Of a stretch of 64,000 bases of DNA, positions 1 to 64,000 are shown piece by piece (position 1 is the stretch's first letter; each line of letters begins with the position of its first letter). The position numbers were made by a program, and so were the translations under genes. Under the pieces are notes generated by a model that was not told where the DNA came from, ran no database searches, and was given only the letters and a program-made list of their open reading frames with translations. Location: NCBI GenBank assembly GCA_946480695.1, contig CAMLKG010000010.1, positions 62,001 to 126,000 of the forward strand, written 5' to 3'. Source of the stretch: an uncultured Cellvibrio sp. (GTDB taxonomy: Bacteria; Pseudomonadota; Gammaproteobacteria; Pseudomonadales; Cellvibrionaceae).

Positions 1-1
1 T

Positions 2-679
2 GACTTTGCTTCCCTCGCCTATGCTGTCCCGTTCCTGCAAGACGATGAATTGGTTACCCTTTACGATTCCAGCAAATCCAACCCCAATGCGCCGATTGTC
101 GTTATGGGACCGGGTACCGGCTTTGGAATGGCAGCCCTGGTGCCGGACAATGGTAATTGGCGAATCATCCCCACCGAAGGCGGGCACGCCAGTTTTGCAC
201 CTACCAATGAAAAAGAATTGGAAATCAAATCATTCCTTCTGAAAGAACAAAACCATGTTTCCGTTGAAAACATTCTGTCCGGTGGTGGATTGGTAACACT
301 GTATCGCGCACTCGCGCATAACGCTGGTGTAGAAGCCAAACCCTATACTCCTGCCGACGTTAGCAGCAAAGGTTTGTCGGACACAGATGATCTGTGCCGT
401 GAAGCTGTTCTAACATTCTGCGATGTATTGGGTGAAGTGGCGGGAGACAAAGCCTTGTCGCTGGGAGCCAAAGGAGGTGTCGTCATTGGTGGCGGTATTA
501 CTCCGAAATTGGTTAACCTTTTGCCGGAATCCCACTTCCTTGAGCGCTATAAAAACAAAGGGCCAATGGCAGGTTACGTCAGCGATATTTCAATTCGACT
601 GATCGTAAATGACAAAGCTGCGCTGGTAGGTTCCGCAGCCTGGTTAATCAATAACACCCCTGCGTTAAAAAACGCTTGA
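2..679 (+). CDS. glk: Glucokinase, 5' end cut off by the window edge
   Basis: Phosphorylates glucose to glucose 6-phosphate with ATP in the cytoplasm. The frame is open from base 2, so the true start lies outside the window; about 225 C-terminal residues are visible against about 320 for the family. Hallmarks of the E. coli-type (non-ROK) glucokinase are visible: GPGTGFGMA near the left edge, EGGHASFAP (substrate-side loop), SGGGLVTLYRAL, and the C-terminal block GVVIGGGITPKL followed by the DI-x-LIV...G-x-AAWL end. The neighbouring convergent LacI-type repressor and the sugar transporter beyond it suggest a hexose-use locus, with the glucose supplied by oligosaccharide breakdown upstream (inference). 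The family call is firm; the regulation is not visible. Confidence 0.93.
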   Translation, partial: DFASLAYAVPFLQDDELVTLYDSSKSNPNAPIVVMGPGTGFGMAALVPDNGNWRIIPTEGGHASFAPTNEKELEIKSFLLKEQNHVSVENILSGGGLVTLYRALAHNAGVEAKPYTPADVSSKGLSDTDDLCREAVLTFCDVLGEVAGDKALSLGAKGGVVIGGGITPKLVNLLPESHFLERYKNKGPMAGYVSDISIRLIVNDKAALVGSAAWLINNTPALKNA

Positions 680-701
680 TACAATAAATCCTCCTTTAAA
701 A

Positions 702-721
702 AATGCACCTTCGGGTGCATT
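702..721 (-). terminator. Rho-independent terminator between glk and the lacI-type gene
   Basis: Perfect 8-bp stem AATGCACC/GGTGCATT with a TTCG tetraloop. Read on the minus strand the stem is followed by a run of six T, so it mainly ends the repressor gene. It may also act on the convergent glk transcript, which lacks a T-run on its side. Confidence 0.85.
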
Positions 722-728
722 GTTCATG

Positions 729-1745
729 TCATTTTTGCAATGGTCCGGTGGAATCACGCACGATAATACTTGAACTCAGCATACTTGTCGGCAATTGGAT
801 TTCCCGTCCCTTTAACTGTTTCAATAATAAATCTGTGGCTTTTTTTGCCATTTGGCGAATAGGTTGGCGAATAGTTGTCAGCGAGGGGTAAATCTGATGG
901 GCAACCGGTGTATCGTCAAAACCTGCGACCGACAATTGCGCTGGAATTTTAATTCCCAATTGGTGAGCCACCATCATAACCCCAGCGGCCATATCATCGT
1001 TTGCTGCAAAAATTGCAGTTGGCCGTTGAGCTTGTTGCAATAGTTTTTTGCCGCAGGCTTCACCGGATTCAAACGAGTTATCTCCCTGCTCTATCAATTC
1101 CTTTATAAGCGGCAAATCGTTTTCGATTAATGCGGCCTTATAACCTTCGTAACGCAATGACATAGCGCGGTGATCAGGATGGCCGCAGATAAAACCTATC
1201 CGGGCATGACCCAACGCGATTAACTGGCAAGTCATATCATATGAAGCTTCTTCATCGTTCGTTTCTACATAGGGTGATAAGGATTTATTTTCCGTAGGGG
1301 CCACACGTACAAAAGGAATGTTCATTTTCTTAAGGGAGTTGATGACCATCATATTGTCCGATAACGGCGGTGTTAACATCACCCCATCAACTCGCTTTTC
1401 CAGAATTAATTCCGTTACTTCATTTAATACATTGGGATCGCGATGGATAGCCGGGTGAACAAGCAGCTCATAACGCTGCGGGCGACATATTTCCAACACA
1501 CCTTCCTGGATATCCAATACATAGTGCGCACTTGGGTGGCCGTATATCAGCCCCAAAAGATAAGAGCGATTCCCCGCCAGGCTCCGCGCTGATTGATTAG
1601 GTCGATAGTCCAGCGCCGCTATGGCGGATTCGACTTTCTCACGCGTTGCCGGCCTTACATTAGGCTCATTGTTAACCACACGCGAAACCGTTTTGATCGA
1701 CACACCCGCGAGGGCAGCTACATCATCAATCGTTGCTTTGGCCAC
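729..1745 (-). CDS. LacI/GalR-family transcriptional repressor
   Basis: A 338-residue DNA-binding sugar sensor. An N-terminal helix-turn-helix (residues about 4-25, IDDVAALAGVSIKTVSRVVN) is followed by the hinge helix segment YRPNQSARSLA (about 48-58). A periplasmic-binding-protein-like effector domain runs to the end, with the typical GHARIGFICGHP and AIFAANDDMAAGVM and SVAGFDDTPVA segments. It lies divergent to the FHS sugar transporter and convergent with glucokinase, so it probably represses hexose or oligosaccharide uptake genes (inference). The effector is unknown. An 8-bp inverted repeat (1900-1935) in the divergent region is a candidate operator. The subfamily could be a cellobiose, glucose or galactose regulator; the sequence alone does not decide. 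Confidence 0.9.
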   Translation of the reverse strand: MAKATIDDVAALAGVSIKTVSRVVNNEPNVRPATREKVESAIAALDYRPNQSARSLAGNRSYLLGLIYGHPSAHYVLDIQEGVLEICRPQRYELLVHPAIHRDPNVLNEVTELILEKRVDGVMLTPPLSDNMMVINSLKKMNIPFVRVAPTENKSLSPYVETNDEEASYDMTCQLIALGHARIGFICGHPDHRAMSLRYEGYKAALIENDLPLIKELIEQGDNSFESGEACGKKLLQQAQRPTAIFAANDDMAAGVMMVAHQLGIKIPAQLSVAGFDDTPVAHQIYPSLTTIRQPIRQMAKKATDLLLKQLKGREIQLPTSMLSSSIIVRDSTGPLQK

Positions 1746-1854
1746 TAGGTAAACCTCTTGGTTGATTTTTTCCCGTTATCCTTTAGCTCGCAATAAGTCA
1801 GCTTGACCATTAGTCGATACTTTTGTGAAGGGATTGTAATCGTGAAACAAAGAA

Positions 1855-1883
1855 TGTGACAGCTATATAGCCTTGGATTATAG
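1855..1883 (+). promoter_or_regulatory. Candidate sigma70 promoter for the sugar transporter
   Basis: TGTGAC (1855-1860) and TTATAG (1878-1883) are separated by exactly 17 bp, a fair match to -35/-10 elements. This predicts a leader of roughly 105 nt before the ATG at 1998. Prediction from sequence only. Confidence 0.35.
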
Positions 1884-1899
1884 TACCGCCGCTATTTCG

Positions 1900-1935
1900 G
1901 CCGGATAAAAAAGGCACACGAACCTGCTATCCGGC
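1900..1935. promoter_or_regulatory. Inverted repeat, candidate operator in the transporter leader
   Basis: GCCGGATA (1900-1907) and TATCCGGC (1928-1935) are a perfect 8-bp inverted repeat with a 20-bp spacer, just downstream of the predicted promoter. It could be two operator half-sites or an RNA hairpin. It does not have the compact centre usual for LacI-family operators, so the role is open. Confidence 0.35.
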
Positions 1936-1997
1936 GAATTCATTTCGAGACCATTACAACGACAAATCATTTATATAACAACGAGGCAATCACTTTC

Positions 1998-3341
1998 ATG
2001 CAATCATCATCAAACAAATACGGCCCCGCTTACGCGGCGGTGACCACACTCTTTTTTGCCTGGGGTTTTATTACCTCGTTAATTGACCCCCTGGTTGCAG
2101 CCGTAAAAGGCATCTTCAGTTTGACGGACCTTCAAGCACAGCTCAGCGCCTTTGCTTTTTTTATTGCTTACGGGGTAATGAGTTTCCCGGCGGCGGCTTT
2201 ACTGTCCCGTTTCAAGTCGGTGCCGACAATTCTGATCGCATTAAGCATGATGATTGGTGGCTGTATTTTGATGCTCGTTGCGGCAAATATTGAAATCTAT
2301 GAATTGGTTTTGGCAGGTTTGTTTGTGCTTGCCAGCGGCATCACTGCATTGCAAGTTGCGGCCAACCCATTGGCGGCGGCGCTGGGCTCACCCGAAGGTA
2401 GCCACTTCCGCCTTACTTTTAGCCAAACCTTTAATAGCCTGGGAACATTCATCGGGCCGGTAATTGGTGCAGCGCTCTTCCTGGATGGCGTGGAGGTCAA
2501 GCACGGCGAGGAAATTACGCCAGAAGTGCGTGCCGAAGCACTTGCAGGTATAGACGCTGCTTACTTCTGGCTAGCGGGAATGATTGCCGCGTTACTCGTA
2601 TTTTTCTTCCTTAGCAGAAATATTGTAGGTCAAGCCGCACCCGTCTCTAATACTTCAGGCAGAAGTATTGGCAGTATGCTATCCGAGGCGTTCCAATCCA
2701 GATGGGCGCTTTTAGGCGGCTTAGCAATTTTCCTCTATGTGGGAGCCGAGGTAGCCATTGGAACCCAGATGGCCTTCTTCCTGAATTCGGACTCAATATG
2801 GGGGCAATCGGACGCTATATTCAGCCTTCCCTTTATTGATCGCCTCGCAAGCTCTGATGGTGTTGTCGGTGTATCGCTACAAGAAGCCGCTGCGTTAACC
2901 GCACTGTACTGGGGTGGTGCGATGGTCGGTCGGCTGATTGGCTCAGCATTACTCGCAAAAGTGAACGCCGCGTTGTTATTAGCCACTTTTACCGGCGCAG
3001 CAGCCGCAATGTGCTTCTATGTGTTTGCGGTGGGCGGTGTGAGTGCCGGATTTATTGCGTTGGCGATAGGCTTATTTAATTCAATTATGTTCCCGGTTAT
3101 TTTCACCCTCACACTTGAGCGCTCAACCGCCAGTGCGGAAGCCACATCGGGATTCCTGTGCACCGCTATTATCGGCGGGGCTTTTGTTCCTTTATTGGTG
3201 GGTTTTGTATCTGGTCACAGCAGTTACATTACCGCGTTCATTGTACCGGCACTCTGCTACCTGGTTTTATGCGTTTTTGCGTTCAGTGCCAATAAAACCC
3301 AGGCAACTAATGATGTTGCCGAAATCGCCACCAGCCATTAA
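1998..3341 (+). CDS. FHS-family MFS sugar transporter (glucose/galactose type)
   Basis: A 447-residue integral membrane proton symporter of the fucose/glucose/galactose (FHS) branch of the major facilitator superfamily. About twelve hydrophobic segments are visible, beginning with the FHS-typical opening AAVTTLFFAWGFITSLIDPL. The internal segment ALQVAANPLAAALGSPEGS matches the NPL/AAALG region of GluP/FucP transporters, and NSIMFPVIFTLTLE follows near the C-terminus. It sits divergent from the LacI-type repressor and close to glucokinase, so import of free glucose or galactose for phosphorylation by Glk is the likely role (inference). The exact substrate cannot be read from the sequence. The gene converges on moaE, and a 14-bp hairpin lies at the junction. 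Confidence 0.88.
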   Translation: MQSSSNKYGPAYAAVTTLFFAWGFITSLIDPLVAAVKGIFSLTDLQAQLSAFAFFIAYGVMSFPAAALLSRFKSVPTILIALSMMIGGCILMLVAANIEIYELVLAGLFVLASGITALQVAANPLAAALGSPEGSHFRLTFSQTFNSLGTFIGPVIGAALFLDGVEVKHGEEITPEVRAEALAGIDAAYFWLAGMIAALLVFFFLSRNIVGQAAPVSNTSGRSIGSMLSEAFQSRWALLGGLAIFLYVGAEVAIGTQMAFFLNSDSIWGQSDAIFSLPFIDRLASSDGVVGVSLQEAAALTALYWGGAMVGRLIGSALLAKVNAALLLATFTGAAAAMCFYVFAVGGVSAGFIALAIGLFNSIMFPVIFTLTLERSTASAEATSGFLCTAIIGGAFVPLLVGFVSGHSSYITAFIVPALCYLVLCVFAFSANKTQATNDVAEIATSH

Positions 3342-3349
3342 GGATTTCA

Positions 3350-3389
3350 TTGGAATTAAGCAGAAGATTACCGGCCTGCTTAATTCCAA
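3350..3389. terminator. Long hairpin at the transporter/moaE junction
   Basis: TTGGAATTAAGCAG (3350-3363) and CTGCTTAATTCCAA (3376-3389) form a perfect 14-bp stem with a 12-nt loop between convergent genes, overlapping the moaE stop codon. There is no T-run, so it may act as a bidirectional terminator or an mRNA-stabilising hairpin. Confidence 0.6.
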
Positions 3390-3838
3390 CGTTCCGCTGC
3401 CTCAGTGTCTTTATTTTTTGCTTCTACCCAGTTGGACTCGCCTTTCTCGCTGAATTCTTTTTTCCAGAATGGTGCCCGGGATTTTAAAAAATCCATCAGA
3501 AACTCAGCCGCGTGAAAGGCATCTTCACGGTGTGCGCTCGTCGCTCCAACAAATACAATCTGATCGCCTAAATGCAAATCACCCACGCGATGTACAATGC
3601 GCGCTGAAATTAACTCCCAGCGCTGCCTCGCCTCAGCTATTAATTGTTCCAGTATCTTTTCTGTCATTCCCGGATAATGCTCCAGTGACAAGCGGGCGAT
3701 ATTTTTCCCGTCGTTAAAATCTCGTACACGCCCAACAAAAAACACTATCGCACCCGCGCGATTATTATCTGCAACCAATGCGGAATACTCTTGCCCCACA
3801 TCAAAATCATCCTGTTGGACCGCCACGGAAAACGTCAT
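3380..3838 (-). CDS. moaE: Molybdopterin synthase catalytic subunit MoaE
   Basis: The large subunit of molybdopterin synthase transfers sulfur from the MoaD C-terminus to cyclic pyranopterin monophosphate. The 152-residue product is the usual length. It shows RVRDFNDGKNI near residues 37-47, LEHYPGMTEK, RIVHRVGDLHLGDQIVFVG, and the active-site region SRAPFWKKE with its conserved lysines near the C-terminus. It is the last gene of moaC-moaD-moaE, starting 1 bp after moaD ends. No moaA or moaB is in the window. Confidence 0.95.
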   Translation of the reverse strand: MTFSVAVQQDDFDVGQEYSALVADNNRAGAIVFFVGRVRDFNDGKNIARLSLEHYPGMTEKILEQLIAEARQRWELISARIVHRVGDLHLGDQIVFVGATSAHREDAFHAAEFLMDFLKSRAPFWKKEFSEKGESNWVEAKNKDTEAAERWN

Positions 3839-3839
3839 A

Positions 3840-4088
3840 TCAACCTCCGGTCACCGGCGGGAAAAAAGCAACTTCATCCCCGTCCAATAAAACCTGGTCA
3901 CCTTTCACATAACTGTAGTTAACCGCCGTTAAAATTTTAAGATTCGACAACATCGGTTCCCATGCGGGATTTTGTAAAAGCAAATGTTGTTTTAACTCAC
4001 TTAACGTTTTAATCCGCCCTGCTGGAATATCCATCGAGGAAACACCTAATTGCTCGCGTAATTGCGCAAGGAAAATAACATGGATCAT
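3840..4088 (-). CDS. moaD: Molybdopterin synthase sulfur carrier MoaD
   Basis: A small ubiquitin-like sulfur carrier (82 residues with the chosen start) that is thiocarboxylated at its C-terminal glycine and feeds MoaE. The protein ends in PPVTGG, with the essential Gly-Gly terminus. The start at 4088 ([15 protein letters not shown]) was chosen because its ATG overlaps the moaC stop codon as ATGA and gives the family length; the longer open frame would add 20 unrelated residues. The overlap implies translational coupling with moaC. Confidence 0.93.
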
Positions 4089-4570
4089 TGCCGTTGTTCC
4101 CCTCGCTGGTAATGGCCGCGACGACCGCCAGATTTCTCTAATAAACACACTTGTTCGATGACCATCTCCATATCTACCGCTTTACACATATCGTAAATAG
4201 TTAACGCAGCGATACTCGCCGCTGTAAGCGCCTCCATTTCCACGCCTGTTTGGCCAGTTAATTTGCAATAACTGGTCACCTCGACGGCGCACATACTTTC
4301 ATCCAAGGTAAAATCCACGGCAACTTTGCTGAGCGCCAATGGATGGCAGAGGGGAATCAGGTCGGCGCATTTTTTTGCAGCCTGTATACCGGCGATACGA
4401 GCTACTGCCAGCACATCACCTTTTTTCAATGAATTGCGCTTGATTTGCTCCAGGGTCCCGGACTTCATCAATACCCTTGCAAATGCCCTCGCCTCCCGCA
4501 CACTTGGTATTTTTTCGGATACATCCACCATGCTGGCGTGCCCTTGGGAATCTATATGGGTAAGTGTCAT
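4085..4570 (-). CDS. moaC: Cyclic pyranopterin monophosphate synthase MoaC
   Basis: Acts with MoaA in the first step of molybdenum cofactor synthesis, converting the GTP-derived intermediate to cyclic pyranopterin monophosphate. The 161-residue length is normal. It carries the conserved [18 protein letters not shown] block, the PLCHPL motif (about residues 73-78), and [12 protein letters not shown] with the catalytic-site region [10 protein letters not shown]. It is the first gene of the moaCDE cluster and is divergent from dusA. No molybdenum-cofactor riboswitch was recognised upstream. Confidence 0.95.
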
Positions 4571-4688
4571 AAAATTCGATCCTGTAAAACTAAAGACTGG
4601 CCGTGCAGCTATTTTGAAATAGGGTTATCATAAAACACCTGCAAAGACGACCGCAGTTTATTTTTCCCCATAGAATCGCCTGAATTAA

Positions 4689-5702
4689 ATGACCTCACCC
4701 TTGCTTGATCGACGCTTTACCCTCGCTCCCATGATGGAGTGGTCTACATCGGACTGCCGCACCTTTTGGCGCTTATTAACTAAAAAAGCGGTGTTATACA
4801 GCGAGATGGTGACCACCGGGGCTTTACTTCATGGGGATAAAGCACGATTTCTGGATTACAACGCCTGTGAGCATCCGCTTGCCCTGCAATTAGGCGGCAG
4901 CAACCCCAGGGATTTGGCCGAATGTAGCAAGATCGCCGAAGATTGGGGCTATGATGAAGTAAACCTCAATTGCGGTTGTCCTAGTGACAAGGTCCAAAAC
5001 GGAATGATCGGCGCATGCCTGATGGCCGAACCGGACCTGGTGGCAGAATGTATCGCGGCTATGCAAAACGCGGTCAAAATTCCGGTCACCATTAAACACC
5101 GTATCGGTATCGATGACATGGAGGATTACGAAGGGATGGTGAAATTCGTCAGCACCATCGCTGCGACAGGTTGTACTACCTTTATCGTCCATGCGCGTAA
5201 AGCCTGGTTAAAAGGCTTGAGCCCAAAGGAGAATCGGGAAATTCCCCCGTTGCAATACGAAAAGGTTTACCGGTTAAAGCAGGAATTTCCACACCTCGAA
5301 ATCATTATTAATGGTGGTATAACGACGTTGGAACAGAGCAAACAACTACTCGAGCATGTCGATGGGGTCATGGTCGGTCGCGAGGCTTACGCCAATCCTT
5401 ATCTGCTCGCAGAGGTTGACCAGGCAATTTATGGCGTATCCCATCCCCCGGCCAGCAGGGAAGACGTTATGGAAGGCTTTATGGATTACTGCCGGGAACA
5501 ATTATCCAGGGGTACCCGTTTAAACCACCTTACACGCCATATCCTTGGACTTTATCAAGGGCTCCCGGGTGCAAGGCAGTTCCGTCGAATCCTCAGTGAA
5601 CAGGCACACAAGCCGGATGCCGGATTAGAGGTTATCAGGCGCGCGATTGAAGTACTAAATGAGTTACGATTACCCACTGTTGAACATGCGCAATCCGTTT
5701 AG
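4689..5702 (+). CDS. dusA: tRNA-dihydrouridine(20/20a) synthase DusA
   Basis: An FMN-dependent reductase that makes dihydrouridine in the tRNA D-loop. 337 residues, family length. FTLAPMMEWSTSDCR at the N-terminus forms part of the flavin site. The catalytic cysteine lies in NCGCPSDKVQNGMIGACLM (about 97-115). VKHRIGID and the DusA-specific HARKAWLKGLSPKENREIPP identify the subfamily, and IINGGI plus GVMVGREAY bind the FMN phosphate. It is divergent from moaC and is a stand-alone gene. Confidence 0.95.
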   Translation: MTSPLLDRRFTLAPMMEWSTSDCRTFWRLLTKKAVLYSEMVTTGALLHGDKARFLDYNACEHPLALQLGGSNPRDLAECSKIAEDWGYDEVNLNCGCPSDKVQNGMIGACLMAEPDLVAECIAAMQNAVKIPVTIKHRIGIDDMEDYEGMVKFVSTIAATGCTTFIVHARKAWLKGLSPKENREIPPLQYEKVYRLKQEFPHLEIIINGGITTLEQSKQLLEHVDGVMVGREAYANPYLLAEVDQAIYGVSHPPASREDVMEGFMDYCREQLSRGTRLNHLTRHILGLYQGLPGARQFRRILSEQAHKPDAGLEVIRRAIEVLNELRLPTVEHAQSV

Positions 5703-5760
5703 CACTAATGAATTGACCATTTATAAAAAATGACTGCTTCATTCATAAAGTCATAACGAC

Positions 5761-5766
5761 TATAAT
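5761..5766 (+). promoter_or_regulatory. Candidate -10 element for transaldolase
   Basis: A perfect TATAAT lies about 60 bp before the GTG start of tal. No good -35 hexamer is seen at 16-18 bp, so activator dependence or an error in this call is possible. Confidence 0.35.
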
Positions 5767-5825
5767 AAATCCGACGGCAATTAAACGAAGATCAACCACG
5801 TGAATTTAGAAATAGGATTACCACT

Positions 5826-6779
5826 GTGACTAGTAAACTTGAACAACTGAAGCAATTTACCGATGTGGTTGCCGATACCGGTGACATAGATGCAATCCGC
5901 CTGTACAAGCCATTGGATGCGACCACCAACCCCTCCCTGGTGTACAAAGCAGCGCAAATGCCGCAATACCAGGAATTATTATCCTCCGCTATCAGCAGTG
6001 CCAAAGGCGTAGTAAACAGCGCTGAACAACTCGGCGCCGCGTGCGACCATCTGGCCGTGGGAATTGGCCTGGAGATATTGAAAATTGTCCCAGGCCGCAT
6101 TTCCACTGAAGTGGATGCGCGTTTATCATTTGATACCCAAGCCTCCATTGCGAAGGCCCGCCACCTGATCAACCTTTATGAAAAAGGCGGTGTTGATAAA
6201 TCCCGTGTTCTCATCAAACTCGCTTCTACCTGGGAAGGTATTCGCGCTGCGGAAGTATTGGAAAAAGAAGGTATCAATTGCAACCTGACGCTTCTGTTTG
6301 GCTTCAACCAGGCGGCGGCTTGTGCGGATGCAGGCGTATTCCTTATTTCGCCATTCGTCGGCCGTATCCTGGATTGGTATAAGGCCAATACCGACAAAAA
6401 AGAATACACCGCTGAAGAAGATCCCGGCGTTGTATCCGTTCGTCGCATTTACAATTACTACAAGCAACACGGCTACAAGACTGTGGTAATGGGTGCAAGC
6501 TTCCGCAATATCGGTGAAATTGAAGCCCTGGCCGGCTGTGATCGCCTGACGATTAGCCCGCAACTGTTACAGGAGCTTGACCAGGATAAGGGCGAATTAA
6601 AACGCGTTCTGTCTCCAACCAACACCGGAAATGCGATTGCGAAACAAATCGAAACCGAAGCCAGCTTCCGCTTTGGTGTCAACCAGGATGCGATGGCAAC
6701 TGAGAAATTGGCAGAAGGCATTCGCGGCTTCGTAAAAGACCAAATCAACCTTGAGAATTTGTTAAAGTCCCGTGCTTGA
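5826..6779 (+). CDS. tal: Transaldolase
   Basis: A pentose phosphate pathway enzyme that moves a dihydroxyacetone unit between sedoheptulose 7-phosphate and glyceraldehyde 3-phosphate. 317 residues, the TalB-type length. It shows the N-terminal signature DATTNPSLV (31-39), the Schiff-base lysine at about residue 131 in [12 protein letters not shown], and the [18 protein letters not shown] segment. The start is a GTG, supported by the family alignment [12 protein letters not shown]. The last 8 bp overlap the next gene, so the two are probably co-translated. Confidence 0.96.
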
Positions 6780-7239
6780 TAAACTCTCCCGGTTTATTGA
6801 ACGCCACCTGCAACCAGGTGGCGCCTCTCTTCCCTTGTCACCCCACCAAAAACAGTTGGCCGTTGCCGCTTTGTTGGTGGAAGTGGCTATGGCAGATCAC
6901 CAGTTTTCGGACCTGGAATTAGCATCACTCAGTCATTCACTAGTACGTAAATATTCGCTGTCGGAAGATGAAATTGCGGAATTGATTTCGCTCGCGAAAA
7001 GCGAATCAAACCATGCAACTTCATTGCATCAATTTACCCGGATAGTTAATCAACACTGCAACAATAAAGAGAAATTCAACCTGGTTAAAGCTATGTGGAA
7101 AATGGCGTATGCCGATGGAAATGTAGATAAATATGAGGATTATTTAATTCGCAAGGTTGCAGATTTAATTTATCTGCCCCATTCAGAATTTATTCGCGCC
7201 AAAAGCCTGGTCAAAGGCCAATTGAAATCAAATAGCTAA
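6772..7239 (+). CDS. TerB-like (tellurite-resistance-type) helical protein
   Basis: A 155-residue cytoplasmic alpha-helical protein of the TerB/DjlA-N type. The two acidic helical repeats are visible: [20 protein letters not shown] (about 35-54) and [20 protein letters not shown] (about 107-126), each with the (A/M)AxxDGxxxxxE pattern proposed to bind metal. The start is a GTG lying inside the end of tal (8-bp overlap), which predicts translational coupling. The stop overlaps the stop of the convergent STAS gene by three bases. The function of stand-alone TerB proteins is unclear; no ter operon is present. Confidence 0.75.
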
Positions 7240-7718
7240 CAGTTTTCCAACATATTAACGAGGTTGCGAAAGGTGTCAGCATTGCTGGCATTTAAGCCCA
7301 TCAATATTTTGTGAGCTTCAATCACCTTTTCTTTCACTTGTTGTTCATCGCAATTGATGCACTTTAACGGATGGTCCGCCAGGACCGGTGCCTCCAGCCT
7401 TTCAACAATAGTAAAGATATCCGCAAAGCCCATAGTTTGGAGAATTCGCTGGATACTGGGATTGCTCGCCAAAATAACCGGCATTACTCCGCGCCGCTCC
7501 TGCCCCAGAATGGATATTTTGGCCATCAGGCCAAGTGTTGTACTGTCGATCGCCTCTGCTTCAGAAAGATCAAAAAGTACCGAGGTAAAATCACTACTTT
7601 TAAACATTGCATCAATAAATTGATCAAAGGAGATACAGAGCGTCAGGCGAACATCGCCTAACATCTTTATCACATATACACCCTTGTGATCAGCAACGAG
7701 AATCTGGCCGGGTTTCAT
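7236..7718 (-). CDS. rssC: STAS-domain anti-sigma factor antagonist (RssC-like)
   Basis: A 160-residue STAS protein, likely the switch partner dephosphorylated by the phosphatase encoded just upstream. The STAS core spans about residues 12-110. The phosphorylatable serine/threonine region is LFDLSEAEAIDSTTLGLMAKI (S/T about 56-58 in DSTTLG). A C-terminal extension includes LKCINCDEQ and a helical tail ending in Cys. Its ATG overlaps the stop of the phosphatase gene, so the two are coupled. The arrangement matches the rssB-rssC pair of Pseudomonas (known family); the partner anti-sigma factor is not visible here. Confidence 0.75.
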   Translation of the reverse strand: MKPGQILVADHKGVYVIKMLGDVRLTLCISFDQFIDAMFKSSDFTSVLFDLSEAEAIDSTTLGLMAKISILGQERRGVMPVILASNPSIQRILQTMGFADIFTIVERLEAPVLADHPLKCINCDEQQVKEKVIEAHKILMGLNASNADTFRNLVNMLENC

Positions 7719-8911
7719 TAACTCACACCTCGGGATATAGACAAGACAGCGATATCATCAGGGTTATCGCGAATCTCTTTTATAACTAAAGTATTACAGA
7801 CAGAATCTAAACTGCCACTGCTGGAGGAAATAAGTTTTAATAAACTGGCTTCCTTATCTTGCAGCTCCTGTTCTGGCAGGATTTCCAACACACCATCCGA
7901 GAAGCAAACAAGTGCAAATTTTTCAGGCAACCTACATTCATATACTTCCCATTCAATATCTTTAAAAATACCCACCGGCTTACCACGCCCATTCAGGTAA
8001 CCGGCACCCTGGGGTGTTATGAGGACAGGCATAGGGAGATGCCCCGCCACCACGTAATGCATCTGATGGGTTTGTGTATCAATAACTCCAACAAACAAGG
8101 TCAGGTGATGACTCAAGCGCGTTTCATGAAGCTCGCGGTTAATTTGACGAAGCATTACATTGGCACCTTGGGCAAATGAATTTTCATCGCCAAATAATCC
8201 TTCCTCTCGCACCATCCGGCTAACCAAATGCTTTAACCAAATGGTTACAAAAGCTGACGAAGCCCCATGGCCGGAAACATCCGCCAGGTAAAAGGCCAAG
8301 TAACGTTTTTTGATATGGGCGTAATCAACAAAGTCACCGCTAAGAAACAAGGAAGGGACGATAGTGTGTGCAGCGGTATAACCATCTTCCGTAGTAAAAC
8401 CCGATGGCATAAGCCGACGTTGCACCCGGCGCCCGGCTATATGATCTCGCTCCAATACTCGCAAATTCTCCCGCAGCTCGCGGTTTGCGCCTTCCAATTG
8501 CGCTCGATATCGCTGGTTTTCCTCTTCCAACGCTTGCCGATCCAATACTTTGTTAATGGAATGCACCAGCACTTCGAGATCAACCAACGGTTTGATAAGG
8601 TAGTCCTTCGCCCCCAGACGCAAAGCGCTTACAACATCATTCATAACCCCGGCACCCGATATAACGATAACCGGGATACCTGGATGAAGGTCATTCAGTG
8701 TTTGCAGGAGTTGCAACCCATCGCCATTGGGCATACGTAAATCAGTGAGGATTAAATCAGGAGGGCTTTCAGTGGCAAGAATGTTGAGCGCAGAGGGAGC
8801 ATCGGGAGCGGCAGAGACACTAAAGCCACTATCCGTCAGATAAGTCACAATACTCTGGCGAACAAGGGCATCGTCATCGATGATAAGCAGCTTTCGGCTC
8901 GCAGATGTCAT
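7718..8911 (-). CDS. rssB: Response regulator with PP2C/SpoIIE phosphatase domain (RssB-like)
   Basis: A 397-residue two-domain signalling protein. The receiver domain (about 5-120) has the acidic pocket IDDDA, the phospho-acceptor Asp near residue 57 (LILTDLRMPNGDG) and the conserved Lys in YLIKP. A coiled-coil linker (about 130-170) leads to a PP2C-type domain that keeps the metal-binding acids: SGDFVDY, DVSGHGA, CFSDGV and DDIAVL. Catalysis is therefore likely, unlike E. coli RssB whose output domain is degenerate. The ATG at 8911 was preferred to a TTG 15 bp upstream. Followed directly by the STAS partner gene. The probable role is partner-switch control of a sigma factor, perhaps RpoS (inference). 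Confidence 0.82.
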   Translation of the reverse strand: MTSASRKLLIIDDDALVRQSIVTYLTDSGFSVSAAPDAPSALNILATESPPDLILTDLRMPNGDGLQLLQTLNDLHPGIPVIVISGAGVMNDVVSALRLGAKDYLIKPLVDLEVLVHSINKVLDRQALEEENQRYRAQLEGANRELRENLRVLERDHIAGRRVQRRLMPSGFTTEDGYTAAHTIVPSLFLSGDFVDYAHIKKRYLAFYLADVSGHGASSAFVTIWLKHLVSRMVREEGLFGDENSFAQGANVMLRQINRELHETRLSHHLTLFVGVIDTQTHQMHYVVAGHLPMPVLITPQGAGYLNGRGKPVGIFKDIEWEVYECRLPEKFALVCFSDGVLEILPEQELQDKEASLLKLISSSSGSLDSVCNTLVIKEIRDNPDDIAVLSISRGVS

Positions 8912-9050
8912 CTTCGGCTCGGTCAATTGGGTATAGTCTTTTTAGGCAAACCGCTAAGGCGCGTAACACTACTCCTTCAAGTTGTTGACCGCAAGCCTTC
9001 GCAGCCAGCAACAGGCAAATTTAGTTTACGCGCTTTTTACACAATTAAGC

Positions 9051-10457
9051 CTATTTCTTTTTAGGATTCCGGATTTCCCGCTCAGTTTTACGGCGCATCT
9101 GAATCAGTTGCCGTTGCGTCATTTTCTTTTTGCGCTCACTGTATGGATTTTCATTGTTACGGTATTCAATCCTGACCGGTGTACCGTGCAAATCCAGCAC
9201 GCGACGATAGGTTTTTTCCAGATACTTTGTGTAAAAAGCCGGTATATCGTCCGTCTGGTTTCCATGTATCACAATGATTGGCGGATTATGCCCACCCGGG
9301 TGGGCGTAGCGCAGCTTGATCCGGCGCCCCTGGATCATAGGCGGTTGGTGTTCACGCACCGCGTCCTGGAGGATACGCGTTAGATAGTTAGTGCTGAACT
9401 TGTCGGTGGCGGATTGGTAGGCCTGTTCGATCGATTTATACAGGTTTCCGACGCCAGTGCCGTGCAAGGCCGAAATAAAATGGATGGTGGCAAAATCGAC
9501 AAATCGTAACCGACGCTCAATCTCATTTTTCACATATTGTTTATGTGAGTCATCCAACCCATCCCATTTATTAAGCGCGATGACCAAAGCCCTGCCCGCC
9601 TCTATGGTAGTCCCCATCAAATGCAAATCCTGTTCGACAATGCCTTCGCTGGCATCCATGACCAGCACCACCACATTTGCATCCGCAATCGCTTGCATAG
9701 TTTTGACGATAGAGAACTTCTCAACGATCAAATCGATGTTTTTACGGCGCCTGACGCCGGCGGTATCAATGATGGTATAGGGTTTATCGAACCGCGTGTA
9801 ATTGATGTAGATGGAATCGCGTGTTGTCCCTGGCTCGTCATAGACAACTACCCGATCCTCACCTAACAAACGGTTCACCAGGGTTGATTTGCCAACATTG
9901 GGCCTACCTACAATTGCGATTTTTACCCCCGTGGCCTCCTCTTGTTGATAATCTTCCGGCAACTCGGGAATGCCGGCGAGGACATCTTCCATCAGCGATC
10001 TAACACCGCGACCATGGCTAGCCGTTGTGGGATAAACCTCTCCAAGCCCCAGCTCATAAAATGGTGCCAGGGCAATATCGGGGTCCATACCGTCAATTTT
10101 ATTGGCCACAAGATAGGTTTTTTTATTATTTACCCGCAAGTGCCGGGCAATCATTTCATCTGCCGGATTCAATCCCGCACGGCTATCGACAATAAACAGA
10201 ACAATGTCAGCTTCCTGGATGGCTAACAACGATTGGCCCGCCATCATGCTATCTATTCCTTCTTCTTCACCGCTGATACCACCGGTATCAATAACAATAA
10301 AGCGGCGATTCTCCAGGACACCTTCACCATATTTACGATCACGGGTTAAACCCGGATAGTCCGCCACCAATGCGTCACGAGATTGGGTCAGACGGTTAAA
10401 CAGCGTTGATTTACCCACGTTTGGGCGGCCAACAAGGGCAATTACCGGGATTATCAT
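9051..10457 (-). CDS. der: Ribosome assembly GTPase Der (EngA)
   Basis: An essential double-GTPase needed for 50S subunit maturation. 468 residues. The first G domain has [14 protein letters not shown] (8-21) and DTGG, the second has [14 protein letters not shown] (about 183-196), DTAGVRR and NKWD. A C-terminal KH-like domain includes [15 protein letters not shown], and the tail is lysine/arginine-rich. It is the last gene of the ndk-to-der block and is separated from bamB by a probable terminator, so it may be transcribed alone. Confidence 0.97.
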
Positions 10458-10531
10458 AAAGTTATCAATTAAATATTGATGGAAAAGCGACAGATAAGAT
10501 CGCCATAAAGTTCAGGAGGCGGCAAAAAATA

Positions 10532-10589
10532 AAACCAGCCACTGGAATTTTACCCCATTTGCGCGGGCAAAAGCTCAGATGGCTGGTTT
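10532..10589 (-). terminator. Probable terminator after bamB
   Basis: AAACCAGCCA (10532-10541) and TGGCTGGTTT (10580-10589) are perfect 10-bp inverted repeats. On the minus strand the stem is followed by a T-rich stretch (TTTTATTTTTTG). The 38-nt loop is unusually long for an intrinsic terminator. Confidence 0.6.
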
Positions 10590-10612
10590 GGCAGCAGCTA
10601 AGTTAAAAAAGC

Positions 10613-11839
10613 TTACTTCGGCTTTTCAACTTGATAAGCAATTAATTTGCCCCTGTTGGTGTAGACATACAGTGTCTCACCATCCGTTAGCATTGGCGCC
10701 CTGGCACCCTTGCGATCAACCCTTACCCGAGCGGCGAATTCACCATCGCTCTGGTTGAGCACATGCATGTAACCTTTAAAATCGACAACCGCCAGATAAT
10801 CGCCAAACACCTGTGGGCCATTCAAACCACGGCGCAACATTTTTTCGTTGGTCCACACTTGTTCACCATTGGCCGTATTGTATGCGGCAACTTTGCCATC
10901 CGCGTGACTTACAAAAAGCTTGTCATTGGAAAGGGCGAGGTTTTCGCTGGTTGAACCATCTTGTCCCCACAGCGAACTACCAGTACCGCGCGCCAATGCG
11001 CTGATTCGCCCTTGGTAGGTACCTACGTAGATAACACCATCTCGCACTAACGGATCGGAATGGATATCGACCATTCTCTCCAATTCCGAACGACCTTTAG
11101 GAAGTGCGATGCGTTGTTCCCACAAGATCAAACCATTATTGGGATTAAAAGCCATCATACGGCCATTGGAAAAACCGCTATATATCGCTGTATCAGTAAC
11201 TATAGGGGACGGAGTTCCACGCAGGGTTAATACCGGCGGCGGATTATCATAAAACCAAAGCTGAGCGCCCGTTTTGGCATCCAGTGCATAGAGTTTTCCA
11301 TTGACAGTTTGCGCTGCAACAACAACGCCATTGGTGCGTGGGGCTGATACTATTTCACCTGACAATGGCGCGCGCCATACCTCGTCGCCATTCTCTTTGG
11401 AAAGCGCCATAACCTCACCGGCATAAGTAGCAACAAGTAATAATCCATTTTCTGCAGCAATTCCACCAACAATTTGATAGTTAGGGTCAGTTGCAACCAC
11501 AAAACTTTTTAGCCATCCCCATAAACCTGTTTTGGGCTGGTTAATTTTTTTCTTCCACAGTTTTTTTCCGGTTTTCGCGTCCATTGCAACCAGCAATCCC
11601 TCGTAATCTACAGCATAAATTGCCTCGCCATCCAGGGCGGGGGTAAGACGACTGAAACCCTCATTTTGCCCTTCGCCAATGCCGCGCTTCCATACTTTAT
11701 CCAGAACTACAGTTTCTTCAAAATCAACCAACTCCATGGGTTCATTGCCGGTTTTCTTACTAAACCAGGAACAACCAGACATAGCAAATACGCAGACTAA
11801 TACCAGCCAGCCCAGACGTCTTAGCGAGGCTTGCATCAT
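10613..11839 (-). CDS. bamB: Outer-membrane protein assembly factor BamB
   Basis: A lipoprotein subunit of the BAM complex that helps insert beta-barrel proteins into the outer membrane. 408 residues. The signal peptide ends in a clear lipobox, FAMSGC (Cys about residue 22). The body is an eight-bladed PQQ-type beta-propeller, visible as repeated ALDAKTG.-LW and AAYNTANGEQVW motifs. The ATG overlaps the stop of the yfgM-type gene by 4 bp, as expected for the conserved yfgM-bamB-der order. Confidence 0.96.
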   Translation of the reverse strand: MMQASLRRLGWLVLVCVFAMSGCSWFSKKTGNEPMELVDFEETVVLDKVWKRGIGEGQNEGFSRLTPALDGEAIYAVDYEGLLVAMDAKTGKKLWKKKINQPKTGLWGWLKSFVVATDPNYQIVGGIAAENGLLLVATYAGEVMALSKENGDEVWRAPLSGEIVSAPRTNGVVVAAQTVNGKLYALDAKTGAQLWFYDNPPPVLTLRGTPSPIVTDTAIYSGFSNGRMMAFNPNNGLILWEQRIALPKGRSELERMVDIHSDPLVRDGVIYVGTYQGRISALARGTGSSLWGQDGSTSENLALSNDKLFVSHADGKVAAYNTANGEQVWTNEKMLRRGLNGPQVFGDYLAVVDFKGYMHVLNQSDGEFAARVRVDRKGARAPMLTDGETLYVYTNRGKLIAYQVEKPK

Positions 11840-12537
11840 TGAACTTTCTCCTCAGCTACCGGAGCTGCGGGCGTTGCCGAATCGACTTTTAAATCATCAA
11901 CTTTCATTTGCAATAACATATAGCGCTCTTGTTGTTGCGGATCAGTTGCAGCCAGCGCTTTCTCATAAGCCGTCCGGGCAGCATCCAGATCACCTTGTAA
12001 TTTGAGGATATCCCCACGCGCCTCTGCGTATTCTGCCGTGAATGCAGCCGCGGGTTCCGGAGATAATTGGGCCAGTGCATCCGCATAGGCTTTTTGCGCA
12101 GTTAACACACGAGCCAAACGCAAACGTGCGAGTTGCTCTGTCGCTGCGTCGGGTTTGGCAGATAAAACCCATTTAAGTTCAGCCACCGCCGCATCCAATT
12201 TATTATCCTGGACCGCAATTTTTGCCAAAAAGAATGCCGCGCTGTGCGCATACATGCTCTTGCCATTGGCATCCTTCAATTCTGCAGCCAAATGGGAGGC
12301 TGTCGCTTTATCGGCATCACTTAATGTTTTACCCGGTTCAACATTCACAAGTTTCAATAATTGCTCATAAACTTCAGAGGCCTTTTCCGCCTTTTGACGT
12401 TTTTGATCCTGCCATGCGGTATAACCAAAATAACCAATAACCGCAATAAGTATGGCAATCAGGACGGTCTTACCGTAATCCTTCCACCAACGCTTTAGTA
12501 CTTCTAATTGTTCTTCTTCTGAAAGATGTACGCTCAC
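11836..12537 (-). CDS. yfgM: YfgM-family tetratricopeptide membrane protein
   Basis: An inner-membrane-anchored periplasmic protein linked to the Sec translocon/periplasmic chaperone network in E. coli. With the chosen start it has 233 residues: a short cytoplasmic head (HLSEEEQLEVLKRWWKDYGK), one transmembrane helix (about 23-40), then TPR-like helices. The GTG at 12537 is preferred because AGGAG sits 6 nt upstream; the longer frame would start at a TTG without a ribosome site. The neighbours hisS and bamB are the usual ones. Confidence 0.9.
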   Translation of the reverse strand: MSVHLSEEEQLEVLKRWWKDYGKTVLIAILIAVIGYFGYTAWQDQKRQKAEKASEVYEQLLKLVNVEPGKTLSDADKATASHLAAELKDANGKSMYAHSAAFFLAKIAVQDNKLDAAVAELKWVLSAKPDAATEQLARLRLARVLTAQKAYADALAQLSPEPAAAFTAEYAEARGDILKLQGDLDAARTAYEKALAATDPQQQERYMLLQMKVDDLKVDSATPAAPVAEEKVQ

Positions 12538-12627
12538 AATTGACTCCTGTAGATCTTGGCGCAATGCACAAAAATAAAATGATTTAAAGAAACGTTATTT
12601 TTTTACTCAGGGATAACAAACAGCCCA

Positions 12628-13899
12628 TTACTCCAGCGATTGCAATAAATTAATCGCTTCATCAAACGATAAGGTTTGTTGCTCTACTTCTTCACGCAAA
12701 AACTTAAATGCAAGTTTACCTGCTTTTGCTTCATCTTCGCCTAATATCAAGGCAATATCAGCCCCAGATTTATCAGCCTTTTTGAATTGGCTTTTAAAAT
12801 TACCGCCACCGCAATTCACCATTAAGCGAATAAAGGGTAATTCATCGCGAATGCGCTCGGCCAGTTGCATGGCGACAGATTGAACATCGCCCACCGCCAC
12901 CAGGAAAACGTCAGCTTGCTGATTAAGCTTTTCCGGTACAGCTTCAAGTGCTTGCAACAACAAAACAAGTCGCTCCAGGCCTATACCAAATCCCACAGCG
13001 GGGGTTGGTTTACCACCCAGTTGCTCAACCAACCCGTCGTAGCGGCCACCCGCACAGACCGTGCTTTGGGCACCCAACTTATCAGTTACCCACTCGAACG
13101 CCGTTTTACCATAATAATCAAGCCCGCGCACTAAACGCGGATTCACTTGATAGCGGACTCCCGCAGCATCCAGCAACTGCTTCAATCCTTCAAAGTGAAC
13201 GCGGGATTCCTTATCCAAATAATCCAGCAATACGGGGGCATTGTTGAGCAATGCCTGTGTGTTCAAATCTTTAGAGTCGAGAATACGCAATGGATTAGTT
13301 TCCAGGCGACGCTTGCTATCTTCGTCAAGCTGCCCCTCAACGCCGTTTAAAAAATCAACCAGTGCACTTTTATACCTGGCTCGCGCCTCTGCACTTCCCA
13401 GCGAGTTAATTTGCAATTGCACATGTGAAGCCACACCCAGCTCACGCAAAATACGGGCACTCAACAATAGCACTTCAGCGTCAATGTCCGGACCTTGCAT
13501 ACCGAATGTTTCAACACCGATTTGGTGGAATTGGCGATAGCGCCCTTTTTGCGGCCGCTCATGGCGAAACATTGGCCCCATATACCACAAGCGTTGCGTT
13601 TGGTTGTAAAGCAAACCATTTTCTTCACAGGCACGCACACAGCAAGCAGTTCCCTCGGGACGTAAGGTCAGGCTGTCTCCATTGCGATCCTCAAAGGTAT
13701 ACATTTCCTTTTCAACGATATCGGTCACTTCACCGATCGAACGCCTGAAAAGCTCGGTGGCCTCAACAATAGGAAAACGAATTTCCTGATAACCATAACG
13801 CGCGAGGATATCGGTGGCCACTGCTTCTACGTATTGCCACACCGGAGAATCGGCTGGCAATAAATCATTCATGCCACGAATTGCTTGAATTTTTTTCAA
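12628..13899 (-). CDS. hisS: Histidyl-tRNA synthetase
   Basis: A class II aminoacyl-tRNA synthetase charging tRNA-His. 423 residues. The opening IRGMNDLLP, motif 2 region [13 protein letters not shown], the histidine-binding motifs [16 protein letters not shown] and [15 protein letters not shown], and motif 3 [12 protein letters not shown] are all present. It is followed by the anticodon-binding domain. It sits between ispG and yfgM as in other gammaproteobacteria. Confidence 0.97.
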
Positions 13900-13928
13900 T
13901 TGAAACCCTTAATTATTTGGCTGAATGG

Positions 13929-15053
13929 TCAGGCCCTGGCGATAATATTTTTGGCGTCCGCATCCAACTGCGCTTGTTTCTGCGCGGCTTTTGCACGAAT
14001 CAGGCGCTCCAGATTATCCACCAGATTTTCGTTGGTTAATTTTTGATTGGGCTCACCATCGATATAAATCAAATTGCTTGGTGTACCACCAGCCAAACCT
14101 AAATCAGCCTCCTTCGCTTCACCTGGGCCGTTCACAACGCAACCGATTACCGCTACATCCAGCGGAACCGTAATATCCTCCACGCGCTGCTCCAAATCAT
14201 TCATGGTTTTGATCACATCAAAGTTTTGACGAGAGCAACTTGGACACGCAATAAAATTCACACCTTTGCTGCGAATTTTTAAACTTCGCAACATGTCCCA
14301 GCCCACTTTTATTTCTTCTACCGGGTCAGCGGCTAACGACACGCGAATGGTATCGCCAATGCCGTCCATCAATAACGCGCCCAATCCAATCGCTGACTTC
14401 ACCGTGCCCGCGCGCAAACCGCCAGCTTCGGTAATACCCAAATGCAATGGCTGTTCAATCAGGGTTGCCAATTTGCGATAGGCAGCCACTGCCATGAATA
14501 TATCCGAAGCCTTTACACTTACCTTGAAGTTTTGGAAATTCAAACTATCCAGGATTTCCACATGGCGCAATGCGGATTCAACCAGTGCGTCCGGGGTAGG
14601 TTCACCATATTTTTTTTGCAGGTCTTTTTCCAAAGAGCCCGCATTAACGCCAATCCGGATCGGGATATTTAAATCGCGCGCCTTGTCCACTACGGCCTTA
14701 ATACGTTTCTCGCGCCCGATATTCCCCGGATTAATCCGTAAACAATCAACACCCAAATCAGCCACTCGCAATGCAATGCGATAATCGAAATGAATATCCG
14801 CCACCAAGGGAATGGTTACTTGCTTACGAATTTCGCCAAAGGCTTCGGCTGCTTCCATAGTGGGCACGGAAACACGCACTATATCGGCACCCGCCATCTG
14901 GATACGCTTTATTTGATCAACTGTCGCAGCAACATCCGTCGTTTCTGTGTTTGTCATACTTTGCACAGAAATCGGCGCACCGCCACCTACCGGCACATTC
15001 CCCACCATTATCTGGCGGGATTTACGACGCTTTATGGGAGATTCGCAGTGCAT
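13929..15053 (-). CDS. ispG: (E)-4-hydroxy-3-methylbut-2-enyl-diphosphate synthase IspG
   Basis: A 4Fe-4S enzyme of the MEP isoprenoid pathway that reductively opens MEcPP to HMBPP. 374 residues. An N-terminal TIM barrel carries [12 protein letters not shown] and [12 protein letters not shown]. The cluster ligands lie in [12 protein letters not shown] (about 269-280) and [16 protein letters not shown]. It depends on Fe-S assembly, which is encoded about 4 kb away. Position between rodZ and hisS is conserved. Confidence 0.97.
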
Positions 15054-15078
15054 AATTTTTCCTAGTTAATCCACATAC

Positions 15079-15993
15079 TTATTCGTTAATGGATTTGCCA
15101 ACTTTCAAGCTAAGAACATTGGTACCCAACGCGGGAACCACAGCAATTTTTTCGTCATTCAATTCAATTCGGGTTGCAGGAGCATTTCCCAATTTGACAT
15201 CGAAGGGGGCTTTGCCTTGCAATACCAAACGACTACCGGCAGGTTGCAAATCCGCGATTAAAACATCACCTTGCGAATCGCTTACTTCCAGCCAGCACTC
15301 TTCAGAAAAGATAAAAACGATTTCATCAAGCGTCGCCGGACGAGCCAAATTGGAAATCGACGACGAGGATACCGACTCGCGATCAAGCGCCGATGACGAT
15401 ACAGCTGCGCTATTGGTTTGGATAATTGAAGAACCTGGATTATCGGTATTGCCAGTAATTTCAAGTGCCGCTGCCGAGGAAAGCAATTGAGATGTTAGTG
15501 ATGAAGCCGAGGAACTTGCCGCCTGAACTGTTTCAACCGGAGCAATAAGCGTGGCTGGCATATCATATTGCGGTGATTTTCGATTATCGAAAAACCACAC
15601 CGATATAAGCCATAGAATTAACAATATGGCGATAATAAGCACAGCAAACTGCCACAGGGGCTTTGACGCCGATTCCTGTTTGCGCGGCGGTACCGGTTCA
15701 ACCAATCCCTGCTCCCGTGCATAACGATCATAAGCTGCGAGTACCTGGACCACATCAAGCTTTACCAGATTTGCATAAGAACGAAGGTAGCCCCGGGTAA
15801 ATGTATCAGACCCCATGTGGCGATAATCATCTGACTCCAACGCACGCACCTTGGTCAGTGTCATGTACAACTCTTTGGCAACCTGCTCCTGGGTTAAACC
15901 GGCACGTTCACGCCCCCCGAGCAATAATTTACCGGGTGATAACTCACCAAAACCATTGTCTTCGGGGGTTTTTATTTCTTCATCAGAAACCAT
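15079..15993 (-). CDS. rodZ: Cytoskeleton/cell-shape protein RodZ
   Basis: An MreB-binding membrane protein that helps set rod shape. 304 residues. A cytoplasmic helix-turn-helix domain (about 20-85, RERAGLTQEQVAKELYM) precedes a basic linker and one transmembrane helix (about 112-135, FAVLIIAILLILWLISVWFF). A serine/alanine-rich periplasmic linker of about 70 residues follows, and a C-terminal beta domain (DUF4115) contains ECWLEVSDSQGDVL. The serine-rich linker is typical of Cellvibrio-like proteomes. Located between pilW and ispG as usual. Confidence 0.92.
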   Translation of the reverse strand: MVSDEEIKTPEDNGFGELSPGKLLLGGRERAGLTQEQVAKELYMTLTKVRALESDDYRHMGSDTFTRGYLRSYANLVKLDVVQVLAAYDRYAREQGLVEPVPPRKQESASKPLWQFAVLIIAILLILWLISVWFFDNRKSPQYDMPATLIAPVETVQAASSSASSLTSQLLSSAAALEITGNTDNPGSSIIQTNSAAVSSSALDRESVSSSSISNLARPATLDEIVFIFSEECWLEVSDSQGDVLIADLQPAGSRLVLQGKAPFDVKLGNAPATRIELNDEKIAVVPALGTNVLSLKVGKSINE

Positions 15994-16020
15994 TGGATGC
16001 CTTCAAAAGCTAGCTATTTT

Positions 16021-16806
16021 TTACATCATTGTTTGCTTATATTCCAGATACTCTTTGGAATACGGAAAACGATTTTTCAACATTAACAAATAACTGGCTT
16101 CCTTATCTTTATTTCCGAAAATACGCTCCATGCGAATGCCTAATAACAACGCTCGCGACGATTGCTGTCCAGTGGATTGGAATCGATCCAGATGTTCTTT
16201 GGCTTTAGCGTACTCTTGTGCCTGGAAATAAATATCAGCCAGTTCTATATGTGCATCAGCTGAATTGCGATCCAATACCGACGCGTGCTCAAAAGCCGCT
16301 TTCGCCCGGTCATTTTTACCAAGCAATAACGCTGTTCTTCCGACATTCACCAAAGCCGCAGAACGACCATCATAATCAAGGTCAGCCGCAGCAAGTTCAA
16401 ATTGTTCCAATGCTTCTTCATAACGTTTGGCACTGAACAAGAAAACGCCGAAATTATTTCGCGCCAGCGTGAAATTCTTTTTGGCCCTAATCGCCTTCCT
16501 AAAAGTTTCTTCCGCAAGTTTTGATTCCCCTTCCAATTGGTAAAGCCGCGCCAACGTTTCAGTAGCTTCCGGTGAAGTTTTGTTAATTTCAGCCGCTTTA
16601 CGCAGATGATGCCGCGCAGATTCGCGATTTCCCCTGTCGATGTAGCCTTGGGCCAATTGGATATGCAACTCCAATGATTTGCTCTTATCAACCGGGCGCT
16701 TCGGTTTTCCACCTTCAGATACACAACCACTCACAAATAATGCCGTTGTTACAATCAACAAAACAGAACAAGCGAACCTGAATACATTATTTGTTTGCAT
16801 TACCAA
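16021..16806 (-). CDS. pilW: Type IV pilus biogenesis lipoprotein PilW/PilF
   Basis: An outer-membrane lipoprotein that stabilises type IV pili by assisting PilQ secretin assembly. 261 residues. The lipobox is LFVSGC (Cys about residue 28). At least five TPR units follow, for example HLRKAAEINKTSPEATETLA and ARNNFGVFLFSAKRYEEALEQF. An ATG two codons downstream is an equally possible start. Lies between rlmN and rodZ in the conserved order. Confidence 0.92.
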   Translation of the reverse strand: MVMQTNNVFRFACSVLLIVTTALFVSGCVSEGGKPKRPVDKSKSLELHIQLAQGYIDRGNRESARHHLRKAAEINKTSPEATETLARLYQLEGESKLAEETFRKAIRAKKNFTLARNNFGVFLFSAKRYEEALEQFELAAADLDYDGRSAALVNVGRTALLLGKNDRAKAAFEHASVLDRNSADAHIELADIYFQAQEYAKAKEHLDRFQSTGQQSSRALLLGIRMERIFGNKDKEASYLLMLKNRFPYSKEYLEYKQTMM

Positions 16807-16824
16807 CCTCGTTGATTATTAGAG

Positions 16825-18006
16825 TTAATGGCCGACAATTTTCACTGTTTGTACGTCTTCGTCGAAGCGGACGCGATAACGTTCGCTTCGACGAGTGATA
16901 TCATTCACCTGCCCCGCCAATTGACCGCATGCCGCATCGATATCATCGCCACGTGTGGTACGTACAGTGGTAATGTATCCCGCTTCCATCAAAATATCCT
17001 GGAATTTGCGCAAGGCATTATTGCTGACACGTTTGTAATTGGACAAATTAAACGGGTTAAATGGAATCAAATTGATCTTCACTGGCACATCGCGTAAAAG
17101 CTCCGCCAGTTGATGCGCATGGTGCGGGCGATCATTAACCTGGTCGATCAACGTGTATTCAATGGTAATTTTACGATGGGTATCCGGCATAGCCTCAATA
17201 TAGCGCCTGGCGGAATCCAGCAACATTGCAATGGGATATTTGCGATTAATAGGCACTAATTCATTGCGAAGTTCATCATTAGGTGCATGCAGTGAAATTG
17301 CCAGGCAAGCGTCTGTGTATTGGCTTAAACGATCCAGTTGGGGCACCACACCGGACGTACTTAATGTTACACGACGTTTTGAAATGCCATAGGCGTTGTC
17401 ATGCATCATCAAATTCATGGCATCCACCACATTATCGAAATTCAGCAGCGGTTCACCCATGCCCATCATCACCACATTGGTAACCATGCGAGGGCCATTA
17501 GCCTGCAATTGGCCAAATGATTTAGCGGCGATCCATACCTGACCGATAATTTCCGCTGCGGTTAAATCACGATTAAAACCTTGCTTTCCTGTTGCGCAGA
17601 AGCTGCAATCCAGTGAACACCCCACTTGGGATGAAACACAAAGGGTGCCGCGATCACCATCGGGAATAAAGACTGTTTCAATGACGTTGCCACCGGCAAC
17701 GCGAATCAAAAACTTCCGGGTGCCATCCGTTGAATCAAATTGCTGGACAACTTCCGGGGGGCGAATCTCGGCAATATCTTTTAATTTTGCACGCAAATCC
17801 TTGCTGACATTGGTCATATCATCAAAGTTATTCGCACCGAACTGGTGAATCCATTTCATGACCTGGATAGCGCGAAATTTCTTTTCACCAATCGATTCGA
17901 AAAAGGCAATAAGCTTGGCCTCTGGCAAACCAAGCAAATTCATTTTTGCAGAGCCTTCTGCAACAACCGCATTTGCGGGAGAAGTGGAACTGGATACATC
18001 AGTCAT
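16825..18006 (-). CDS. rlmN: Dual-specificity rRNA/tRNA (adenine-C2) methyltransferase RlmN
   Basis: A radical-SAM enzyme that methylates A2503 of 23S rRNA and A37 of some tRNAs. 393 residues. The cluster motif [15 protein letters not shown] (CxxxCxxC) lies at about 130-145. [16 protein letters not shown] and TLSTSGVVP follow, and the mechanistic cysteine is in [10 protein letters not shown] near the C-terminus. It is another Fe-S client, next to ndk and pilW as usual. Confidence 0.97.
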
Positions 18007-18044
18007 GGCTCTGCACCTAATGAAGCAAACAGGGTTTAGCGAAA

Positions 18045-18470
18045 TTAACGAATAACGATGTCACTACTAGCGAAGAAATAAGCAACTTCGCGCGCAGCCG
18101 AAACCGGGGAGTCAGAGCCGTGCACAGCATTGGCATCAATGGCTTGTGCAAAATCTGCACGGATAGTACCAGGCGCAGCTTTCGCCGGGTCGGTTGCCCC
18201 CATCAATTCCCGGTTCAACGCAATAGCATTTTCACCGGATAACACTTGCACGACCACCGGACCGGAGGTCATAAAATTAACCAATCCTTCGAAAAACGGG
18301 CGGCCTTTGTGCTCGGAATAAAAACCTTCCGCCTGGGCACGGCTTAAAAGCATCATGCGTTGGGCAACAATTTTCAGCCCGGCCTTTTCAAAACGGGAAA
18401 TAATTTCACCAATATGGTTTTTGCTAACTGCGTCAGGTTTGATAATTGACAAGGTTTGTTCAACAGCCAT
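18045..18470 (-). CDS. ndk: Nucleoside diphosphate kinase
   Basis: Equilibrates nucleoside di- and triphosphates by a phosphohistidine intermediate. 141 residues. [16 protein letters not shown] at the N-terminus, and the active-site histidine in [12 protein letters not shown] near residue 117. First gene of the conserved ndk-rlmN-pilW-rodZ block; the upstream 186 bp to sufE hold a hairpin and probably the ndk promoter. Confidence 0.97.
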
Positions 18471-18560
18471 TGGAAACTCCGCACCGATTCTTGGCCTATA
18501 CAGACTGGATTACAGGAGGGCTTACATCTGCAACTTGCAGATTTGACACCCATAAATACA

Positions 18561-18585
18561 AAACCCGCGGATTATACGCGGGTTT
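18561..18585 (-). terminator. Hairpin between sufE and ndk
   Basis: AAACCCGCG (18561-18569) and CGCGGGTTT (18577-18585) form a 9-bp stem with a 7-nt loop. On the minus strand it is followed by TTTTGTATTTAT, so it likely ends the Fe-S operon. On that strand the loop also contains a perfect TATAAT that could serve ndk. Confidence 0.75.
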
Positions 18586-18656
18586 ACGTGATTTTTATAT
18601 CCTAGCTATTTGATTAATAAACAAAATCAGTTAGCGATCTGGCATATAAAACAGCT

Positions 18657-19079
18657 TTAGTGGGTTGCAGCCGCCTTGTCCTTAATACGTTTTACCATTG
18701 CTTTCAGACCATTACCCCGGGTCGAACTCAGGTGTTGCAGCAAATCCAGCTTCGTAAAGTAAGCATCCACATCAAAACTGAGGATATCCCCCGGGGTTTT
18801 GCCATTAAACGCAGCCAATACAACCCCCAACAAGCCTTTTACGATAAATGCATCGCTGTCCGCCCGGAAATACAGCTTGCCATCCCGCCATTCGTCCACC
18901 AGCCAAACCTGGCTTTGGCAACCGCGCACCAGATATTCTTCCGTGCGAAAACTTTCAGGCAGGGGGGGCAACTCCTTGCCAAGGTCAATGATGTACTTGT
19001 ACCTGTCTTCCCAATTATCAAAGAAGCCAAGGCTATCAATAATGTCGTCTGCGCTTACGTCAATACCAAACTGGGTCAT
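18657..19079 (-). CDS. sufE: Sulfur acceptor SufE
   Basis: Accepts persulfide sulfur from SufS and passes it to SufB. With the ATG at 19079 the product is 140 residues, close to E. coli SufE (138), and GAGAG precedes it; a GTG 30 bp upstream is possible but lacks a ribosome site. The essential cysteine lies in YLVRGCQSQVWL (about residue 54), and the LGFFDNWEDRYKYII helix is typical. Last gene of the operon. Confidence 0.93.
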   Translation of the reverse strand: MTQFGIDVSADDIIDSLGFFDNWEDRYKYIIDLGKELPPLPESFRTEEYLVRGCQSQVWLVDEWRDGKLYFRADSDAFIVKGLLGVVLAAFNGKTPGDILSFDVDAYFTKLDLLQHLSSTRGNGLKAMVKRIKDKAAATH

Positions 19080-19118
19080 AACACTCTCAATAATTCCAAT
19101 AGCCGCCACGTTGAGGGA

Positions 19119-19655
19119 TTAGTAAAACATGCCGGTTTGTAACTGGGCCTCTTCGCTCATCATGTGGCGCTGCCAGGGAGGGTCAAAAACCAGTTCAACA
19201 TTTACTGATTTCACATTGGGAACTTTACGGACCCGGTATTCCACATCCCCAACCAACACCGGGCCCATACCGCATGCCGGGGCTGTCAGGGTCATTTGGA
19301 TATCTACCTGTTTTGTTGCCTGGTTGATCCCAACGCCATAGATGAGCCCCAGATTGACCAGATCGACAGGAATTTCCGGATCAAATACGGTGCCGAGGGC
19401 TTGCCATACCTGATCCTCGTGGATGCGATCATCGGTCGGTGCGGGAAATTCCAGTTGCTCTGATTCCAACCCCAGCAAATGGGCATCGGTACCATCAACC
19501 CTGACCATTTGGCCGTGATATGTCAGGGTATAATTGCCGCCCAATGCCTGGGTAATGGTCACAAATGTCCCTTCCGGGATTGTTAACGGGGTACCATCCG
19601 GTACCCGACGTGCGGGGCAATCAGCTTGCGCCACCACCATGCGTCTTTCAGACAT
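19119..19655 (-). CDS. sufT: Fe-S assembly factor SufT (MIP18/DUF59 domain)
   Basis: An auxiliary Fe-S maturation protein. 178 residues. The MIP18-type domain occupies about 80-165, with FDPEIPVDLVNLGLIYGV and the conserved cysteine in TLTAPACGMGPVL. The N-terminal 75 residues form a beta-rich extension (GTFVTITQALGGNYTL) seen in SufT proteins. Family members are required for Fe-S maturation when demand is high (established for Staphylococcus and Mycobacterium). The start is ATG; the gene lies between sufA and sufE. Confidence 0.92.
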   Translation of the reverse strand: MSERRMVVAQADCPARRVPDGTPLTIPEGTFVTITQALGGNYTLTYHGQMVRVDGTDAHLLGLESEQLEFPAPTDDRIHEDQVWQALGTVFDPEIPVDLVNLGLIYGVGINQATKQVDIQMTLTAPACGMGPVLVGDVEYRVRKVPNVKSVNVELVFDPPWQRHMMSEEAQLQTGMFY

Positions 19656-19685
19656 AAATCGCTGTTTCCTAATGCGTCAAAAACC

Positions 19686-20042
19686 TTAGTTAACGCTAAA
19701 ACTTTCACCACAACCGCAATAATCCGTGACACGTGGATTATTGAACTTTAACTGACGATTTACGCCTTCGGTGACGTAATCAATTTCTGTCCCACCAACT
19801 ACGGCTAAACTTTTTGGGTCCACCCACAATTCAACGCCATCACCCAATACCAATTGCAAATCGTCGGCCTCGGGTTCATTTACCAGATCCACAACATACA
19901 TCCAACCGGTACAACCGCTTTGCTTAACGCTCAAGCGGACGGCCCTGCTTTGGCTATTGCTCAATTGGCGTTTGAAATGCGCTATGGCAGCAGGTGTGAC
20001 CATAACGGTTTGTTGTTGCGGATCAAATGAAGCGATACTCAT
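19686..20042 (-). CDS. sufA: A-type Fe-S carrier (SufA/IscA family)
   Basis: Carries assembled clusters to apoproteins. 118 residues from the ATG at 20042, which has GGGGAG upstream; a TTG two codons earlier is less likely. The three cluster cysteines are SGCTGW (about residue 45) and the C-terminal CGCGES. Placed between sufS and sufT. Confidence 0.93.
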   Translation of the reverse strand: MSIASFDPQQQTVMVTPAAIAHFKRQLSNSQSRAVRLSVKQSGCTGWMYVVDLVNEPEADDLQLVLGDGVELWVDPKSLAVVGGTEIDYVTEGVNRQLKFNNPRVTDYCGCGESFSVN

Positions 20043-20076
20043 GATCAACTCCCCTATACTTCAAAGCCAAAAGGCA

Positions 20077-21306
20077 TCACAGCAAAAAAACTTTTGCTTT
20101 TTCGATCGCCGCGAACAAGCGATCAACTTCTTCAAAAGTGTTATAAAAACTAAAGCTCGCCCGCACAGTACCGGGAATTCCAAATTGATCCATGATGGGT
20201 TGTGCGCAATGGTTACCCGTCCGCACCGCGATTCCCTGCTTATCCAGCAAAACACCGACGTCCGCTGGATGGGCGCCTTCAATTAAAAAACTCATTACCG
20301 AGGTTTTATGTGCGGCGGTACCCACCAATTTCAAGCCCGGGGTCGCACGGGCTTTTTCTTCCGCGTAATTTAATAAGGCTTGTTCGTGGGCCGCTGCAGC
20401 CGCACGATCAATGTTATTTAAATAATCGATCGCCGCACCCAACCCTATAACCCCGGCAATATCGGGTGTACCCGCTTCAAATTTGTAAGGCAATTGATTA
20501 AATGTGGTTCCCGAAAAACTTACCGTTTCGATCATCTCGCCGCCGCCTTGATAGGGCGGCATTGAATCAAGCAACTCTTCTTTTCCGTAAAGCACACCCA
20601 ATCCGGTCGGTCCAAATAATTTATGGGCAGAAAAAACATAAAAATCGCAATCCATGGCTTGCACATCCACAGCCCAATGGCTAACCGCCTGGGCTCCGTC
20701 AATTAATACGCGTGCGCCAACCCCATGGGCCAACAAAATAATTTTTTCAACCGGATTTATGGTGCCCATGGCATTGGATACGTGCCCCACCGCAACCATC
20801 TTTACATGGGAGTCGAGCATTGCCTCAAAGGCCCGCATATTAATAGTGCCGTTGTTATCAACCGGGATCGCCTCTACCTTGGCTCCGGTTGCCGCTGCGA
20901 CCAGTTGCCAGGGGACTATATTGGAATGGTGTTCCATGGCCGAAACCAGGATACGGTCACCCGGTTCTAAAAATACCCTGCCCCAACTGGCCGCAATGAG
21001 ATTAATACTCTCGGTCGTACCCCGCGTCCAGATAATTTGCCGGGCCGCCGGCGCATTTAAAAATTTCGCAACTTTTACCCGCGCCGTTTCAAATTTAACG
21101 GTTGCGCGATCCGCTAACGCATGGGCACCGCGATGCACATTGCTATTATCGGTACGGTAGTAATTGCTGATTGCATCAATAACAACCTCCGGTTTTTGGG
21201 TTGTTGCCGCATTATCCAGGTAAACCAATGGTTGGCCGTTAACTTGCTGGTGCAGTATCGGGAAGTCAGCGCGAATCTTTTCTACATCAAATGCCGATTC
21301 AACCAT
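20077..21306 (-). CDS. sufS: Cysteine desulfurase SufS
   Basis: A PLP enzyme of the group II desulfurases that removes sulfur from cysteine and hands it to SufE. 409 residues from the ATG at 21306, which lies 8 bp inside sufD, so translation is coupled. The PLP lysine is in VFSAHKLFGPTGLG (SAHK) and the active-site cysteine in VRTGNHCAQP. VYLDNAATTQKP opens the fold. A second desulfurase of the IscS type sits in the same operon. Confidence 0.96.
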   Translation of the reverse strand: MVESAFDVEKIRADFPILHQQVNGQPLVYLDNAATTQKPEVVIDAISNYYRTDNSNVHRGAHALADRATVKFETARVKVAKFLNAPAARQIIWTRGTTESINLIAASWGRVFLEPGDRILVSAMEHHSNIVPWQLVAAATGAKVEAIPVDNNGTINMRAFEAMLDSHVKMVAVGHVSNAMGTINPVEKIILLAHGVGARVLIDGAQAVSHWAVDVQAMDCDFYVFSAHKLFGPTGLGVLYGKEELLDSMPPYQGGGEMIETVSFSGTTFNQLPYKFEAGTPDIAGVIGLGAAIDYLNNIDRAAAAAHEQALLNYAEEKARATPGLKLVGTAAHKTSVMSFLIEGAHPADVGVLLDKQGIAVRTGNHCAQPIMDQFGIPGTVRASFSFYNTFEEVDRLFAAIEKAKVFLL

Positions 21307-22621
21307 TGCCGCCACCCAGCAATTTGCTCGCTTCATTTAAACGGTTGTCACGCCCGAACAGCGAAGCCAGGCGTGGCTGCAAATAATCATGCACAACGGG
21401 TTGGGCAATTTGCTCCAGCAATTCATTGATAAACCCAAAACTCAACATAACTTCCGCTTCGCTGCGTGACAAACCGCGGCTTTGCAAATAATAGCGGGCA
21501 TTGGTATTTAATTGGCTGACAGTCGCGCCGTGTGCGCACTTAACATCGTCCGCATAAATTTCCAATTCCGGCTTGGTATTAACTTCCGCCTTATTCGATG
21601 TAAGCAAATTTTTGTTGCTTAATTCTGCGAGTGTTTTTTGTGCCTGGGGATGAATGTAAATACGGCCATTAAAAATAGCTTGCGCTGAATCACCCACAAT
21701 ACCGCGAAACACTTCATTAGACGTGCAATGCGGAACCCAATGGCAAATATTGGTATGGTAATCCACCAACTGGTTGTTGCGCGGAACATAGAAACCCTGT
21801 AAATCCAATTCAGCGCCTTGCCCACGATGGTTCAATTGATAGTCGATACGCATCAAGCGCGCACCCAATGCCATGGCAAATCCCCGCACCCGCGCGTTGC
21901 GTTGCAGATTCACATGCACCGCACCGATGTGTTGCGCCTGCTCTTCTTCAAGGTTCAATCGGTAATGGTGCAAATTGGCATTATCACCAACATGCACTTC
22001 TGTTAACGCATTGACAAAACCCTCCTGTACCGAATCCGCCGAAAAATAATGTTCGACGATTTCCGCTTGTGCGTTATCCTCCAGCACAATTAATACGCGT
22101 TGATTGGAACTTACGGCCGCAGCGGTAAAAACACTAACAATATAAACGGGTTTATCCAACGTTCGATTGCGCGGAACATGGATCAGCAAACCATCGTCCA
22201 GCCAGGCATTATTCAATGTGGCAAATAAATGCTGTTCACCTTCAACAATGTTCCCCAGATATTGCTGGATAACCGCTTGCTGGCGCTCATCGGCCTCTGA
22301 AAAACGCACAATGGATTCGGGTAACCGCGTTGAACTTGCCGCATCGAATACTCCATCAACCAATACGATCCGATGGGCATCCAGAGGTATGAAATGGGAT
22401 TCAGTTTTTGCATCCAATATGGGGACTTCTTCCCTGCCCCACGCATGCAAAATTGTTTTTTGCAAATTCTGTAACGGAGTGTATTTCCAGTGCTCTGTTT
22501 TACGGGACGGCCAAGGTTGGGCCAACCAGTTATCAGCCGCCTTGGTACGCAAACTTTCCAACCAGGTTTCCGGTCTTTGCAAGGACGTCAGGCGAATGGC
22601 TTGGTGTTGAAAGTCTGTCAT
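21299..22621 (-). CDS. sufD: Fe-S scaffold component SufD
   Basis: Partner of SufB and SufC in the SufBC2D scaffold. 440 residues. The WPSRKTEHWKYTPL N-terminal motif, the right-handed beta-helix centre and the C-terminal CAHGATVSQLN with LLTSNKAEVNTKPELEIYADDVKC upstream (split here as LLTSNKAEVNT and KPELEIYADDVKC) are typical. It starts 2 bp after sufC ends. Confidence 0.95.
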   Translation of the reverse strand: MTDFQHQAIRLTSLQRPETWLESLRTKAADNWLAQPWPSRKTEHWKYTPLQNLQKTILHAWGREEVPILDAKTESHFIPLDAHRIVLVDGVFDAASSTRLPESIVRFSEADERQQAVIQQYLGNIVEGEQHLFATLNNAWLDDGLLIHVPRNRTLDKPVYIVSVFTAAAVSSNQRVLIVLEDNAQAEIVEHYFSADSVQEGFVNALTEVHVGDNANLHHYRLNLEEEQAQHIGAVHVNLQRNARVRGFAMALGARLMRIDYQLNHRGQGAELDLQGFYVPRNNQLVDYHTNICHWVPHCTSNEVFRGIVGDSAQAIFNGRIYIHPQAQKTLAELSNKNLLTSNKAEVNTKPELEIYADDVKCAHGATVSQLNTNARYYLQSRGLSRSEAEVMLSFGFINELLEQIAQPVVHDYLQPRLASLFGRDNRLNEASKLLGGGNG

Positions 22622-22623
22622 GC

Positions 22624-23373
22624 TTATACCGCCTCGTTTTCTAACCAGGCATAGCCCTTTTCTTCCAATTCCAGTGCTAGTGCTTTATCACCTGTTTTGA
22701 CGATTTTGCCATTGGCCAACACATGAACGTAATCAGGCACAATGTAATCCAGCAAACGTTGATAATGGGTAACCACAATAAAACTGCGCTCCGGTGACCG
22801 CATGGCATTAACGCCGTTGGCCACCACCTGCAACGCGTCAATATCCAGGCCAGAATCAGTTTCATCCAAAATACACAGGCTCGGTTCTAACAACATCATT
22901 TGCATTATTTCATTGCGTTTCTTCTCGCCGCCAGAAAAACCTTCGTTAACGCCACGCTTCAAAAAGGCCTGGTCAAGGCTGACGCGCTTGCTTGCCTCGC
23001 GCGCCATTTTCATAAATTCCACTGCGGATAATTCAGCTTCACCCTTATGTTTGCGCTTGGCATCCACCGCCGCCTTTAAAAACTCCATATTGCTGACACC
23101 GGGAATTTCCACAGGATATTGGAAGGCTAAAAACAAACCTTCGCGCGCGCGCGCTTCAATATCGAGTTCAGACAAATCCTTGCCGTTAAATTCAATGTGC
23201 CCGCCAGTGATTTCATAACCTTCGCGACCCGACAACACATTACCCAACGTACTTTTACCGGCACCGTTGGGGCCCATAATGGCGTGAACTTCGCCCGGCT
23301 TTACCGTCAGGCTTAAACCTTTAAGAATTTCTTTCTCTTCAACACGGGCAAATAAATCAGTAATGCGTAACAT
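22624..23373 (-). CDS. sufC: Fe-S assembly ATPase SufC
   Basis: ABC-type ATPase that drives conformational change in SufBCD. 249 residues from the ATG at 23373 (MLRITDLFARVEEKEIL); the longer open frame adds 18 residues not seen in the family. Walker A is GPNGAGKSTLG, the signature is GFSGGEKKRNEI, and Walker B is CILDETDSGLD, with VTHYQRLL as switch histidine. Confidence 0.96.
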   Translation of the reverse strand: MLRITDLFARVEEKEILKGLSLTVKPGEVHAIMGPNGAGKSTLGNVLSGREGYEITGGHIEFNGKDLSELDIEARAREGLFLAFQYPVEIPGVSNMEFLKAAVDAKRKHKGEAELSAVEFMKMAREASKRVSLDQAFLKRGVNEGFSGGEKKRNEIMQMMLLEPSLCILDETDSGLDIDALQVVANGVNAMRSPERSFIVVTHYQRLLDYIVPDYVHVLANGKIVKTGDKALALELEEKGYAWLENEAV

Positions 23374-23438
23374 AGATATCGAATCCGAAATAACCAACAC
23401 GGTATAGTAGTGTTTATGTTGTAACAATGTTCGGTTAA

Positions 23439-24875
23439 TTAACCGACTGACCCTTCCAGGCTCACTTCCAGTAACTTACCCGCTTCTACGGCAAATTCCA
23501 TGGGCAGTTCTTTAAATACTTCGCGGCAAAACCCATTCACGATCATGGATACCGCTTTTTCTGCATCCAATCCACGCTGCTGGCAAAGGAACATTTGATC
23601 GTCACTGACCTTCGAGGTGGTTGCCTCGTGCTCAATAACTGCCGTTGGGTTTTTACTTTCAATATAGGGAAAAGTATGGGCGCCGCATTTATCGCCAATC
23701 AACAATGAATCGCACTGGGTGTAATTGCGCGCACCTTCGGCACCGGGATTGATACGCACCAATCCGCGATAGGCATTGGAGCTTTTACCGGCAGAAATAC
23801 CTTTGGAAATAATGGTGGAACGGGTGTTTTTACCGATATGGATCATTTTGGTCCCGGTATCGGCTTGCTGGTAATTATTGGTGAGTGCCACTGAATAAAA
23901 TTCACCGACACTATTATCGCCACGCAATACGCAGCTTGGATATTTCCAAGTCACCGCCGAACCGGTTTCCACCTGTGTCCAGGAAATTTTTGCATTGGTA
24001 TGGCATACACCGCGCTTGGTGACAAAGTTGTAAATACCACCCTTGCCTTCTTCATTACCGGGATACCAGTTTTGTACGGTGGAATATTTAATTTCAGCGT
24101 TATCCAACGCGACCAGCTCCACTACCGCTGCGTGCAATTGATTTTCATCACGCATCGGGGCAGTACAACCTTCCAGGTAACTAACGTATGAACCTTCATC
24201 GGCAACAATCAGTGTGCGCTCGAATTGGCCGGTATTTTGTTCGTTAATACGGAAATAGGTTGATAGTTCCATCGGACAGCGCACGCCCTTCGGAATGTAT
24301 ACGAATGAGCCGTCGGAAAATACCGCCGAATTCAGGGCCGCGTAAAAGTTATCTTTTTGCGGAACAACCGAACCGATATATTTTTTTACCAGTTCCGGAT
24401 ATTTTTGCACCGCTTCACTGATCGAACAAAAGATTACTCCCGCTTCCAGGAGCTTTTCGCGGAAGGTCGTAACCACTGAAACCGAATCAAAAACCACATC
24501 CATTGCAACACCGGCCAAGGCGGCCTGCTCATGCAATGGAATGCCGAGCTTTTCATAGGTGCGCAATAATTCCGGATCAACCTCATCCAGGCTTTTAGGT
24601 TTTTCATCCATTGATTTCGGAGCGGAATAATAAGAGACAGACTGGAAATCAATTTCATCGTATTTAACGTGCGCCCAGGTTGGCTCACTCATTTCCAGCC
24701 AGGCCTGGTAGGCTTTCAGACGCCATTCCAGCAGCCATTCGGGTTCGGATTTTTTTGCGGAAATAAAACGAATGACCTGTTCATTCAACCCGGGCGGCAA
24801 GGTTTCGGAAGCGATGTTGGTATGGAAACCGGCCGCATATTCTTTCTTGATAAGATGTTCGACTTGTTCAGACAT
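23439..24875 (-). CDS. sufB: Fe-S scaffold component SufB
   Basis: The scaffold subunit on which nascent clusters form. 478 residues. [42 protein letters not shown] and the C-terminal [19 protein letters not shown] region are characteristic. The conserved [13 protein letters not shown] segment follows the EGCTAP motif. Upstream gap to the iscS-type gene is 33 bp. Confidence 0.97.
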
Positions 24876-24908
24876 GATTTTTACCTTCTGTGCTGCACGC
24901 GTTAGGCA

Positions 24909-26069
24909 TCAGGCTTTGTGCAGCTTGGCGACCACAGTGCGAATATGTTCTATCGCAAATTCAATTTCATCGGCAGTGGTGTAGCGACCAATACTGAAAC
25001 GCAACGAGGCCTGCGCTGCTTCATCACTTAAACCAATGGCTTTTAATACGTAACTGGGGGACATACTCGCTGAATTGCAAGCGGAACCACTGGATACGGC
25101 CAGGTCACGCAAGGCCAGCAACAACATTTCCCCATCAATCTTGCCAAACGAAATATTTAAAATTCCACTGACACAATTTGTGGCGGAACCATTGCGCCGA
25201 ATGTCGGGCAAATCCATCAATCCTTGCCATAAGCGATCACGCAACTGTGCAATACGCATTGCGTCCGCACCAAGTAATTCCGCTGCACTCCGTGCAGCTT
25301 CACCCATGCCAACCAATTGGTGCGTTGGCAAGGTGCCGGAACGCATTCCGCGCTCATGGCCTCCGCCGTGTATTTGCGCCGCAACCTTCACTTCGCTTGC
25401 CCGTCGAACGTAGAGCGCGCCCACACCTTTCGGGCCGTAAAATTTGTGGGCTGACAGCGACAATAAATCCACCCCCAAATACTTAACATCCAGCGAAACC
25501 TTACCGGCAGCCTGTGCGGCATCGCAATGCAACAAAACACCGCGCGCTCGACATAATTCACTGAATCCTTTTATGTCATTAATACAACCCAATTCGTTAT
25601 TGACGTGCATCAGGCTAACTAAAAAAGTCTCATCCTCTAATGCAGCAGACAGTGCATCGACAGTAATAATTCCCTCGGGCGAGGGGGTAATCCGGGTGAC
25701 ACGAAACCCCTGGGTTTCCAACCAGGCAACCGGGTCCAATACTGCTTTATGCTCAATAGCCGAAACCACGATATGACCACCCGTTTTATGTTGGGTACGG
25801 TAGGTTTCGGCGATACCTTTGAGCGCAAGGTTATTGGCTTCGGTGGCACCGCTTGTCCAAACAACTTCGCGTGGGTCGGCATTAATTAGCGCGGCAACAT
25901 GCGCGCGGGCCTCTTCAACTTGCTCTTCCGCTTGCCATCCGTACATATGCGAGCGCGAAGCCGGATTTGCAAAAATTCCGTCCAGCCCCAAGCACTCGCC
26001 CATGCGCGCAGCCACTTCGGGGGCGACAGGTGTAGTGGCGGCATAATCTAAATAAACAGGCTTGCGCAA
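24909..26069 (-). CDS. iscS: Cysteine desulfurase, IscS/NifS (group I) type
   Basis: A PLP-dependent desulfurase of group I, distinct from the SufS gene in the same operon. 386 residues. VYLDYAATTPV opens the protein, the PLP lysine is in LSLSAHKFYGPKGVGAL, and the mobile loop carries the catalytic cysteine in VSSGSACNSASMSPSYVL, close to E. coli IscS (SSGSACTSAS). It lies 27 bp after iscR and 33 bp before sufB, so it is embedded in the Suf operon. No iscU, hscA, hscB or fdx is present nearby. It may serve general sulfur trafficking (tRNA thiolation, MoaD/ThiS) as well as Fe-S synthesis (inference). Confidence 0.94.
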   Translation of the reverse strand: MRKPVYLDYAATTPVAPEVAARMGECLGLDGIFANPASRSHMYGWQAEEQVEEARAHVAALINADPREVVWTSGATEANNLALKGIAETYRTQHKTGGHIVVSAIEHKAVLDPVAWLETQGFRVTRITPSPEGIITVDALSAALEDETFLVSLMHVNNELGCINDIKGFSELCRARGVLLHCDAAQAAGKVSLDVKYLGVDLLSLSAHKFYGPKGVGALYVRRASEVKVAAQIHGGGHERGMRSGTLPTHQLVGMGEAARSAAELLGADAMRIAQLRDRLWQGLMDLPDIRRNGSATNCVSGILNISFGKIDGEMLLLALRDLAVSSGSACNSASMSPSYVLKAIGLSDEAAQASLRFSIGRYTTADEIEFAIEHIRTVVAKLHKA

Positions 26070-26096
26070 AACTGAAGGTACCCTGACAAAAAACGG

Positions 26097-26588
26097 TTAA
26101 AGAATTTCACTGATTGCAATATGGGTCTCGTCGTGGTGATGACCGCTGGCGATTCGCATATCCTGGCGCTGGCGCACAGCCTGGATATCGTTGCGTGCAA
26201 CCAGGTCCGCCAAGGTGATTTGGCTGAGGAATTGGTGAATTTGGGCACTCAGGTCTTCCCACAAATGGTGCGTCAGGCATACCTCACCTTCCTGGCAATT
26301 ACCCTTACCTTCACACCGGGTTGCATCCAGGGATTCGCTTACCGCATCCACCACCTGGGCAATTGAAATATCCGCAGTGCTTCCTTCCAACCGGTAACCA
26401 CCACCCGGGCCGCGCACACTTTTCACCAACTTGAAATGGCGCAGGCGTGCGAAGAGTTGTTCCAGGTAGGAAAGCGAAATTCCCTGACGGGCAGAAATAT
26501 CGGCCAGGCTTACCGGCCCCTGATCACTGTGCAACGCCAGATCCAGCATGGCGGTAACGGCATAGCGGCCTTTAGTGGTGAGTCTCAT
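26097..26588 (-). CDS. iscR: Fe-S sensing repressor IscR (Rrf2 family)
   Basis: A transcription factor that binds a 2Fe-2S cluster and adjusts Fe-S assembly genes to demand. 163 residues. Winged helix at the N-terminus ([18 protein letters not shown]), with the recognition helix region [14 protein letters not shown]. The three cluster cysteines are in [20 protein letters not shown] (spacing C-x5-C-x5-C). It heads the operon, and an IscR-type palindrome lies upstream, so autoregulation is likely. Start ATG at 26588. Confidence 0.96.
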
Positions 26589-26659
26589 AAGCGGAAACGC
26601 CTCGTCAATATCCCGAATGCTAAGTGTGTCAGTTCGGCCATGATCTGATCACAGCGCTA

Positions 26660-26683
26660 ATTCCGAGTATTTTACTCAAGTAT
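26660..26683 (-). promoter_or_regulatory. Type 1 IscR binding site upstream of iscR
   Basis: On the minus strand the site reads ATACTTGAGTA-AAA-TACTCGG and has the exact palindrome GAGTA-AAA-TACTC. It fits the layout of the cluster-dependent type 1 IscR box, except that the inner GAC/GTC pair is GAG/CTC. It lies about 75-95 bp before the iscR start, and TTGAGT could double as a -35 element. Confidence 0.7.
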
Positions 26684-26752
26684 TCAGGCTTTTCCAACGC
26701 CAAAAATTGCCCGGCCCCCCATAGACCCTACAGTTAACCTAATCGAAGCGCT

Positions 26753-27583
26753 TTATTTGCCTTCCTTTTTGTCTTCCTTTACCAACTCGCGCATAGATTC
26801 CAATCCGGGTTTCAAACCTAACGTGTCCATTACCTTGCTGCTGTAATGCACGTAATTTTGCATGGCGGTGAGAACACCGCGGAGGATGTTTAATTCCATC
26901 TGGTCCATCCGGATACGGTTGTATAACCGACGCAGGCGCGTCATGGTTTGCTTGGGGTTATCGCGATCCAGGAAGTCCAGATCAACCAGGGTCTGTTCCA
27001 GGTGGTCGTAATACATTTCCATCGCTTTTGGCTCGGCGGGTGGCATATCCCATTGGAATTGCGGAAGCGTATTGCCCTCTTCCGCTGTTAAATACGCCAT
27101 GCGGATTTCGTAACAGATTACCTGGACAGCAGTGGCGAGATTCAACGAACTATATTCCGGGTTAGCAGGGATATGGACGTGATAATTACACTTATATAAC
27201 TCTTCATTGGTCAGGCCGCGATCTTCGCGCCCAAATACCACAGCCACTTCATGGGCGGCGGCCTCAGACCATACGCTTTCGCCGCATTGACGTGGATCGA
27301 GCAGCGGCCAGGGAATACGGCGCTCACGCGCACTGGTACCGACAACCAGCCCGCACCCGGCAATGGCCTCATCCAGGGAGTCCACAACCACGGCATTATC
27401 CAGAACATCGGTAGCGCCAGCGGAACGCCATACGGCCTTATCGGACGGGTAGTCTTGCGGCGATACCAGGTACAACCGCGACAGTCCCATATTTTTCATC
27501 GCGCGCGCGGCCCCGCCAATATTGCCGGGGTGACTGGTATTTACCAGGACAATGCGGATATTGGAGAAAGGCTGGGCTGACAT
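26753..27583 (-). CDS. trmJ: tRNA (cytidine/uridine-2'-O)-methyltransferase TrmJ
   Basis: A SPOUT-family enzyme that 2'-O-methylates position 32 of several tRNAs. 276 residues. The knot domain shows VLVNTSHPGNIGGAARAMKN (12-31), GTSARERRIPWPLL, FGREDRGLTNEEL and SLNLATAVQVICYE. A helical C-terminal dimerisation extension follows. It is divergent from suhB, the same neighbourhood as in many gammaproteobacteria, where iscR also sits next to trmJ. Confidence 0.95.
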   Translation of the reverse strand: MSAQPFSNIRIVLVNTSHPGNIGGAARAMKNMGLSRLYLVSPQDYPSDKAVWRSAGATDVLDNAVVVDSLDEAIAGCGLVVGTSARERRIPWPLLDPRQCGESVWSEAAAHEVAVVFGREDRGLTNEELYKCNYHVHIPANPEYSSLNLATAVQVICYEIRMAYLTAEEGNTLPQFQWDMPPAEPKAMEMYYDHLEQTLVDLDFLDRDNPKQTMTRLRRLYNRIRMDQMELNILRGVLTAMQNYVHYSSKVMDTLGLKPGLESMRELVKEDKKEGK

Positions 27584-27612
27584 AGGATTCTCTCGCTGGG
27601 GCCGGGTAAAAA

Positions 27613-27692
27613 GGCGCGCAGTATACAGACACCGGCGCCTCGCCTCCAGTTATGGCTAGCCGCCGCCGACGCTTGTCGCTATACTGCGCGCC
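27613..27692. promoter_or_regulatory. Mirrored -10/discriminator elements between trmJ and suhB
   Basis: GGCGCGCAGTATA (27613-27625) and TATACTGCGCGCC (27680-27692) are a perfect 13-bp inverted repeat. Each arm supplies a TATACT hexamer followed by a GC-rich discriminator, one facing trmJ and the other suhB. The -35 regions are weak. GC-rich discriminators are typical of promoters under stringent control (established), so joint growth-rate control is plausible (inference). Confidence 0.5.
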
Positions 27693-27817
27693 CTTGGTGT
27701 GAGGTGCTTATGCCACCTGCGACCCCGCTCTTTACACAATCCTGACCCTCGAATGAGTGCCTGCGGGCCAACTCATCGCATTCTGGTTATTCAGCAACCC
27801 TTTAATTCCGGTGCTTT

Positions 27818-28621
27818 ATGGAACCCATGATTAACATCGCTTTGCGCGCTGGCCGCAAAGCTGCAGAATTGATTGAACGCGCGTTTGAACGTGTTGACCT
27901 GCTCACCATCGAGACCAAAAGTCGCAATGACTTCGTTACCGAAGTTGATAAAGCGGCTGAAAAAGAAATAATCTACAACCTCCGCAAAGCCTACCCTGAC
28001 CACAGTTTCCGTGGCGAGGAAGGCGGCTCCCAACCTGGCAAAAATTCCGATTACGAGTGGATCATCGATCCGCTGGATGGTACTACCAATTTCATCCATG
28101 GGGTTCCTCACTTCTCAATTTCGATTGCTTGCAAATACCGGGGCCAAATTGAACACGCTGTGGTTATCGATCCGATAAAACGTGAAGAATTTACGGCGAG
28201 CCGTGGTCGCGGGGCCACCTTGAATGGGCGCCGCCTGCGTGTATCCAACCGTCGCAGCATGGAAGGCGCCCTGATTGGCACCGGCATTCCGTTTAGCGGC
28301 TATGCCTATGAGCATATCGGCCCCTACCTCGCCTGTGTGCAGGAAATTGCGGGCCAGACCTCCGGCATTCGCCGCTGCGGTTCAGCCGCGCTGGACCTGG
28401 CTTATGTGGCCGCCGGTCGCTTTGATGCATTTTGGGAAATGAATTTAAATGAATGGGATATCGCCGGCGGCATTCTGCTGGTTAAGGAAGCGGGCGGGCT
28501 GGTAAGCGATTTTAACGGCGGTGCCGATTACCTTGAAACAGGCCATATCGTTTGCGGTTCACCCAAAGTGTTCAAACCGATCTTGCAAATTGTGCAAAAA
28601 AACCTTGGCCACCTGAAATAA
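27818..28621 (+). CDS. suhB: Inositol-1-monophosphatase SuhB
   Basis: A Mg-dependent inositol monophosphatase that in E. coli also joins the rRNA transcription antitermination complex. 267 residues. The metal-binding motifs GEEGG, WIIDPLDGTTNFIHG (about 85-99) and the C-terminal NEWDIAGGILLVKEAGG are present. It is divergent from trmJ, and a strong terminator follows. Confidence 0.96.
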   Translation: MEPMINIALRAGRKAAELIERAFERVDLLTIETKSRNDFVTEVDKAAEKEIIYNLRKAYPDHSFRGEEGGSQPGKNSDYEWIIDPLDGTTNFIHGVPHFSISIACKYRGQIEHAVVIDPIKREEFTASRGRGATLNGRRLRVSNRRSMEGALIGTGIPFSGYAYEHIGPYLACVQEIAGQTSGIRRCGSAALDLAYVAAGRFDAFWEMNLNEWDIAGGILLVKEAGGLVSDFNGGADYLETGHIVCGSPKVFKPILQIVQKNLGHLK

Positions 28622-28624
28622 AAA

Positions 28625-28651
28625 ACCGGAGCCAGGCGCTCCGGTTTTTTT
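28625..28651 (+). terminator. Terminator after suhB
   Basis: ACCGGAGC (28625-28632) and GCTCCGGT (28638-28645) with a 5-nt loop, followed by a T-run. It lies between convergent suhB and the chemoreceptor gene and may serve both, as the stem is preceded by an A-run. Confidence 0.9.
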
Positions 28652-28680
28652 AATCGATACACAGTCCAACGTTTAGTAAT

Positions 28681-30321
28681 TCACACCTTAAATTGCCCCA
28701 CTAATTGTCTTAATTGGATGGAAAGCTGGTTCAGGCGCTGGCTTTCCAGCGCCGTTTTGGATGCGCCTTCGGCCGTATTCATCGCCAAAGTATTTATTTG
28801 TACCAGGTTTTTATCAATTTCCGCCGTGACTGAACTTTGCTCTTCAGCTGCGGTAGCAATTTGCGTGGTCATATCGGCAATTTCCCTTACCGCCGAATTG
28901 ATACCTTCCAGGGAGCTACCGGCATCACTCGCCGACACAACAACGTCATTGGTGAGGACTTCGCTGTTACCCATGGCAGTTACCGCATGTTGGACGCCCG
29001 ATTGCAGTTTGCTGAGCATTCCCTGGATATCGCCAGTCGATTGCTGGGTACGGCTCGCCAGGGTCCTTACTTCATCGGCAACCACCGCAAACCCCCTGCC
29101 CTGTTCCCCTGCGCGAGCCGCTTCGATTGCCGCGTTCAGTGCTAGCAGGTTTGTTTGCTCGGCAACGCCGCGAATTACATCGATTACCGATGTGACGTTT
29201 TTCGCCTCGCCCTCCAACCTTGACATAAATTCGGCGGTCTCATGGATACGGATAGCCAAGCCCTGCACGTTCTCAACGGCAATTTGGATCCGTTCTTGCC
29301 CCAGCTCGGTAATTGCCCTGGCTTCCTTGGTATTTTGCGCGGTATTGTTGGTGTTGCGCGCGACCTCCTGAATTGCCATCGTCAATTCATTCACCGCCGT
29401 TACAACCATAGTGATTGCGTGGCATTGTTCATCTGCTGCTTTTTGGCTGCTGCTGGACACACTTAACAGGGATTCCGCCGCTTTGGAAACTTCGTTGGTA
29501 TTTTGCAAAACGCTTGCAATGATTCGCTGCAATTTTTCCATAAAGACATTGACGTGCTCCGATAACTCTCCCAGTTCGTCCTTTGTGGCAACAGGGACGC
29601 GAATTGTTAAATCCCCATCCCCCTCGGCAATATTCTGGATACGGTCGCTGATGCTGCGCACCTGGTTCGCCACGAGCATCGGTAAAAAAAATGCGGCCAG
29701 CAAACTTACCAAGGTGGCGATAATTACTACTGCCAGTAATTGCTGCGAGCTTCTGGAAAGGTTTGCATCAATTTCTTTGGTGTATTCATCCACATCCGCC
29801 AGGCGTTTCTCCTGGAGTTCATCAATGTAATCGCGCAAGTGTTGGAAAGCCTGGGACGCGGGGCCATAGGATTTTTGCAGCGCGGAGGCCTTGGCGGCTT
29901 CGTCGCTCATACGCGCACTGTTAAGGACATCCTGGGCCTGACTGTTCCAGGCGCTGTAACGACGATTAAATTCTTCTCGCTCCGCGGCGGTCGATTTATT
30001 CGAAAGCTCAAAGGATTGATGCACACGATCCATCGCCTGCCTGGCATTCTCGGCCTGCTCGGTAAACAATTCGTTGTGCTGGCCGGAATCCACTTGCAAT
30101 AGCGCGCGTTCGGCAACCAGTGCCTGGTATAAATCCCGGTCGGCCTGAATCAACAACTGTATTTCGGGTAAATTCACCTTGGCGATATCCGCCGCGTTAC
30201 CGCCCAAAAGTTTACTGGTATTAATGGCATTCACACCCATATACACCACCAATATGACCAGCAGTAATAATGGAAGGCGCAACTTCCACCGCAAACTTAA
30301 TCCCTCGTACCAAGATAGCAT
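28681..30321 (-). CDS. Methyl-accepting chemotaxis protein
   Basis: A 546-residue transmembrane chemoreceptor. TM1 is at about 14-31 (LRLPLLLLVILVVYMGVNAI). A periplasmic four-helix-bundle-like sensor domain of about 155 residues follows, rich in alanine and charged residues. TM2 is at about 195-215 (LLAVVIIATLVSLLAAFFLP), then a HAMP domain (IQNIAEGDGDLTIRVPV). The C-terminal signalling domain carries the highly conserved hairpin tip, visible as VIRGVAEQTNLLALNAAIEA and ARAGEQGRGFAVVADEVRTL. There is no C-terminal CheR-binding pentapeptide. The ligand is unknown, and no che genes are adjacent. Confidence 0.93.
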   Translation of the reverse strand: MLSWYEGLSLRWKLRLPLLLLVILVVYMGVNAINTSKLLGGNAADIAKVNLPEIQLLIQADRDLYQALVAERALLQVDSGQHNELFTEQAENARQAMDRVHQSFELSNKSTAAEREEFNRRYSAWNSQAQDVLNSARMSDEAAKASALQKSYGPASQAFQHLRDYIDELQEKRLADVDEYTKEIDANLSRSSQQLLAVVIIATLVSLLAAFFLPMLVANQVRSISDRIQNIAEGDGDLTIRVPVATKDELGELSEHVNVFMEKLQRIIASVLQNTNEVSKAAESLLSVSSSSQKAADEQCHAITMVVTAVNELTMAIQEVARNTNNTAQNTKEARAITELGQERIQIAVENVQGLAIRIHETAEFMSRLEGEAKNVTSVIDVIRGVAEQTNLLALNAAIEAARAGEQGRGFAVVADEVRTLASRTQQSTGDIQGMLSKLQSGVQHAVTAMGNSEVLTNDVVVSASDAGSSLEGINSAVREIADMTTQIATAAEEQSSVTAEIDKNLVQINTLAMNTAEGASKTALESQRLNQLSIQLRQLVGQFKV

Positions 30322-30455
30322 GGCAAACCTCGTAGACTTTAAAGCTATAAATTTCCAACCGGCGCGGCTGGTATTTTAGAGTCTAGCCGGAAAATGGAGA
30401 AACGCTTTAAATGACGCAAAGGTCCGTATAAATAGGGCGCAACTCCGGTCCGTCG

Positions 30456-31919
30456 CTATGAGGGAAAGGATTCGCAGACATATTTAATATCCAGGTAATC
30501 CTCCAGGCCATAGCGCGACCCTTCCCGTCCCCAGCCGGATTGCTTGACGCCTCCAAAAGGTGCCATCGCATTGGAAATCAAACCGGTATTGATCCCTAAC
30601 ATGCCCGTTTGCAATTGATCGGAAAGGCGTTTTATACGGGTTGCATCGCGTGTATAAGCATAGGCGGCCAACCCATATTCCGAGGCATTAGCCAGCCCAA
30701 TTGCCTGGGCTTCATCCTGGAACGGAATTAACGCGGCTATGGGCCCAAAGATTTCTTCGCAGGTTAGCTGCGCATCGGCAGGAACATTCGTAAGTAGTGT
30801 CGGCGGGAAAAAATATCCGGATGAAAGGATTTTATCCATCGGCGCCTGATAGGTGATGCACGCACCGCGAGCCACTGCATCATCCAGTAAGGTTTTTACT
30901 TTTTTTTGTGCGCGAGCGGAAATCAGCGGGCCAAGGGTTACATCCTCCTTAAGGCCACTGCCAATTGTTAGTTTCCGCATCGCGGTAGCGAGTTTTTCGC
31001 AAAACCGTTCGTAAATTTGTTCATGCACATAAAAACGGTTGGCGCACACGCAGGTCTGTCCCGCGTTGCGAAACTTTGAGGCCATTGCACCGCTCACCGC
31101 TGCATCAAGGTCGGCGTCCTCAAAGACAATAAACGGGGCATTGCCACCCAGCTCCAATGTAATGCGTTTTACATCGGCCGCGCATTGGGTAATCAATTGC
31201 TTGCCAACAGCAGTTGAGCCTGTAAACGAAAGCTTTCTTACCTGTGCATTTGCGCTGAACACCTCGCCTATTTGTTGCGCATTTGTTGAAGGAAGAATAT
31301 TGATAACCCCGGCCGGAATACCCGCCTCCAGCGCAAGGTAACCTAAAGCCAAGGCAGAAAACGGCGTTTCCGCGGCGGGTTTGGCAACGACCGCACAACC
31401 CGCCGCCAATGCCGGTGCCAATTTGCGCGCAAGCATTGCATTAGGGAAATTCCAGGGCGTAATAGCGGCGACGACACCGACTGGATGTTTGGTTACCAGA
31501 ATCCGCTGATTGATGTCAGGCGGAGCAATGATATCCCCGTAAACACGTTTTGCTTCCTCGGCGAACCATTCGATATAACTCGCGCCGTAAGCAATCTCTC
31601 CCCGCGCTTCTGCCAGTGGCTTACCTTGTTCAAGGGTTAGCAATTCGGCCAGCAGGTCCTGGTTCCGCATCACCAAATCAAACCATTTGCGCAATAAACC
31701 GCTGCGCTCGAGAACTGTTTTCTCTGCCCACAAAGGCTGCGCGCGGGCCGCGGCGGCAATTGCCTTGTCGGCGTCGGCGGGCGTTGCATCGGCAACCTGC
31801 GCAATGACTTCACCTGTGGCCGGATTTTCCACCGCAAATGTTGCTTCCCCTGTTGCAGTACACCAGTTACCGTCGATTAACAGACGATTTTTCAGCAGGA
31901 ATGAATCGACAGTTTTCAC
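30456..31919 (-). CDS. gabD: NAD(P)-dependent aldehyde dehydrogenase, succinate-semialdehyde type
   Basis: Oxidises succinate semialdehyde, or a similar aldehyde, to the acid. 487 residues, family length. The cofactor-binding region ITPWNFPNAMLARKLAPALA, FTGSTAVGKQL, the general base in ITLELGGNAPFIV, and the nucleophile in NAGQTCVCANRFYV are all clear. C-terminal GREGSRYGLEDYLDIKYVC is typical of the GabD subfamily. No gabT lies nearby, so the physiological substrate is uncertain. Confidence 0.85.
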   Translation of the reverse strand: MKTVDSFLLKNRLLIDGNWCTATGEATFAVENPATGEVIAQVADATPADADKAIAAAARAQPLWAEKTVLERSGLLRKWFDLVMRNQDLLAELLTLEQGKPLAEARGEIAYGASYIEWFAEEAKRVYGDIIAPPDINQRILVTKHPVGVVAAITPWNFPNAMLARKLAPALAAGCAVVAKPAAETPFSALALGYLALEAGIPAGVINILPSTNAQQIGEVFSANAQVRKLSFTGSTAVGKQLITQCAADVKRITLELGGNAPFIVFEDADLDAAVSGAMASKFRNAGQTCVCANRFYVHEQIYERFCEKLATAMRKLTIGSGLKEDVTLGPLISARAQKKVKTLLDDAVARGACITYQAPMDKILSSGYFFPPTLLTNVPADAQLTCEEIFGPIAALIPFQDEAQAIGLANASEYGLAAYAYTRDATRIKRLSDQLQTGMLGINTGLISNAMAPFGGVKQSGWGREGSRYGLEDYLDIKYVCESFPS

Positions 31920-31940
31920 AGCGGCACCTCACCATTGGGT

Positions 31941-33668
31941 TTAGGGGGTTTTCCTGGCTACCGGTTTCACACCAATCTTACGTACGGTGTTGCCTTCTAC
32001 TTCAGCGATAGTCCAGAGCATACCGCTCCACTCGGATTTATCCCCGACTACCGGCTTGCCTCCAACCATGTGGGTAATTAATTCCCCCAGGGTTTTATGT
32101 TGTTCATAACCTTTCATGTCCAGGCGATACAGCATTGCCAGGTCATTCAACTCGGCATCGCCCTGGATAATAAAATCGCCGAAGAAACTGACATCCAGGG
32201 TTCGCTTGGGAGCTTCACTGAATAGCTTGCCCAGCGCGGGTAGATCCTGGTCATGGCCGATGACACAAAGGATGTCGCCCGCCTTGAGGGTGGTGCTGCC
32301 TGACGGGTGCAATAATTCCTTATCGCGAAACAGTGCGGCGATCCGGGTATTTTCCGGCATCTTTAGTTCCCGCAACGCGGCACCTATACACCATTTTTCC
32401 GCGCCTAATTTGTAAATAAACATCTCCCATTGGCTGGTAACGTGAATTTCCAAACCCGCGCGCGATATAGGCGATGGCGTAGCAGGTACGACTACCCCGG
32501 CTTTTTTTGCCGCCCACCCCAGGGTGGTGCCCTGCAACACCAGCGAAACCAGCACGATAAAAAATGCCACATTAAAAAATAATTGGGCATGTTCCAAACC
32601 GGCCATCAAGGGGAACACCGCCAGGATCACCGGCACAGCACCACGCAATCCCACCCACGAAATAAACGTGCGCTCTTTAAAGTTGAAACTGCGGAAAGGC
32701 AATAAACCGAGGAAAATCGATAACGGGCGCGCGAATAAAATCATCCATAGGGACAACAAAAGCGCAGGTAGCGCAATTGGCAGGAGATTACTGGGAGTCA
32801 GCAGTAATCCCAGCACCAAAAACATTCCTATCTGGCTAAGCCAGGCAAGACCATCGAACATATGCAAAATACCGTGGCGATTGCGAATGGGGCGATTACC
32901 CAACAAAAGCCCGCATACGTACACAGTTAAAATGCCGCTGCCACCAAGGAAGCTGGACAAGGCAAATAGCATTATGCCGCCGCTGACGGCCAATAAGGGA
33001 TAAAGGCCGTCGGCAATGACGAGGCGATTGATCAATTGCAATAGCAGCCAGCCTCCGGCTAACCCAAGCGCAATTCCTATCCCGAACTGCTGGATAAAAC
33101 TACCCAATACCCCCCAGGTAAAACCGGTCTGGCCCGCAGCAATCATTGCAATAAGGGTAACCGTGAGGAATACCGCCATGGGGTCGTTGCTACCGGATTC
33201 GATTTCCAATGTCGAACCCACACGCTCGTTCAACCCCTTGCCGTTGAGCAAATTGAAAACAACAGCCGCATCGGTTGAACCCACAATCGCCCCGATCAGC
33301 AGCCCTTCCAACAGTGACAAATCAAACAACCAGGCGGCGGCTACACCGGTTAACCCGGAGGTTATGACAACCCCCAATGTTGCCAAAGAGAGCGCGGGCC
33401 AAAGTGCGACACGGAAAGTTGCAGCGCGGGTACGCATGCCGCCGTCGAGCAAAATAACCGCCAGCGCAAGGTTACTGACCAGGTAAGCGGTCGAGTAATC
33501 ATTGAATACAATCCCGCCGGGGCCATCGACACCGGCCAACATTCCCACACCCAAAAAAATCACCAGGATGGGTATACCGACGCGGGTCGAGATGGAACTG
33601 AGCAGGATGCTGGCGGCCACCAGGACAGCCCCAACGAGGAATAAATTATTAATAGCAGTTGCGTCCAA
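31941..33668 (-). CDS. nhaP2: K+/H+ antiporter, CPA1 family (NhaP2/CvrA type)
   Basis: An inner-membrane cation/proton antiporter for potassium and volume control. With a TTG start at 33668 it has 575 residues and begins [20 protein letters not shown], matching the start of family members; AAGGA precedes the TTG, while the longer frame adds 31 unrelated residues. About 12-13 transmembrane segments are followed by a cytoplasmic part with a TrkA-C-like domain (about 405-490, [17 protein letters not shown]) and a CorC/HlyC-like C-terminal domain. [13 protein letters not shown] holds the transport-site acidic residue. It lies downstream of, and divergent from, RNase II. Confidence 0.9.
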
Positions 33669-33848
33669 ACGAGGTTCCTTATGCAAAAGTTCAATAAAAA
33701 CAAATACTAATGGAAAGGATTGTAACCCGCGCCTATCCCGAAGCCTATGGTTAGCGGTCAAAAAAGAACGTCCACCCCATCATTAAAGCCCAATATCGGA
33801 AAAAAAATAGTTGCCCTTATTAAGCGTAATTTTCTGTGGGTTTCCGGC

Positions 33849-33854
33849 TATAAT
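33849..33854 (+). promoter_or_regulatory. Candidate -10 element for rnb
   Basis: A perfect TATAAT lies 33 bp before the rnb ATG, which predicts a short leader. No good -35 hexamer is evident at the usual spacing. Confidence 0.4.
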
Positions 33855-33886
33855 CCGCCCCATTCTCCTGATAAAAGTCGTGTTCC

Positions 33887-35881
33887 ATGCTCAATAAAGA
33901 TGCCCTGCAACAACTTTCCCAATTAAAGTCCTCAATTGCCGCTGCAAAAGACATAACCCAAGGCACAGTGCGCACTACCACCAAACGTTTTGGTTTCCTG
34001 ATCCTGGATGATGGCCGCGAGGCGTTTATCGATCCGGAGCAGATGATGCGGGTATTGCCGGATGACCGGGTGGAAGCCGAAATCACTACCAATAGCAAAG
34101 GCCAGTTTGAAGCAAAGCTGATAAAGCTGGTTAACCCTGGCTTGAAAGTGTTTGTTGGCCGCTATGTAAATAAGGGCGCCGCAGATTTTGTAGAACCCGA
34201 TATTGCCAATTTTAATCGCTGGCTATTTATTCCCCAGCAAGAGCGCAAAGGTTTTGAGGTGGGTGATTTAATCCATTGCGAAATCGCCCGTCACCCGTTT
34301 AACAGCGAGGGTAAAACCCAGGTACACATCATTAATAAATTGGGCAGGCCTGACGAACCCGGCATAGAAAGTCGTTACAGCATCGCCAGGTTCCAGATGC
34401 CGTTTGAATGGCAAGCGCCGGCGCAAAACCAGGCGAGCAGTATTAATTGGTCGCCGCTCACCTTCGAAAACAATGAAGAAGATTTAACTCACCTGCCCTT
34501 CGTCACTATCGATTCGGAAAATACCCGCGATATGGACGATGCGATTTATATCGCCGCCAACGAGCAAGGCTGGGAGTTGATTACCGCCATTGCAGACCCG
34601 AGCAAACATATCGATTTTGGCAGCCCGCTGGAACTCGCCGCGCGCGCGCGCGCCAGTACCCACTACATCCTCGGCCAAACCGTGACGATGCTGCCGGTGG
34701 ATTTATCCCACGATACCTATTCATTAGTGCCCGAACAAAAGCGCCCCGCCATCATTTGCCGTATGCAAATTTTGCGCGACGGAACTATCGGCCACTATAC
34801 GTTTGCCGAAGCGCTAATCCGTTCACAATGTAAATTGAGTTACCAGGGCGTGTATGACGCATTGACCGGCGATATATCCACCTTGGCCGCCCCGGTTCAT
34901 GTGCACGATATGTTGGTGGAACTGCAAGCCTTCGCCCAGGCACGGGCTGCTTATCGCCAGGTCAATGCGCTGGTAATGGAAGAGCGGGCTGATTATGCGT
35001 TTGTGTTAAATGACCAGAAAAAAATTGACCACATTGAAAAACGCGAACGCAATATTGCCCATCGCATGATTGAGGAGGCCATGCTGGCCACCAATATTTG
35101 TGCGGGTGAATTGTTTTTGCAGCATCCAGGCTATGGCATTTTTTCCAGCCATATCGGTTTCAGGCCCGAGCGCGTCAGCGACGCATTGGCCCTGGTCCAG
35201 GAAGATCGACCCGATTTAACCCCTGGCGATTTAACCAAACTCGAAAACTTCCAGCAATTATTCCGCGAATTGCGCTTGAACCCCACCAACAATCCCAAGA
35301 GCGCGTCCCTGCATTCCCTGTTGCAACGCATGTTACAAGCCGGGTCGCTGACCTTTGATCCGATTCCGCATTTTGGCTTGGGTTTCAAAGCCTACGCGAT
35401 GGTTACCTCACCCATTCGCCGCTACAACGATTTGTTCAATCACCTCGCCATAAAGCATATTTTGCGCGGTGAACCGGCTATTGAAGTCGCCGATAAAAAA
35501 CAATTTGCGGACGCGCTGCAAAACCAATTGAATACCGGCCGCCAGGCTTGCCGCTTCACGGAGACCTGGTTGGGTTGCCAATACGCGGCGCAGCATATTG
35601 GCAGCCTGCACCAGGGCAGCGTCGCATTAGTCAATTCATTCGGATTGGGAATCAAGCTGGATGATTGGGGCCTGGACGGTTACGCATTGCTTGCGCCGAA
35701 AGAAAGCGAGATCAAGGCACAATTTGATTCGCGTCGCCTGAGCTTAACCATCGAAGGCAAAACCTGGCGGTTGGATGATAAGGTTTACGTCCTGGTCCAG
35801 GACGTGGATATCGAAAAACGTAAAATCGGTTTGGAAATTGTCAGTGAAGAAACCGCGCAACGATTAAGCGCATGGTTGTAA
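33887..35881 (+). CDS. rnb: Exoribonuclease II
   Basis: A processive 3'-5' exoribonuclease that degrades unstructured RNA. 664 residues. Two N-terminal cold-shock domains (TKRFGFLILDDGREAFI near 29-45; YVNKGAADFVEPD), then the RNB catalytic domain with the Mg-binding acids in VTIDSENTRDMDDAIYI (about 203-219). FKAYAMVTSPIRRYNDLFNH and a C-terminal S1 domain complete it. It is followed 19 bp later by the EVE-domain gene, probably in one transcript. Confidence 0.95.
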   Translation: MLNKDALQQLSQLKSSIAAAKDITQGTVRTTTKRFGFLILDDGREAFIDPEQMMRVLPDDRVEAEITTNSKGQFEAKLIKLVNPGLKVFVGRYVNKGAADFVEPDIANFNRWLFIPQQERKGFEVGDLIHCEIARHPFNSEGKTQVHIINKLGRPDEPGIESRYSIARFQMPFEWQAPAQNQASSINWSPLTFENNEEDLTHLPFVTIDSENTRDMDDAIYIAANEQGWELITAIADPSKHIDFGSPLELAARARASTHYILGQTVTMLPVDLSHDTYSLVPEQKRPAIICRMQILRDGTIGHYTFAEALIRSQCKLSYQGVYDALTGDISTLAAPVHVHDMLVELQAFAQARAAYRQVNALVMEERADYAFVLNDQKKIDHIEKRERNIAHRMIEEAMLATNICAGELFLQHPGYGIFSSHIGFRPERVSDALALVQEDRPDLTPGDLTKLENFQQLFRELRLNPTNNPKSASLHSLLQRMLQAGSLTFDPIPHFGLGFKAYAMVTSPIRRYNDLFNHLAIKHILRGEPAIEVADKKQFADALQNQLNTGRQACRFTETWLGCQYAAQHIGSLHQGSVALVNSFGLGIKLDDWGLDGYALLAPKESEIKAQFDSRRLSLTIEGKTWRLDDKVYVLVQDVDIEKRKIGLEIVSEETAQRLSAWL

Positions 35882-35900
35882 GCAGATTTCGCAGGAGGAG

Positions 35901-36371
35901 ATGACCGTGGCAAAGCAATATTGGTTATTCAAGGCGGAACCCCATATTTACGGCCTGGATCATCTCGCCGCCGAACCGGGTAAAACCGGCCGTTGGGACG
36001 GTATCCGCAATTACCAGGCACGCAATTTTTTGCGTGACCAGGTAAACCTCGGTGATGAAGTTTTTATTTATCACAGCAGTTGCAAAGATGTCGGCATAGT
36101 CGGCACTGCGAAAGTTACAAAGGCAGCCTACCCCGACCCTACCCAATTTAATCCGGAAAGCAATTATTACGATCCTAAATCAACACCGGAAAATCCACGC
36201 TGGGTTTCGGTTGATATCAAACTCACCGACATATTTCCGCGTTTAATTCCGCTTGCAGAGATCAAAGCACAACCGCAACTGCAAAATATGGTTTTGGTCA
36301 AGCAAAGCCGACTCTCGACGCAACCGGTGACGCCGGACGAATGGAAAATAATCCATTCGTTGATCAAATAA
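35901..36371 (+). CDS. EVE-domain protein
   Basis: A 156-residue single-domain protein of the EVE family, related to PUA/YTH folds that bind modified bases. The family signature is visible: YWLFKAEPHIYGLDHLA (about 6-22), WDGIRNYQARNFLRDQV, GDEVFIYHSSCKDVGIVGTA and WVSVDIKL. A strong AGGAGG-like site precedes the ATG. The stop codon abuts the stop codon of the convergent M14-like gene with no spacer. The housekeeping role of these proteins is not settled; modified-nucleotide binding is the family expectation. Confidence 0.9.
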   Translation: MTVAKQYWLFKAEPHIYGLDHLAAEPGKTGRWDGIRNYQARNFLRDQVNLGDEVFIYHSSCKDVGIVGTAKVTKAAYPDPTQFNPESNYYDPKSTPENPRWVSVDIKLTDIFPRLIPLAEIKAQPQLQNMVLVKQSRLSTQPVTPDEWKIIHSLIK

Positions 36372-37865
36372 TCACTCATCCGCCATTCGGTCTTGCGCCT
36401 TGCTGACGCCGTTTTCCGGCTCATTCATTTCATCCGAATCATCCACGCCTGAATCATCGCCATCTTCATCATCTTCTTCGGGCACCACATTATTTATTTG
36501 GCTCTCTTCAATCAGGATAGCTTCCGGCGTCTGTATACCGATGTGGTATGCGGCAAAACCCGGCAGAACTACCTGATCCAATGCCATACCGATAATCCGG
36601 CCGTTATACGGTGATTTAATGGTAGTACGCGCATTCGTTATCGGATCTGTAACTGTACCCAGCACATCACCTTCCTTAACGCGCTGCCCCAAAGTGGCTT
36701 TACTGAATAGGATGCCGCTTTGGTTTGCACGCACCCAGATGGAACGGTAATACACCGGCGCAATTCGATTCCAGCGTTGCTTCTTTCCGTACATGCCGGT
36801 TTTCGCAAGCAATGTATTAATGGCGGTTACACCTTCCTCCACAACCTTATTTTGCATAGCCATAGGCTCCCCCGCCTCCAGCGTAACCGCCGGGATACCG
36901 GCGCGCACGGCAGCCGCGCGCAAGGAATTGGGATTGCCGCGCGAATTCAATACCGCAATCACACCAAAATTTTGCGCAAGGCGCGCTACATTTTCATCGC
37001 TCAAATCAGCGCGCAATTGCGGCAAGTTAGTGCGGTGGAATGAGCCGGTATGCAAGTCGACCAAGGCGTCGCATTGCATAATAATTTTGGAAAAAAATGA
37101 ATGCGCCAAACGTGATGCGGAGCTGCCATGGGTATTGCCGGGGAAGTAGCGATTCCAATCACGACGGTCCGGCAGATAGCGGGAGTTACGGCGAAATCCC
37201 ATAATATTTGCAACGGGGACACCAACAATGGTGCCGTTCAATTTCGCCGGATCTATATCAAAGATAACGCGGCGAATCATTTCGATTCCGTTTAATTCAT
37301 CCCCGTGGATAGCGGCGATCAGGCATAACGTTTTACCGGGATTTGCGCCGTTCACAACTAACACGGGAGTTGCTTCACTAAAAGCACCCACTGCTGCATC
37401 TGAATTCCAGGTCAGCCTAACGGATGAATTAGGTTTCACTTCGGTGTCCAAAATAAATTTGGACAGTGCCAATGAATCAGCCATGCCCGACTCGCTCGAA
37501 AAAGACGCCAGGTTTTGGCTGGAAGCTGCAATGCTCGATACGGATTCACCGAAAGAGGCGAAACTATCCCCGGATGCAAGGCTGGAAACAGATGATCCAG
37601 AGGGGGACGATAGGATTTGCGCAGGCGACGATGAAGGTTCCTGGAGGATTGCTGCGGCAATACCACTCCGACTTCCTTCACTGTGTGTAGCAGCACTGGA
37701 TGTTGCCATCACTTCATGGTGATCGCCTGAAGAGGCGACCAGGGACGAAGTGCCACTGGACAGGTTCAATGAATCCTGTGCAATAGAATTCACAGGAACA
37801 AAAAAGAACAGCGATAAAAAACAAAAAAATTTTACAGCGGTTAATAAGCAAAACTTATGCTGCAT
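36372..37865 (-). CDS. Secreted succinylglutamate desuccinylase/aspartoacylase-like zinc protein
   Basis: A 497-residue exported protein of the AstE/AspA branch of the M14 superfamily. A signal peptide (about 1-29, ending NSIAQ) is followed by a serine/alanine-rich linker of about 100 residues. The catalytic domain has a zinc site HGDE (IAAIHGDELNGIEM), RDWNRYFPG, and the third ligand in ALVDLHTGSFH. A C-terminal barrel domain shows GQRVKEGDVLGTVTDP, like the biotinyl-lipoyl-like end of AspA-type proteins. The tail of about 45 residues is very acidic (EEDDEDGDDSGVDDSDE). The substrate is unknown; the export signal and linker suggest action in the periplasm or outside the cell, unlike cytoplasmic AstE. 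Confidence 0.85.
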   Translation of the reverse strand: MQHKFCLLTAVKFFCFLSLFFFVPVNSIAQDSLNLSSGTSSLVASSGDHHEVMATSSAATHSEGSRSGIAAAILQEPSSSPAQILSSPSGSSVSSLASGDSFASFGESVSSIAASSQNLASFSSESGMADSLALSKFILDTEVKPNSSVRLTWNSDAAVGAFSEATPVLVVNGANPGKTLCLIAAIHGDELNGIEMIRRVIFDIDPAKLNGTIVGVPVANIMGFRRNSRYLPDRRDWNRYFPGNTHGSSASRLAHSFFSKIIMQCDALVDLHTGSFHRTNLPQLRADLSDENVARLAQNFGVIAVLNSRGNPNSLRAAAVRAGIPAVTLEAGEPMAMQNKVVEEGVTAINTLLAKTGMYGKKQRWNRIAPVYYRSIWVRANQSGILFSKATLGQRVKEGDVLGTVTDPITNARTTIKSPYNGRIIGMALDQVVLPGFAAYHIGIQTPEAILIEESQINNVVPEEDDEDGDDSGVDDSDEMNEPENGVSKAQDRMADE

Positions 37866-37953
37866 AGGGTCAGTATCTCAGTAATAGGGAAATCGCACTG
37901 TACAGCACACATCCCTGTGATAAATCCTGACTAATTCATTACTGCTTCAAGAA

Positions 37954-39531
37954 TTATTCCCACTCGATAGTGGCCGGCGGCTTGCTCGAAACATCGTAGC
38001 AGACACGCGACACACCGGAAATTTCATTAATAATGCGGCTGGAAACCTTTTCCAATAACTCATAAGGCAAATGCGCCCAGCGCGCGGTCATAAAATCCAC
38101 CGTTTCCACGGCACGCAATGAAATTACCCACTCGTAACGACGACCATCACCCACCACACCAACAGACTTCACCGGAAGGAATACGGCGAACGCCTGCGCT
38201 GTTTTGTGGTACCACCCGGCAGCATGTAATTCTTCCAAAAAGATAGCATCGGCCTCACGCAGGATATCGGCATATTCTTTTTTAACTTCGCCGAGGATAC
38301 GCACACCCAAGCCAGGCCCCGGGAACGGATGGCGGTATACCATGTCGTAAGGCAACCCCAGCTCCAACCCGATTGCGCGCACTTCGTCTTTAAATAATTC
38401 ACGCAACGGCTCCACCAGCTTGAACGCCATGTCTTCTGGCAAACCACCCACGTTGTGGTGCGATTTGATGACGTGCGCTTTACCGGTTTTTGCAGCGGCA
38501 GACTCAATCACATCGGGATAAATGGTGCCCTGTGCCAACCATTTAACATCTTTCAATTTGGTGGCTTCATCATCGAACACATCAATAAACGTACCGCCGA
38601 TGATTTTACGTTTTTTCTCAGGATCATTCACGCCGGCAAGCTTGCTGAGGAATCGCTCTTCCGCATCGGCACGAACAACACGAACGCCCATATTTTTGGC
38701 GAACATATCCATCACCTGGTTGCCTTCGTTTTTGCGCAGCAAGCCATTATCCACAAATACGCATGTCAATTGGTCACCGATAGCTTTGTGCAGAAGCGCT
38801 GCGACAACGGAAGAATCCACACCACCGGAAAGACCCAGTAGTACTTTATCGGTCCCCACTTGTTCGCGAACTTTTTGAATTGCATCCTCAACAATATTCG
38901 CTGGCGTCCACAAGGGCTCGCAACCACAGATGTTTAAAACAAAGTGCTCGTAAATACGCTTGCCCTGCAAGGTATGTGTTACTTCAGGATGGAATTGCAC
39001 ACCGTAGAATTTTTTGGCGTCATCAAAAATACCCGCGATCGGACACGAGGGTGTCGACGCAAGGATGCTAAACCCGGCAGGCATTTTGGTGACCTTGTCA
39101 CCGTGGCTCATCCATACATCCAGCAGCGCATTACCGTCGGAATCCACATGGTCTTTAATATCTTCAAATATCGCACTCCTGCCTTCCACCTTTACCTGGG
39201 CATAACCAAATTCGCGGATATTCGAACCTTCGACCGCGCCACCCAGTTGCTCGGCCATGGTTTGCATACCGTAGCAAATACCAAATACAGGCACACCCAG
39301 GTTAAATACCGTTTGCGGTGCACGCGGTGAATCGGCGGCATGAACTGACTCGGGACCACCGGCCAAAATAATTCCTTTAGGGTTGTATGCGCGAATTTCC
39401 TCATCACTCATATCCCAGGCGCGAATTTCAGAGAAGACACCGATTTCACGCACACGGCGTGCAATCAATTGGGTGTACTGTGAACCGAAATCCAGGATAA
39501 GGATTCGTTGTGCGTGAATATCGTGAGACAT
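37954..39531 (-). CDS. guaA: GMP synthase (glutamine-hydrolysing)
   Basis: Converts XMP to GMP with glutamine and ATP. The ATG at 39531 ([20 protein letters not shown]) gives 525 residues, the exact family length; the longer frame adds 11 residues. The class I amidotransferase domain has the nucleophile in [18 protein letters not shown] and FHPEVTHT. The ATP pyrophosphatase loop is [16 protein letters not shown], and the C-terminal dimerisation domain ends KPPATIEWE. It lies downstream of guaB, with a terminator-like hairpin between them. Confidence 0.97.
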
Positions 39532-39597
39532 GTTGTGCCCTGCTCGAATGAAAGATGAAATCAAAAATAAACTTTAAAAATGAATTCTGCTTAAACG

Positions 39598-39626
39598 AAA
39601 AAACTCGGGCTTAACCCGAGTTTTTC
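39598..39626 (-). terminator. Terminator-like hairpin between guaB and guaA
   Basis: AAACTCGGG (39601-39609) and CCCGAGTTT (39615-39623) with a 5-nt loop, extended by A and T runs on both sides. On the minus strand a T-run follows, so part of the guaB transcripts probably end here and guaA may be partly uncoupled. Confidence 0.75.
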
Positions 39627-39644
39627 ACAACGAGATTATGCGAA

Positions 39645-41190
<1,546 letters not shown>

Positions 41191-41305
41191 CCAAAACCAC
41201 CCACCGAAACCACTATATCTAGTGGCTGGAACCGGGTTTAAGGCTATCCGACCACTGATGCTTGGCCTAGAATGCGCAGCAAACCCACCTGTGAATGAAC
41301 CCACA

Positions 41306-42679
41306 ATGACCGATCTTTTCAGTAAAACCACCGACCGGGAAATCCTCAGCGTCAGCCAGCTTAACCGCCAGGCGCGCCAATTGCTGGAGACCCATTTGCC
41401 CTTACTGTGGGTGGAGGGTGAGCTATCCAACGTTTCGGTCCCATCGTCCGGCCATTGGTATTTCATATTAAAAGATGACCAGGCGCAGGTGCGCTGCTGC
41501 ATGTTCCGCAACCGTAATATGCTGGTTCGTTTCAAGCCCCAACAGGGGCAGCATGTCCTGGTACGCGCACGGGTCAGCCTATATGAAGGGCGCGGCGACT
41601 ATCAAATCATTGCCGAACATATGGAAGAAGCCGGCAGCGGCGCCCTGCAACGGGCATTTGATGAACTTAAGCAGCGCCTCGCCGCGGAAGGCTTGTTTAA
41701 CGAAGCCCACAAGAAGCCGCTACCCAAAATTCCGCAACACATTGCGGTTATTACCTCGCCCACCGGAGCAGCGATCCGCGATGTTTTGAGCGTTCTGGAG
41801 CGCCGCTTCCCGAGCATCCCGGTCACGGTTATTCCGGTTGCGGTACAGGGCAAGGAATCCGCCCCGCAAATTGTGCGGGGCATTAACCTGGCCAATCGCG
41901 CGAATTTGTTCGACGTCATCCTGCTTACACGGGGCGGCGGCTCCATGGAGGATTTGTGGTCCTTTAATGATGAAATCGTCGCCAGGGCAATTTTTAATAG
42001 CGACTTGCCAGTGGTATGTGGTGTGGGCCATGAGGTGGATTTCACCATCGCTGATTTTGTTGCCGACCGGCGCGCACCTACGCCGTCCGCAGCGGCTGAA
42101 ATATTGGTACCGGACGGTGATGAATGGCTGGATAAATTTATCGGCTTTGAAGTCCTGCTTGAGGAGGCTATGCAACGCAAACTAGCGCATTTGCATAAAC
42201 ACCTTGAACACTTACGCCAGCGCTTGCGCCATCCTCGCCAGCGACTGGAACAACAAGCCCAGCGCCTGGATAACCTGGAATTGCGCCTGCAAAACCATGT
42301 GAAAAACCTGCTCAACCACCAACGGCACCGATTGGCACAACTGCAACTGCGGATGCAGGCCCACCACCCGCAACTCCGCCTGGTGCAAATGCGCACACGC
42401 TTGAGTACGGCCCAGGTTCAATTGCACAAGGCGCAGTACAGCTACCTTGATCGTCAAAAATTGCGCCTTGCCACAGCGGCACGCATGCTCAATACCCTGA
42501 GCCCGCTGAACACATTAGAGCGAGGATTCGCGCTGGTAAGCGATGCGGAAACGGGGCAACTTATCAGCGAGCAACAGCAACTCACACCGGGGCAACGTAT
42601 CCACACCAGCGTCGCCCGGGGCGGGTTCCACAGCATTGTCGAGTCACTGGATAACCCGGAGGTGCTCCGCAGTAATTGA
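41306..42679 (+). CDS. xseA: Exodeoxyribonuclease VII large subunit
   Basis: Large subunit of the single-strand DNA exonuclease VII. 457 residues from the ATG at 41306 (MTDLFSKTTDREIL); an in-frame GTG 15 bp upstream is possible. An N-terminal OB-fold domain carries LPLLWVEGELSNVSVPSSGH and YFILKDDQAQVRCCMFRNRN. The catalytic domain shows ITSPTGAAIRDVL, TRGGGSMEDLWSFNDE and VGHEVDFTIADFVADRRAPT. A long arginine/glutamine-rich coiled coil (about 285-400) precedes a C-terminal domain. xseB is not in the window. Confidence 0.95.
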   Translation: MTDLFSKTTDREILSVSQLNRQARQLLETHLPLLWVEGELSNVSVPSSGHWYFILKDDQAQVRCCMFRNRNMLVRFKPQQGQHVLVRARVSLYEGRGDYQIIAEHMEEAGSGALQRAFDELKQRLAAEGLFNEAHKKPLPKIPQHIAVITSPTGAAIRDVLSVLERRFPSIPVTVIPVAVQGKESAPQIVRGINLANRANLFDVILLTRGGGSMEDLWSFNDEIVARAIFNSDLPVVCGVGHEVDFTIADFVADRRAPTPSAAAEILVPDGDEWLDKFIGFEVLLEEAMQRKLAHLHKHLEHLRQRLRHPRQRLEQQAQRLDNLELRLQNHVKNLLNHQRHRLAQLQLRMQAHHPQLRLVQMRTRLSTAQVQLHKAQYSYLDRQKLRLATAARMLNTLSPLNTLERGFALVSDAETGQLISEQQQLTPGQRIHTSVARGGFHSIVESLDNPEVLRSN

Positions 42680-42718
42680 TTGCACACCCTGGTCGCCACC
42701 AGTATATTGGCGGCATTT

Positions 42719-42883
42719 CTTGTCGGGGCGCCTCGGCCGGGCTTGCAAGTATGCATATCCGGTACGGAGGCTGAGATGGGCTCGGCCCAACCCGTTGAAC
42801 CTGAACAGGCTAGAACCTGCGGAGGGAACAAGGCATATAGCCAAGGCTATTTCCTTGCCCTCCGCCTCATATTTACCGAGGCA
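42719..42883 (+). promoter_or_regulatory. TPP (THI-box) riboswitch with a translational expression platform
   Basis: The aptamer core is recognisable: GGCTGAGATGGG (42769-42780), TTGAACCTGA (42795-42804) and the conserved GCGGAGGGAA (42819-42828). P1 can form from CTTGT (42719-42723) with ACAAG (42828-42832). Downstream, GCGGAGGG (42819-42826) and CAAGG (42829-42833) are complementary to CCTTG-CCCTCCGC (42853-42865). A competing small hairpin GCCTC (42864-42868)/GAGGC (42878-42882) would hide the thiO ribosome site. This predicts repression of translation by thiamine diphosphate. TPP control of thi genes is established; the pairing model is read from sequence. Confidence 0.9.
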
Positions 42884-42885
42884 AT

Positions 42886-43983
42886 GTGAACACCCAATCC
42901 AGCCCACAACAAATTGCTATCGCCGGGGCCGGCCTTCTGGGGCGCTTGCTCGCCTGGCGCCTACGTTTGCTTGGCCATGAAATTACCCTGTTTGAAGCGG
43001 GCAAGTTACTCCCTGGCGACAATGTGCCCCGTGCCGCGGCCTTCACCGCAGCGGGAATGATTGCGCCGTTAAGTGAAGCAGTCGTCTCTGATGCGAATGT
43101 CTATCGTATGGGTCAATTTGCATTGCAACGCTGGCCCGAGTGGCTAATCGATTTACCATCACCCGTTCCCCAATTGTTTTTTGCCAAAGGCAGCCTGCTG
43201 GTAGCGCATCCGCAAGATGAAAGTGAGTTACGGCAATTCGCAAGTGAATTGCGCTTTGTGGTGCCTGGATGCAACCGATACCGCACCCTTTCCCAGCACG
43301 ACATTCACGAACTGGAGCCGGATTTAAATCCGCACTTCATGCATGGCCTGTTGCTGCAAGAAGAAGGTCATTTGCACAATCGCGAATTCTTACACGTATT
43401 GGGCAACGAACTGATTCGCCTGGGTATCGAGTTGCGCGAGAACACACCGGTTGAAACCCAGCCAAACACTGTGTACACCGGCAGCGGCAGAGAGCGCTTT
43501 GATTTAGTCATTGATTGCCGTGGCCTTGGTGCTAAAAACCAATTGAAACAATTGCGCGGTGTGCGCGGTGAAACCTTGCATGTCGAAACCAGTGAAATAC
43601 GTTTGCACAGGCCGGTGCGATTAATGCATCCGCGCTACCAACTTTACGTAGTCCCCAAACCCGGTAATCGTTTTATTATTGGGGCGACACAAATTGAAAG
43701 TGAAGACAAATCGCCCGTAACTTTGCAATCATCACTGGAATTGGGAAGCGCACTTTACACCTTATCACCAGCATTTGCCGAAGCCCGTATCATTGAAATG
43801 GACACCAACCTGCGCCCCGCGTTTATGGACAATTTACCCAAAATTTTCTGCACACCAGGATTAATTGCTGCCAATGGTTTATTCCGCCATGGCTATTTGC
43901 TGGCGCCCGCTGTTGTGGAAGGAATACTCGCTAAAATCACCCATTGCCCTCTTTTATTCCCCGATTTGCTTCAGGTTGATTAA
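42886..43983 (+). CDS. thiO: Glycine oxidase ThiO
   Basis: A flavoenzyme that oxidises glycine to iminoacetate for the thiazole half of thiamine. 365 residues from a GTG start, preceded by GAGG at 42878-42881. The FAD-binding Rossmann motif is IAGAGLLGRLLAWRL (about 10-24). AAFTAAGMIAPLSEA and the C-terminal NGLFRHGYLLAPAV segment are typical of ThiO. First gene of thiO-thiS-thiG under the TPP riboswitch; it is 2 bp from thiS. Confidence 0.93.
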   Translation: MNTQSSPQQIAIAGAGLLGRLLAWRLRLLGHEITLFEAGKLLPGDNVPRAAAFTAAGMIAPLSEAVVSDANVYRMGQFALQRWPEWLIDLPSPVPQLFFAKGSLLVAHPQDESELRQFASELRFVVPGCNRYRTLSQHDIHELEPDLNPHFMHGLLLQEEGHLHNREFLHVLGNELIRLGIELRENTPVETQPNTVYTGSGRERFDLVIDCRGLGAKNQLKQLRGVRGETLHVETSEIRLHRPVRLMHPRYQLYVVPKPGNRFIIGATQIESEDKSPVTLQSSLELGSALYTLSPAFAEARIIEMDTNLRPAFMDNLPKIFCTPGLIAANGLFRHGYLLAPAVVEGILAKITHCPLLFPDLLQVD

Positions 43984-43985
43984 TC

Positions 43986-44189
43986 ATGATCCAGGTCAGT
44001 GTAAACAATGAAATTAAATCCATCGCCACACAAACATTGTTAAGCGATGCCTTGCAACACTGGGGTTATGGCGATAGCAAAATTGCTGTGGCGATTAACC
44101 AGGAATTTGTACCCCGCTCCACCTATTCCGAGCGCAGGCTTAATGCGAATGATCAAATCGACATAGTTCGCCCCGTGGGCGGAGGCTAA
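43986..44189 (+). CDS. thiS: Thiazole sulfur carrier protein ThiS
   Basis: A small ubiquitin-like protein thiocarboxylated at its C-terminal glycine to supply sulfur to ThiG. 67 residues, ending in [21 protein letters not shown] is the usual central strand/turn. It overlaps no gene but is tightly spaced between thiO and thiG. Confidence 0.94.
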
Positions 44190-44193
44190 TCCT

Positions 44194-45006
44194 ATGAATA
44201 ACGCAACATCAACTTCACCCGCGCGCGATTTTGTAATCTATGGCGAGCAATTTTCCAGTCGCTTTTTGTTGGGCACTGCACTTTACGCATCACCACAGTT
44301 AATGCGCGACGCCATAGTGCAATCGCGTTGCGAAATTGTAACCCTGGGTTTGCGCCGCCAAAACCCGGCAAATCGCGATGGCGAAGCAATTTGGCAATTC
44401 ATCCAGGAAAGCGGTTGCCGCCTGCTCCCGAACACCGCAGGTTGCAAATCAGTAAAAGAAGCGGTGACGCTCGCTGAAATGTCGCGCGAAATTTTTAATA
44501 CCGACTGGATTAAACTTGAAGTCGTCGGTGACGATTATAATTTGCAGCCAGATCCCTTTGGCTTGGTTGAAGCCTCGGAAACCTTAATCAAAAAAGGGTT
44601 TAAGGTCCTGCCTTATTGCACCGATGATTTAATTTTATGCAAGCGCCTGCTGGATGTCGGGTGCGAAATATTGATGCCCTGGGGCGCGCCTATTGGCACA
44701 GGCCAGGGATTATTAAATCGCTACAACCTGCGCAGCCTGCGCGAACGCATTAAAGATGTGCCCATGATTATTGACGCCGGCCTGGGCGCCCCCTCACAAG
44801 CTGCCGAAGCGATGGAAATGGGATTTGATGGCATATTGCTTAATACGGCAGTGGCTAAAGCCCATAACCCGCCCCTCATGGCAGAAGCGTTTGCCGATGC
44901 AATCGCAGCAGGCCGCAAGGCGTTCAAAGCCGGGTTAATGCAAAAACGCCAGACAGCAAGCCCAAGTACGCCGACAGTTGGGCAGCCGTTCTGGCACCAG
45001 CAATAA
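44194..45006 (+). CDS. thiG: Thiazole synthase ThiG
   Basis: Condenses deoxyxylulose phosphate, iminoacetate and ThiS-thiocarboxylate to the thiazole phosphate. 270 residues. [13 protein letters not shown] opens the barrel, the Schiff-base lysine is in [10 protein letters not shown] (about residue 110), and [31 protein letters not shown] and LLNTAVAKA form the phosphate site. Last gene of the thiamine cluster; thiE is not here. Confidence 0.95.
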
Positions 45007-45012
45007 TTATTT

Positions 45013-46464
45013 TTATGGCACCGGCGGCGATAAAAAGCCGCTGATTTGCTTTAAACCAGCCTTTAGTTTTTCTGCAATTGCCGGATTTTTACAATCACCG
45101 GACGCGATATAAATTTGCAACATATGTGTTAACCGATGCAAATGGAAATTCATTTCCTGTTGGCGTAAAAGCGCATCTTTCACCACGGCATTCATACTGA
45201 CTCCACGCTCGCTCGCGATAGACTGCAAGGATTCCCGCAAATCTTCCTTAAATAAAAGGCTACCCTTGAACGTAGTCGCTATATGCAAAACCACGTTTTG
45301 CAAACTATGCAGCTTGCGATCACCGTGAATAAACCCGAGGCTGGTTAACAGGGAACTCAATGTGGCAAACCATTGCTGGAGATGGATATTTTGCTGCAAC
45401 ATTCGCTCCGCAAACTCAGGGACTTCACTGCCTTCCACCAGGTTATCCAGCGGCATTTCGCTGCGAAAAATCATCGTACTGACAATTTCGCAACCGCGAT
45501 ATAAATAAGCCGCGCGGTTTAACTCAAGCACGGGAATGACTTCTCGCCAACGGCGCCCGTAGGGTTTGAAACGGTTGTAATATATACCCACTATGCCATC
45601 AGCCAACCCGAGAATTTGCCCATGCAGGGATATTTCACTTTCTACTTTACCCTGGGGGTATCCTGTTCCATCACAACGTTCATGGTGCTCGTAGACTGCA
45701 TTTAGTAATTCTACTGAAAACTGCGGCACCTCGCGCAAAATTTGCCGGGAAATATCTACGTGACCTTGCAGTGTGCACCACTCTTCCGCTGTTAATTCTT
45801 CCTCCTTGGCAATTAATTGCGGCGAAATATGCATCATGCCGAAATCATGGGTAATTGCAGCCCAGAAAACCATTTGGGTTTCCTCAATAGGCAAGCGCAT
45901 TTCCTGTGCAATAAATATCGACCATAAACTCACGCTGAGGGTACGCTGGAATAATTTATTCATTTGCGCAGCCATAACCGTCAACCGCTGCTGGACAAGG
46001 GGAAAATGTTCCAGGTCCTTACTCACAGCATGCAATGATTCCAACGGATATTTACGTTCTTCCAGGGCCTGGAAAAATTCAGTATCACGAATGGTATTTA
46101 CCATGTGTTGTAAAAATTCATCCCTATCCATTACGCGCTGTATTTGAACGCAACTCGACAAGGGTGCCGCCAGGGTCAGCGGCAAAACAGGGATAAGGGC
46201 TTTGGGAGTGATCAAATCCCCCACGGAGAAAATCAACTGGCCACTATTGGATAAAACATTTTTTGCAACAGTCACCGGGTTAGTCGCACATAATTGCGCG
46301 AGATAGAAATCATAAGCATCGAGCTGCAAAGGATTCCATGGAGATGAATCATTTTTCAGCAACCCATATGGCTGATCAGGTGACATAAAACCATCCGGCG
46401 GAACCAATGTTAAATTTAATTTATTGTTAATCCTGGCTAATGCAGCAGCATCCGCCACAACCAT
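45013..46464 (-). CDS. HD-GYP-domain protein, probable cyclic-di-GMP phosphodiesterase or sensor
   Basis: A 483-residue cytoplasmic protein with an HD-GYP domain at about 180-330: THDFGMMHIS, GHVDISRQIL, and the signature YEHHERCDGTGYPQG. The metal-binding H and D residues and the GYP motif are kept, but the lysine of the canonical HDIGK motif is replaced by Met, so activity may be lowered. The N-terminal 180 and C-terminal 130 residues match no domain that I recognise. The start lies 28 bp inside the end of the AEC transporter gene, so the two are probably co-translated. Confidence 0.78.
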   Translation of the reverse strand: MVVADAAALARINNKLNLTLVPPDGFMSPDQPYGLLKNDSSPWNPLQLDAYDFYLAQLCATNPVTVAKNVLSNSGQLIFSVGDLITPKALIPVLPLTLAAPLSSCVQIQRVMDRDEFLQHMVNTIRDTEFFQALEERKYPLESLHAVSKDLEHFPLVQQRLTVMAAQMNKLFQRTLSVSLWSIFIAQEMRLPIEETQMVFWAAITHDFGMMHISPQLIAKEEELTAEEWCTLQGHVDISRQILREVPQFSVELLNAVYEHHERCDGTGYPQGKVESEISLHGQILGLADGIVGIYYNRFKPYGRRWREVIPVLELNRAAYLYRGCEIVSTMIFRSEMPLDNLVEGSEVPEFAERMLQQNIHLQQWFATLSSLLTSLGFIHGDRKLHSLQNVVLHIATTFKGSLLFKEDLRESLQSIASERGVSMNAVVKDALLRQQEMNFHLHRLTHMLQIYIASGDCKNPAIAEKLKAGLKQISGFLSPPVP

Positions 46465-47333
46465 ACGGTTACCAATCCGATAAGCAAGCTATAGCCAACC
46501 ATGGATGCGGCAAAACGCGGCGCCAGGTTATGACTCATCGCCAATACACCGGCAGAAATCATGGCGGGCATAGCCGCTTCCAACACGACCACATGGGCTA
46601 CAAGGCCATGGATATCAAACACCCACACACCCAGCCAGGCAAAGGCCGGGGATAAAACCAGAATGTAAAAAATCCCCAATAGCAACGGTAATAAATGTGC
46701 CGATTCCAATTTGAAGCGCCATTGCAGGCCAACAGCAACCATTACTACAGGCACAAGTGTAGATGAGATTCGCGCAAGCGCCTCCGCCAGCCAATCCGGA
46801 TAAACAAAAAATCGTAAAAAGAATGCCAGGACCAGGGCGGCAAAAGACGGAAACATTAAAATGTTACGCAAAATCCGGGTTGCGGATGCGGCGTTCCCCG
46901 CATAGTGAGCCGCAAGCGCAATACCCAGGGTATTGAGCGCTATAAAAGTCCCCAGTTGGTCGTAAAGAATTGCGTAAGGAATTGCATCCGCACCGAGGTG
47001 AGCCTCTATTAAAGGGATACCAACAAAACCGGTATTTCCCAAAGGTACAAGGAGCATCAACGCCCCGGTAATTTCACGCGACCATCGCAACCGGCGCGCG
47101 GTAAAAAAAGTCAGGAGTGCGCTGAAAAACATTACAACCCAGGCGGAGACCACTGGAATCAAGGCTTGGTGGTTTAACGTCAGCTTTGGAATTTCCGCCA
47201 GGATCAATGCTGGCAAGGCCACGTAAATGACGTATCCATTTAAGGAGGCTGCCGCATTTTCCGGCAAGCGCTTGCTACGCTGGAACAACAAGCCCACTAA
47301 CAGACAAATAATCACTACAACAATATTGGACAT
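46437..47333 (-). CDS. AEC-family membrane transporter
   Basis: A 298-residue permease of the auxin-efflux-carrier/malonate-type family. About ten hydrophobic segments are arranged in two halves, with the family's NGYVIYVALPALIL near residues 32-45. LVPLGNTGFVGIPLIEAHLG follows in the middle, and the end contains EAAMPAMISAGVLA. The ATG at 47333 (MSNIVVVIICLLVG) was chosen because the open frame upstream encodes no membrane-protein-like sequence. The substrate is unknown. The downstream HD-GYP gene overlaps its end. Confidence 0.85.
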   Translation of the reverse strand: MSNIVVVIICLLVGLLFQRSKRLPENAAASLNGYVIYVALPALILAEIPKLTLNHQALIPVVSAWVVMFFSALLTFFTARRLRWSREITGALMLLVPLGNTGFVGIPLIEAHLGADAIPYAILYDQLGTFIALNTLGIALAAHYAGNAASATRILRNILMFPSFAALVLAFFLRFFVYPDWLAEALARISSTLVPVVMVAVGLQWRFKLESAHLLPLLLGIFYILVLSPAFAWLGVWVFDIHGLVAHVVVLEAAMPAMISAGVLAMSHNLAPRFAASMVGYSLLIGLVTVWLWRMLLH

Positions 47334-47560
47334 GGGCGAAATATTACGAAGTGGGAGACCTACCCAGTTTAGGCAATTTATAAACAATGGGAAATGGTGG
47401 GAATTATAATGCCAGATCTTGATACATTTGGATAACGCGGATGCACCGGAATATTCTGCGATAAGCGGGGCACGGCAACTTGTCCTGTACAAAAATACCC
47501 CTACACCTGTAAAAAACAAGGCCGTGTTGTAATTCCGCTCTAGCGCCCAGGGTGATTCCC

Positions 47561-48676
47561 CTAGGTCTCCTTTCCATGTAATAACCGCTGTTTTTGCTTA
47601 TCGTTCATTAGCGCTACCAATGGCGCTAATTGATTGAGCACCGATGCCATCTCATTTTTTCCCACTTCCGTGTTACCTGCAGCAATTGCTTCCAATAAAC
47701 GATCAATTGAAATCGCTGCCGGAGTTTCGGTGTTTTGCTTGCTTTCAAGTTTTAATATTTGAACTTCACCGCTACCGATTTTTTTCGCATTAAGCAAGGC
47801 TTGCTCTGCGGATTGAACCAGATCCTCGATAACCGCAGGGCTGCCCTTCTTAACAGTAGAAATTCCGGCAGACATAGTGATGGTGGTGGCTTCGCCGCCT
47901 ATTGTTATTTTTAAGGATTTTATTTGCGCGCATAACCGCTTCGCCAAAATAATCACGCCCTCGGTTTTAGCCATCGGCAAAATGGCAACAAATTTATCAA
48001 AACCATAACGCCCGACACTGTCTTCACTACGAATAACACTCTGCAACCTGATTGCGACCTGCTTGATAATACGATTCGCCGCTGTTTCGCCAATACGTCG
48101 ATAAATAGTTTTAAAATCATCCAGCTCAAATATGATCAACGCCATATTCTCGCCGTGACGATTGGCAAACGACAGATCCTTTTTAAGCTGATGATTGATT
48201 CCCTTAAGGTTCAAGGTTCCGGTCAGCAAATCAATATCCGCACTTTGCTGCAGGTTAACTTTGTCCCTGCGGTAACTGGCATGTGCTTCTGCCCTGGCAA
48301 TTAACTCGGCAGTTTTAAATGGCTTGCCGATAAAGTCTGTGGCCCCCAGTTCAAATACCCTTCTTTTTACATCCTCTTCGTCAGCTGCACCGGTAATAAC
48401 AATGATAGGTTGATTGCGAATGCCTTCATTTTCGGACTGCCTGATTCGTTGAATAAGCCCATATCCGTCCAGCTTTGGCATACCTAAATCCGTGAAGATT
48501 ACCTGGATACTCTCGTCGGCACTGATTTTACCCCAAGCATCCTCCCCGTCTTCGGCCAGCACCAGGTCGAACTGTTCCGATAGGATTTTACTGGCGGTTA
48601 GCCTGACTACCTTGGAGTCATCAGCAATGAGAATCCTTGCTTTTCGCTGCGTATCCGGGTTCTTGTTTTCGGTCAT
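47561..48676 (-). CDS. Response regulator with degenerate GGDEF domain
   Basis: A 371-residue signalling protein from the ATG at 48676 (MTENKNPDTQRKARILIADD). The receiver domain (about 13-130) keeps the acidic pocket, the phospho-acceptor in VIFTDLGMPKLDGYG, and the Lys in FIGKPF. A GGDEF-type domain follows (about 165-315), but the signature RYGGDEF is RYGFDKF here, so diguanylate cyclase activity is unlikely. No RxxD product-inhibition site was recognised. It could be a c-di-GMP or GTP-binding scaffold. A helical tail of about 40 residues ends the protein. Confidence 0.82.
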   Translation of the reverse strand: MTENKNPDTQRKARILIADDSKVVRLTASKILSEQFDLVLAEDGEDAWGKISADESIQVIFTDLGMPKLDGYGLIQRIRQSENEGIRNQPIIVITGAADEEDVKRRVFELGATDFIGKPFKTAELIARAEAHASYRRDKVNLQQSADIDLLTGTLNLKGINHQLKKDLSFANRHGENMALIIFELDDFKTIYRRIGETAANRIIKQVAIRLQSVIRSEDSVGRYGFDKFVAILPMAKTEGVIILAKRLCAQIKSLKITIGGEATTITMSAGISTVKKGSPAVIEDLVQSAEQALLNAKKIGSGEVQILKLESKQNTETPAAISIDRLLEAIAAGNTEVGKNEMASVLNQLAPLVALMNDKQKQRLLHGKET

Positions 48677-48918
48677 GGTCGTATATCTATGAATAATGGC
48701 TTGGTTATTAACTATAGAAGATAGTTGATGAAGTGGAAGTCGAAGCATATGGGATGCACAAAAAATATATTGCAAAGCTATGTACAATAGCCCAATGACT
48801 CCTTAAATTTGAACATGCCGCGCTTATCGTAACGGACAGCGGCTGGCAGTATGTCCAAACAAAGTATTCGAAGAACATCATATTGCAACCCGATAGTTTT
48901 TAATTACAAGGATTCATT

Positions 48919-51900
48919 ATGTTAAAAAAACTTTTTTTGCCTTTAATTGTTTTATTTTGTCCGCCAGCATTTTCCTGTGATGAGTTAAAACTGGAAGACT
49001 CGACCAGCAAATGGCAGTCTGCATTAGATTGGATGGGCCCGTCCATTAAACCCAAGTCCAACGCAGATGGTTCAGTCACGTTTAATTTTGAAGTGGTAGC
49101 GGGACATAAGTCGCGTATCGAACGTATATTTTTTTGTGGAGATTCGGATGACAACGGCAAAGAAGGAAACGAGATTTACCGTACCGAAGCCAAATCGATC
49201 AGGATCGAAATTGCCAATAGTTTAAGCACTTCCGCCATCGTAAAATTTCGATTGTTTGACCCGGAAGGAAATTTTTATGAATGGCCGCTAGGCGTGGTCA
49301 GCACTAAAAAAATTTACACGCTGGAGATGCCCGCAAGGTTTAATACTGCTCCGGCCAACTCAACCACACTACCGCGCCTGATGGGTTTCCATTTCGAGTT
49401 TGACCGAAGTGCAGAAAATTCAGTTTTGACATCGGATAACAGCCAACGCGCAAAGGTTACCCTTTATTCGCTTAACTTTTCAAAAGATGCTGCACCTGCC
49501 TCTGCCATCAAACCGCAAGAACCCGTGTTTGCAAGTGTTGACCTCAAGCCATCCAGCCAAACAATCTTAAGTAATGGCACACGCGCCACACACCTCATTT
49601 TTAATGCAGGCTATATTAGCAATATCCTCAAGAGAAGCCTGGATTGCCTGGATGATGAAAGCCCTTCGTGTGAACCCTGCGAAACAGCCGAATGCATACA
49701 GAAGGATATAGATGCCGCTGTTGCTTACGCAAAACTTGCCAGGACGCGTGCATGTACCGATGCCACCACCGGTAACTGTCAAATAGAATTGGCCTTTGGG
49801 GCGGATGGCCTGCGCGAAGAACTAACCCCTGCGCAATGGACCGAAAGGTGGCCGATAATCAAATCGCGCGCCCTAGGCCTTTTTGCAAAATTGGATGAAT
49901 TGCAAATTCCCTATTATTGGACGGCGGGGAACGGTTCATCAATTGATATCCGGGAGCCAGCCACTGAATTGGGGGAATCATTTTTGCAATCCAGTTTTGC
50001 ACGGGGATTTTATCTTGCAGAAACCACAGAAGATACGGCCGCGGGCACTCGCGATGTCACTATATTGGGCACAACAGTGACATATAAAATTCCGGCGCTG
50101 GAAGCTATAGGCAGGCTACTGGATTATGCGAAAAATGCGGGTGGACAAAAGGTTTTAATTCATCATCGCATGTCCACATCCTGGTGGAACTATGGCCTTT
50201 ATAGTGATCGACTGGCTGTTTTTAAAAATCGCGCGGATACCTATGTCCCAGCCTGGGAAATGGTTGATCCCTCAGCCTACACGTTGAACTTGCTTACGAC
50301 CTTGGGTTTTTGGGCAGGTGGATGGTCAAATTCATTTGGCGTATCTACCCAGAGTTGGGGCTGGAATAATATGCGCTGGGGAGCTAATGACAGCATGCGC
50401 GCACAAGATTGGTTGCGCATGTGGACAGTAGGCGTTGCCACCGGTGCCAATTATATCCAGATTGAACCGATTTGGGCATTTGCTGGTGGTTGCGCAATGA
50501 CAGCCGAAGATAAGGAATTATTTTCCGATACTGAGGTAAACCTGGCGGATTGTGATCCTGATGCGATGGAAAGATTGGAGCAAAATCTAGTAGCACTTAA
50601 AACATTTCATCAATGGGTTCGACAAAACATTGTGGTCAGTGCGAACGAACCAAAAGATCTTTTGACATTGCACAAAACAGCATTGCAAATAAAAAATGAT
50701 GACCATTCAGATTTCGATTCTGTCGCAGTGGCAAATTTGCGCCCAGGTGGTAAATGTTTCTCCCCGGAAACCTATCAAGCATTATCCGCAACAGATAAAG
50801 AATTAGTACCTGTCGCATGTAGGCCGGGCTGTGAATATAGACCCATACGCTGCGCGGAACAAACTACCGCCCAATGTTTTGCGTCCGCCGCATTTGGCCA
50901 CCTACCCCCGGGAGCCCAACAGTTAGTACCCCTGTCTTGTCAGCCGACCAGCACCTGCAACAGTGCATCGCCAGTCATGCCGGGTACACCAAATATGTGT
51001 GCTGAAAATCTCGATGCGATGAACGACCATTGGTCGGCGCTTATTAATGTTGCAGGCATCAATCATATGCACCGGTCCCGCATATTACCCGGCGTCGATA
51101 TATTTAGCCGCCTTTATGGCAATTCCCATATTTATGAAGGGGTAATGCCCCAAATGCCAATGGGGTTGCTACCCATTGTCGGTGTTGACCAACCTCCTTC
51201 AGGAATAAATACCGTCGAGTTTTCAGGCGCAAACGCCAAAACCTGCGGCGCCACGAAGGACCTTTGGTGCACTGGAGTTAAGGAGGCATCCGATGCGTTG
51301 GTAGCCCGGATAGAGCAGCAAGCCAGCTCACTAAGCCTTTCAGTAAAGGGAGGCGGGGGATCAATGATTAAAGTAAATAACGGGCGTTACATAATTTACC
51401 TGTGGGATGCTGAGCAACGTTTTCCCATGGGATCACAAGTTTCCATTGAATTAAGGGGCTACCAATTCAGGTCGGCCACCACCTATGACGCGATAACAGG
51501 ACTGGAAGTGACGGGTTGGTCTACGGAAAATGCCTGGCAAGACCAAACTTACGATTTAATCAAACGTAAAACACTGGCTATTGCCGCTGGGGGAGTCAGA
51601 ATTTTAAATGTCGTAGTACCTAACACTTATGCACTTTGGCAAACGGCACCGTTATTTGAAGCCAGTACAATTAGTGATGGTTCCGGCTACGGATCCCCCA
51701 TTGCAGATTGGGACTCGAATTTCTTTAAAGCTACCTGTGCTAATCGCAATTACATAATGAGTGGGTTAAGCACCTACCCCGTAGATCAACGTATGCACAA
51801 ACAATTATGTCAATATGTTCCCTCACCCAACACCGGCTCTTATGTCATTGGCGGAACATTGGACAACTTCAGGGCGCGCCGGACTAAAAGTAGCTGGGCT

Positions 51901-52224
51901 GATCTCTGGGATTGGGATCCTGGATATACGAAATGGCAATGTGGTGCCACGGAAGTGGTAACCGGTATTAGTCAAAGCCCTGCAACGGGCGAACCTCATG
52001 CCCTGCGTTGCAGCAGCACAGCCTTTATAAGTACCGATGATTGTGAAGTGCGGACAGTAAGTGGTATAGATGATCGCGGTAATTTTGACTCTCTCGATTG
52101 GGACAAACATTATCCCAAGGCAGAATGTTCAGCTGGCAGAGTTGTGGTAGGGGTATCCATTTTTCCGCCATCACAAACCAATCGCCGAATCCATAAGTTA
52201 CTGTGCTGCGATCTTCATAAATGA
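48919..52224 (+). CDS. Large secreted protein, possibly a GH98-like glycoside hydrolase, with C-terminal cysteine repeats
   Basis: A 1101-residue exported protein that I cannot place firmly. A Sec signal peptide (about 1-19) precedes a beta-rich region (about 45-190). Residues about 225-570 look like an alpha/beta-barrel: VLIHHRMSTSWWNYG, TYVPAWEMVD, WSNSFGVSTQSWGWNN and NYIQIEPIWAFAGG, a tryptophan-rich pattern that recalls the catalytic part of GH98 enzymes (tentative). Two short cysteine units follow (about 612-645 and 653-680). The C-terminus has three repeats of about 40 residues (about 926-966, 994-1033, 1057-1098) of the form DWD...K..C...GxSxxP...HxLxC. Strong signal for export; AAGGA precedes the ATG. 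It stands alone, followed by a terminator and the start of AT-rich DNA. Confidence 0.6.
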   Translation: MLKKLFLPLIVLFCPPAFSCDELKLEDSTSKWQSALDWMGPSIKPKSNADGSVTFNFEVVAGHKSRIERIFFCGDSDDNGKEGNEIYRTEAKSIRIEIANSLSTSAIVKFRLFDPEGNFYEWPLGVVSTKKIYTLEMPARFNTAPANSTTLPRLMGFHFEFDRSAENSVLTSDNSQRAKVTLYSLNFSKDAAPASAIKPQEPVFASVDLKPSSQTILSNGTRATHLIFNAGYISNILKRSLDCLDDESPSCEPCETAECIQKDIDAAVAYAKLARTRACTDATTGNCQIELAFGADGLREELTPAQWTERWPIIKSRALGLFAKLDELQIPYYWTAGNGSSIDIREPATELGESFLQSSFARGFYLAETTEDTAAGTRDVTILGTTVTYKIPALEAIGRLLDYAKNAGGQKVLIHHRMSTSWWNYGLYSDRLAVFKNRADTYVPAWEMVDPSAYTLNLLTTLGFWAGGWSNSFGVSTQSWGWNNMRWGANDSMRAQDWLRMWTVGVATGANYIQIEPIWAFAGGCAMTAEDKELFSDTEVNLADCDPDAMERLEQNLVALKTFHQWVRQNIVVSANEPKDLLTLHKTALQIKNDDHSDFDSVAVANLRPGGKCFSPETYQALSATDKELVPVACRPGCEYRPIRCAEQTTAQCFASAAFGHLPPGAQQLVPLSCQPTSTCNSASPVMPGTPNMCAENLDAMNDHWSALINVAGINHMHRSRILPGVDIFSRLYGNSHIYEGVMPQMPMGLLPIVGVDQPPSGINTVEFSGANAKTCGATKDLWCTGVKEASDALVARIEQQASSLSLSVKGGGGSMIKVNNGRYIIYLWDAEQRFPMGSQVSIELRGYQFRSATTYDAITGLEVTGWSTENAWQDQTYDLIKRKTLAIAAGGVRILNVVVPNTYALWQTAPLFEASTISDGSGYGSPIADWDSNFFKATCANRNYIMSGLSTYPVDQRMHKQLCQYVPSPNTGSYVIGGTLDNFRARRTKSSWADLWDWDPGYTKWQCGATEVVTGISQSPATGEPHALRCSSTAFISTDDCEVRTVSGIDDRGNFDSLDWDKHYPKAECSAGRVVVGVSIFPPSQTNRRIHKLLCCDLHK

Positions 52225-52278
52225 AGTAGCAGGATTTGAAAGGCGCGATATTTTACGGAAACCTATGCCAGGCAACAC

Positions 52279-52308
52279 AAGCCCCTTTCCCGAAATCAGG
52301 GGCTTTTT
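52279..52308 (+). terminator. Terminator after the large secreted protein gene
   Basis: AAGCCCCT (52279-52286) and AGGGGCTT (52298-52305) with an 11-nt loop, followed by TTT. Confidence 0.88.
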
Positions 52309-52391
52309 ATCCCAGGGTGTTGTTGTCTACTTCCCCTATCCTGAGACAGACATAATTGAAGTTTTCGAGAATATTACCTCAGGAGACGACC

Positions 52392-52496
52392 ATGAAAAAA
52401 TCACAATTTACCGAAACCCAGATATTCAGCATCCTTAAAGAAGTGGATGCCGGGATGAAAGTAAAAACTGTCTGCCGTAAGCACGGTATAGCAACG
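52392..52496 (+). pseudogene. IS3-family transposase orfA, 5' fragment
   Basis: The frame starts MKKSQFTETQIFSILKEVDA and continues GMKVKTVCRKHGIA, the classic opening of IS3-family OrfA helix-turn-helix proteins. Similarity stops after about 34 residues; the frame then runs on with unrelated sequence to 52598. The rest of the element, including orfB and the far inverted repeat, is missing. An AGGAG site precedes the ATG. Confidence 0.85.
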
Positions 52497-52512
52497 CGAC
52501 TTAAAAGACACA

Positions 52513-53046
52513 TCACAATCTTTGCGAATTACAAAATTGAAGCGATACCAGGTAACCACTTAAACGCTTTTCTAATCCAGCGATATAAATTTGATTGACA
52601 ACCTCATATTTTGAGGGATAGTTAAGTATTTCGTTTTTTCTATTTTCAATATCAGAAGTTACACTTTCGATCTGTTCTTGTGTAAATTTACAACTATTCA
52701 ATTGTGCCTCCCGCTGCTGAAAATATTCAATTTTAGAATCCTGAATTTCAGCCTGCTCTTTAAGATATTTAGCGTTTTCACTCCAGCTTTTATTTATTTC
52801 AAGTAATTCCGCATATTTTGATTTCATATCATTCAGAGCACTGATCATCTCACTCTTATCACGTTTTAAATCATCAATTTCTGACCTCAACTCCGCTGAT
52901 CGTTCCAACACAGTTTTATCCAGGTTCCACCCTCCAAAGAAATACCCTACTCCACAAGAAGCCACCATCATCCCAATCAAATATGAGAGATGTTTTATTG
53001 TCAACATCGACCACCATTGGCGTAGTGTTAAATTCTCAATATTCAC
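52513..53046 (-). CDS. Small membrane-anchored coiled-coil protein, unknown function
   Basis: A 177-residue protein from a GTG start (AAGGG nine bases upstream). One transmembrane helix at about 18-38 (IKHLSYLIGMMVASCGVGYF) is followed by a long charged coiled coil (about 42-125) with heptad-like leucines. The C-terminal helix ends SLQFCNSQRL. No family recognised. Its end meets the truncated IS3 fragment, so the 3' end may have been altered by the insertion. Codon use is AT-rich relative to the housekeeping genes. Confidence 0.55.
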   Translation of the reverse strand: MNIENLTLRQWWSMLTIKHLSYLIGMMVASCGVGYFFGGWNLDKTVLERSAELRSEIDDLKRDKSEMISALNDMKSKYAELLEINKSWSENAKYLKEQAEIQDSKIEYFQQREAQLNSCKFTQEQIESVTSDIENRKNEILNYPSKYEVVNQIYIAGLEKRLSGYLVSLQFCNSQRL

Positions 53047-53110
53047 AAGTGATACCCTTTATTTAAGTGAAATAATATATGAGTCTGTGTTTGATTCAGC
53101 TATTTCACGA

Positions 53111-53250
53111 TCAAGACAAATGGACTGTCAAGCCTGCTTTGGAATAGGTTAGCAGTTGTTTAATATCACGATGCCCAACCATTCGGGCCAAATCCAAAAT
53201 ATCCAGTTTACAAGCCAATCAAGTAATAGCCTCATTTCTGGGGTCGTAAA
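53111..53250 (-). pseudogene. Decayed tyrosine-recombinase (integrase) C-terminus
   Basis: The minus strand encodes NEAIT-stop-LACKLDILDLARM and then VGHRDIKQLLTYSKAGL before a stop at 53111. This matches the end of phage/island integrases around the HxxR box and the catalytic tyrosine (GHRDIK...LTYS). An in-frame stop and a frame change upstream show that it is dead. Only the last 45 or so codons are recognisable. Confidence 0.75.
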
Positions 53251-53397
53251 AAGGTTAAATCTTAAATTTCAGTTCGGTTTACAGCTCGCTTGAATAACGT
53301 GCTTAACGTATTGGAAGCCATATAGAACACTGTTTCCACCATCGCCCCAAGGCTCAATTCACTTCAGAAGACGAATGCGATATGAAGCACAAACAAA

Positions 53398-53428
53398 AAT
53401 GCCCGCAAGTCTTTGACTTGCGGGCATT
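53398..53428 (-). terminator. Strong terminator next to the tRNA-like scar
   Basis: AATGCCCGCAAGTC (53398-53411) and GACTTGCGGGCATT (53415-53428) form a perfect 14-bp stem with a TTT loop, followed on the minus strand by TTTTGTTT. It lies directly downstream, on the minus strand, of a tRNA-3'-end-like sequence and could be the original tRNA terminator. Confidence 0.85.
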
Positions 53429-53462
53429 TACGACGATAAACGTTTATTTGTGATTTGTAACA

Positions 53463-53481
53463 TGGTGCCGAGGCCGGACTT
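53463..53481 (-). other. tRNA 3'-end-like scar, candidate integration site (att)
   Basis: The minus strand reads AAGTCCGGCCTCGGCACCA, which resembles the T-arm/acceptor/CCA end of a tRNA such as tRNA-Leu, with the acceptor part apparently one base short. No tRNA body is attached. This is the expected product of integration into a tRNA 3' end. Confidence 0.55.
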
Positions 53482-53535
53482 AAAAATAAATTTATTTCCC
53501 CAATAAATACGCAAAAATTAAATAAGTTTAAAATT

Positions 53536-53557
53536 TATGCCCCCAATTATGCCCCCA
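53536..53557. repeat. Tandem TATGCCCCCA repeats beside the att-like scar
   Basis: TATGCCCCCA occurs at 53536-53545 and again at 53548-53557, a 12-bp period. Short direct repeats close to a tRNA core resemble integrase arm-binding sites. Confidence 0.5.
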
Positions 53558-53565
53558 TAGTTCAC

Positions 53566-53827
53566 ATTTAAAAAATGTACCCATCGGTACCTATCAAAAT
53601 GGCCCGATTTACCAAAACATAACAGTTACGCGATAGGATCGTACCCAGGAGGACTTTAAGCGGCGCAAGGCAATGACTATTTATTGATCAATTTATATGG
53701 CTTTTGAATGGTCCAATAATTTAAGAGTAACAGGTAATACATTACAAATGGATAGCTCGCAAGCACTTTCCCCAAAGAACGCGAGCTGACTTTTACAAGT
53801 AATGCCCCATTTAAGATCGATTCATAC
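53566..53827. other. AT-rich stretch without a recognisable gene
   Basis: Between the att-like scar and the sulfatase-family gene I see no supported gene. A short minus-strand frame (53677-53919) overlaps the downstream gene out of frame and has no features of a protein family. Confidence 0.5.
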
Positions 53828-55795
53828 TCATTTACATAGGCCGCTACTCGAATATTTACGTTCTCGATACAAGTATGATGGCAATTGAACCTGAGCCAAG
53901 GTCTTTTTCCTTTCTGCATCCGATGCGCTCCCAGTCACCGTTAACTCTTTTTTATACTCATCGTAATGTGCAATAAAAGCTGTTTCATTGGGCTTAAGAA
54001 TGGTCAGTTTGTCTAGCTCCATCAACGCGAAATAATCCTCGAATTGAAGAACGGCGCGTCCTGGGCTTGTTGGGTCACTGGCAAAATCGCGCCCGACCAT
54101 CGGATGGCAAGCAGAAACGCCCATGAGTGACAGCAGAGTCGGAGCCAAATCTATTTGGCTGCTCAACGTAGTTACTTTCGTTGGCCGAATATCAGCACCA
54201 AGGATCAGCCCCGGAATCTGGAATTTTTCTACCGGAATAAGGTTGTTTCCATATACACGATTATCATGATCCGCCACCACAAGAAATACAGTATCCTGCC
54301 AGTAGGCGCTTTGTTTGGCCTGTTCAAAGAATTTACCCATCGCCCAATCAGCATATTTAACCGCATTGTTGACTGTGTTTTTAGGCTGTTCGAACAACTC
54401 AATTCGATTATCTGGAAACTCAAATGGCTCATGATTGCTGGAGGTAAAAATTAAACTGAAAAAGGGCTTTCCGGTTTTATGAAGTACATCAAGCTCATGT
54501 TGTGCAGTATTAAAAAGATCTTCATCGCTGGCACCCCAGCTTCCAACAAAAGCTGGATTGCGAATTTTTTTTATATCGACGATTTCTTTGAAACAATTGC
54601 CGGTAAAAAAGCCACGCATATTGTCAAAGTGTGCTTCTCCGCCATAGATAAATTGCGTTTGGTATCCTGTTTTTTTCAATACAGAAGCTAATGTTGAAAA
54701 GTTATTTTGGCTTTTCGAAAGTTTTACCACGCTTTGTGCCGGTGTTGGCAAATATCCAGCAATAACAGCTTCGATACCGCGCACAGAACGGGTACCCGTT
54801 GCATATAAATGTTCAAACCACATGCCCTCTCCTGCAAGCTTTTCCAGCTCCGGTGTGACGGCTACACCGCCAAGGGATTTAACAAATGTAGCTCCCATAC
54901 TTTCCTGTAAAATAATAACCAGATTCAATGGTCTTTTGCGTTTTATCGCTGCTTCTTGCCAATGAAGTGTTGGATACTCCGGATTTTCAAACGTATATTT
55001 TTTTAACCAGGGCCAATCAAGGCTATATTGAAGCATCTCATTGGTTGGCAATTTCCCATATATTTCACTGGAGTGGGCTTCATGTTTCATGTTGTAGAGC
55101 GCGTACAATACTGAATAACCGGAATTAATGACCAATGAGTTCACCATTGAATCGCCGGTAATTGCAAACAATGCGGGATTAGCTGGCCGATGATTAACGG
55201 TGGAGCGTATTCCCATAAACACCGCAATAAGAACCAGGGGCCACACCAGAAAATTTTTTAGCGGCGACCATACCGTTAACGAAGCTGTTGGCAAGCGCAA
55301 GAAACAATGAAGCCCATAGCCCAACAGCCCCGTTGACAATAAACCACCAACAAATGGCAGCCGAAATCCATGCCATAAAGTTGAGAGAATTTCTTGCGGA
55401 TATTTTAAATATTCAATGAAGAGTCGATTGGGCCGGGTATCAAATTGCATCAGGAATGCCGGTGTCGCCAATTCCATAAATAAGATACCAATCAGTCCGA
55501 TAAGACACCACACATAAGTGCCTTTAAACCAGATCGCAGCCCAACGTTTCCATGCAAATAAGGGCACACATAAAACAGGTATTAAAAACCATAAGCATAT
55601 CAGAATGAGATCCGCTCTCACTCCCTGTAAAAAAATGCTTGCCAGATCGCCAGTGGCGTCTACCCGCTCATAATTCCACACCACAAGTGCTATACGACTA
55701 AGACTTAGCGCCATCAATGATAGAGCCGCCATACGCACCAGATAAACGTATGGCCCAAAAACACTTGGGAGTGAGGACTTGACAATAGAAGCCAT
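53828..55795 (-). CDS. LTA synthase/MdoB-like membrane sulfatase-family transferase
   Basis: A 655-residue inner-membrane protein of the alkaline phosphatase superfamily (LtaS, MdoB/OpgB branch). Five transmembrane segments lie in the first 200 residues, then a periplasmic sulfatase-like domain begins at about 290 (LNLVIILQESMGATF). The nucleophile is the threonine in LYATGTRSVRGIEAV; other metal-site elements are FTSSNHEPFEF, VVADHDNRVYG and QIDLAPTLLSLMG. Family members transfer phosphoglycerol or similar groups to glycans or lipids; the acceptor here is unknown. It is divergent from the two-component system, with a CTTAAG-N5-CTTAAG box 50 bp upstream. Confidence 0.87.
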   Translation of the reverse strand: MASIVKSSLPSVFGPYVYLVRMAALSLMALSLSRIALVVWNYERVDATGDLASIFLQGVRADLILICLWFLIPVLCVPLFAWKRWAAIWFKGTYVWCLIGLIGILFMELATPAFLMQFDTRPNRLFIEYLKYPQEILSTLWHGFRLPFVGGLLSTGLLGYGLHCFLRLPTASLTVWSPLKNFLVWPLVLIAVFMGIRSTVNHRPANPALFAITGDSMVNSLVINSGYSVLYALYNMKHEAHSSEIYGKLPTNEMLQYSLDWPWLKKYTFENPEYPTLHWQEAAIKRKRPLNLVIILQESMGATFVKSLGGVAVTPELEKLAGEGMWFEHLYATGTRSVRGIEAVIAGYLPTPAQSVVKLSKSQNNFSTLASVLKKTGYQTQFIYGGEAHFDNMRGFFTGNCFKEIVDIKKIRNPAFVGSWGASDEDLFNTAQHELDVLHKTGKPFFSLIFTSSNHEPFEFPDNRIELFEQPKNTVNNAVKYADWAMGKFFEQAKQSAYWQDTVFLVVADHDNRVYGNNLIPVEKFQIPGLILGADIRPTKVTTLSSQIDLAPTLLSLMGVSACHPMVGRDFASDPTSPGRAVLQFEDYFALMELDKLTILKPNETAFIAHYDEYKKELTVTGSASDAERKKTLAQVQLPSYLYRERKYSSSGLCK

Positions 55796-55844
55796 TAGTT
55801 CAGTTAACCCTGATTAAAAAATCGGGGCATCCTAACAACTGAAA

Positions 55845-55861
55845 CTTAAGTAAATCTTAAG
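55845..55861. promoter_or_regulatory. BqsR/PmrA-type box 1
   Basis: Perfect CTTAAG-TAAAT-CTTAAG, i.e. TTAAG-N6-TTAAG. This is the consensus reported for the Fe(II)-responsive BqsR (CarR) regulator and also fits the PmrA-type half-site spacing. It lies 50 bp upstream of the LtaS-like gene. Confidence 0.75.
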
Positions 55862-55909
55862 AGACCAATAGGCGGTAATATTTCTGATTATTGCCTCTGA
55901 AAACAACAT

Positions 55910-55926
55910 CTTAAGCACGTCTTAAG
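55910..55926. promoter_or_regulatory. BqsR/PmrA-type box 2
   Basis: Perfect CTTAAG-CACGT-CTTAAG, 65 bp from box 1 and about 237 bp before the response-regulator start. Each half-site is itself a palindrome, so the site has no fixed direction and may serve either flanking gene. Confidence 0.75.
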
Positions 55927-56162
55927 CTTGTCGTTTTATTCTGGTCCGGCCGGATTGCCCCTTTATTTCACTGAAGAATAGGGTCAAGTAATTAAAATCG
56001 AGAGAACAGAGTCTTAAAACGATTGGGCTATAATCCCAAATAAACAGATACCGGTTATTCGGGTCGCGTTTATCCTCGAAAATTACCAACGCTTTATACT
56101 TCACATAACCCCAACTCACAGAATGGAGTCTGTGAAGGGATGACACCAAAAGAGGGATTGGA

Positions 56163-56822
56163 ATGCACATATTGCTAGCTGAAGATGATAGCCTGCTTGC
56201 CGACGGAATTATCACCGCGCTTAAACGTTCATGCTTTGCCGTTACCTGGATAAATAATGGTAAGACGGCCAGCGCTTATCTTGCTGCAGAATCTCCGGAT
56301 ATCCTCTTATTGGATTTAGGCTTGCCCGATATGGATGGCATGGAATTACTGCAACTGGTACGTCAAAAAAAATTTAAAACACAAGTATTAATTCTCACTG
56401 CTCGCGATAGCACAACCGAAAAAGTTGCGGGACTGGATGCGGGTGCCGATGACTACCTAACAAAGCCATTTGAGGTGGATGAGTTACTTGCAAGGCTACG
56501 CGTACTGGAACGACGCCTTGGCAATGTGCCCACAGCACTGATGAAAGTAGGCTCCGTAACATTGGATACCACTCATCACCTCGTGCTGTTATATGATAAA
56601 CCGATAAATTTATCGCGTCGCGAATACATGCTGTTAAAAGCATTAATAGAGCACGTTGGAATTATTCAGACCAAAGAAACGCTGGAAGGAAAACTTTATA
56701 GCTGGGGCGACGAGGTCGCCAGCAACGCCATTGAAGTTCACATACACAATTTGCGTAAAAAATTACCAGCTAATTTTATTCGTACTGTTCGCGGTATTGG
56801 TTATATGGTTCCCCGTCAATGA
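56163..56822 (+). CDS. OmpR-family response regulator (QseB/PmrA/BqsR-like)
   Basis: A 219-residue transcription factor. The receiver domain has LLAEDDSLLADGI, the phospho-acceptor in LLLDLGLPDMDGMEL (Asp about 51), and the Lys in YLTKPFEVDELLARL. A winged-helix domain (about 125-217) contains LSRREYMLLKALIEH and HIHNLRKKL...RTVRGIGYMV. It overlaps the sensor kinase gene by 4 bp. The two CTTAAG-N5-CTTAAG sites upstream are the expected type of target for this subfamily. Confidence 0.93.
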   Translation: MHILLAEDDSLLADGIITALKRSCFAVTWINNGKTASAYLAAESPDILLLDLGLPDMDGMELLQLVRQKKFKTQVLILTARDSTTEKVAGLDAGADDYLTKPFEVDELLARLRVLERRLGNVPTALMKVGSVTLDTTHHLVLLYDKPINLSRREYMLLKALIEHVGIIQTKETLEGKLYSWGDEVASNAIEVHIHNLRKKLPANFIRTVRGIGYMVPRQ

Positions 56823-58207
56823 AATCTATTCGCATATTTTTAGTGGTGCTGTTGATAGCAATGGTAACGCTCGCCAATTTTGCTGCTGCTGTACGTGGCT
56901 ATCTTGGGAGCATGAATGAAGCCGAGAGTCTATTTAATAAACGACTATTGCAACAAATGGATTTACTCGATTACCTACTTCCTGCACATTACCAGGAATA
57001 TTTGCAACGCCCTGCTCCGGAAATATTTCCTGCACTGCAAAAAAACGATCAATCAGGTTCATCACCACAAATAGCCGAATTGCAATTTCAATGGGTCAGC
57101 AGCGACGGAAAATTACTAGCTCGATCAGCAGCCATGCCCGATGAAATAATCACAGATCTGAAAATAGGATATCAGTTTGCCAATTTCAATCATTATCGCT
57201 GGCATGTACTGGTGGCTACAGCGGCCAATAATTCGGGTTGGTATTTATTGGCAGAGCGCGATGATCAACGCTATCGACTCGCCGAATCCATGATATTGCA
57301 AGCAGTATCACCAATGATCATCGCGATTCCACTTATTGGCTTTGTTATTTGGTGGATACTAGGCATTGGCTTGAAACCGATAACGACACTTGCAAAAGAA
57401 TTTCACGCACGGGAAGCAACTGACTTACGCCCCATTGAACAACAGGATATGCCTAATGAATTAATCCAATTAGCGCAATCCGCAAATGAATTACTACGTA
57501 GGCTGGAATCCTCGTTTATACGCGAGCAACGTTTTACGGCAGACGCAGCTCATGAACTACGAACACCTATTGCCGTGCTAAATATTCACTGTGAAAATCT
57601 TTTGCATGACATCAACCCTGCCCCGGAGTCCGCACATAAATTGCAGCAAGGAATTAAACGTATGCGCTATTTAGTGGAACAAATTTTATTACTCAATAAA
57701 ACATCACCAGACCATTTTATGAGTCAATTCATGCCCGTTAATCTCACAATGTTAACCAAAAAAGTTGCTGTTTCAGCTAGCGAAGCTCTGGGCGAGAAAG
57801 GTCTTAATATAGAATTCGAAGGTGATGAATGTTGGATTGATGGAGATTCGGCCGCGCTGGAAACATTAATTAATAATTTACTGGGGAATGCCATTAAATA
57901 TACTCCTCCGAATGGTCAGATTATTTTGCGAACCTGGCTTCGCGGTGATGAAGTGATATTGAAAGTTATGGATAACGGTCCAGGTATTGCGGCAGAACAA
58001 CGTGATCGGGTATTTGATCGTTTCTATCGCCTACACGGTGATCGGCATGATTCAGGAACTCCCGGTTGTGGATTGGGCTTATCTATCGTAAAACAAGTAG
58101 TGGATTTACATCAAGCAAATATTCGCCTCGCAAATTCATCATTTCCATCAGGATTATTGGTAGTAGTCACTTTCACAGCGGGAAGAAAAAGAGAAAATAA
58201 CTTATGA
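56819..58207 (+). CDS. Sensor histidine kinase (QseC/BqsS-like)
   Basis: A 462-residue inner-membrane kinase. TM1 lies at about 7-25, then a periplasmic sensor domain of about 135 residues, TM2 (about 163-184, PMIIAIPLIGFVIWWILGIG) and a HAMP-like linker. The H-box is FTADAAHELRTPIAVL, the N-box NNLLGNAIKYTPPNG, with VMDNGPGIAAEQRDRVFDRF and GLGLSIVKQVV. The periplasmic part has no RExxE motif like that of BqsS, so the signal is unproven. It overlaps both neighbours by 4 bp and is in one operon with a cupredoxin and an iron permease. Confidence 0.92.
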   Translation: MKSIRIFLVVLLIAMVTLANFAAAVRGYLGSMNEAESLFNKRLLQQMDLLDYLLPAHYQEYLQRPAPEIFPALQKNDQSGSSPQIAELQFQWVSSDGKLLARSAAMPDEIITDLKIGYQFANFNHYRWHVLVATAANNSGWYLLAERDDQRYRLAESMILQAVSPMIIAIPLIGFVIWWILGIGLKPITTLAKEFHAREATDLRPIEQQDMPNELIQLAQSANELLRRLESSFIREQRFTADAAHELRTPIAVLNIHCENLLHDINPAPESAHKLQQGIKRMRYLVEQILLLNKTSPDHFMSQFMPVNLTMLTKKVAVSASEALGEKGLNIEFEGDECWIDGDSAALETLINNLLGNAIKYTPPNGQIILRTWLRGDEVILKVMDNGPGIAAEQRDRVFDRFYRLHGDRHDSGTPGCGLGLSIVKQVVDLHQANIRLANSSFPSGLLVVVTFTAGRKRENNL

Positions 58208-58536
58208 AAATCAGAAAGCTATTATTAATATTACTCTGCATATCTCCCACCCTTTGGGCGACGACACCAGAATTTACCATTGAAATTCGCGATCATTTAT
58301 TTTTCCCTTCAACATTAGTCATCCCTGCCAATACCAAGGTTAAATTAATAATTATTAATAAAGATTCAACACCCGAAGAATTTGAAAGTTATGAGCTTAA
58401 CCGCGAAAAAGTCATTATGGGGGGCGTCAAGGCGGTTATTTTTATTGGCCCATTAAAACCGGGAGACTATCCATTCTTTGGTGAATTCAATCCTAAAACT
58501 GCTCAAGGTTTAATTCGCGCAAAACATTCAGGATAA
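58204..58536 (+). CDS. Periplasmic cupredoxin-fold protein of ferrous-iron uptake (FtrB-like)
   Basis: A 110-residue exported protein: signal peptide (about 1-20, ending LWATT) and one cupredoxin domain. IEIRDHLFFPSTLVIPANTK, EEFESYELNREKVIMGG and IGPLKPGDYPFFGEF follow the pattern of FtrB-type proteins, which work with an FTR1 permease. The usual type 1 copper cysteine is replaced (PFFGEF), so it is unlikely to be a blue-copper electron carrier; metal binding through His, Met and acidic residues is possible. Start overlaps the kinase stop by 4 bp and its end is 4 bp from the permease. Confidence 0.82.
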   Translation: MKIRKLLLILLCISPTLWATTPEFTIEIRDHLFFPSTLVIPANTKVKLIIINKDSTPEEFESYELNREKVIMGGVKAVIFIGPLKPGDYPFFGEFNPKTAQGLIRAKHSG

Positions 58537-58540
58537 GGTT

Positions 58541-59380
58541 ATGGTTGATGCAATTTTATTAATATTGCGAGAAGTATTAGAAGCGGCACTCATTATCACT
58601 ATACTATTGGCAATGAGCCGAAAATTATCTATTTTATTTAACTGGATAATACCTGCCTTGGCTCTTGGAGTATTAAGTTCCTGGTTGTTAGCACATTATG
58701 CATACACCATCGCGGATGCATTGGATGGCACCGGGCAAGAATGGATAAATGCATTACTTTATTTATCGGTGATTTTATCGTTTATCTTTATTGGTTTAAT
58801 AATAGTGCCGCTATTATTCCATACTTCTTCGCAAGAGAAATATTTATCGCTCACAGACAACTCAAAGCATTACTATAAAAGATTATTATTGATTTGCGCT
58901 GTCTTTGCTGTTGGTTTATCGCTTGCTCGGGAAGTTTCTGAAATATGGATTTACCTGGGAGGTTTTTTACATCAGAAGGACCTATTGCAATCCGCATTAA
59001 CCGGAGGTGCCATAGGATTGGGCATAGGTATTAGTTTGGGAGTCGTCACTTATTATCTACTAGTGTTTATTTCTGCGCGCATGTTCCTTATTGTTTTGTT
59101 TATTTTTTTGATTTTTCTATGCGGTGGGCTTTCAATGCAAATTGCAAGGCAACTATTGCAAATTGGAATGCTAACCTCTGCCGACCCCTTGTGGGATACC
59201 TCAACCATAGTCAATGAACACTCCTGGCTTGGGGAGCTGCTTTATGCACTCATCGGCTATGATTCCAGCCCAAATGCCATACAAATTATTTTTTATTGTA
59301 TTGCGGTTATACCCTTATTGCTCGCGCTATTATGGGGTTGGTACCGCAGAAATTACTCACTTGCTTCTAAATCTAGATAG
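58541..59380 (+). CDS. FTR1-family iron permease
   Basis: A 279-residue inner-membrane iron transporter with about seven hydrophobic segments. Both REXXE motifs of the FTR1/EfeU family are present: LLREVLEAALII (about 9-20) and SLAREVSEIWIYLGG (about 123-137). With the cupredoxin-like gene it forms a reduced version of the FtrABCD system; no FtrA/P19 or FtrD gene is adjacent. The sequence is followed by about 300 bp without a gene. Confidence 0.9.
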   Translation: MVDAILLILREVLEAALIITILLAMSRKLSILFNWIIPALALGVLSSWLLAHYAYTIADALDGTGQEWINALLYLSVILSFIFIGLIIVPLLFHTSSQEKYLSLTDNSKHYYKRLLLICAVFAVGLSLAREVSEIWIYLGGFLHQKDLLQSALTGGAIGLGIGISLGVVTYYLLVFISARMFLIVLFIFLIFLCGGLSMQIARQLLQIGMLTSADPLWDTSTIVNEHSWLGELLYALIGYDSSPNAIQIIFYCIAVIPLLLALLWGWYRRNYSLASKSR

Positions 59381-59696
59381 ACCAAGAGACGTCTCCCTTC
59401 TCTTAAATTGATTCACCGGGGATGATTCAGGTGATACAAGAGGTTTGTATTGACGGCAGAATGACGAATCCATTCAACCGCTTATAAAAACAAGATCCCA
59501 GACAGTGAACTGACTAGCGGTTTGTGCTCAATCTATTTGTTAGGTATTTATTGTGCATACAAAATATACAGAGAATCCAAAAAAGTTTTAGATGTAGCTT
59601 GTTGTTTTTTTATGGAATAATTTGGGTAGCAAAACCACAAAAAAGCAACTTACAATCTATTGAGCGAACGAAGTGCGCGGTATTGGATCCCCTTTA
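59381..59696. other. Intergenic stretch, no gene seen
   Basis: AT-rich, with many stops in all frames. The only structure I note is the copy of the 52-bp direct repeat at 59604-59655. Confidence 0.5.
59604..59655. repeat. Direct repeat, left copy
   Basis: About 52 bp, closely matching 60545-60596 (roughly 80-85% by eye), centred on GGTAGCAAAACCACAAAAAA versus CGTAGCAAAACCATAAAAAG. The two copies flank the lipoprotein gene. Confidence 0.65.
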
Positions 59697-60493
59697 TTAG
59701 AGGCCTCCACCCTCATCTTCTTTATCTTCCTCTGCTTGTTCATCTTCCTTCGCTTTTACTTTTGCTTTATAAGCTGGATTTGCGAACAATGCGTCTAGCC
59801 CCACAGGAGTGGTTAATTTTGTGACAGCGCCATCAGCTTGCTCCAAACCACTTATGAGGCTACAAGCTCCATGATAAGAAATCGCATCTGCAATTGAAGC
59901 CTCCAAAGTATATTCTTCTATTGGCAACAACTTTGCTTCATTTATTTTCTCTAATATTTCCGATCTTCTTGCATCGATGCCTTTCGTAACTACTTGTGCA
60001 GCCAAGTCTGAAAAATATGACTGATTGTACTCAGCACGAACTCCGGAAGTAAGACCAGACAATGCGGATAAATTTTTGGCTGCCTGCACCCCGCTCGCAA
60101 CTGCCCCGGCAGCCCCAAATGTGGTCGATGCTGTTCCGAACCAGAAGTTGGCATTTGATTGTTTCTTTTTTAATACAACCTTATATTGTTCACAAAGCTG
60201 ATTGGACGCCATCATAATTCGATCTTGTACCCTGTTGCGACTAAGCTTATCTTTCGAAGAATTTTTTTGCAGCACCTGATCAAAAATGTTTGAAAAACTT
60301 AATTTTTTATATTCATAATCTTTCGCGGTTTCTTTGCCTTCTGTAACAATTGAAATTAAATCAATTTCCTCAATAGGCTGTACAATTAGTTTCTCAGCAC
60401 CAAATTTACTTTTTTTTCGCCGTCAAAAAATTCACATCCGGACATATAAAAACCAAACAAAAATATAGAAAACAACGAAAATATAGATCTCAT
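59697..60493 (-). pseudogene. Lipoprotein gene split by a frameshift at an A8 run
   Basis: The 5' part starts at 60493 and encodes MRSIFSLFSIFLFGFYMSGC, a signal peptide with lipobox YMSGC, followed by EFFDGEKK. At the run of eight A (60410-60417 on the plus strand as T) the frame is lost; one extra A would join it to the long downstream frame (KSKFGAEKLIVQPIEE...), which is open to 59697. The body has a helical N-terminal part, a small Ala/Gly-rich segment (GTASTTFGAAGAVASGVQ) and an acidic C-terminal tail (KAKEDEQAEEDKEDEGGGL). No family recognised. It is either a recent pseudogene, a sequencing error, or a gene read by slippage at the A-run. Confidence 0.65.
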
Positions 60494-61030
60494 ACAATTC
60501 CCCAAGGTAAATTACCGCTGCGTTTATTCGCAGTTTTTAAGTTTATTTTTTTGTGGAAAAATTTGCGTAGCAAAACCATAAAAAGGTGACTTACAAACAT
60601 CAAGTTATCGCAACATACGATGTTGAAGCCATTTGTTATGAACAAACATAGTTATCTATCCTTTGCGTTATTAATTTTGATTTTTTATGTGATTGGTTTT
60701 GTAGTGCATGGTATTTGGTAAACGAGAAAACCAAAGCACCGGAATAGCAGATATGTCTGCTACCCAGACATTAAAATAAGTAAAGCATAGCCGCGCGATT
60801 TTGTCATGGAAACTAGCATAACGCGACGATAACCAAGAGAGAAAGATGATTGAATGGAGAGCCGATAGCTCCATATTGGGTATTCATGCGTATACTTATG
60901 CGCCACAAATAGCCGTACTTTTCATTTTGTGGAAACCAAACCTCGATTTGTGGACAAAAGGGACCTCAACGTTATACCTTAAAACAGGGTTATTGTTTTA
61001 GATAAATCAAACGTTTTTGGAGGAAAAAAT
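60494..61030. other. Intergenic stretch, no gene seen
   Basis: No supported coding sequence. It carries the right direct-repeat copy (60545-60596). A weak hairpin CTGCG-N6-CGCAG plus TTTTT lies at 60518-60538. Confidence 0.5.
60545..60596. repeat. Direct repeat, right copy
   Basis: Partner of 59604-59655, same orientation, lying about 50 bp upstream of the lipoprotein start (on the minus strand). Confidence 0.65.
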
Positions 61031-61813
61031 ATGAGCAGTGGTTTAATGAAGATATGCTATCAAGGAGATACAGGGGAGTCAGATTTGCGGACCCTACTCG
61101 TCGATGATGTCCTTCATATTTCATTATGGGACGTACTGGCAACATTAGAACGTGAAAACAAAACGTTAAACGAAAGCAATCCTCAGCAGTCACGCATGAA
61201 TATCATTAATGGAATTATGGAAACAATGGAACCAGAGGAATATATTCATATACCGTCCAGTAATCGTGACCTTCCAGAAGAAGTATTTGTTACGCAACCT
61301 GGCATGTACCGGGTACTCTCTGCTGACAGGAGCAAGGCCGGCAAAAAATTTCAGAAGTGGTTATTCCACGAGGTGGTCCCATCGATAACCCAATACGGAA
61401 CTTACCCTCCTCCACCTAAACCAACAGGTTCTGTGCTAGCTCAAATGGCAGAAATTCTTGCGCAGAATTCCAGAATGTTAGCTGATGCCATCGTTCGACA
61501 AGACAGACTGGAAACCGAAGTCAACAACGTCAAAACAAAACTGGATAATGTAGAAGATCGGATCACGGCCATCGAATCCGACGGCCAGGATTTAAAGCAA
61601 ATAATTACCGTTAAAGATCGATTTGAGCAACGGAACATAGCTGCAAATGCCCAACGCGAACTCGACGTCGTCGCTTGGTGTGAAAATCTTAGTTTAAGTA
61701 AAGGACGACGCAAAATTAGCTGCCCCAGCGGGAGCCGATTAAAAGCAAAATATTTTATCGAAATAATCGACGAAGCAATTGAGTTTGTTTTTGCTTCAAG
61801 CCAAGGAGTTTAA
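61031..61813 (+). CDS. BRO-N domain protein (phage antirepressor type)
   Basis: A 260-residue DNA-binding regulator of prophage type. The BRO-N domain spans about 10-120, with EVFVTQPGMYRVLSADRSKA and GKKFQKWLFHEVVPSITQYG, the best conserved parts of the family. A coiled coil (about 140-200, VNNVKTKLDNVEDRITAIES) and a small basic C-terminal region follow. GGAGG lies 8 bp before the ATG. No other phage gene is adjacent, so it is an orphan in an accessory region, near a dead transposase. Confidence 0.87.
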   Translation: MSSGLMKICYQGDTGESDLRTLLVDDVLHISLWDVLATLERENKTLNESNPQQSRMNIINGIMETMEPEEYIHIPSSNRDLPEEVFVTQPGMYRVLSADRSKAGKKFQKWLFHEVVPSITQYGTYPPPPKPTGSVLAQMAEILAQNSRMLADAIVRQDRLETEVNNVKTKLDNVEDRITAIESDGQDLKQIITVKDRFEQRNIAANAQRELDVVAWCENLSLSKGRRKISCPSGSRLKAKYFIEIIDEAIEFVFASSQGV

Positions 61814-61889
61814 AAAATAGCCATGCATAAGATGTACTAGCTCAGACCTGATCTGACAGTTACCAGTTTTTTTCTAGGTGCCTGTCAGT

Positions 61890-62848
61890 TTAGATTTGAG
61901 TTAAATTCTTTCCTGCCCAAACCTTCTTTCCATCAAGCAATGTTTCCATTGGTGTACAGCCACAGTAAACCTTGTTCTGATGAGTTCGAGTATTGTTATA
62001 GTATTTCATCCATTCGTCCAGATCCTTTTGCAATTCATCCAACGTTACATAAAGGTTTTGCGGAATGTGACCTGATAAAACTCTTGTAATATCGTTTTAT
62101 GGAAGCGCTCGCAGATCCTATTGGTCTGAGGTGATTGCGAGCTTTGGTTTTGGTGTAATCAATATCGTTGAGGGCCAAGTACAATTGATAATCATGTTGA
62201 TCCATCTGGCCACAACATTCAGCACCACGATCAGTAAGGATTCTCAGAATTGGCAGCTGCTGTTGAGTAAAGAATGGCAACACTTTATCGTTGAGTAAAT
62301 CGGCTGACGTGATCAGTGTTTTGCTAGCATAGCTTTGCAAATGCCACTTTACTGTAAGTATCTATAAAGGTTTGCTGGTAAATGCAACCTACGCCTTTGA
62401 GGTTACCCACATAAAATGTATCTTGCGATCCAAGGTAACCAGGATGATGCGTTTCAATTTTCCCCTTTAGCCACTTTTTCTTCCAGTGCCTGCAATCGCT
62501 TTTTAAAGCTTTTCAACACCATGCCTTAACCAAATAAAACGAACACCACTGCCGAAGACAAATACGTCAACTTTACGTAATTCATTGCTGGTGCGATGCT
62601 GGCCGTGAGCAAGCTGCTCAAGGGCATAATCAAGAACCGCTTTTTCAGTTGCAGAATCGATGCGATTTTTAACATTCGGAGTACGTTTGTTCCGATTAAT
62701 CAATACATCAACTCCACCTTCCTGGGTTAGCTCTTGATAACGATAAAATGCGTCGCGGGAAAACCCATTACCTTGCAAGCTTGGATACATTGCCGAGTTC
62801 TTCCGCCAAGTTTAGCAACCGGCTTTGTGTTAATGGGGTTGTTAGTAT
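61890..62848 (-). pseudogene. IS481-family transposase, multiply frameshifted
   Basis: Pieces of one transposase appear in order on the minus strand across several frames. The N-terminus is LLNLAEELGNVSK and VMGF, then RDAFYRYQELTQEGGVDVLI, RNKRTPNVKNRIDSATEKAV, HHPGYLGSQDTFYVGNLKGV, LLNDKVLPFFTQQQLPILRI and LTDRGAECCGQMDQHDYQLY. The C-terminal piece is PMETLLDGKKVWAGKNLTQI, ending at 61890. Frame changes and stops interrupt it, so it is inactive. A TGTACTAGCTCAGACC end at 61833 may be the element's terminus; the other end is not recognisable. Confidence 0.85.
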
Positions 62849-62981
62849 GTAGCATGAGAGTTAGTTAGTATGAAACTCTCTAGCGGCATCGGAACAACGC
62901 TAACGGTGCTCTATGGGCACAACTACTCTTCGGCCAAGAGCGGAAATTTCCTTTACCTAACTACTTGCTCTTTACTGGTAC

Positions 62982-64000
62982 TTACGAGGTTGTTGCTGCT
63001 GTTCTTTCTGCCTGTTGTATTGAAGCTAAGGGCATCATCATGCGTTGACTCTCTCGAAACTGTTCAGCGGGTGCTTCATGAGTCACTTCAACTACTGCAT
63101 CGTAGTTTGCACGAATTATAGACTCTATCTCAGTTATATCTGCACGGAAGAATTCTTTTCGACCGTTTACTTTATTTAGCCGACCAGCTGCGAACCGTTC
63201 GTGCAGTTTCGCTTCTAGTGCTGGCGCATTTTCCGAAAAAATCATTGCGTGAACATCAAACCAAAATGGAACAGAGGCATCTCCAAGTTCGTCTATTCGC
63301 TCCATAGGATCAAGACGGCGCGTCATTCCAATTTTGTACACTCCCTCACCGAAAGCACCAATATTAGAAATGACGTAGACATATCCTGCTTTAGCATTTT
63401 GTTCACGGTAATCGATTACCTTTTCTTCATTATCTAGGTTGACTTTGCTAGCTTCAATTTCAGCAATCTTTGTAAGAAGTGATTTTCGCGTATCATCGTC
63501 TTCGGATTTTTCCAACCGCACATTTAGATCACGAAGCGCAGCCACGAAATGTTTTCGCTCTTTTGCAATTTTGTCACGTGCTGCGCGTATTTCTTGTTCA
63601 AGCCTTTGTTGTTCGCGCAACTCCTCTCGAACTCGCTTCGCATCTTCCTTCTCTTCCTGCTTCTTAATCTGAAATTCGTGAGAAAGGCGAAGCTCGTCCA
63701 ATTTTAAATTGAGATACTTTTCCGAAAGACTCACAGTCATTACACGCCCCAACTTATTGCATGTTTCGAAAGATTTTCGGATACGTTTCTCTCCCAATTC
63801 AATATTGTCAAATTTGACATTATCTACACAGTAGTCGGCCTCGTTATTAAAAGATCTAATAACTAATTTGATCATGTCATTCACCAGCTTACGGCCTTCA
63901 GCTTTACTACCATTTACTTCCCAACCTATATTGCCAGTAGCAGCTTGACCATTCTTAATTAAGGTCTTTTGAGTCTCGCGAACAGAATCAAGTCGAGTTT
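62982..64000 (-). CDS. DUF4041 / T5orf172 (GIY-YIG nuclease-type) protein, 5' end outside the window
   Basis: At least 338 codons; the frame is open to the right edge, so the start is outside the window. The N-terminal part resembles DUF4041: LIKNGQAATGNIGWEVNGSK, then DYCVDNVKFDNIELGEKRIR, SLSEKYLNLKLDELRLSHEF. A long charged coiled coil (KKQEEKEDAKRVREELREQ, continuing) leads to a T5orf172/GIY-YIG domain with KAGYVYVISNIGAFGEGVYK, IGMTRRLDPMERIDELGDAS and KLHERFAAGRLNKVNGRKEF. Proteins of this build occur in phages, mobile elements and defence islands; the function is not established. An internal GTG at 63884 is not the likely start. Confidence 0.87.
   Translation of the reverse strand, partial: TRLDSVRETQKTLIKNGQAATGNIGWEVNGSKAEGRKLVNDMIKLVIRSFNNEADYCVDNVKFDNIELGEKRIRKSFETCNKLGRVMTVSLSEKYLNLKLDELRLSHEFQIKKQEEKEDAKRVREELREQQRLEQEIRAARDKIAKERKHFVAALRDLNVRLEKSEDDDTRKSLLTKIAEIEASKVNLDNEEKVIDYREQNAKAGYVYVISNIGAFGEGVYKIGMTRRLDPMERIDELGDASVPFWFDVHAMIFSENAPALEAKLHERFAAGRLNKVNGRKEFFRADITEIESIIRANYDAVVEVTHEAPAEQFRESQRMMMPLASIQQAERTAATTS

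Follow-up and report, generated by a model that had tools for sequence, protein, structure and literature searches.

A predicted pair of divergent PmrA-type promoters between an LtaS-like envelope enzyme gene and a PmrA/QseB-like two-component operon encoding an FTR1-type permease

Two exact boxes in a divergent intergenic region

The window, i.e. the whole stretch of 64,000 nucleotides (64 kb) from an uncultured Cellvibrio sp. that was analysed here, contains two divergent genes, a sulfatase-fold gene starting at 55795 on the minus strand and a response regulator gene starting at 56163 on the plus strand. The 367-bp gap between them harbours two copies of the palindromic hexamer repeat CTTAAG-N5-CTTAAG, each followed by a hexamer resembling a -10 element. 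The features are as follows.

53828..55795, minus strand: LtaS-like membrane enzyme with a sulfatase fold, 655 aa, belonging to the 3LXQ/VP1736 family and predicted to be a target (PF00884, 162 bits)
55829..55834, minus strand: -10-like hexamer TAGGAT, separated from box 1 by 10 nt and predicted from the sequence to serve the LtaS-like gene
55845..55861, minus strand, reading toward the LtaS-like gene: box 1, CTTAAG-N5-CTTAAG CTTAAGTAAATCTTAAG, exact match
55910..55926, plus strand, reading toward the regulator operon: box 2, CTTAAG-N5-CTTAAG CTTAAGCACGTCTTAAG, exact match
55937..55942, plus strand: -10-like hexamer TATTCT, separated from box 2 by 10 nt and likewise predicted to serve the regulator operon
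56163..56822, plus strand: response regulator of the OmpR family on the PmrA/QseB branch, predicted to bind the boxes (PF00072 and PF00486)
56819..58207, plus strand: sensor histidine kinase (HisKA, HATPase_c)
58204..58536, plus strand: cupredoxin-fold protein (PF13473, 97 bits)
58541..59380, plus strand: FTR1/EfeU-like iron permease (PF03239, 46.3 bits, above the cut-off of 25.3)

A sequence-only reading of this DNA had noticed two sites of identical architecture, 65 bp apart from start to start, in the divergent region, which is confirmed: both are exact, they are the only exact copies within the window, and 100 dinucleotide shuffles of the window gave a mean of 0.00. If up to two mismatches are allowed, the window count of 2 is at chance level (shuffle mean 1.76), hence the claim rests on the exactness and the place of the boxes. 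The composite pattern box-N10-TANNNT is matched exactly at both sites in opposite orientations, with a shuffle mean of 0.01 at up to one mismatch. Since CTTAAG is its own reverse complement, the box alone is directionless and the -10-like hexamer supplies the orientation. Both boxes are kept in three relatives (G030, G002 and G001, the latter with one mismatch in box 1), and in all eight sites, including those of the window, TANNNT begins 10 nt past the box. Moreover, box 1 sits 47-49 bp from the start of the LtaS-like gene in all four linked loci, where box 2 begins 162-276 bp 5' of the response regulator gene. The assumption that the boxes are chance repeats of a palindrome could refer to the window count at two mismatches, but it is contradicted by exactness, conservation and geometry and appears practically negligible.

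In the available part of PMC3973317, the PmrA box consists of CTTAAG-like hexamers that are directly repeated with 5 bp between them. In E. coli K-12, we found CTTAAG-N5-GTTAAT-N10-TAAAAT at arnB and CTTAAG-N5-CTTAAT-N10-GAGCAT at eptA. The PmrA-type promoter layout, i.e. two CTTAAG-like hexamers 5 bp apart and a -10 element ten nt downstream, occurs at both window sites, and this match to the arnB layout points to two divergent promoters of the PmrA type. Binding sites so near to a -10 element can also block the polymerase, and sequence alone does not give the direction of control; the boxes might thus repress, in which case the active system would shut off iron import and the enzyme. However, E. 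coli arnB, which is activated by PmrA, has this very layout, and the -10-like hexamers match TATAAT poorly, as is the case at activator-dependent promoters. Repression is hence regarded as very unlikely.

The regulator and its co-encoded proteins

The best NCBIfam model for the regulator is the PmrA model NF007928 with 227.7 bits, below its cut-off of 330, and the QseB model scored 200.3 bits without reaching its cut-off of 345. Identity to E. coli BasR is the same as to QseB (97/219 each), and whole-protein identity does not separate the regulator from its paralogues either, as 44.3% identity to BasR compares with 41.9-44.1% for eight of them. In a tree built from 92 regulators, a single branch (support 92/71) sets the partner-linked regulators apart, and the tree does not resolve BasR and QseB, which lie outside. 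Orthology to PmrA or to QseB is settled by neither identity nor tree; given the identity tie and the tree placement, the regulator is treated as a member of its own clade on the PmrA/QseB branch.

The recognition helix EVHIHNLR is common to the regulator and E. coli BasR. According to the accessible part of PMC3973317, the DNA-contact residues of PmrA are K153, T187, N188, H193 and H195. At these positions the window regulator has R, S, N, H and H, i.e. three of five are identical, compared to four of five in E. coli QseB, which shares its residues at 187, 188, 193 and 195 with the window regulator. The VHIH motif fits the PmrA as well as the QseB family, as positions 193 and 195 are histidines in E. 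coli QseB too. In all three genomes searched (G001, G002 and G030), it is the regulator that has the highest PmrA-model score (226-229 bits, next 205-208), and among the 28 readable of 30 fetched response regulator loci VHIH was found only in the three copies of the regulator. Each of eight aligned paralogous response regulators departs from BasR at 193 or 195; four further paralogue loci lay outside this reading.

For the kinase, the best NCBIfam models are the heavy-metal kinase TIGR01386 (195.1 bits) and QseC (190.4 bits, cut-off 475), both below cut-off. PmrB carries a periplasmic ExxE iron motif, and the BqsRS/CarRS kinase has RExxE in its sensor region. Neither ExxE nor RExxE occurs in the sensor region of the window kinase (residues 28-165). 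Among 44 kinase rows, ExxE is present in 17, mostly at differing places (ELAE/ELTE near residue 131 in six), and RExxE occurs in the sensor region of none. A search of these kinases for conserved iron motifs found none, and no ExxE position is shared by most of the 44 rows.

The only cysteine of the cupredoxin-fold protein is residue 12 in the signal region, so that the protein has no type-1 copper Cys ligand and a classical blue-copper site is unlikely. The permease is of the FTR1 type, with RExxE motifs at residues 10 (REVLE) and 130 (REVSE); together with its PF03239 score this supports the earlier statement that the co-encoded permease is an iron transporter. The idea of an iron-related system derives from this FTR1 gene and the heavy-metal kinase model.

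The sequence-only reading had gone further and, with reference to the BqsR/CarR box, suggested Fe(II) or cation sensing. In a BqsR/CarR-like case, the system would be an orthologue of BqsRS/CarRS sensing Fe(II) or Ca(II), which is in agreement with the box containing TTAAG-N6-TTAAG, the published BqsR operator (PMC4682146, available part), with the iron permease in the regulator operon and with the top, albeit below cut-off, kinase model. However, the sensor region of the window kinase is without ExxE and RExxE, and eight Pseudomonas response regulators in our tree, which may or may not be BqsR, form a separate clade. Such orthology is therefore unlikely. The best model is PmrA, albeit below cut-off, identity to BasR and to QseB is equal, and the tree places the regulator in a separate clade; together with the above, this leaves the BqsR/Fe(II) label without firm footing.

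The promoter signature ahead of the regulator's run and other genes

For a wider comparison, 80 loci were collected by similarity to the regulator protein. At least one same-strand partner gene (PF12261, AMP ligase, HaemOx2, SDR, TPR, cupredoxin or FTR1) is present in 41 of them, most often cupredoxin (33), followed by the PF12261 gene (28), HaemOx2 (26) and FTR1 (25). L007 was excluded as the head of its run lies at the contig edge, which left 40 testable loci of the regulator clade. A locus was scored as positive if a box of at least 10/12 matches lay near the run's head and TANNNT followed at offset 10. This composite was found at the head of the regulator's gene run in 34/40 loci (35/40 with YANNNT), and any other offset from 0 to 40 yielded at most 4/40. 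Related regulator loci without such partners had it in 6/39 cases (YANNNT: 8/39). Dropping eight loci that overlap the picked pairs described below left the composite in 26/32 run heads. The six run heads without composite are L006, L008, L023, L025, L028 and L064, five of which remain misses under YANNNT; L006 has CA where TA is expected.

The place of the box differs between lineages. Cellvibrio mixtus, L001 and six alteromonad loci have it directly 5' of the regulator, and two Paraglaciecola loci have it 5' of a TPR gene. In other Cellvibrio as well as in Methylophaga, Pseudoalteromonas, Vibrio, Enterovibrio and further lineages, it stands approximately 4.3-4.6 kb upstream, before a PF12261 gene. 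The notion that the regulator is not autoregulated in Cellvibrio loci L003-L005, where no box adjoins it, was discarded: the regulator there belongs to a longer run on the same strand, and the box heads this run some 4.6 kb upstream.

A run comprising PF12261 (named thermostable hemolysin), AMP ligase, HaemOx2, SDR and TPR genes is repeatedly linked to the regulator clade (e.g. L169:1864-6429 and L059:550-4997), with the PF12261-type gene in 28/80 loci. Our search of the open literature found no report on this run and none on a PmrA-cupredoxin-FTR1 operon. In a class-wide sample of 369 genomes, which may overlap the 80-locus set, 34 contained a PF12261-type gene; the composite was upstream of 13/30 fetched genes, compared to at most 1/30 at other offsets from 0 to 30. 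We also observed an EptA-like gene within the regulator run of L007, about 1.6 kb before the response regulator; this record is titled Klebsiella pneumoniae, and its regulator groups with a gammaproteobacterial MAG.

In addition, 34 box-gene pairs were picked by the author from boxes preceding a plausible gene. Of these pairs, 30 have TANNNT at 10 nt toward the target gene, compared to one of 34 toward the opposite side. Many of the pairs are orthologues, hence they are not independent. For one of them (L169:1707), the hexamer had already been seen when the gene was assigned; excluding it gives 29/33. Near-matches inside genes (e.g. L084, L092) were set aside. Genome-wide, the number of boxes with up to one mismatch was below that of a reversed-pattern control in 5/5 Cellvibrio genomes and in 14/15 genomes of a further set, and above it in 3/4 alteromonad genomes scanned; the composite with up to two mismatches exceeded the control in only 2/14 genomes. 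The control was the box with its base order reversed (GAATTC-like), a pattern that may itself be common. The scans give no general enrichment; the box signal is positional, and only placed sites serve as evidence here. In C. mixtus J3-8, there are just two perfect boxes genome-wide, both at the corresponding regulator locus.

These data also bear on the assumption that the main binder is another PmrA/QseB-like regulator of the same cell, with the adjacent one at most sharing the sites. A second response regulator (39-41% identity to the window regulator) has an upstream box, which is perfect in G030 and has one mismatch in G029. Furthermore, G045 possesses an LtaS-like gene with a one-mismatch box, yet no response regulator match at E 1e-38 (150/217 candidates scored). 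On the other hand, all eight aligned paralogues deviate from BasR at a contact histidine as noted above, the paralogue boxes in G030 and G029 are without TANNNT at 10 nt, the composite tracks the run of the window regulator across its clade, and both perfect boxes of C. mixtus J3-8 lie at its locus. We therefore consider a paralogue as main binder quite unlikely. The adjacent regulator, already named as obvious candidate by the sequence-only reading, is favoured by the comparison as the probable binder.

The LtaS-like enzyme belongs to a structurally defined family. A profile of 27 sequences matched 3lxq_A (Vibrio parahaemolyticus VP1736) with 740 bits among PDB entries, compared to 108 for LtaP and 51-75 for LtaS, and the AlphaFold model of the enzyme (mean pLDDT 84.6) matched 3lxq_A with an E value of 1.9e-42. 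Over the aligned part, 3LXQ shares 48% identity with the model, whereas LtaS/LtaP share approximately 18-22%, and the curated LtaS model NF053595 gave 69 bits without reaching its cut-off of 970. The fold is common to VP1736 (PDB 3LXQ), LtaP/LtaS and PbgA/YejM, 3LXQ being the close relative. This structure was deposited as uncharacterized, and the open literature search found no paper on VP1736 or 3LXQ.

Of the 144 genomes in the family of C. mixtus, 23 were found to have the LtaS-like gene, in 26 copies altogether, and a box of 11-12 matches lies upstream of only 9/26 copies. Three of these boxed copies adjoin the regulator, five are unlinked or on other contigs, and one (G029) is divergent from a long regulator-containing run, with two boxes between the LtaS-like gene and this run. 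In G001, G002 and G030, the copy adjoining the regulator is boxed and the second copy is boxless. The boxless copies (L152, L153, L154) thus form natural boxed/boxless paralogue pairs with the linked ones. In the tree, the window copy, the linked copies of G001, G002 and G030 and the copies of G025 and G028 represent a fully supported clade in which all are boxed; L140, a copy with an in-frame stop, was excluded from the alignment, and the label 'box' in this tree also counts L059, whose box heads the run and does not adjoin the gene. The latter is a Vibrio diabolicus locus with a perfect box at the head of its run, in which the kinase gene is followed, on the same strand, by that of a relative of the LtaS-like enzyme (43-45% identity). 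Class-wide, a box of 10-12 matches was found at 3/18 LtaS-like copies, one of which has TANNNT at 10 nt, while the other two have CATAAT or CAGTTT at this place; the class-wide link between box and LtaS-like gene is therefore weak. In Cellvibrio, some copies away from the regulator keep the box, and the comparison supports the earlier proposal that the box probably drives the LtaS-like gene.

Further envelope genes lie behind such boxes in relatives. G001, G002 and G030 have a third box with one mismatch 5' of PAP2-EptA, just after FTR1. Neither a PAP2 nor an EptA gene was found within the 64-kb window; its part from 59380 to 64000 is without PAP2-EptA, and by eye the sequence is unlike that of G030 soon after FTR1. 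Other Cellvibrio have boxes (10-12 matches, TANNNT at 10 nt) ahead of PAP2, EptA-family, Omp85-like, phytase, DUF3465 and second cupredoxin genes, the label Omp85-like resting on one weak POTRA match and on relatives with 49-73% identity. As separate observations, PepSY-type genes have ATTAAG-N5-type boxes with TANNNT at 10 nt in L256 (528-560), L250 and L268, possibly a sister specificity, and the PepSY-type gene of L256 lies upstream of a second response regulator. In addition, L082:1501 is a perfect box 44 bp before a different response regulator gene in the genome of L017 (uncultured Glaciecola).

Proposed control and comparison with known systems

Our preferred reading, to which we assign a probability of roughly 0.8, is an autoregulated PmrA/QseB-type system that would activate a cupredoxin-FTR1 importer and envelope enzymes via two divergent PmrA-type promoters. 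The phosphorylated regulator (56163) would occupy each direct repeat as a dimer covering the -35 region and bring the polymerase to the weak -10 element located 10 nt downstream. Box 1 would then drive the LtaS-like envelope enzyme and box 2 the regulator-kinase-cupredoxin-FTR1 operon, which would represent autoregulation. The sequence-only reading had thus correctly outlined the promoter pair and, in view of the box at the head of most of the regulator's runs, probably also the autoregulation, whereas its Fe(II) sensing is not sustained by a kinase lacking both motifs. The present analysis adds which way each box points, links the boxes to one conserved clade of regulators and widens the predicted regulon to further envelope genes.

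As relatives have the same kind of promoter before PAP2-EptA, the Omp85-like gene and the PF12261-AMP ligase-HaemOx2-SDR-TPR run, a joint response of envelope remodelling and iron import is likely. More tentatively, and as a possibility to which we give somewhat less than even odds, one gammaproteobacterial clade of uncharacterised PmrA/QseB-like two-component systems may employ promoters of the PmrA layout so that FTR1 iron import is coupled both to decoration of the outer envelope by an unstudied headgroup transferase of the VP1736 type and to a PF12261-AMP ligase-HaemOx2-SDR pathway that would make or modify an unknown lipid; iron import and surface charge would then be switched together. 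Through the comparison, two groups of genes come to stand behind a defined control site of the PmrA-like kind: the solved but uncharacterised 3LXQ/VP1736 family and a biosynthetic run that has no name yet. Furthermore, the directional signature box-N10-TANNNT can nominate regulon members in bacteria without genetics, and the arrangement suggests that one regulator orders metal import and envelope modification outside enterics.

Among known systems, the PmrA/BasR regulon of enterics shares the box repeat, the -10 element at 10 nt in arnB, the helix EVHIHNLR and, in relatives of the window locus, EptA and PAP2 genes behind the boxes. Unlike PmrAB, the window operon includes cupredoxin and FTR1 genes, an LtaS-like enzyme is a predicted target, the regulator scores under the PmrA cut-off and the kinase is without ExxE. 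E. coli QseBC is similar in that the regulator is as identical to QseB as to BasR and the kinase matches the QseC model over its length; it differs in that the window proteins stay under the QseB/QseC cut-offs, E. coli QseB falls outside the regulator clade and the neighbouring genes are others. With BqsRS/CarRS of P. aeruginosa the operator is shared, whereas RExxE is missing from the window kinase. Moreover, in the BqsR promoter described in the available part of PMC4682146 the most downstream pentamer overlaps the -35 region, while in the window the upstream half-site would do so. The box motif alone does not separate PmrA, QseB and BqsR. Finally, the FtrABCD and EfeUOB iron uptake systems resemble the window operon in combining a cupredoxin-fold protein, as which FtrB is described in the available part of PMC11966278, with an FTR1-type permease; the window operon differs from them in holding only these two components, together with a two-component system.
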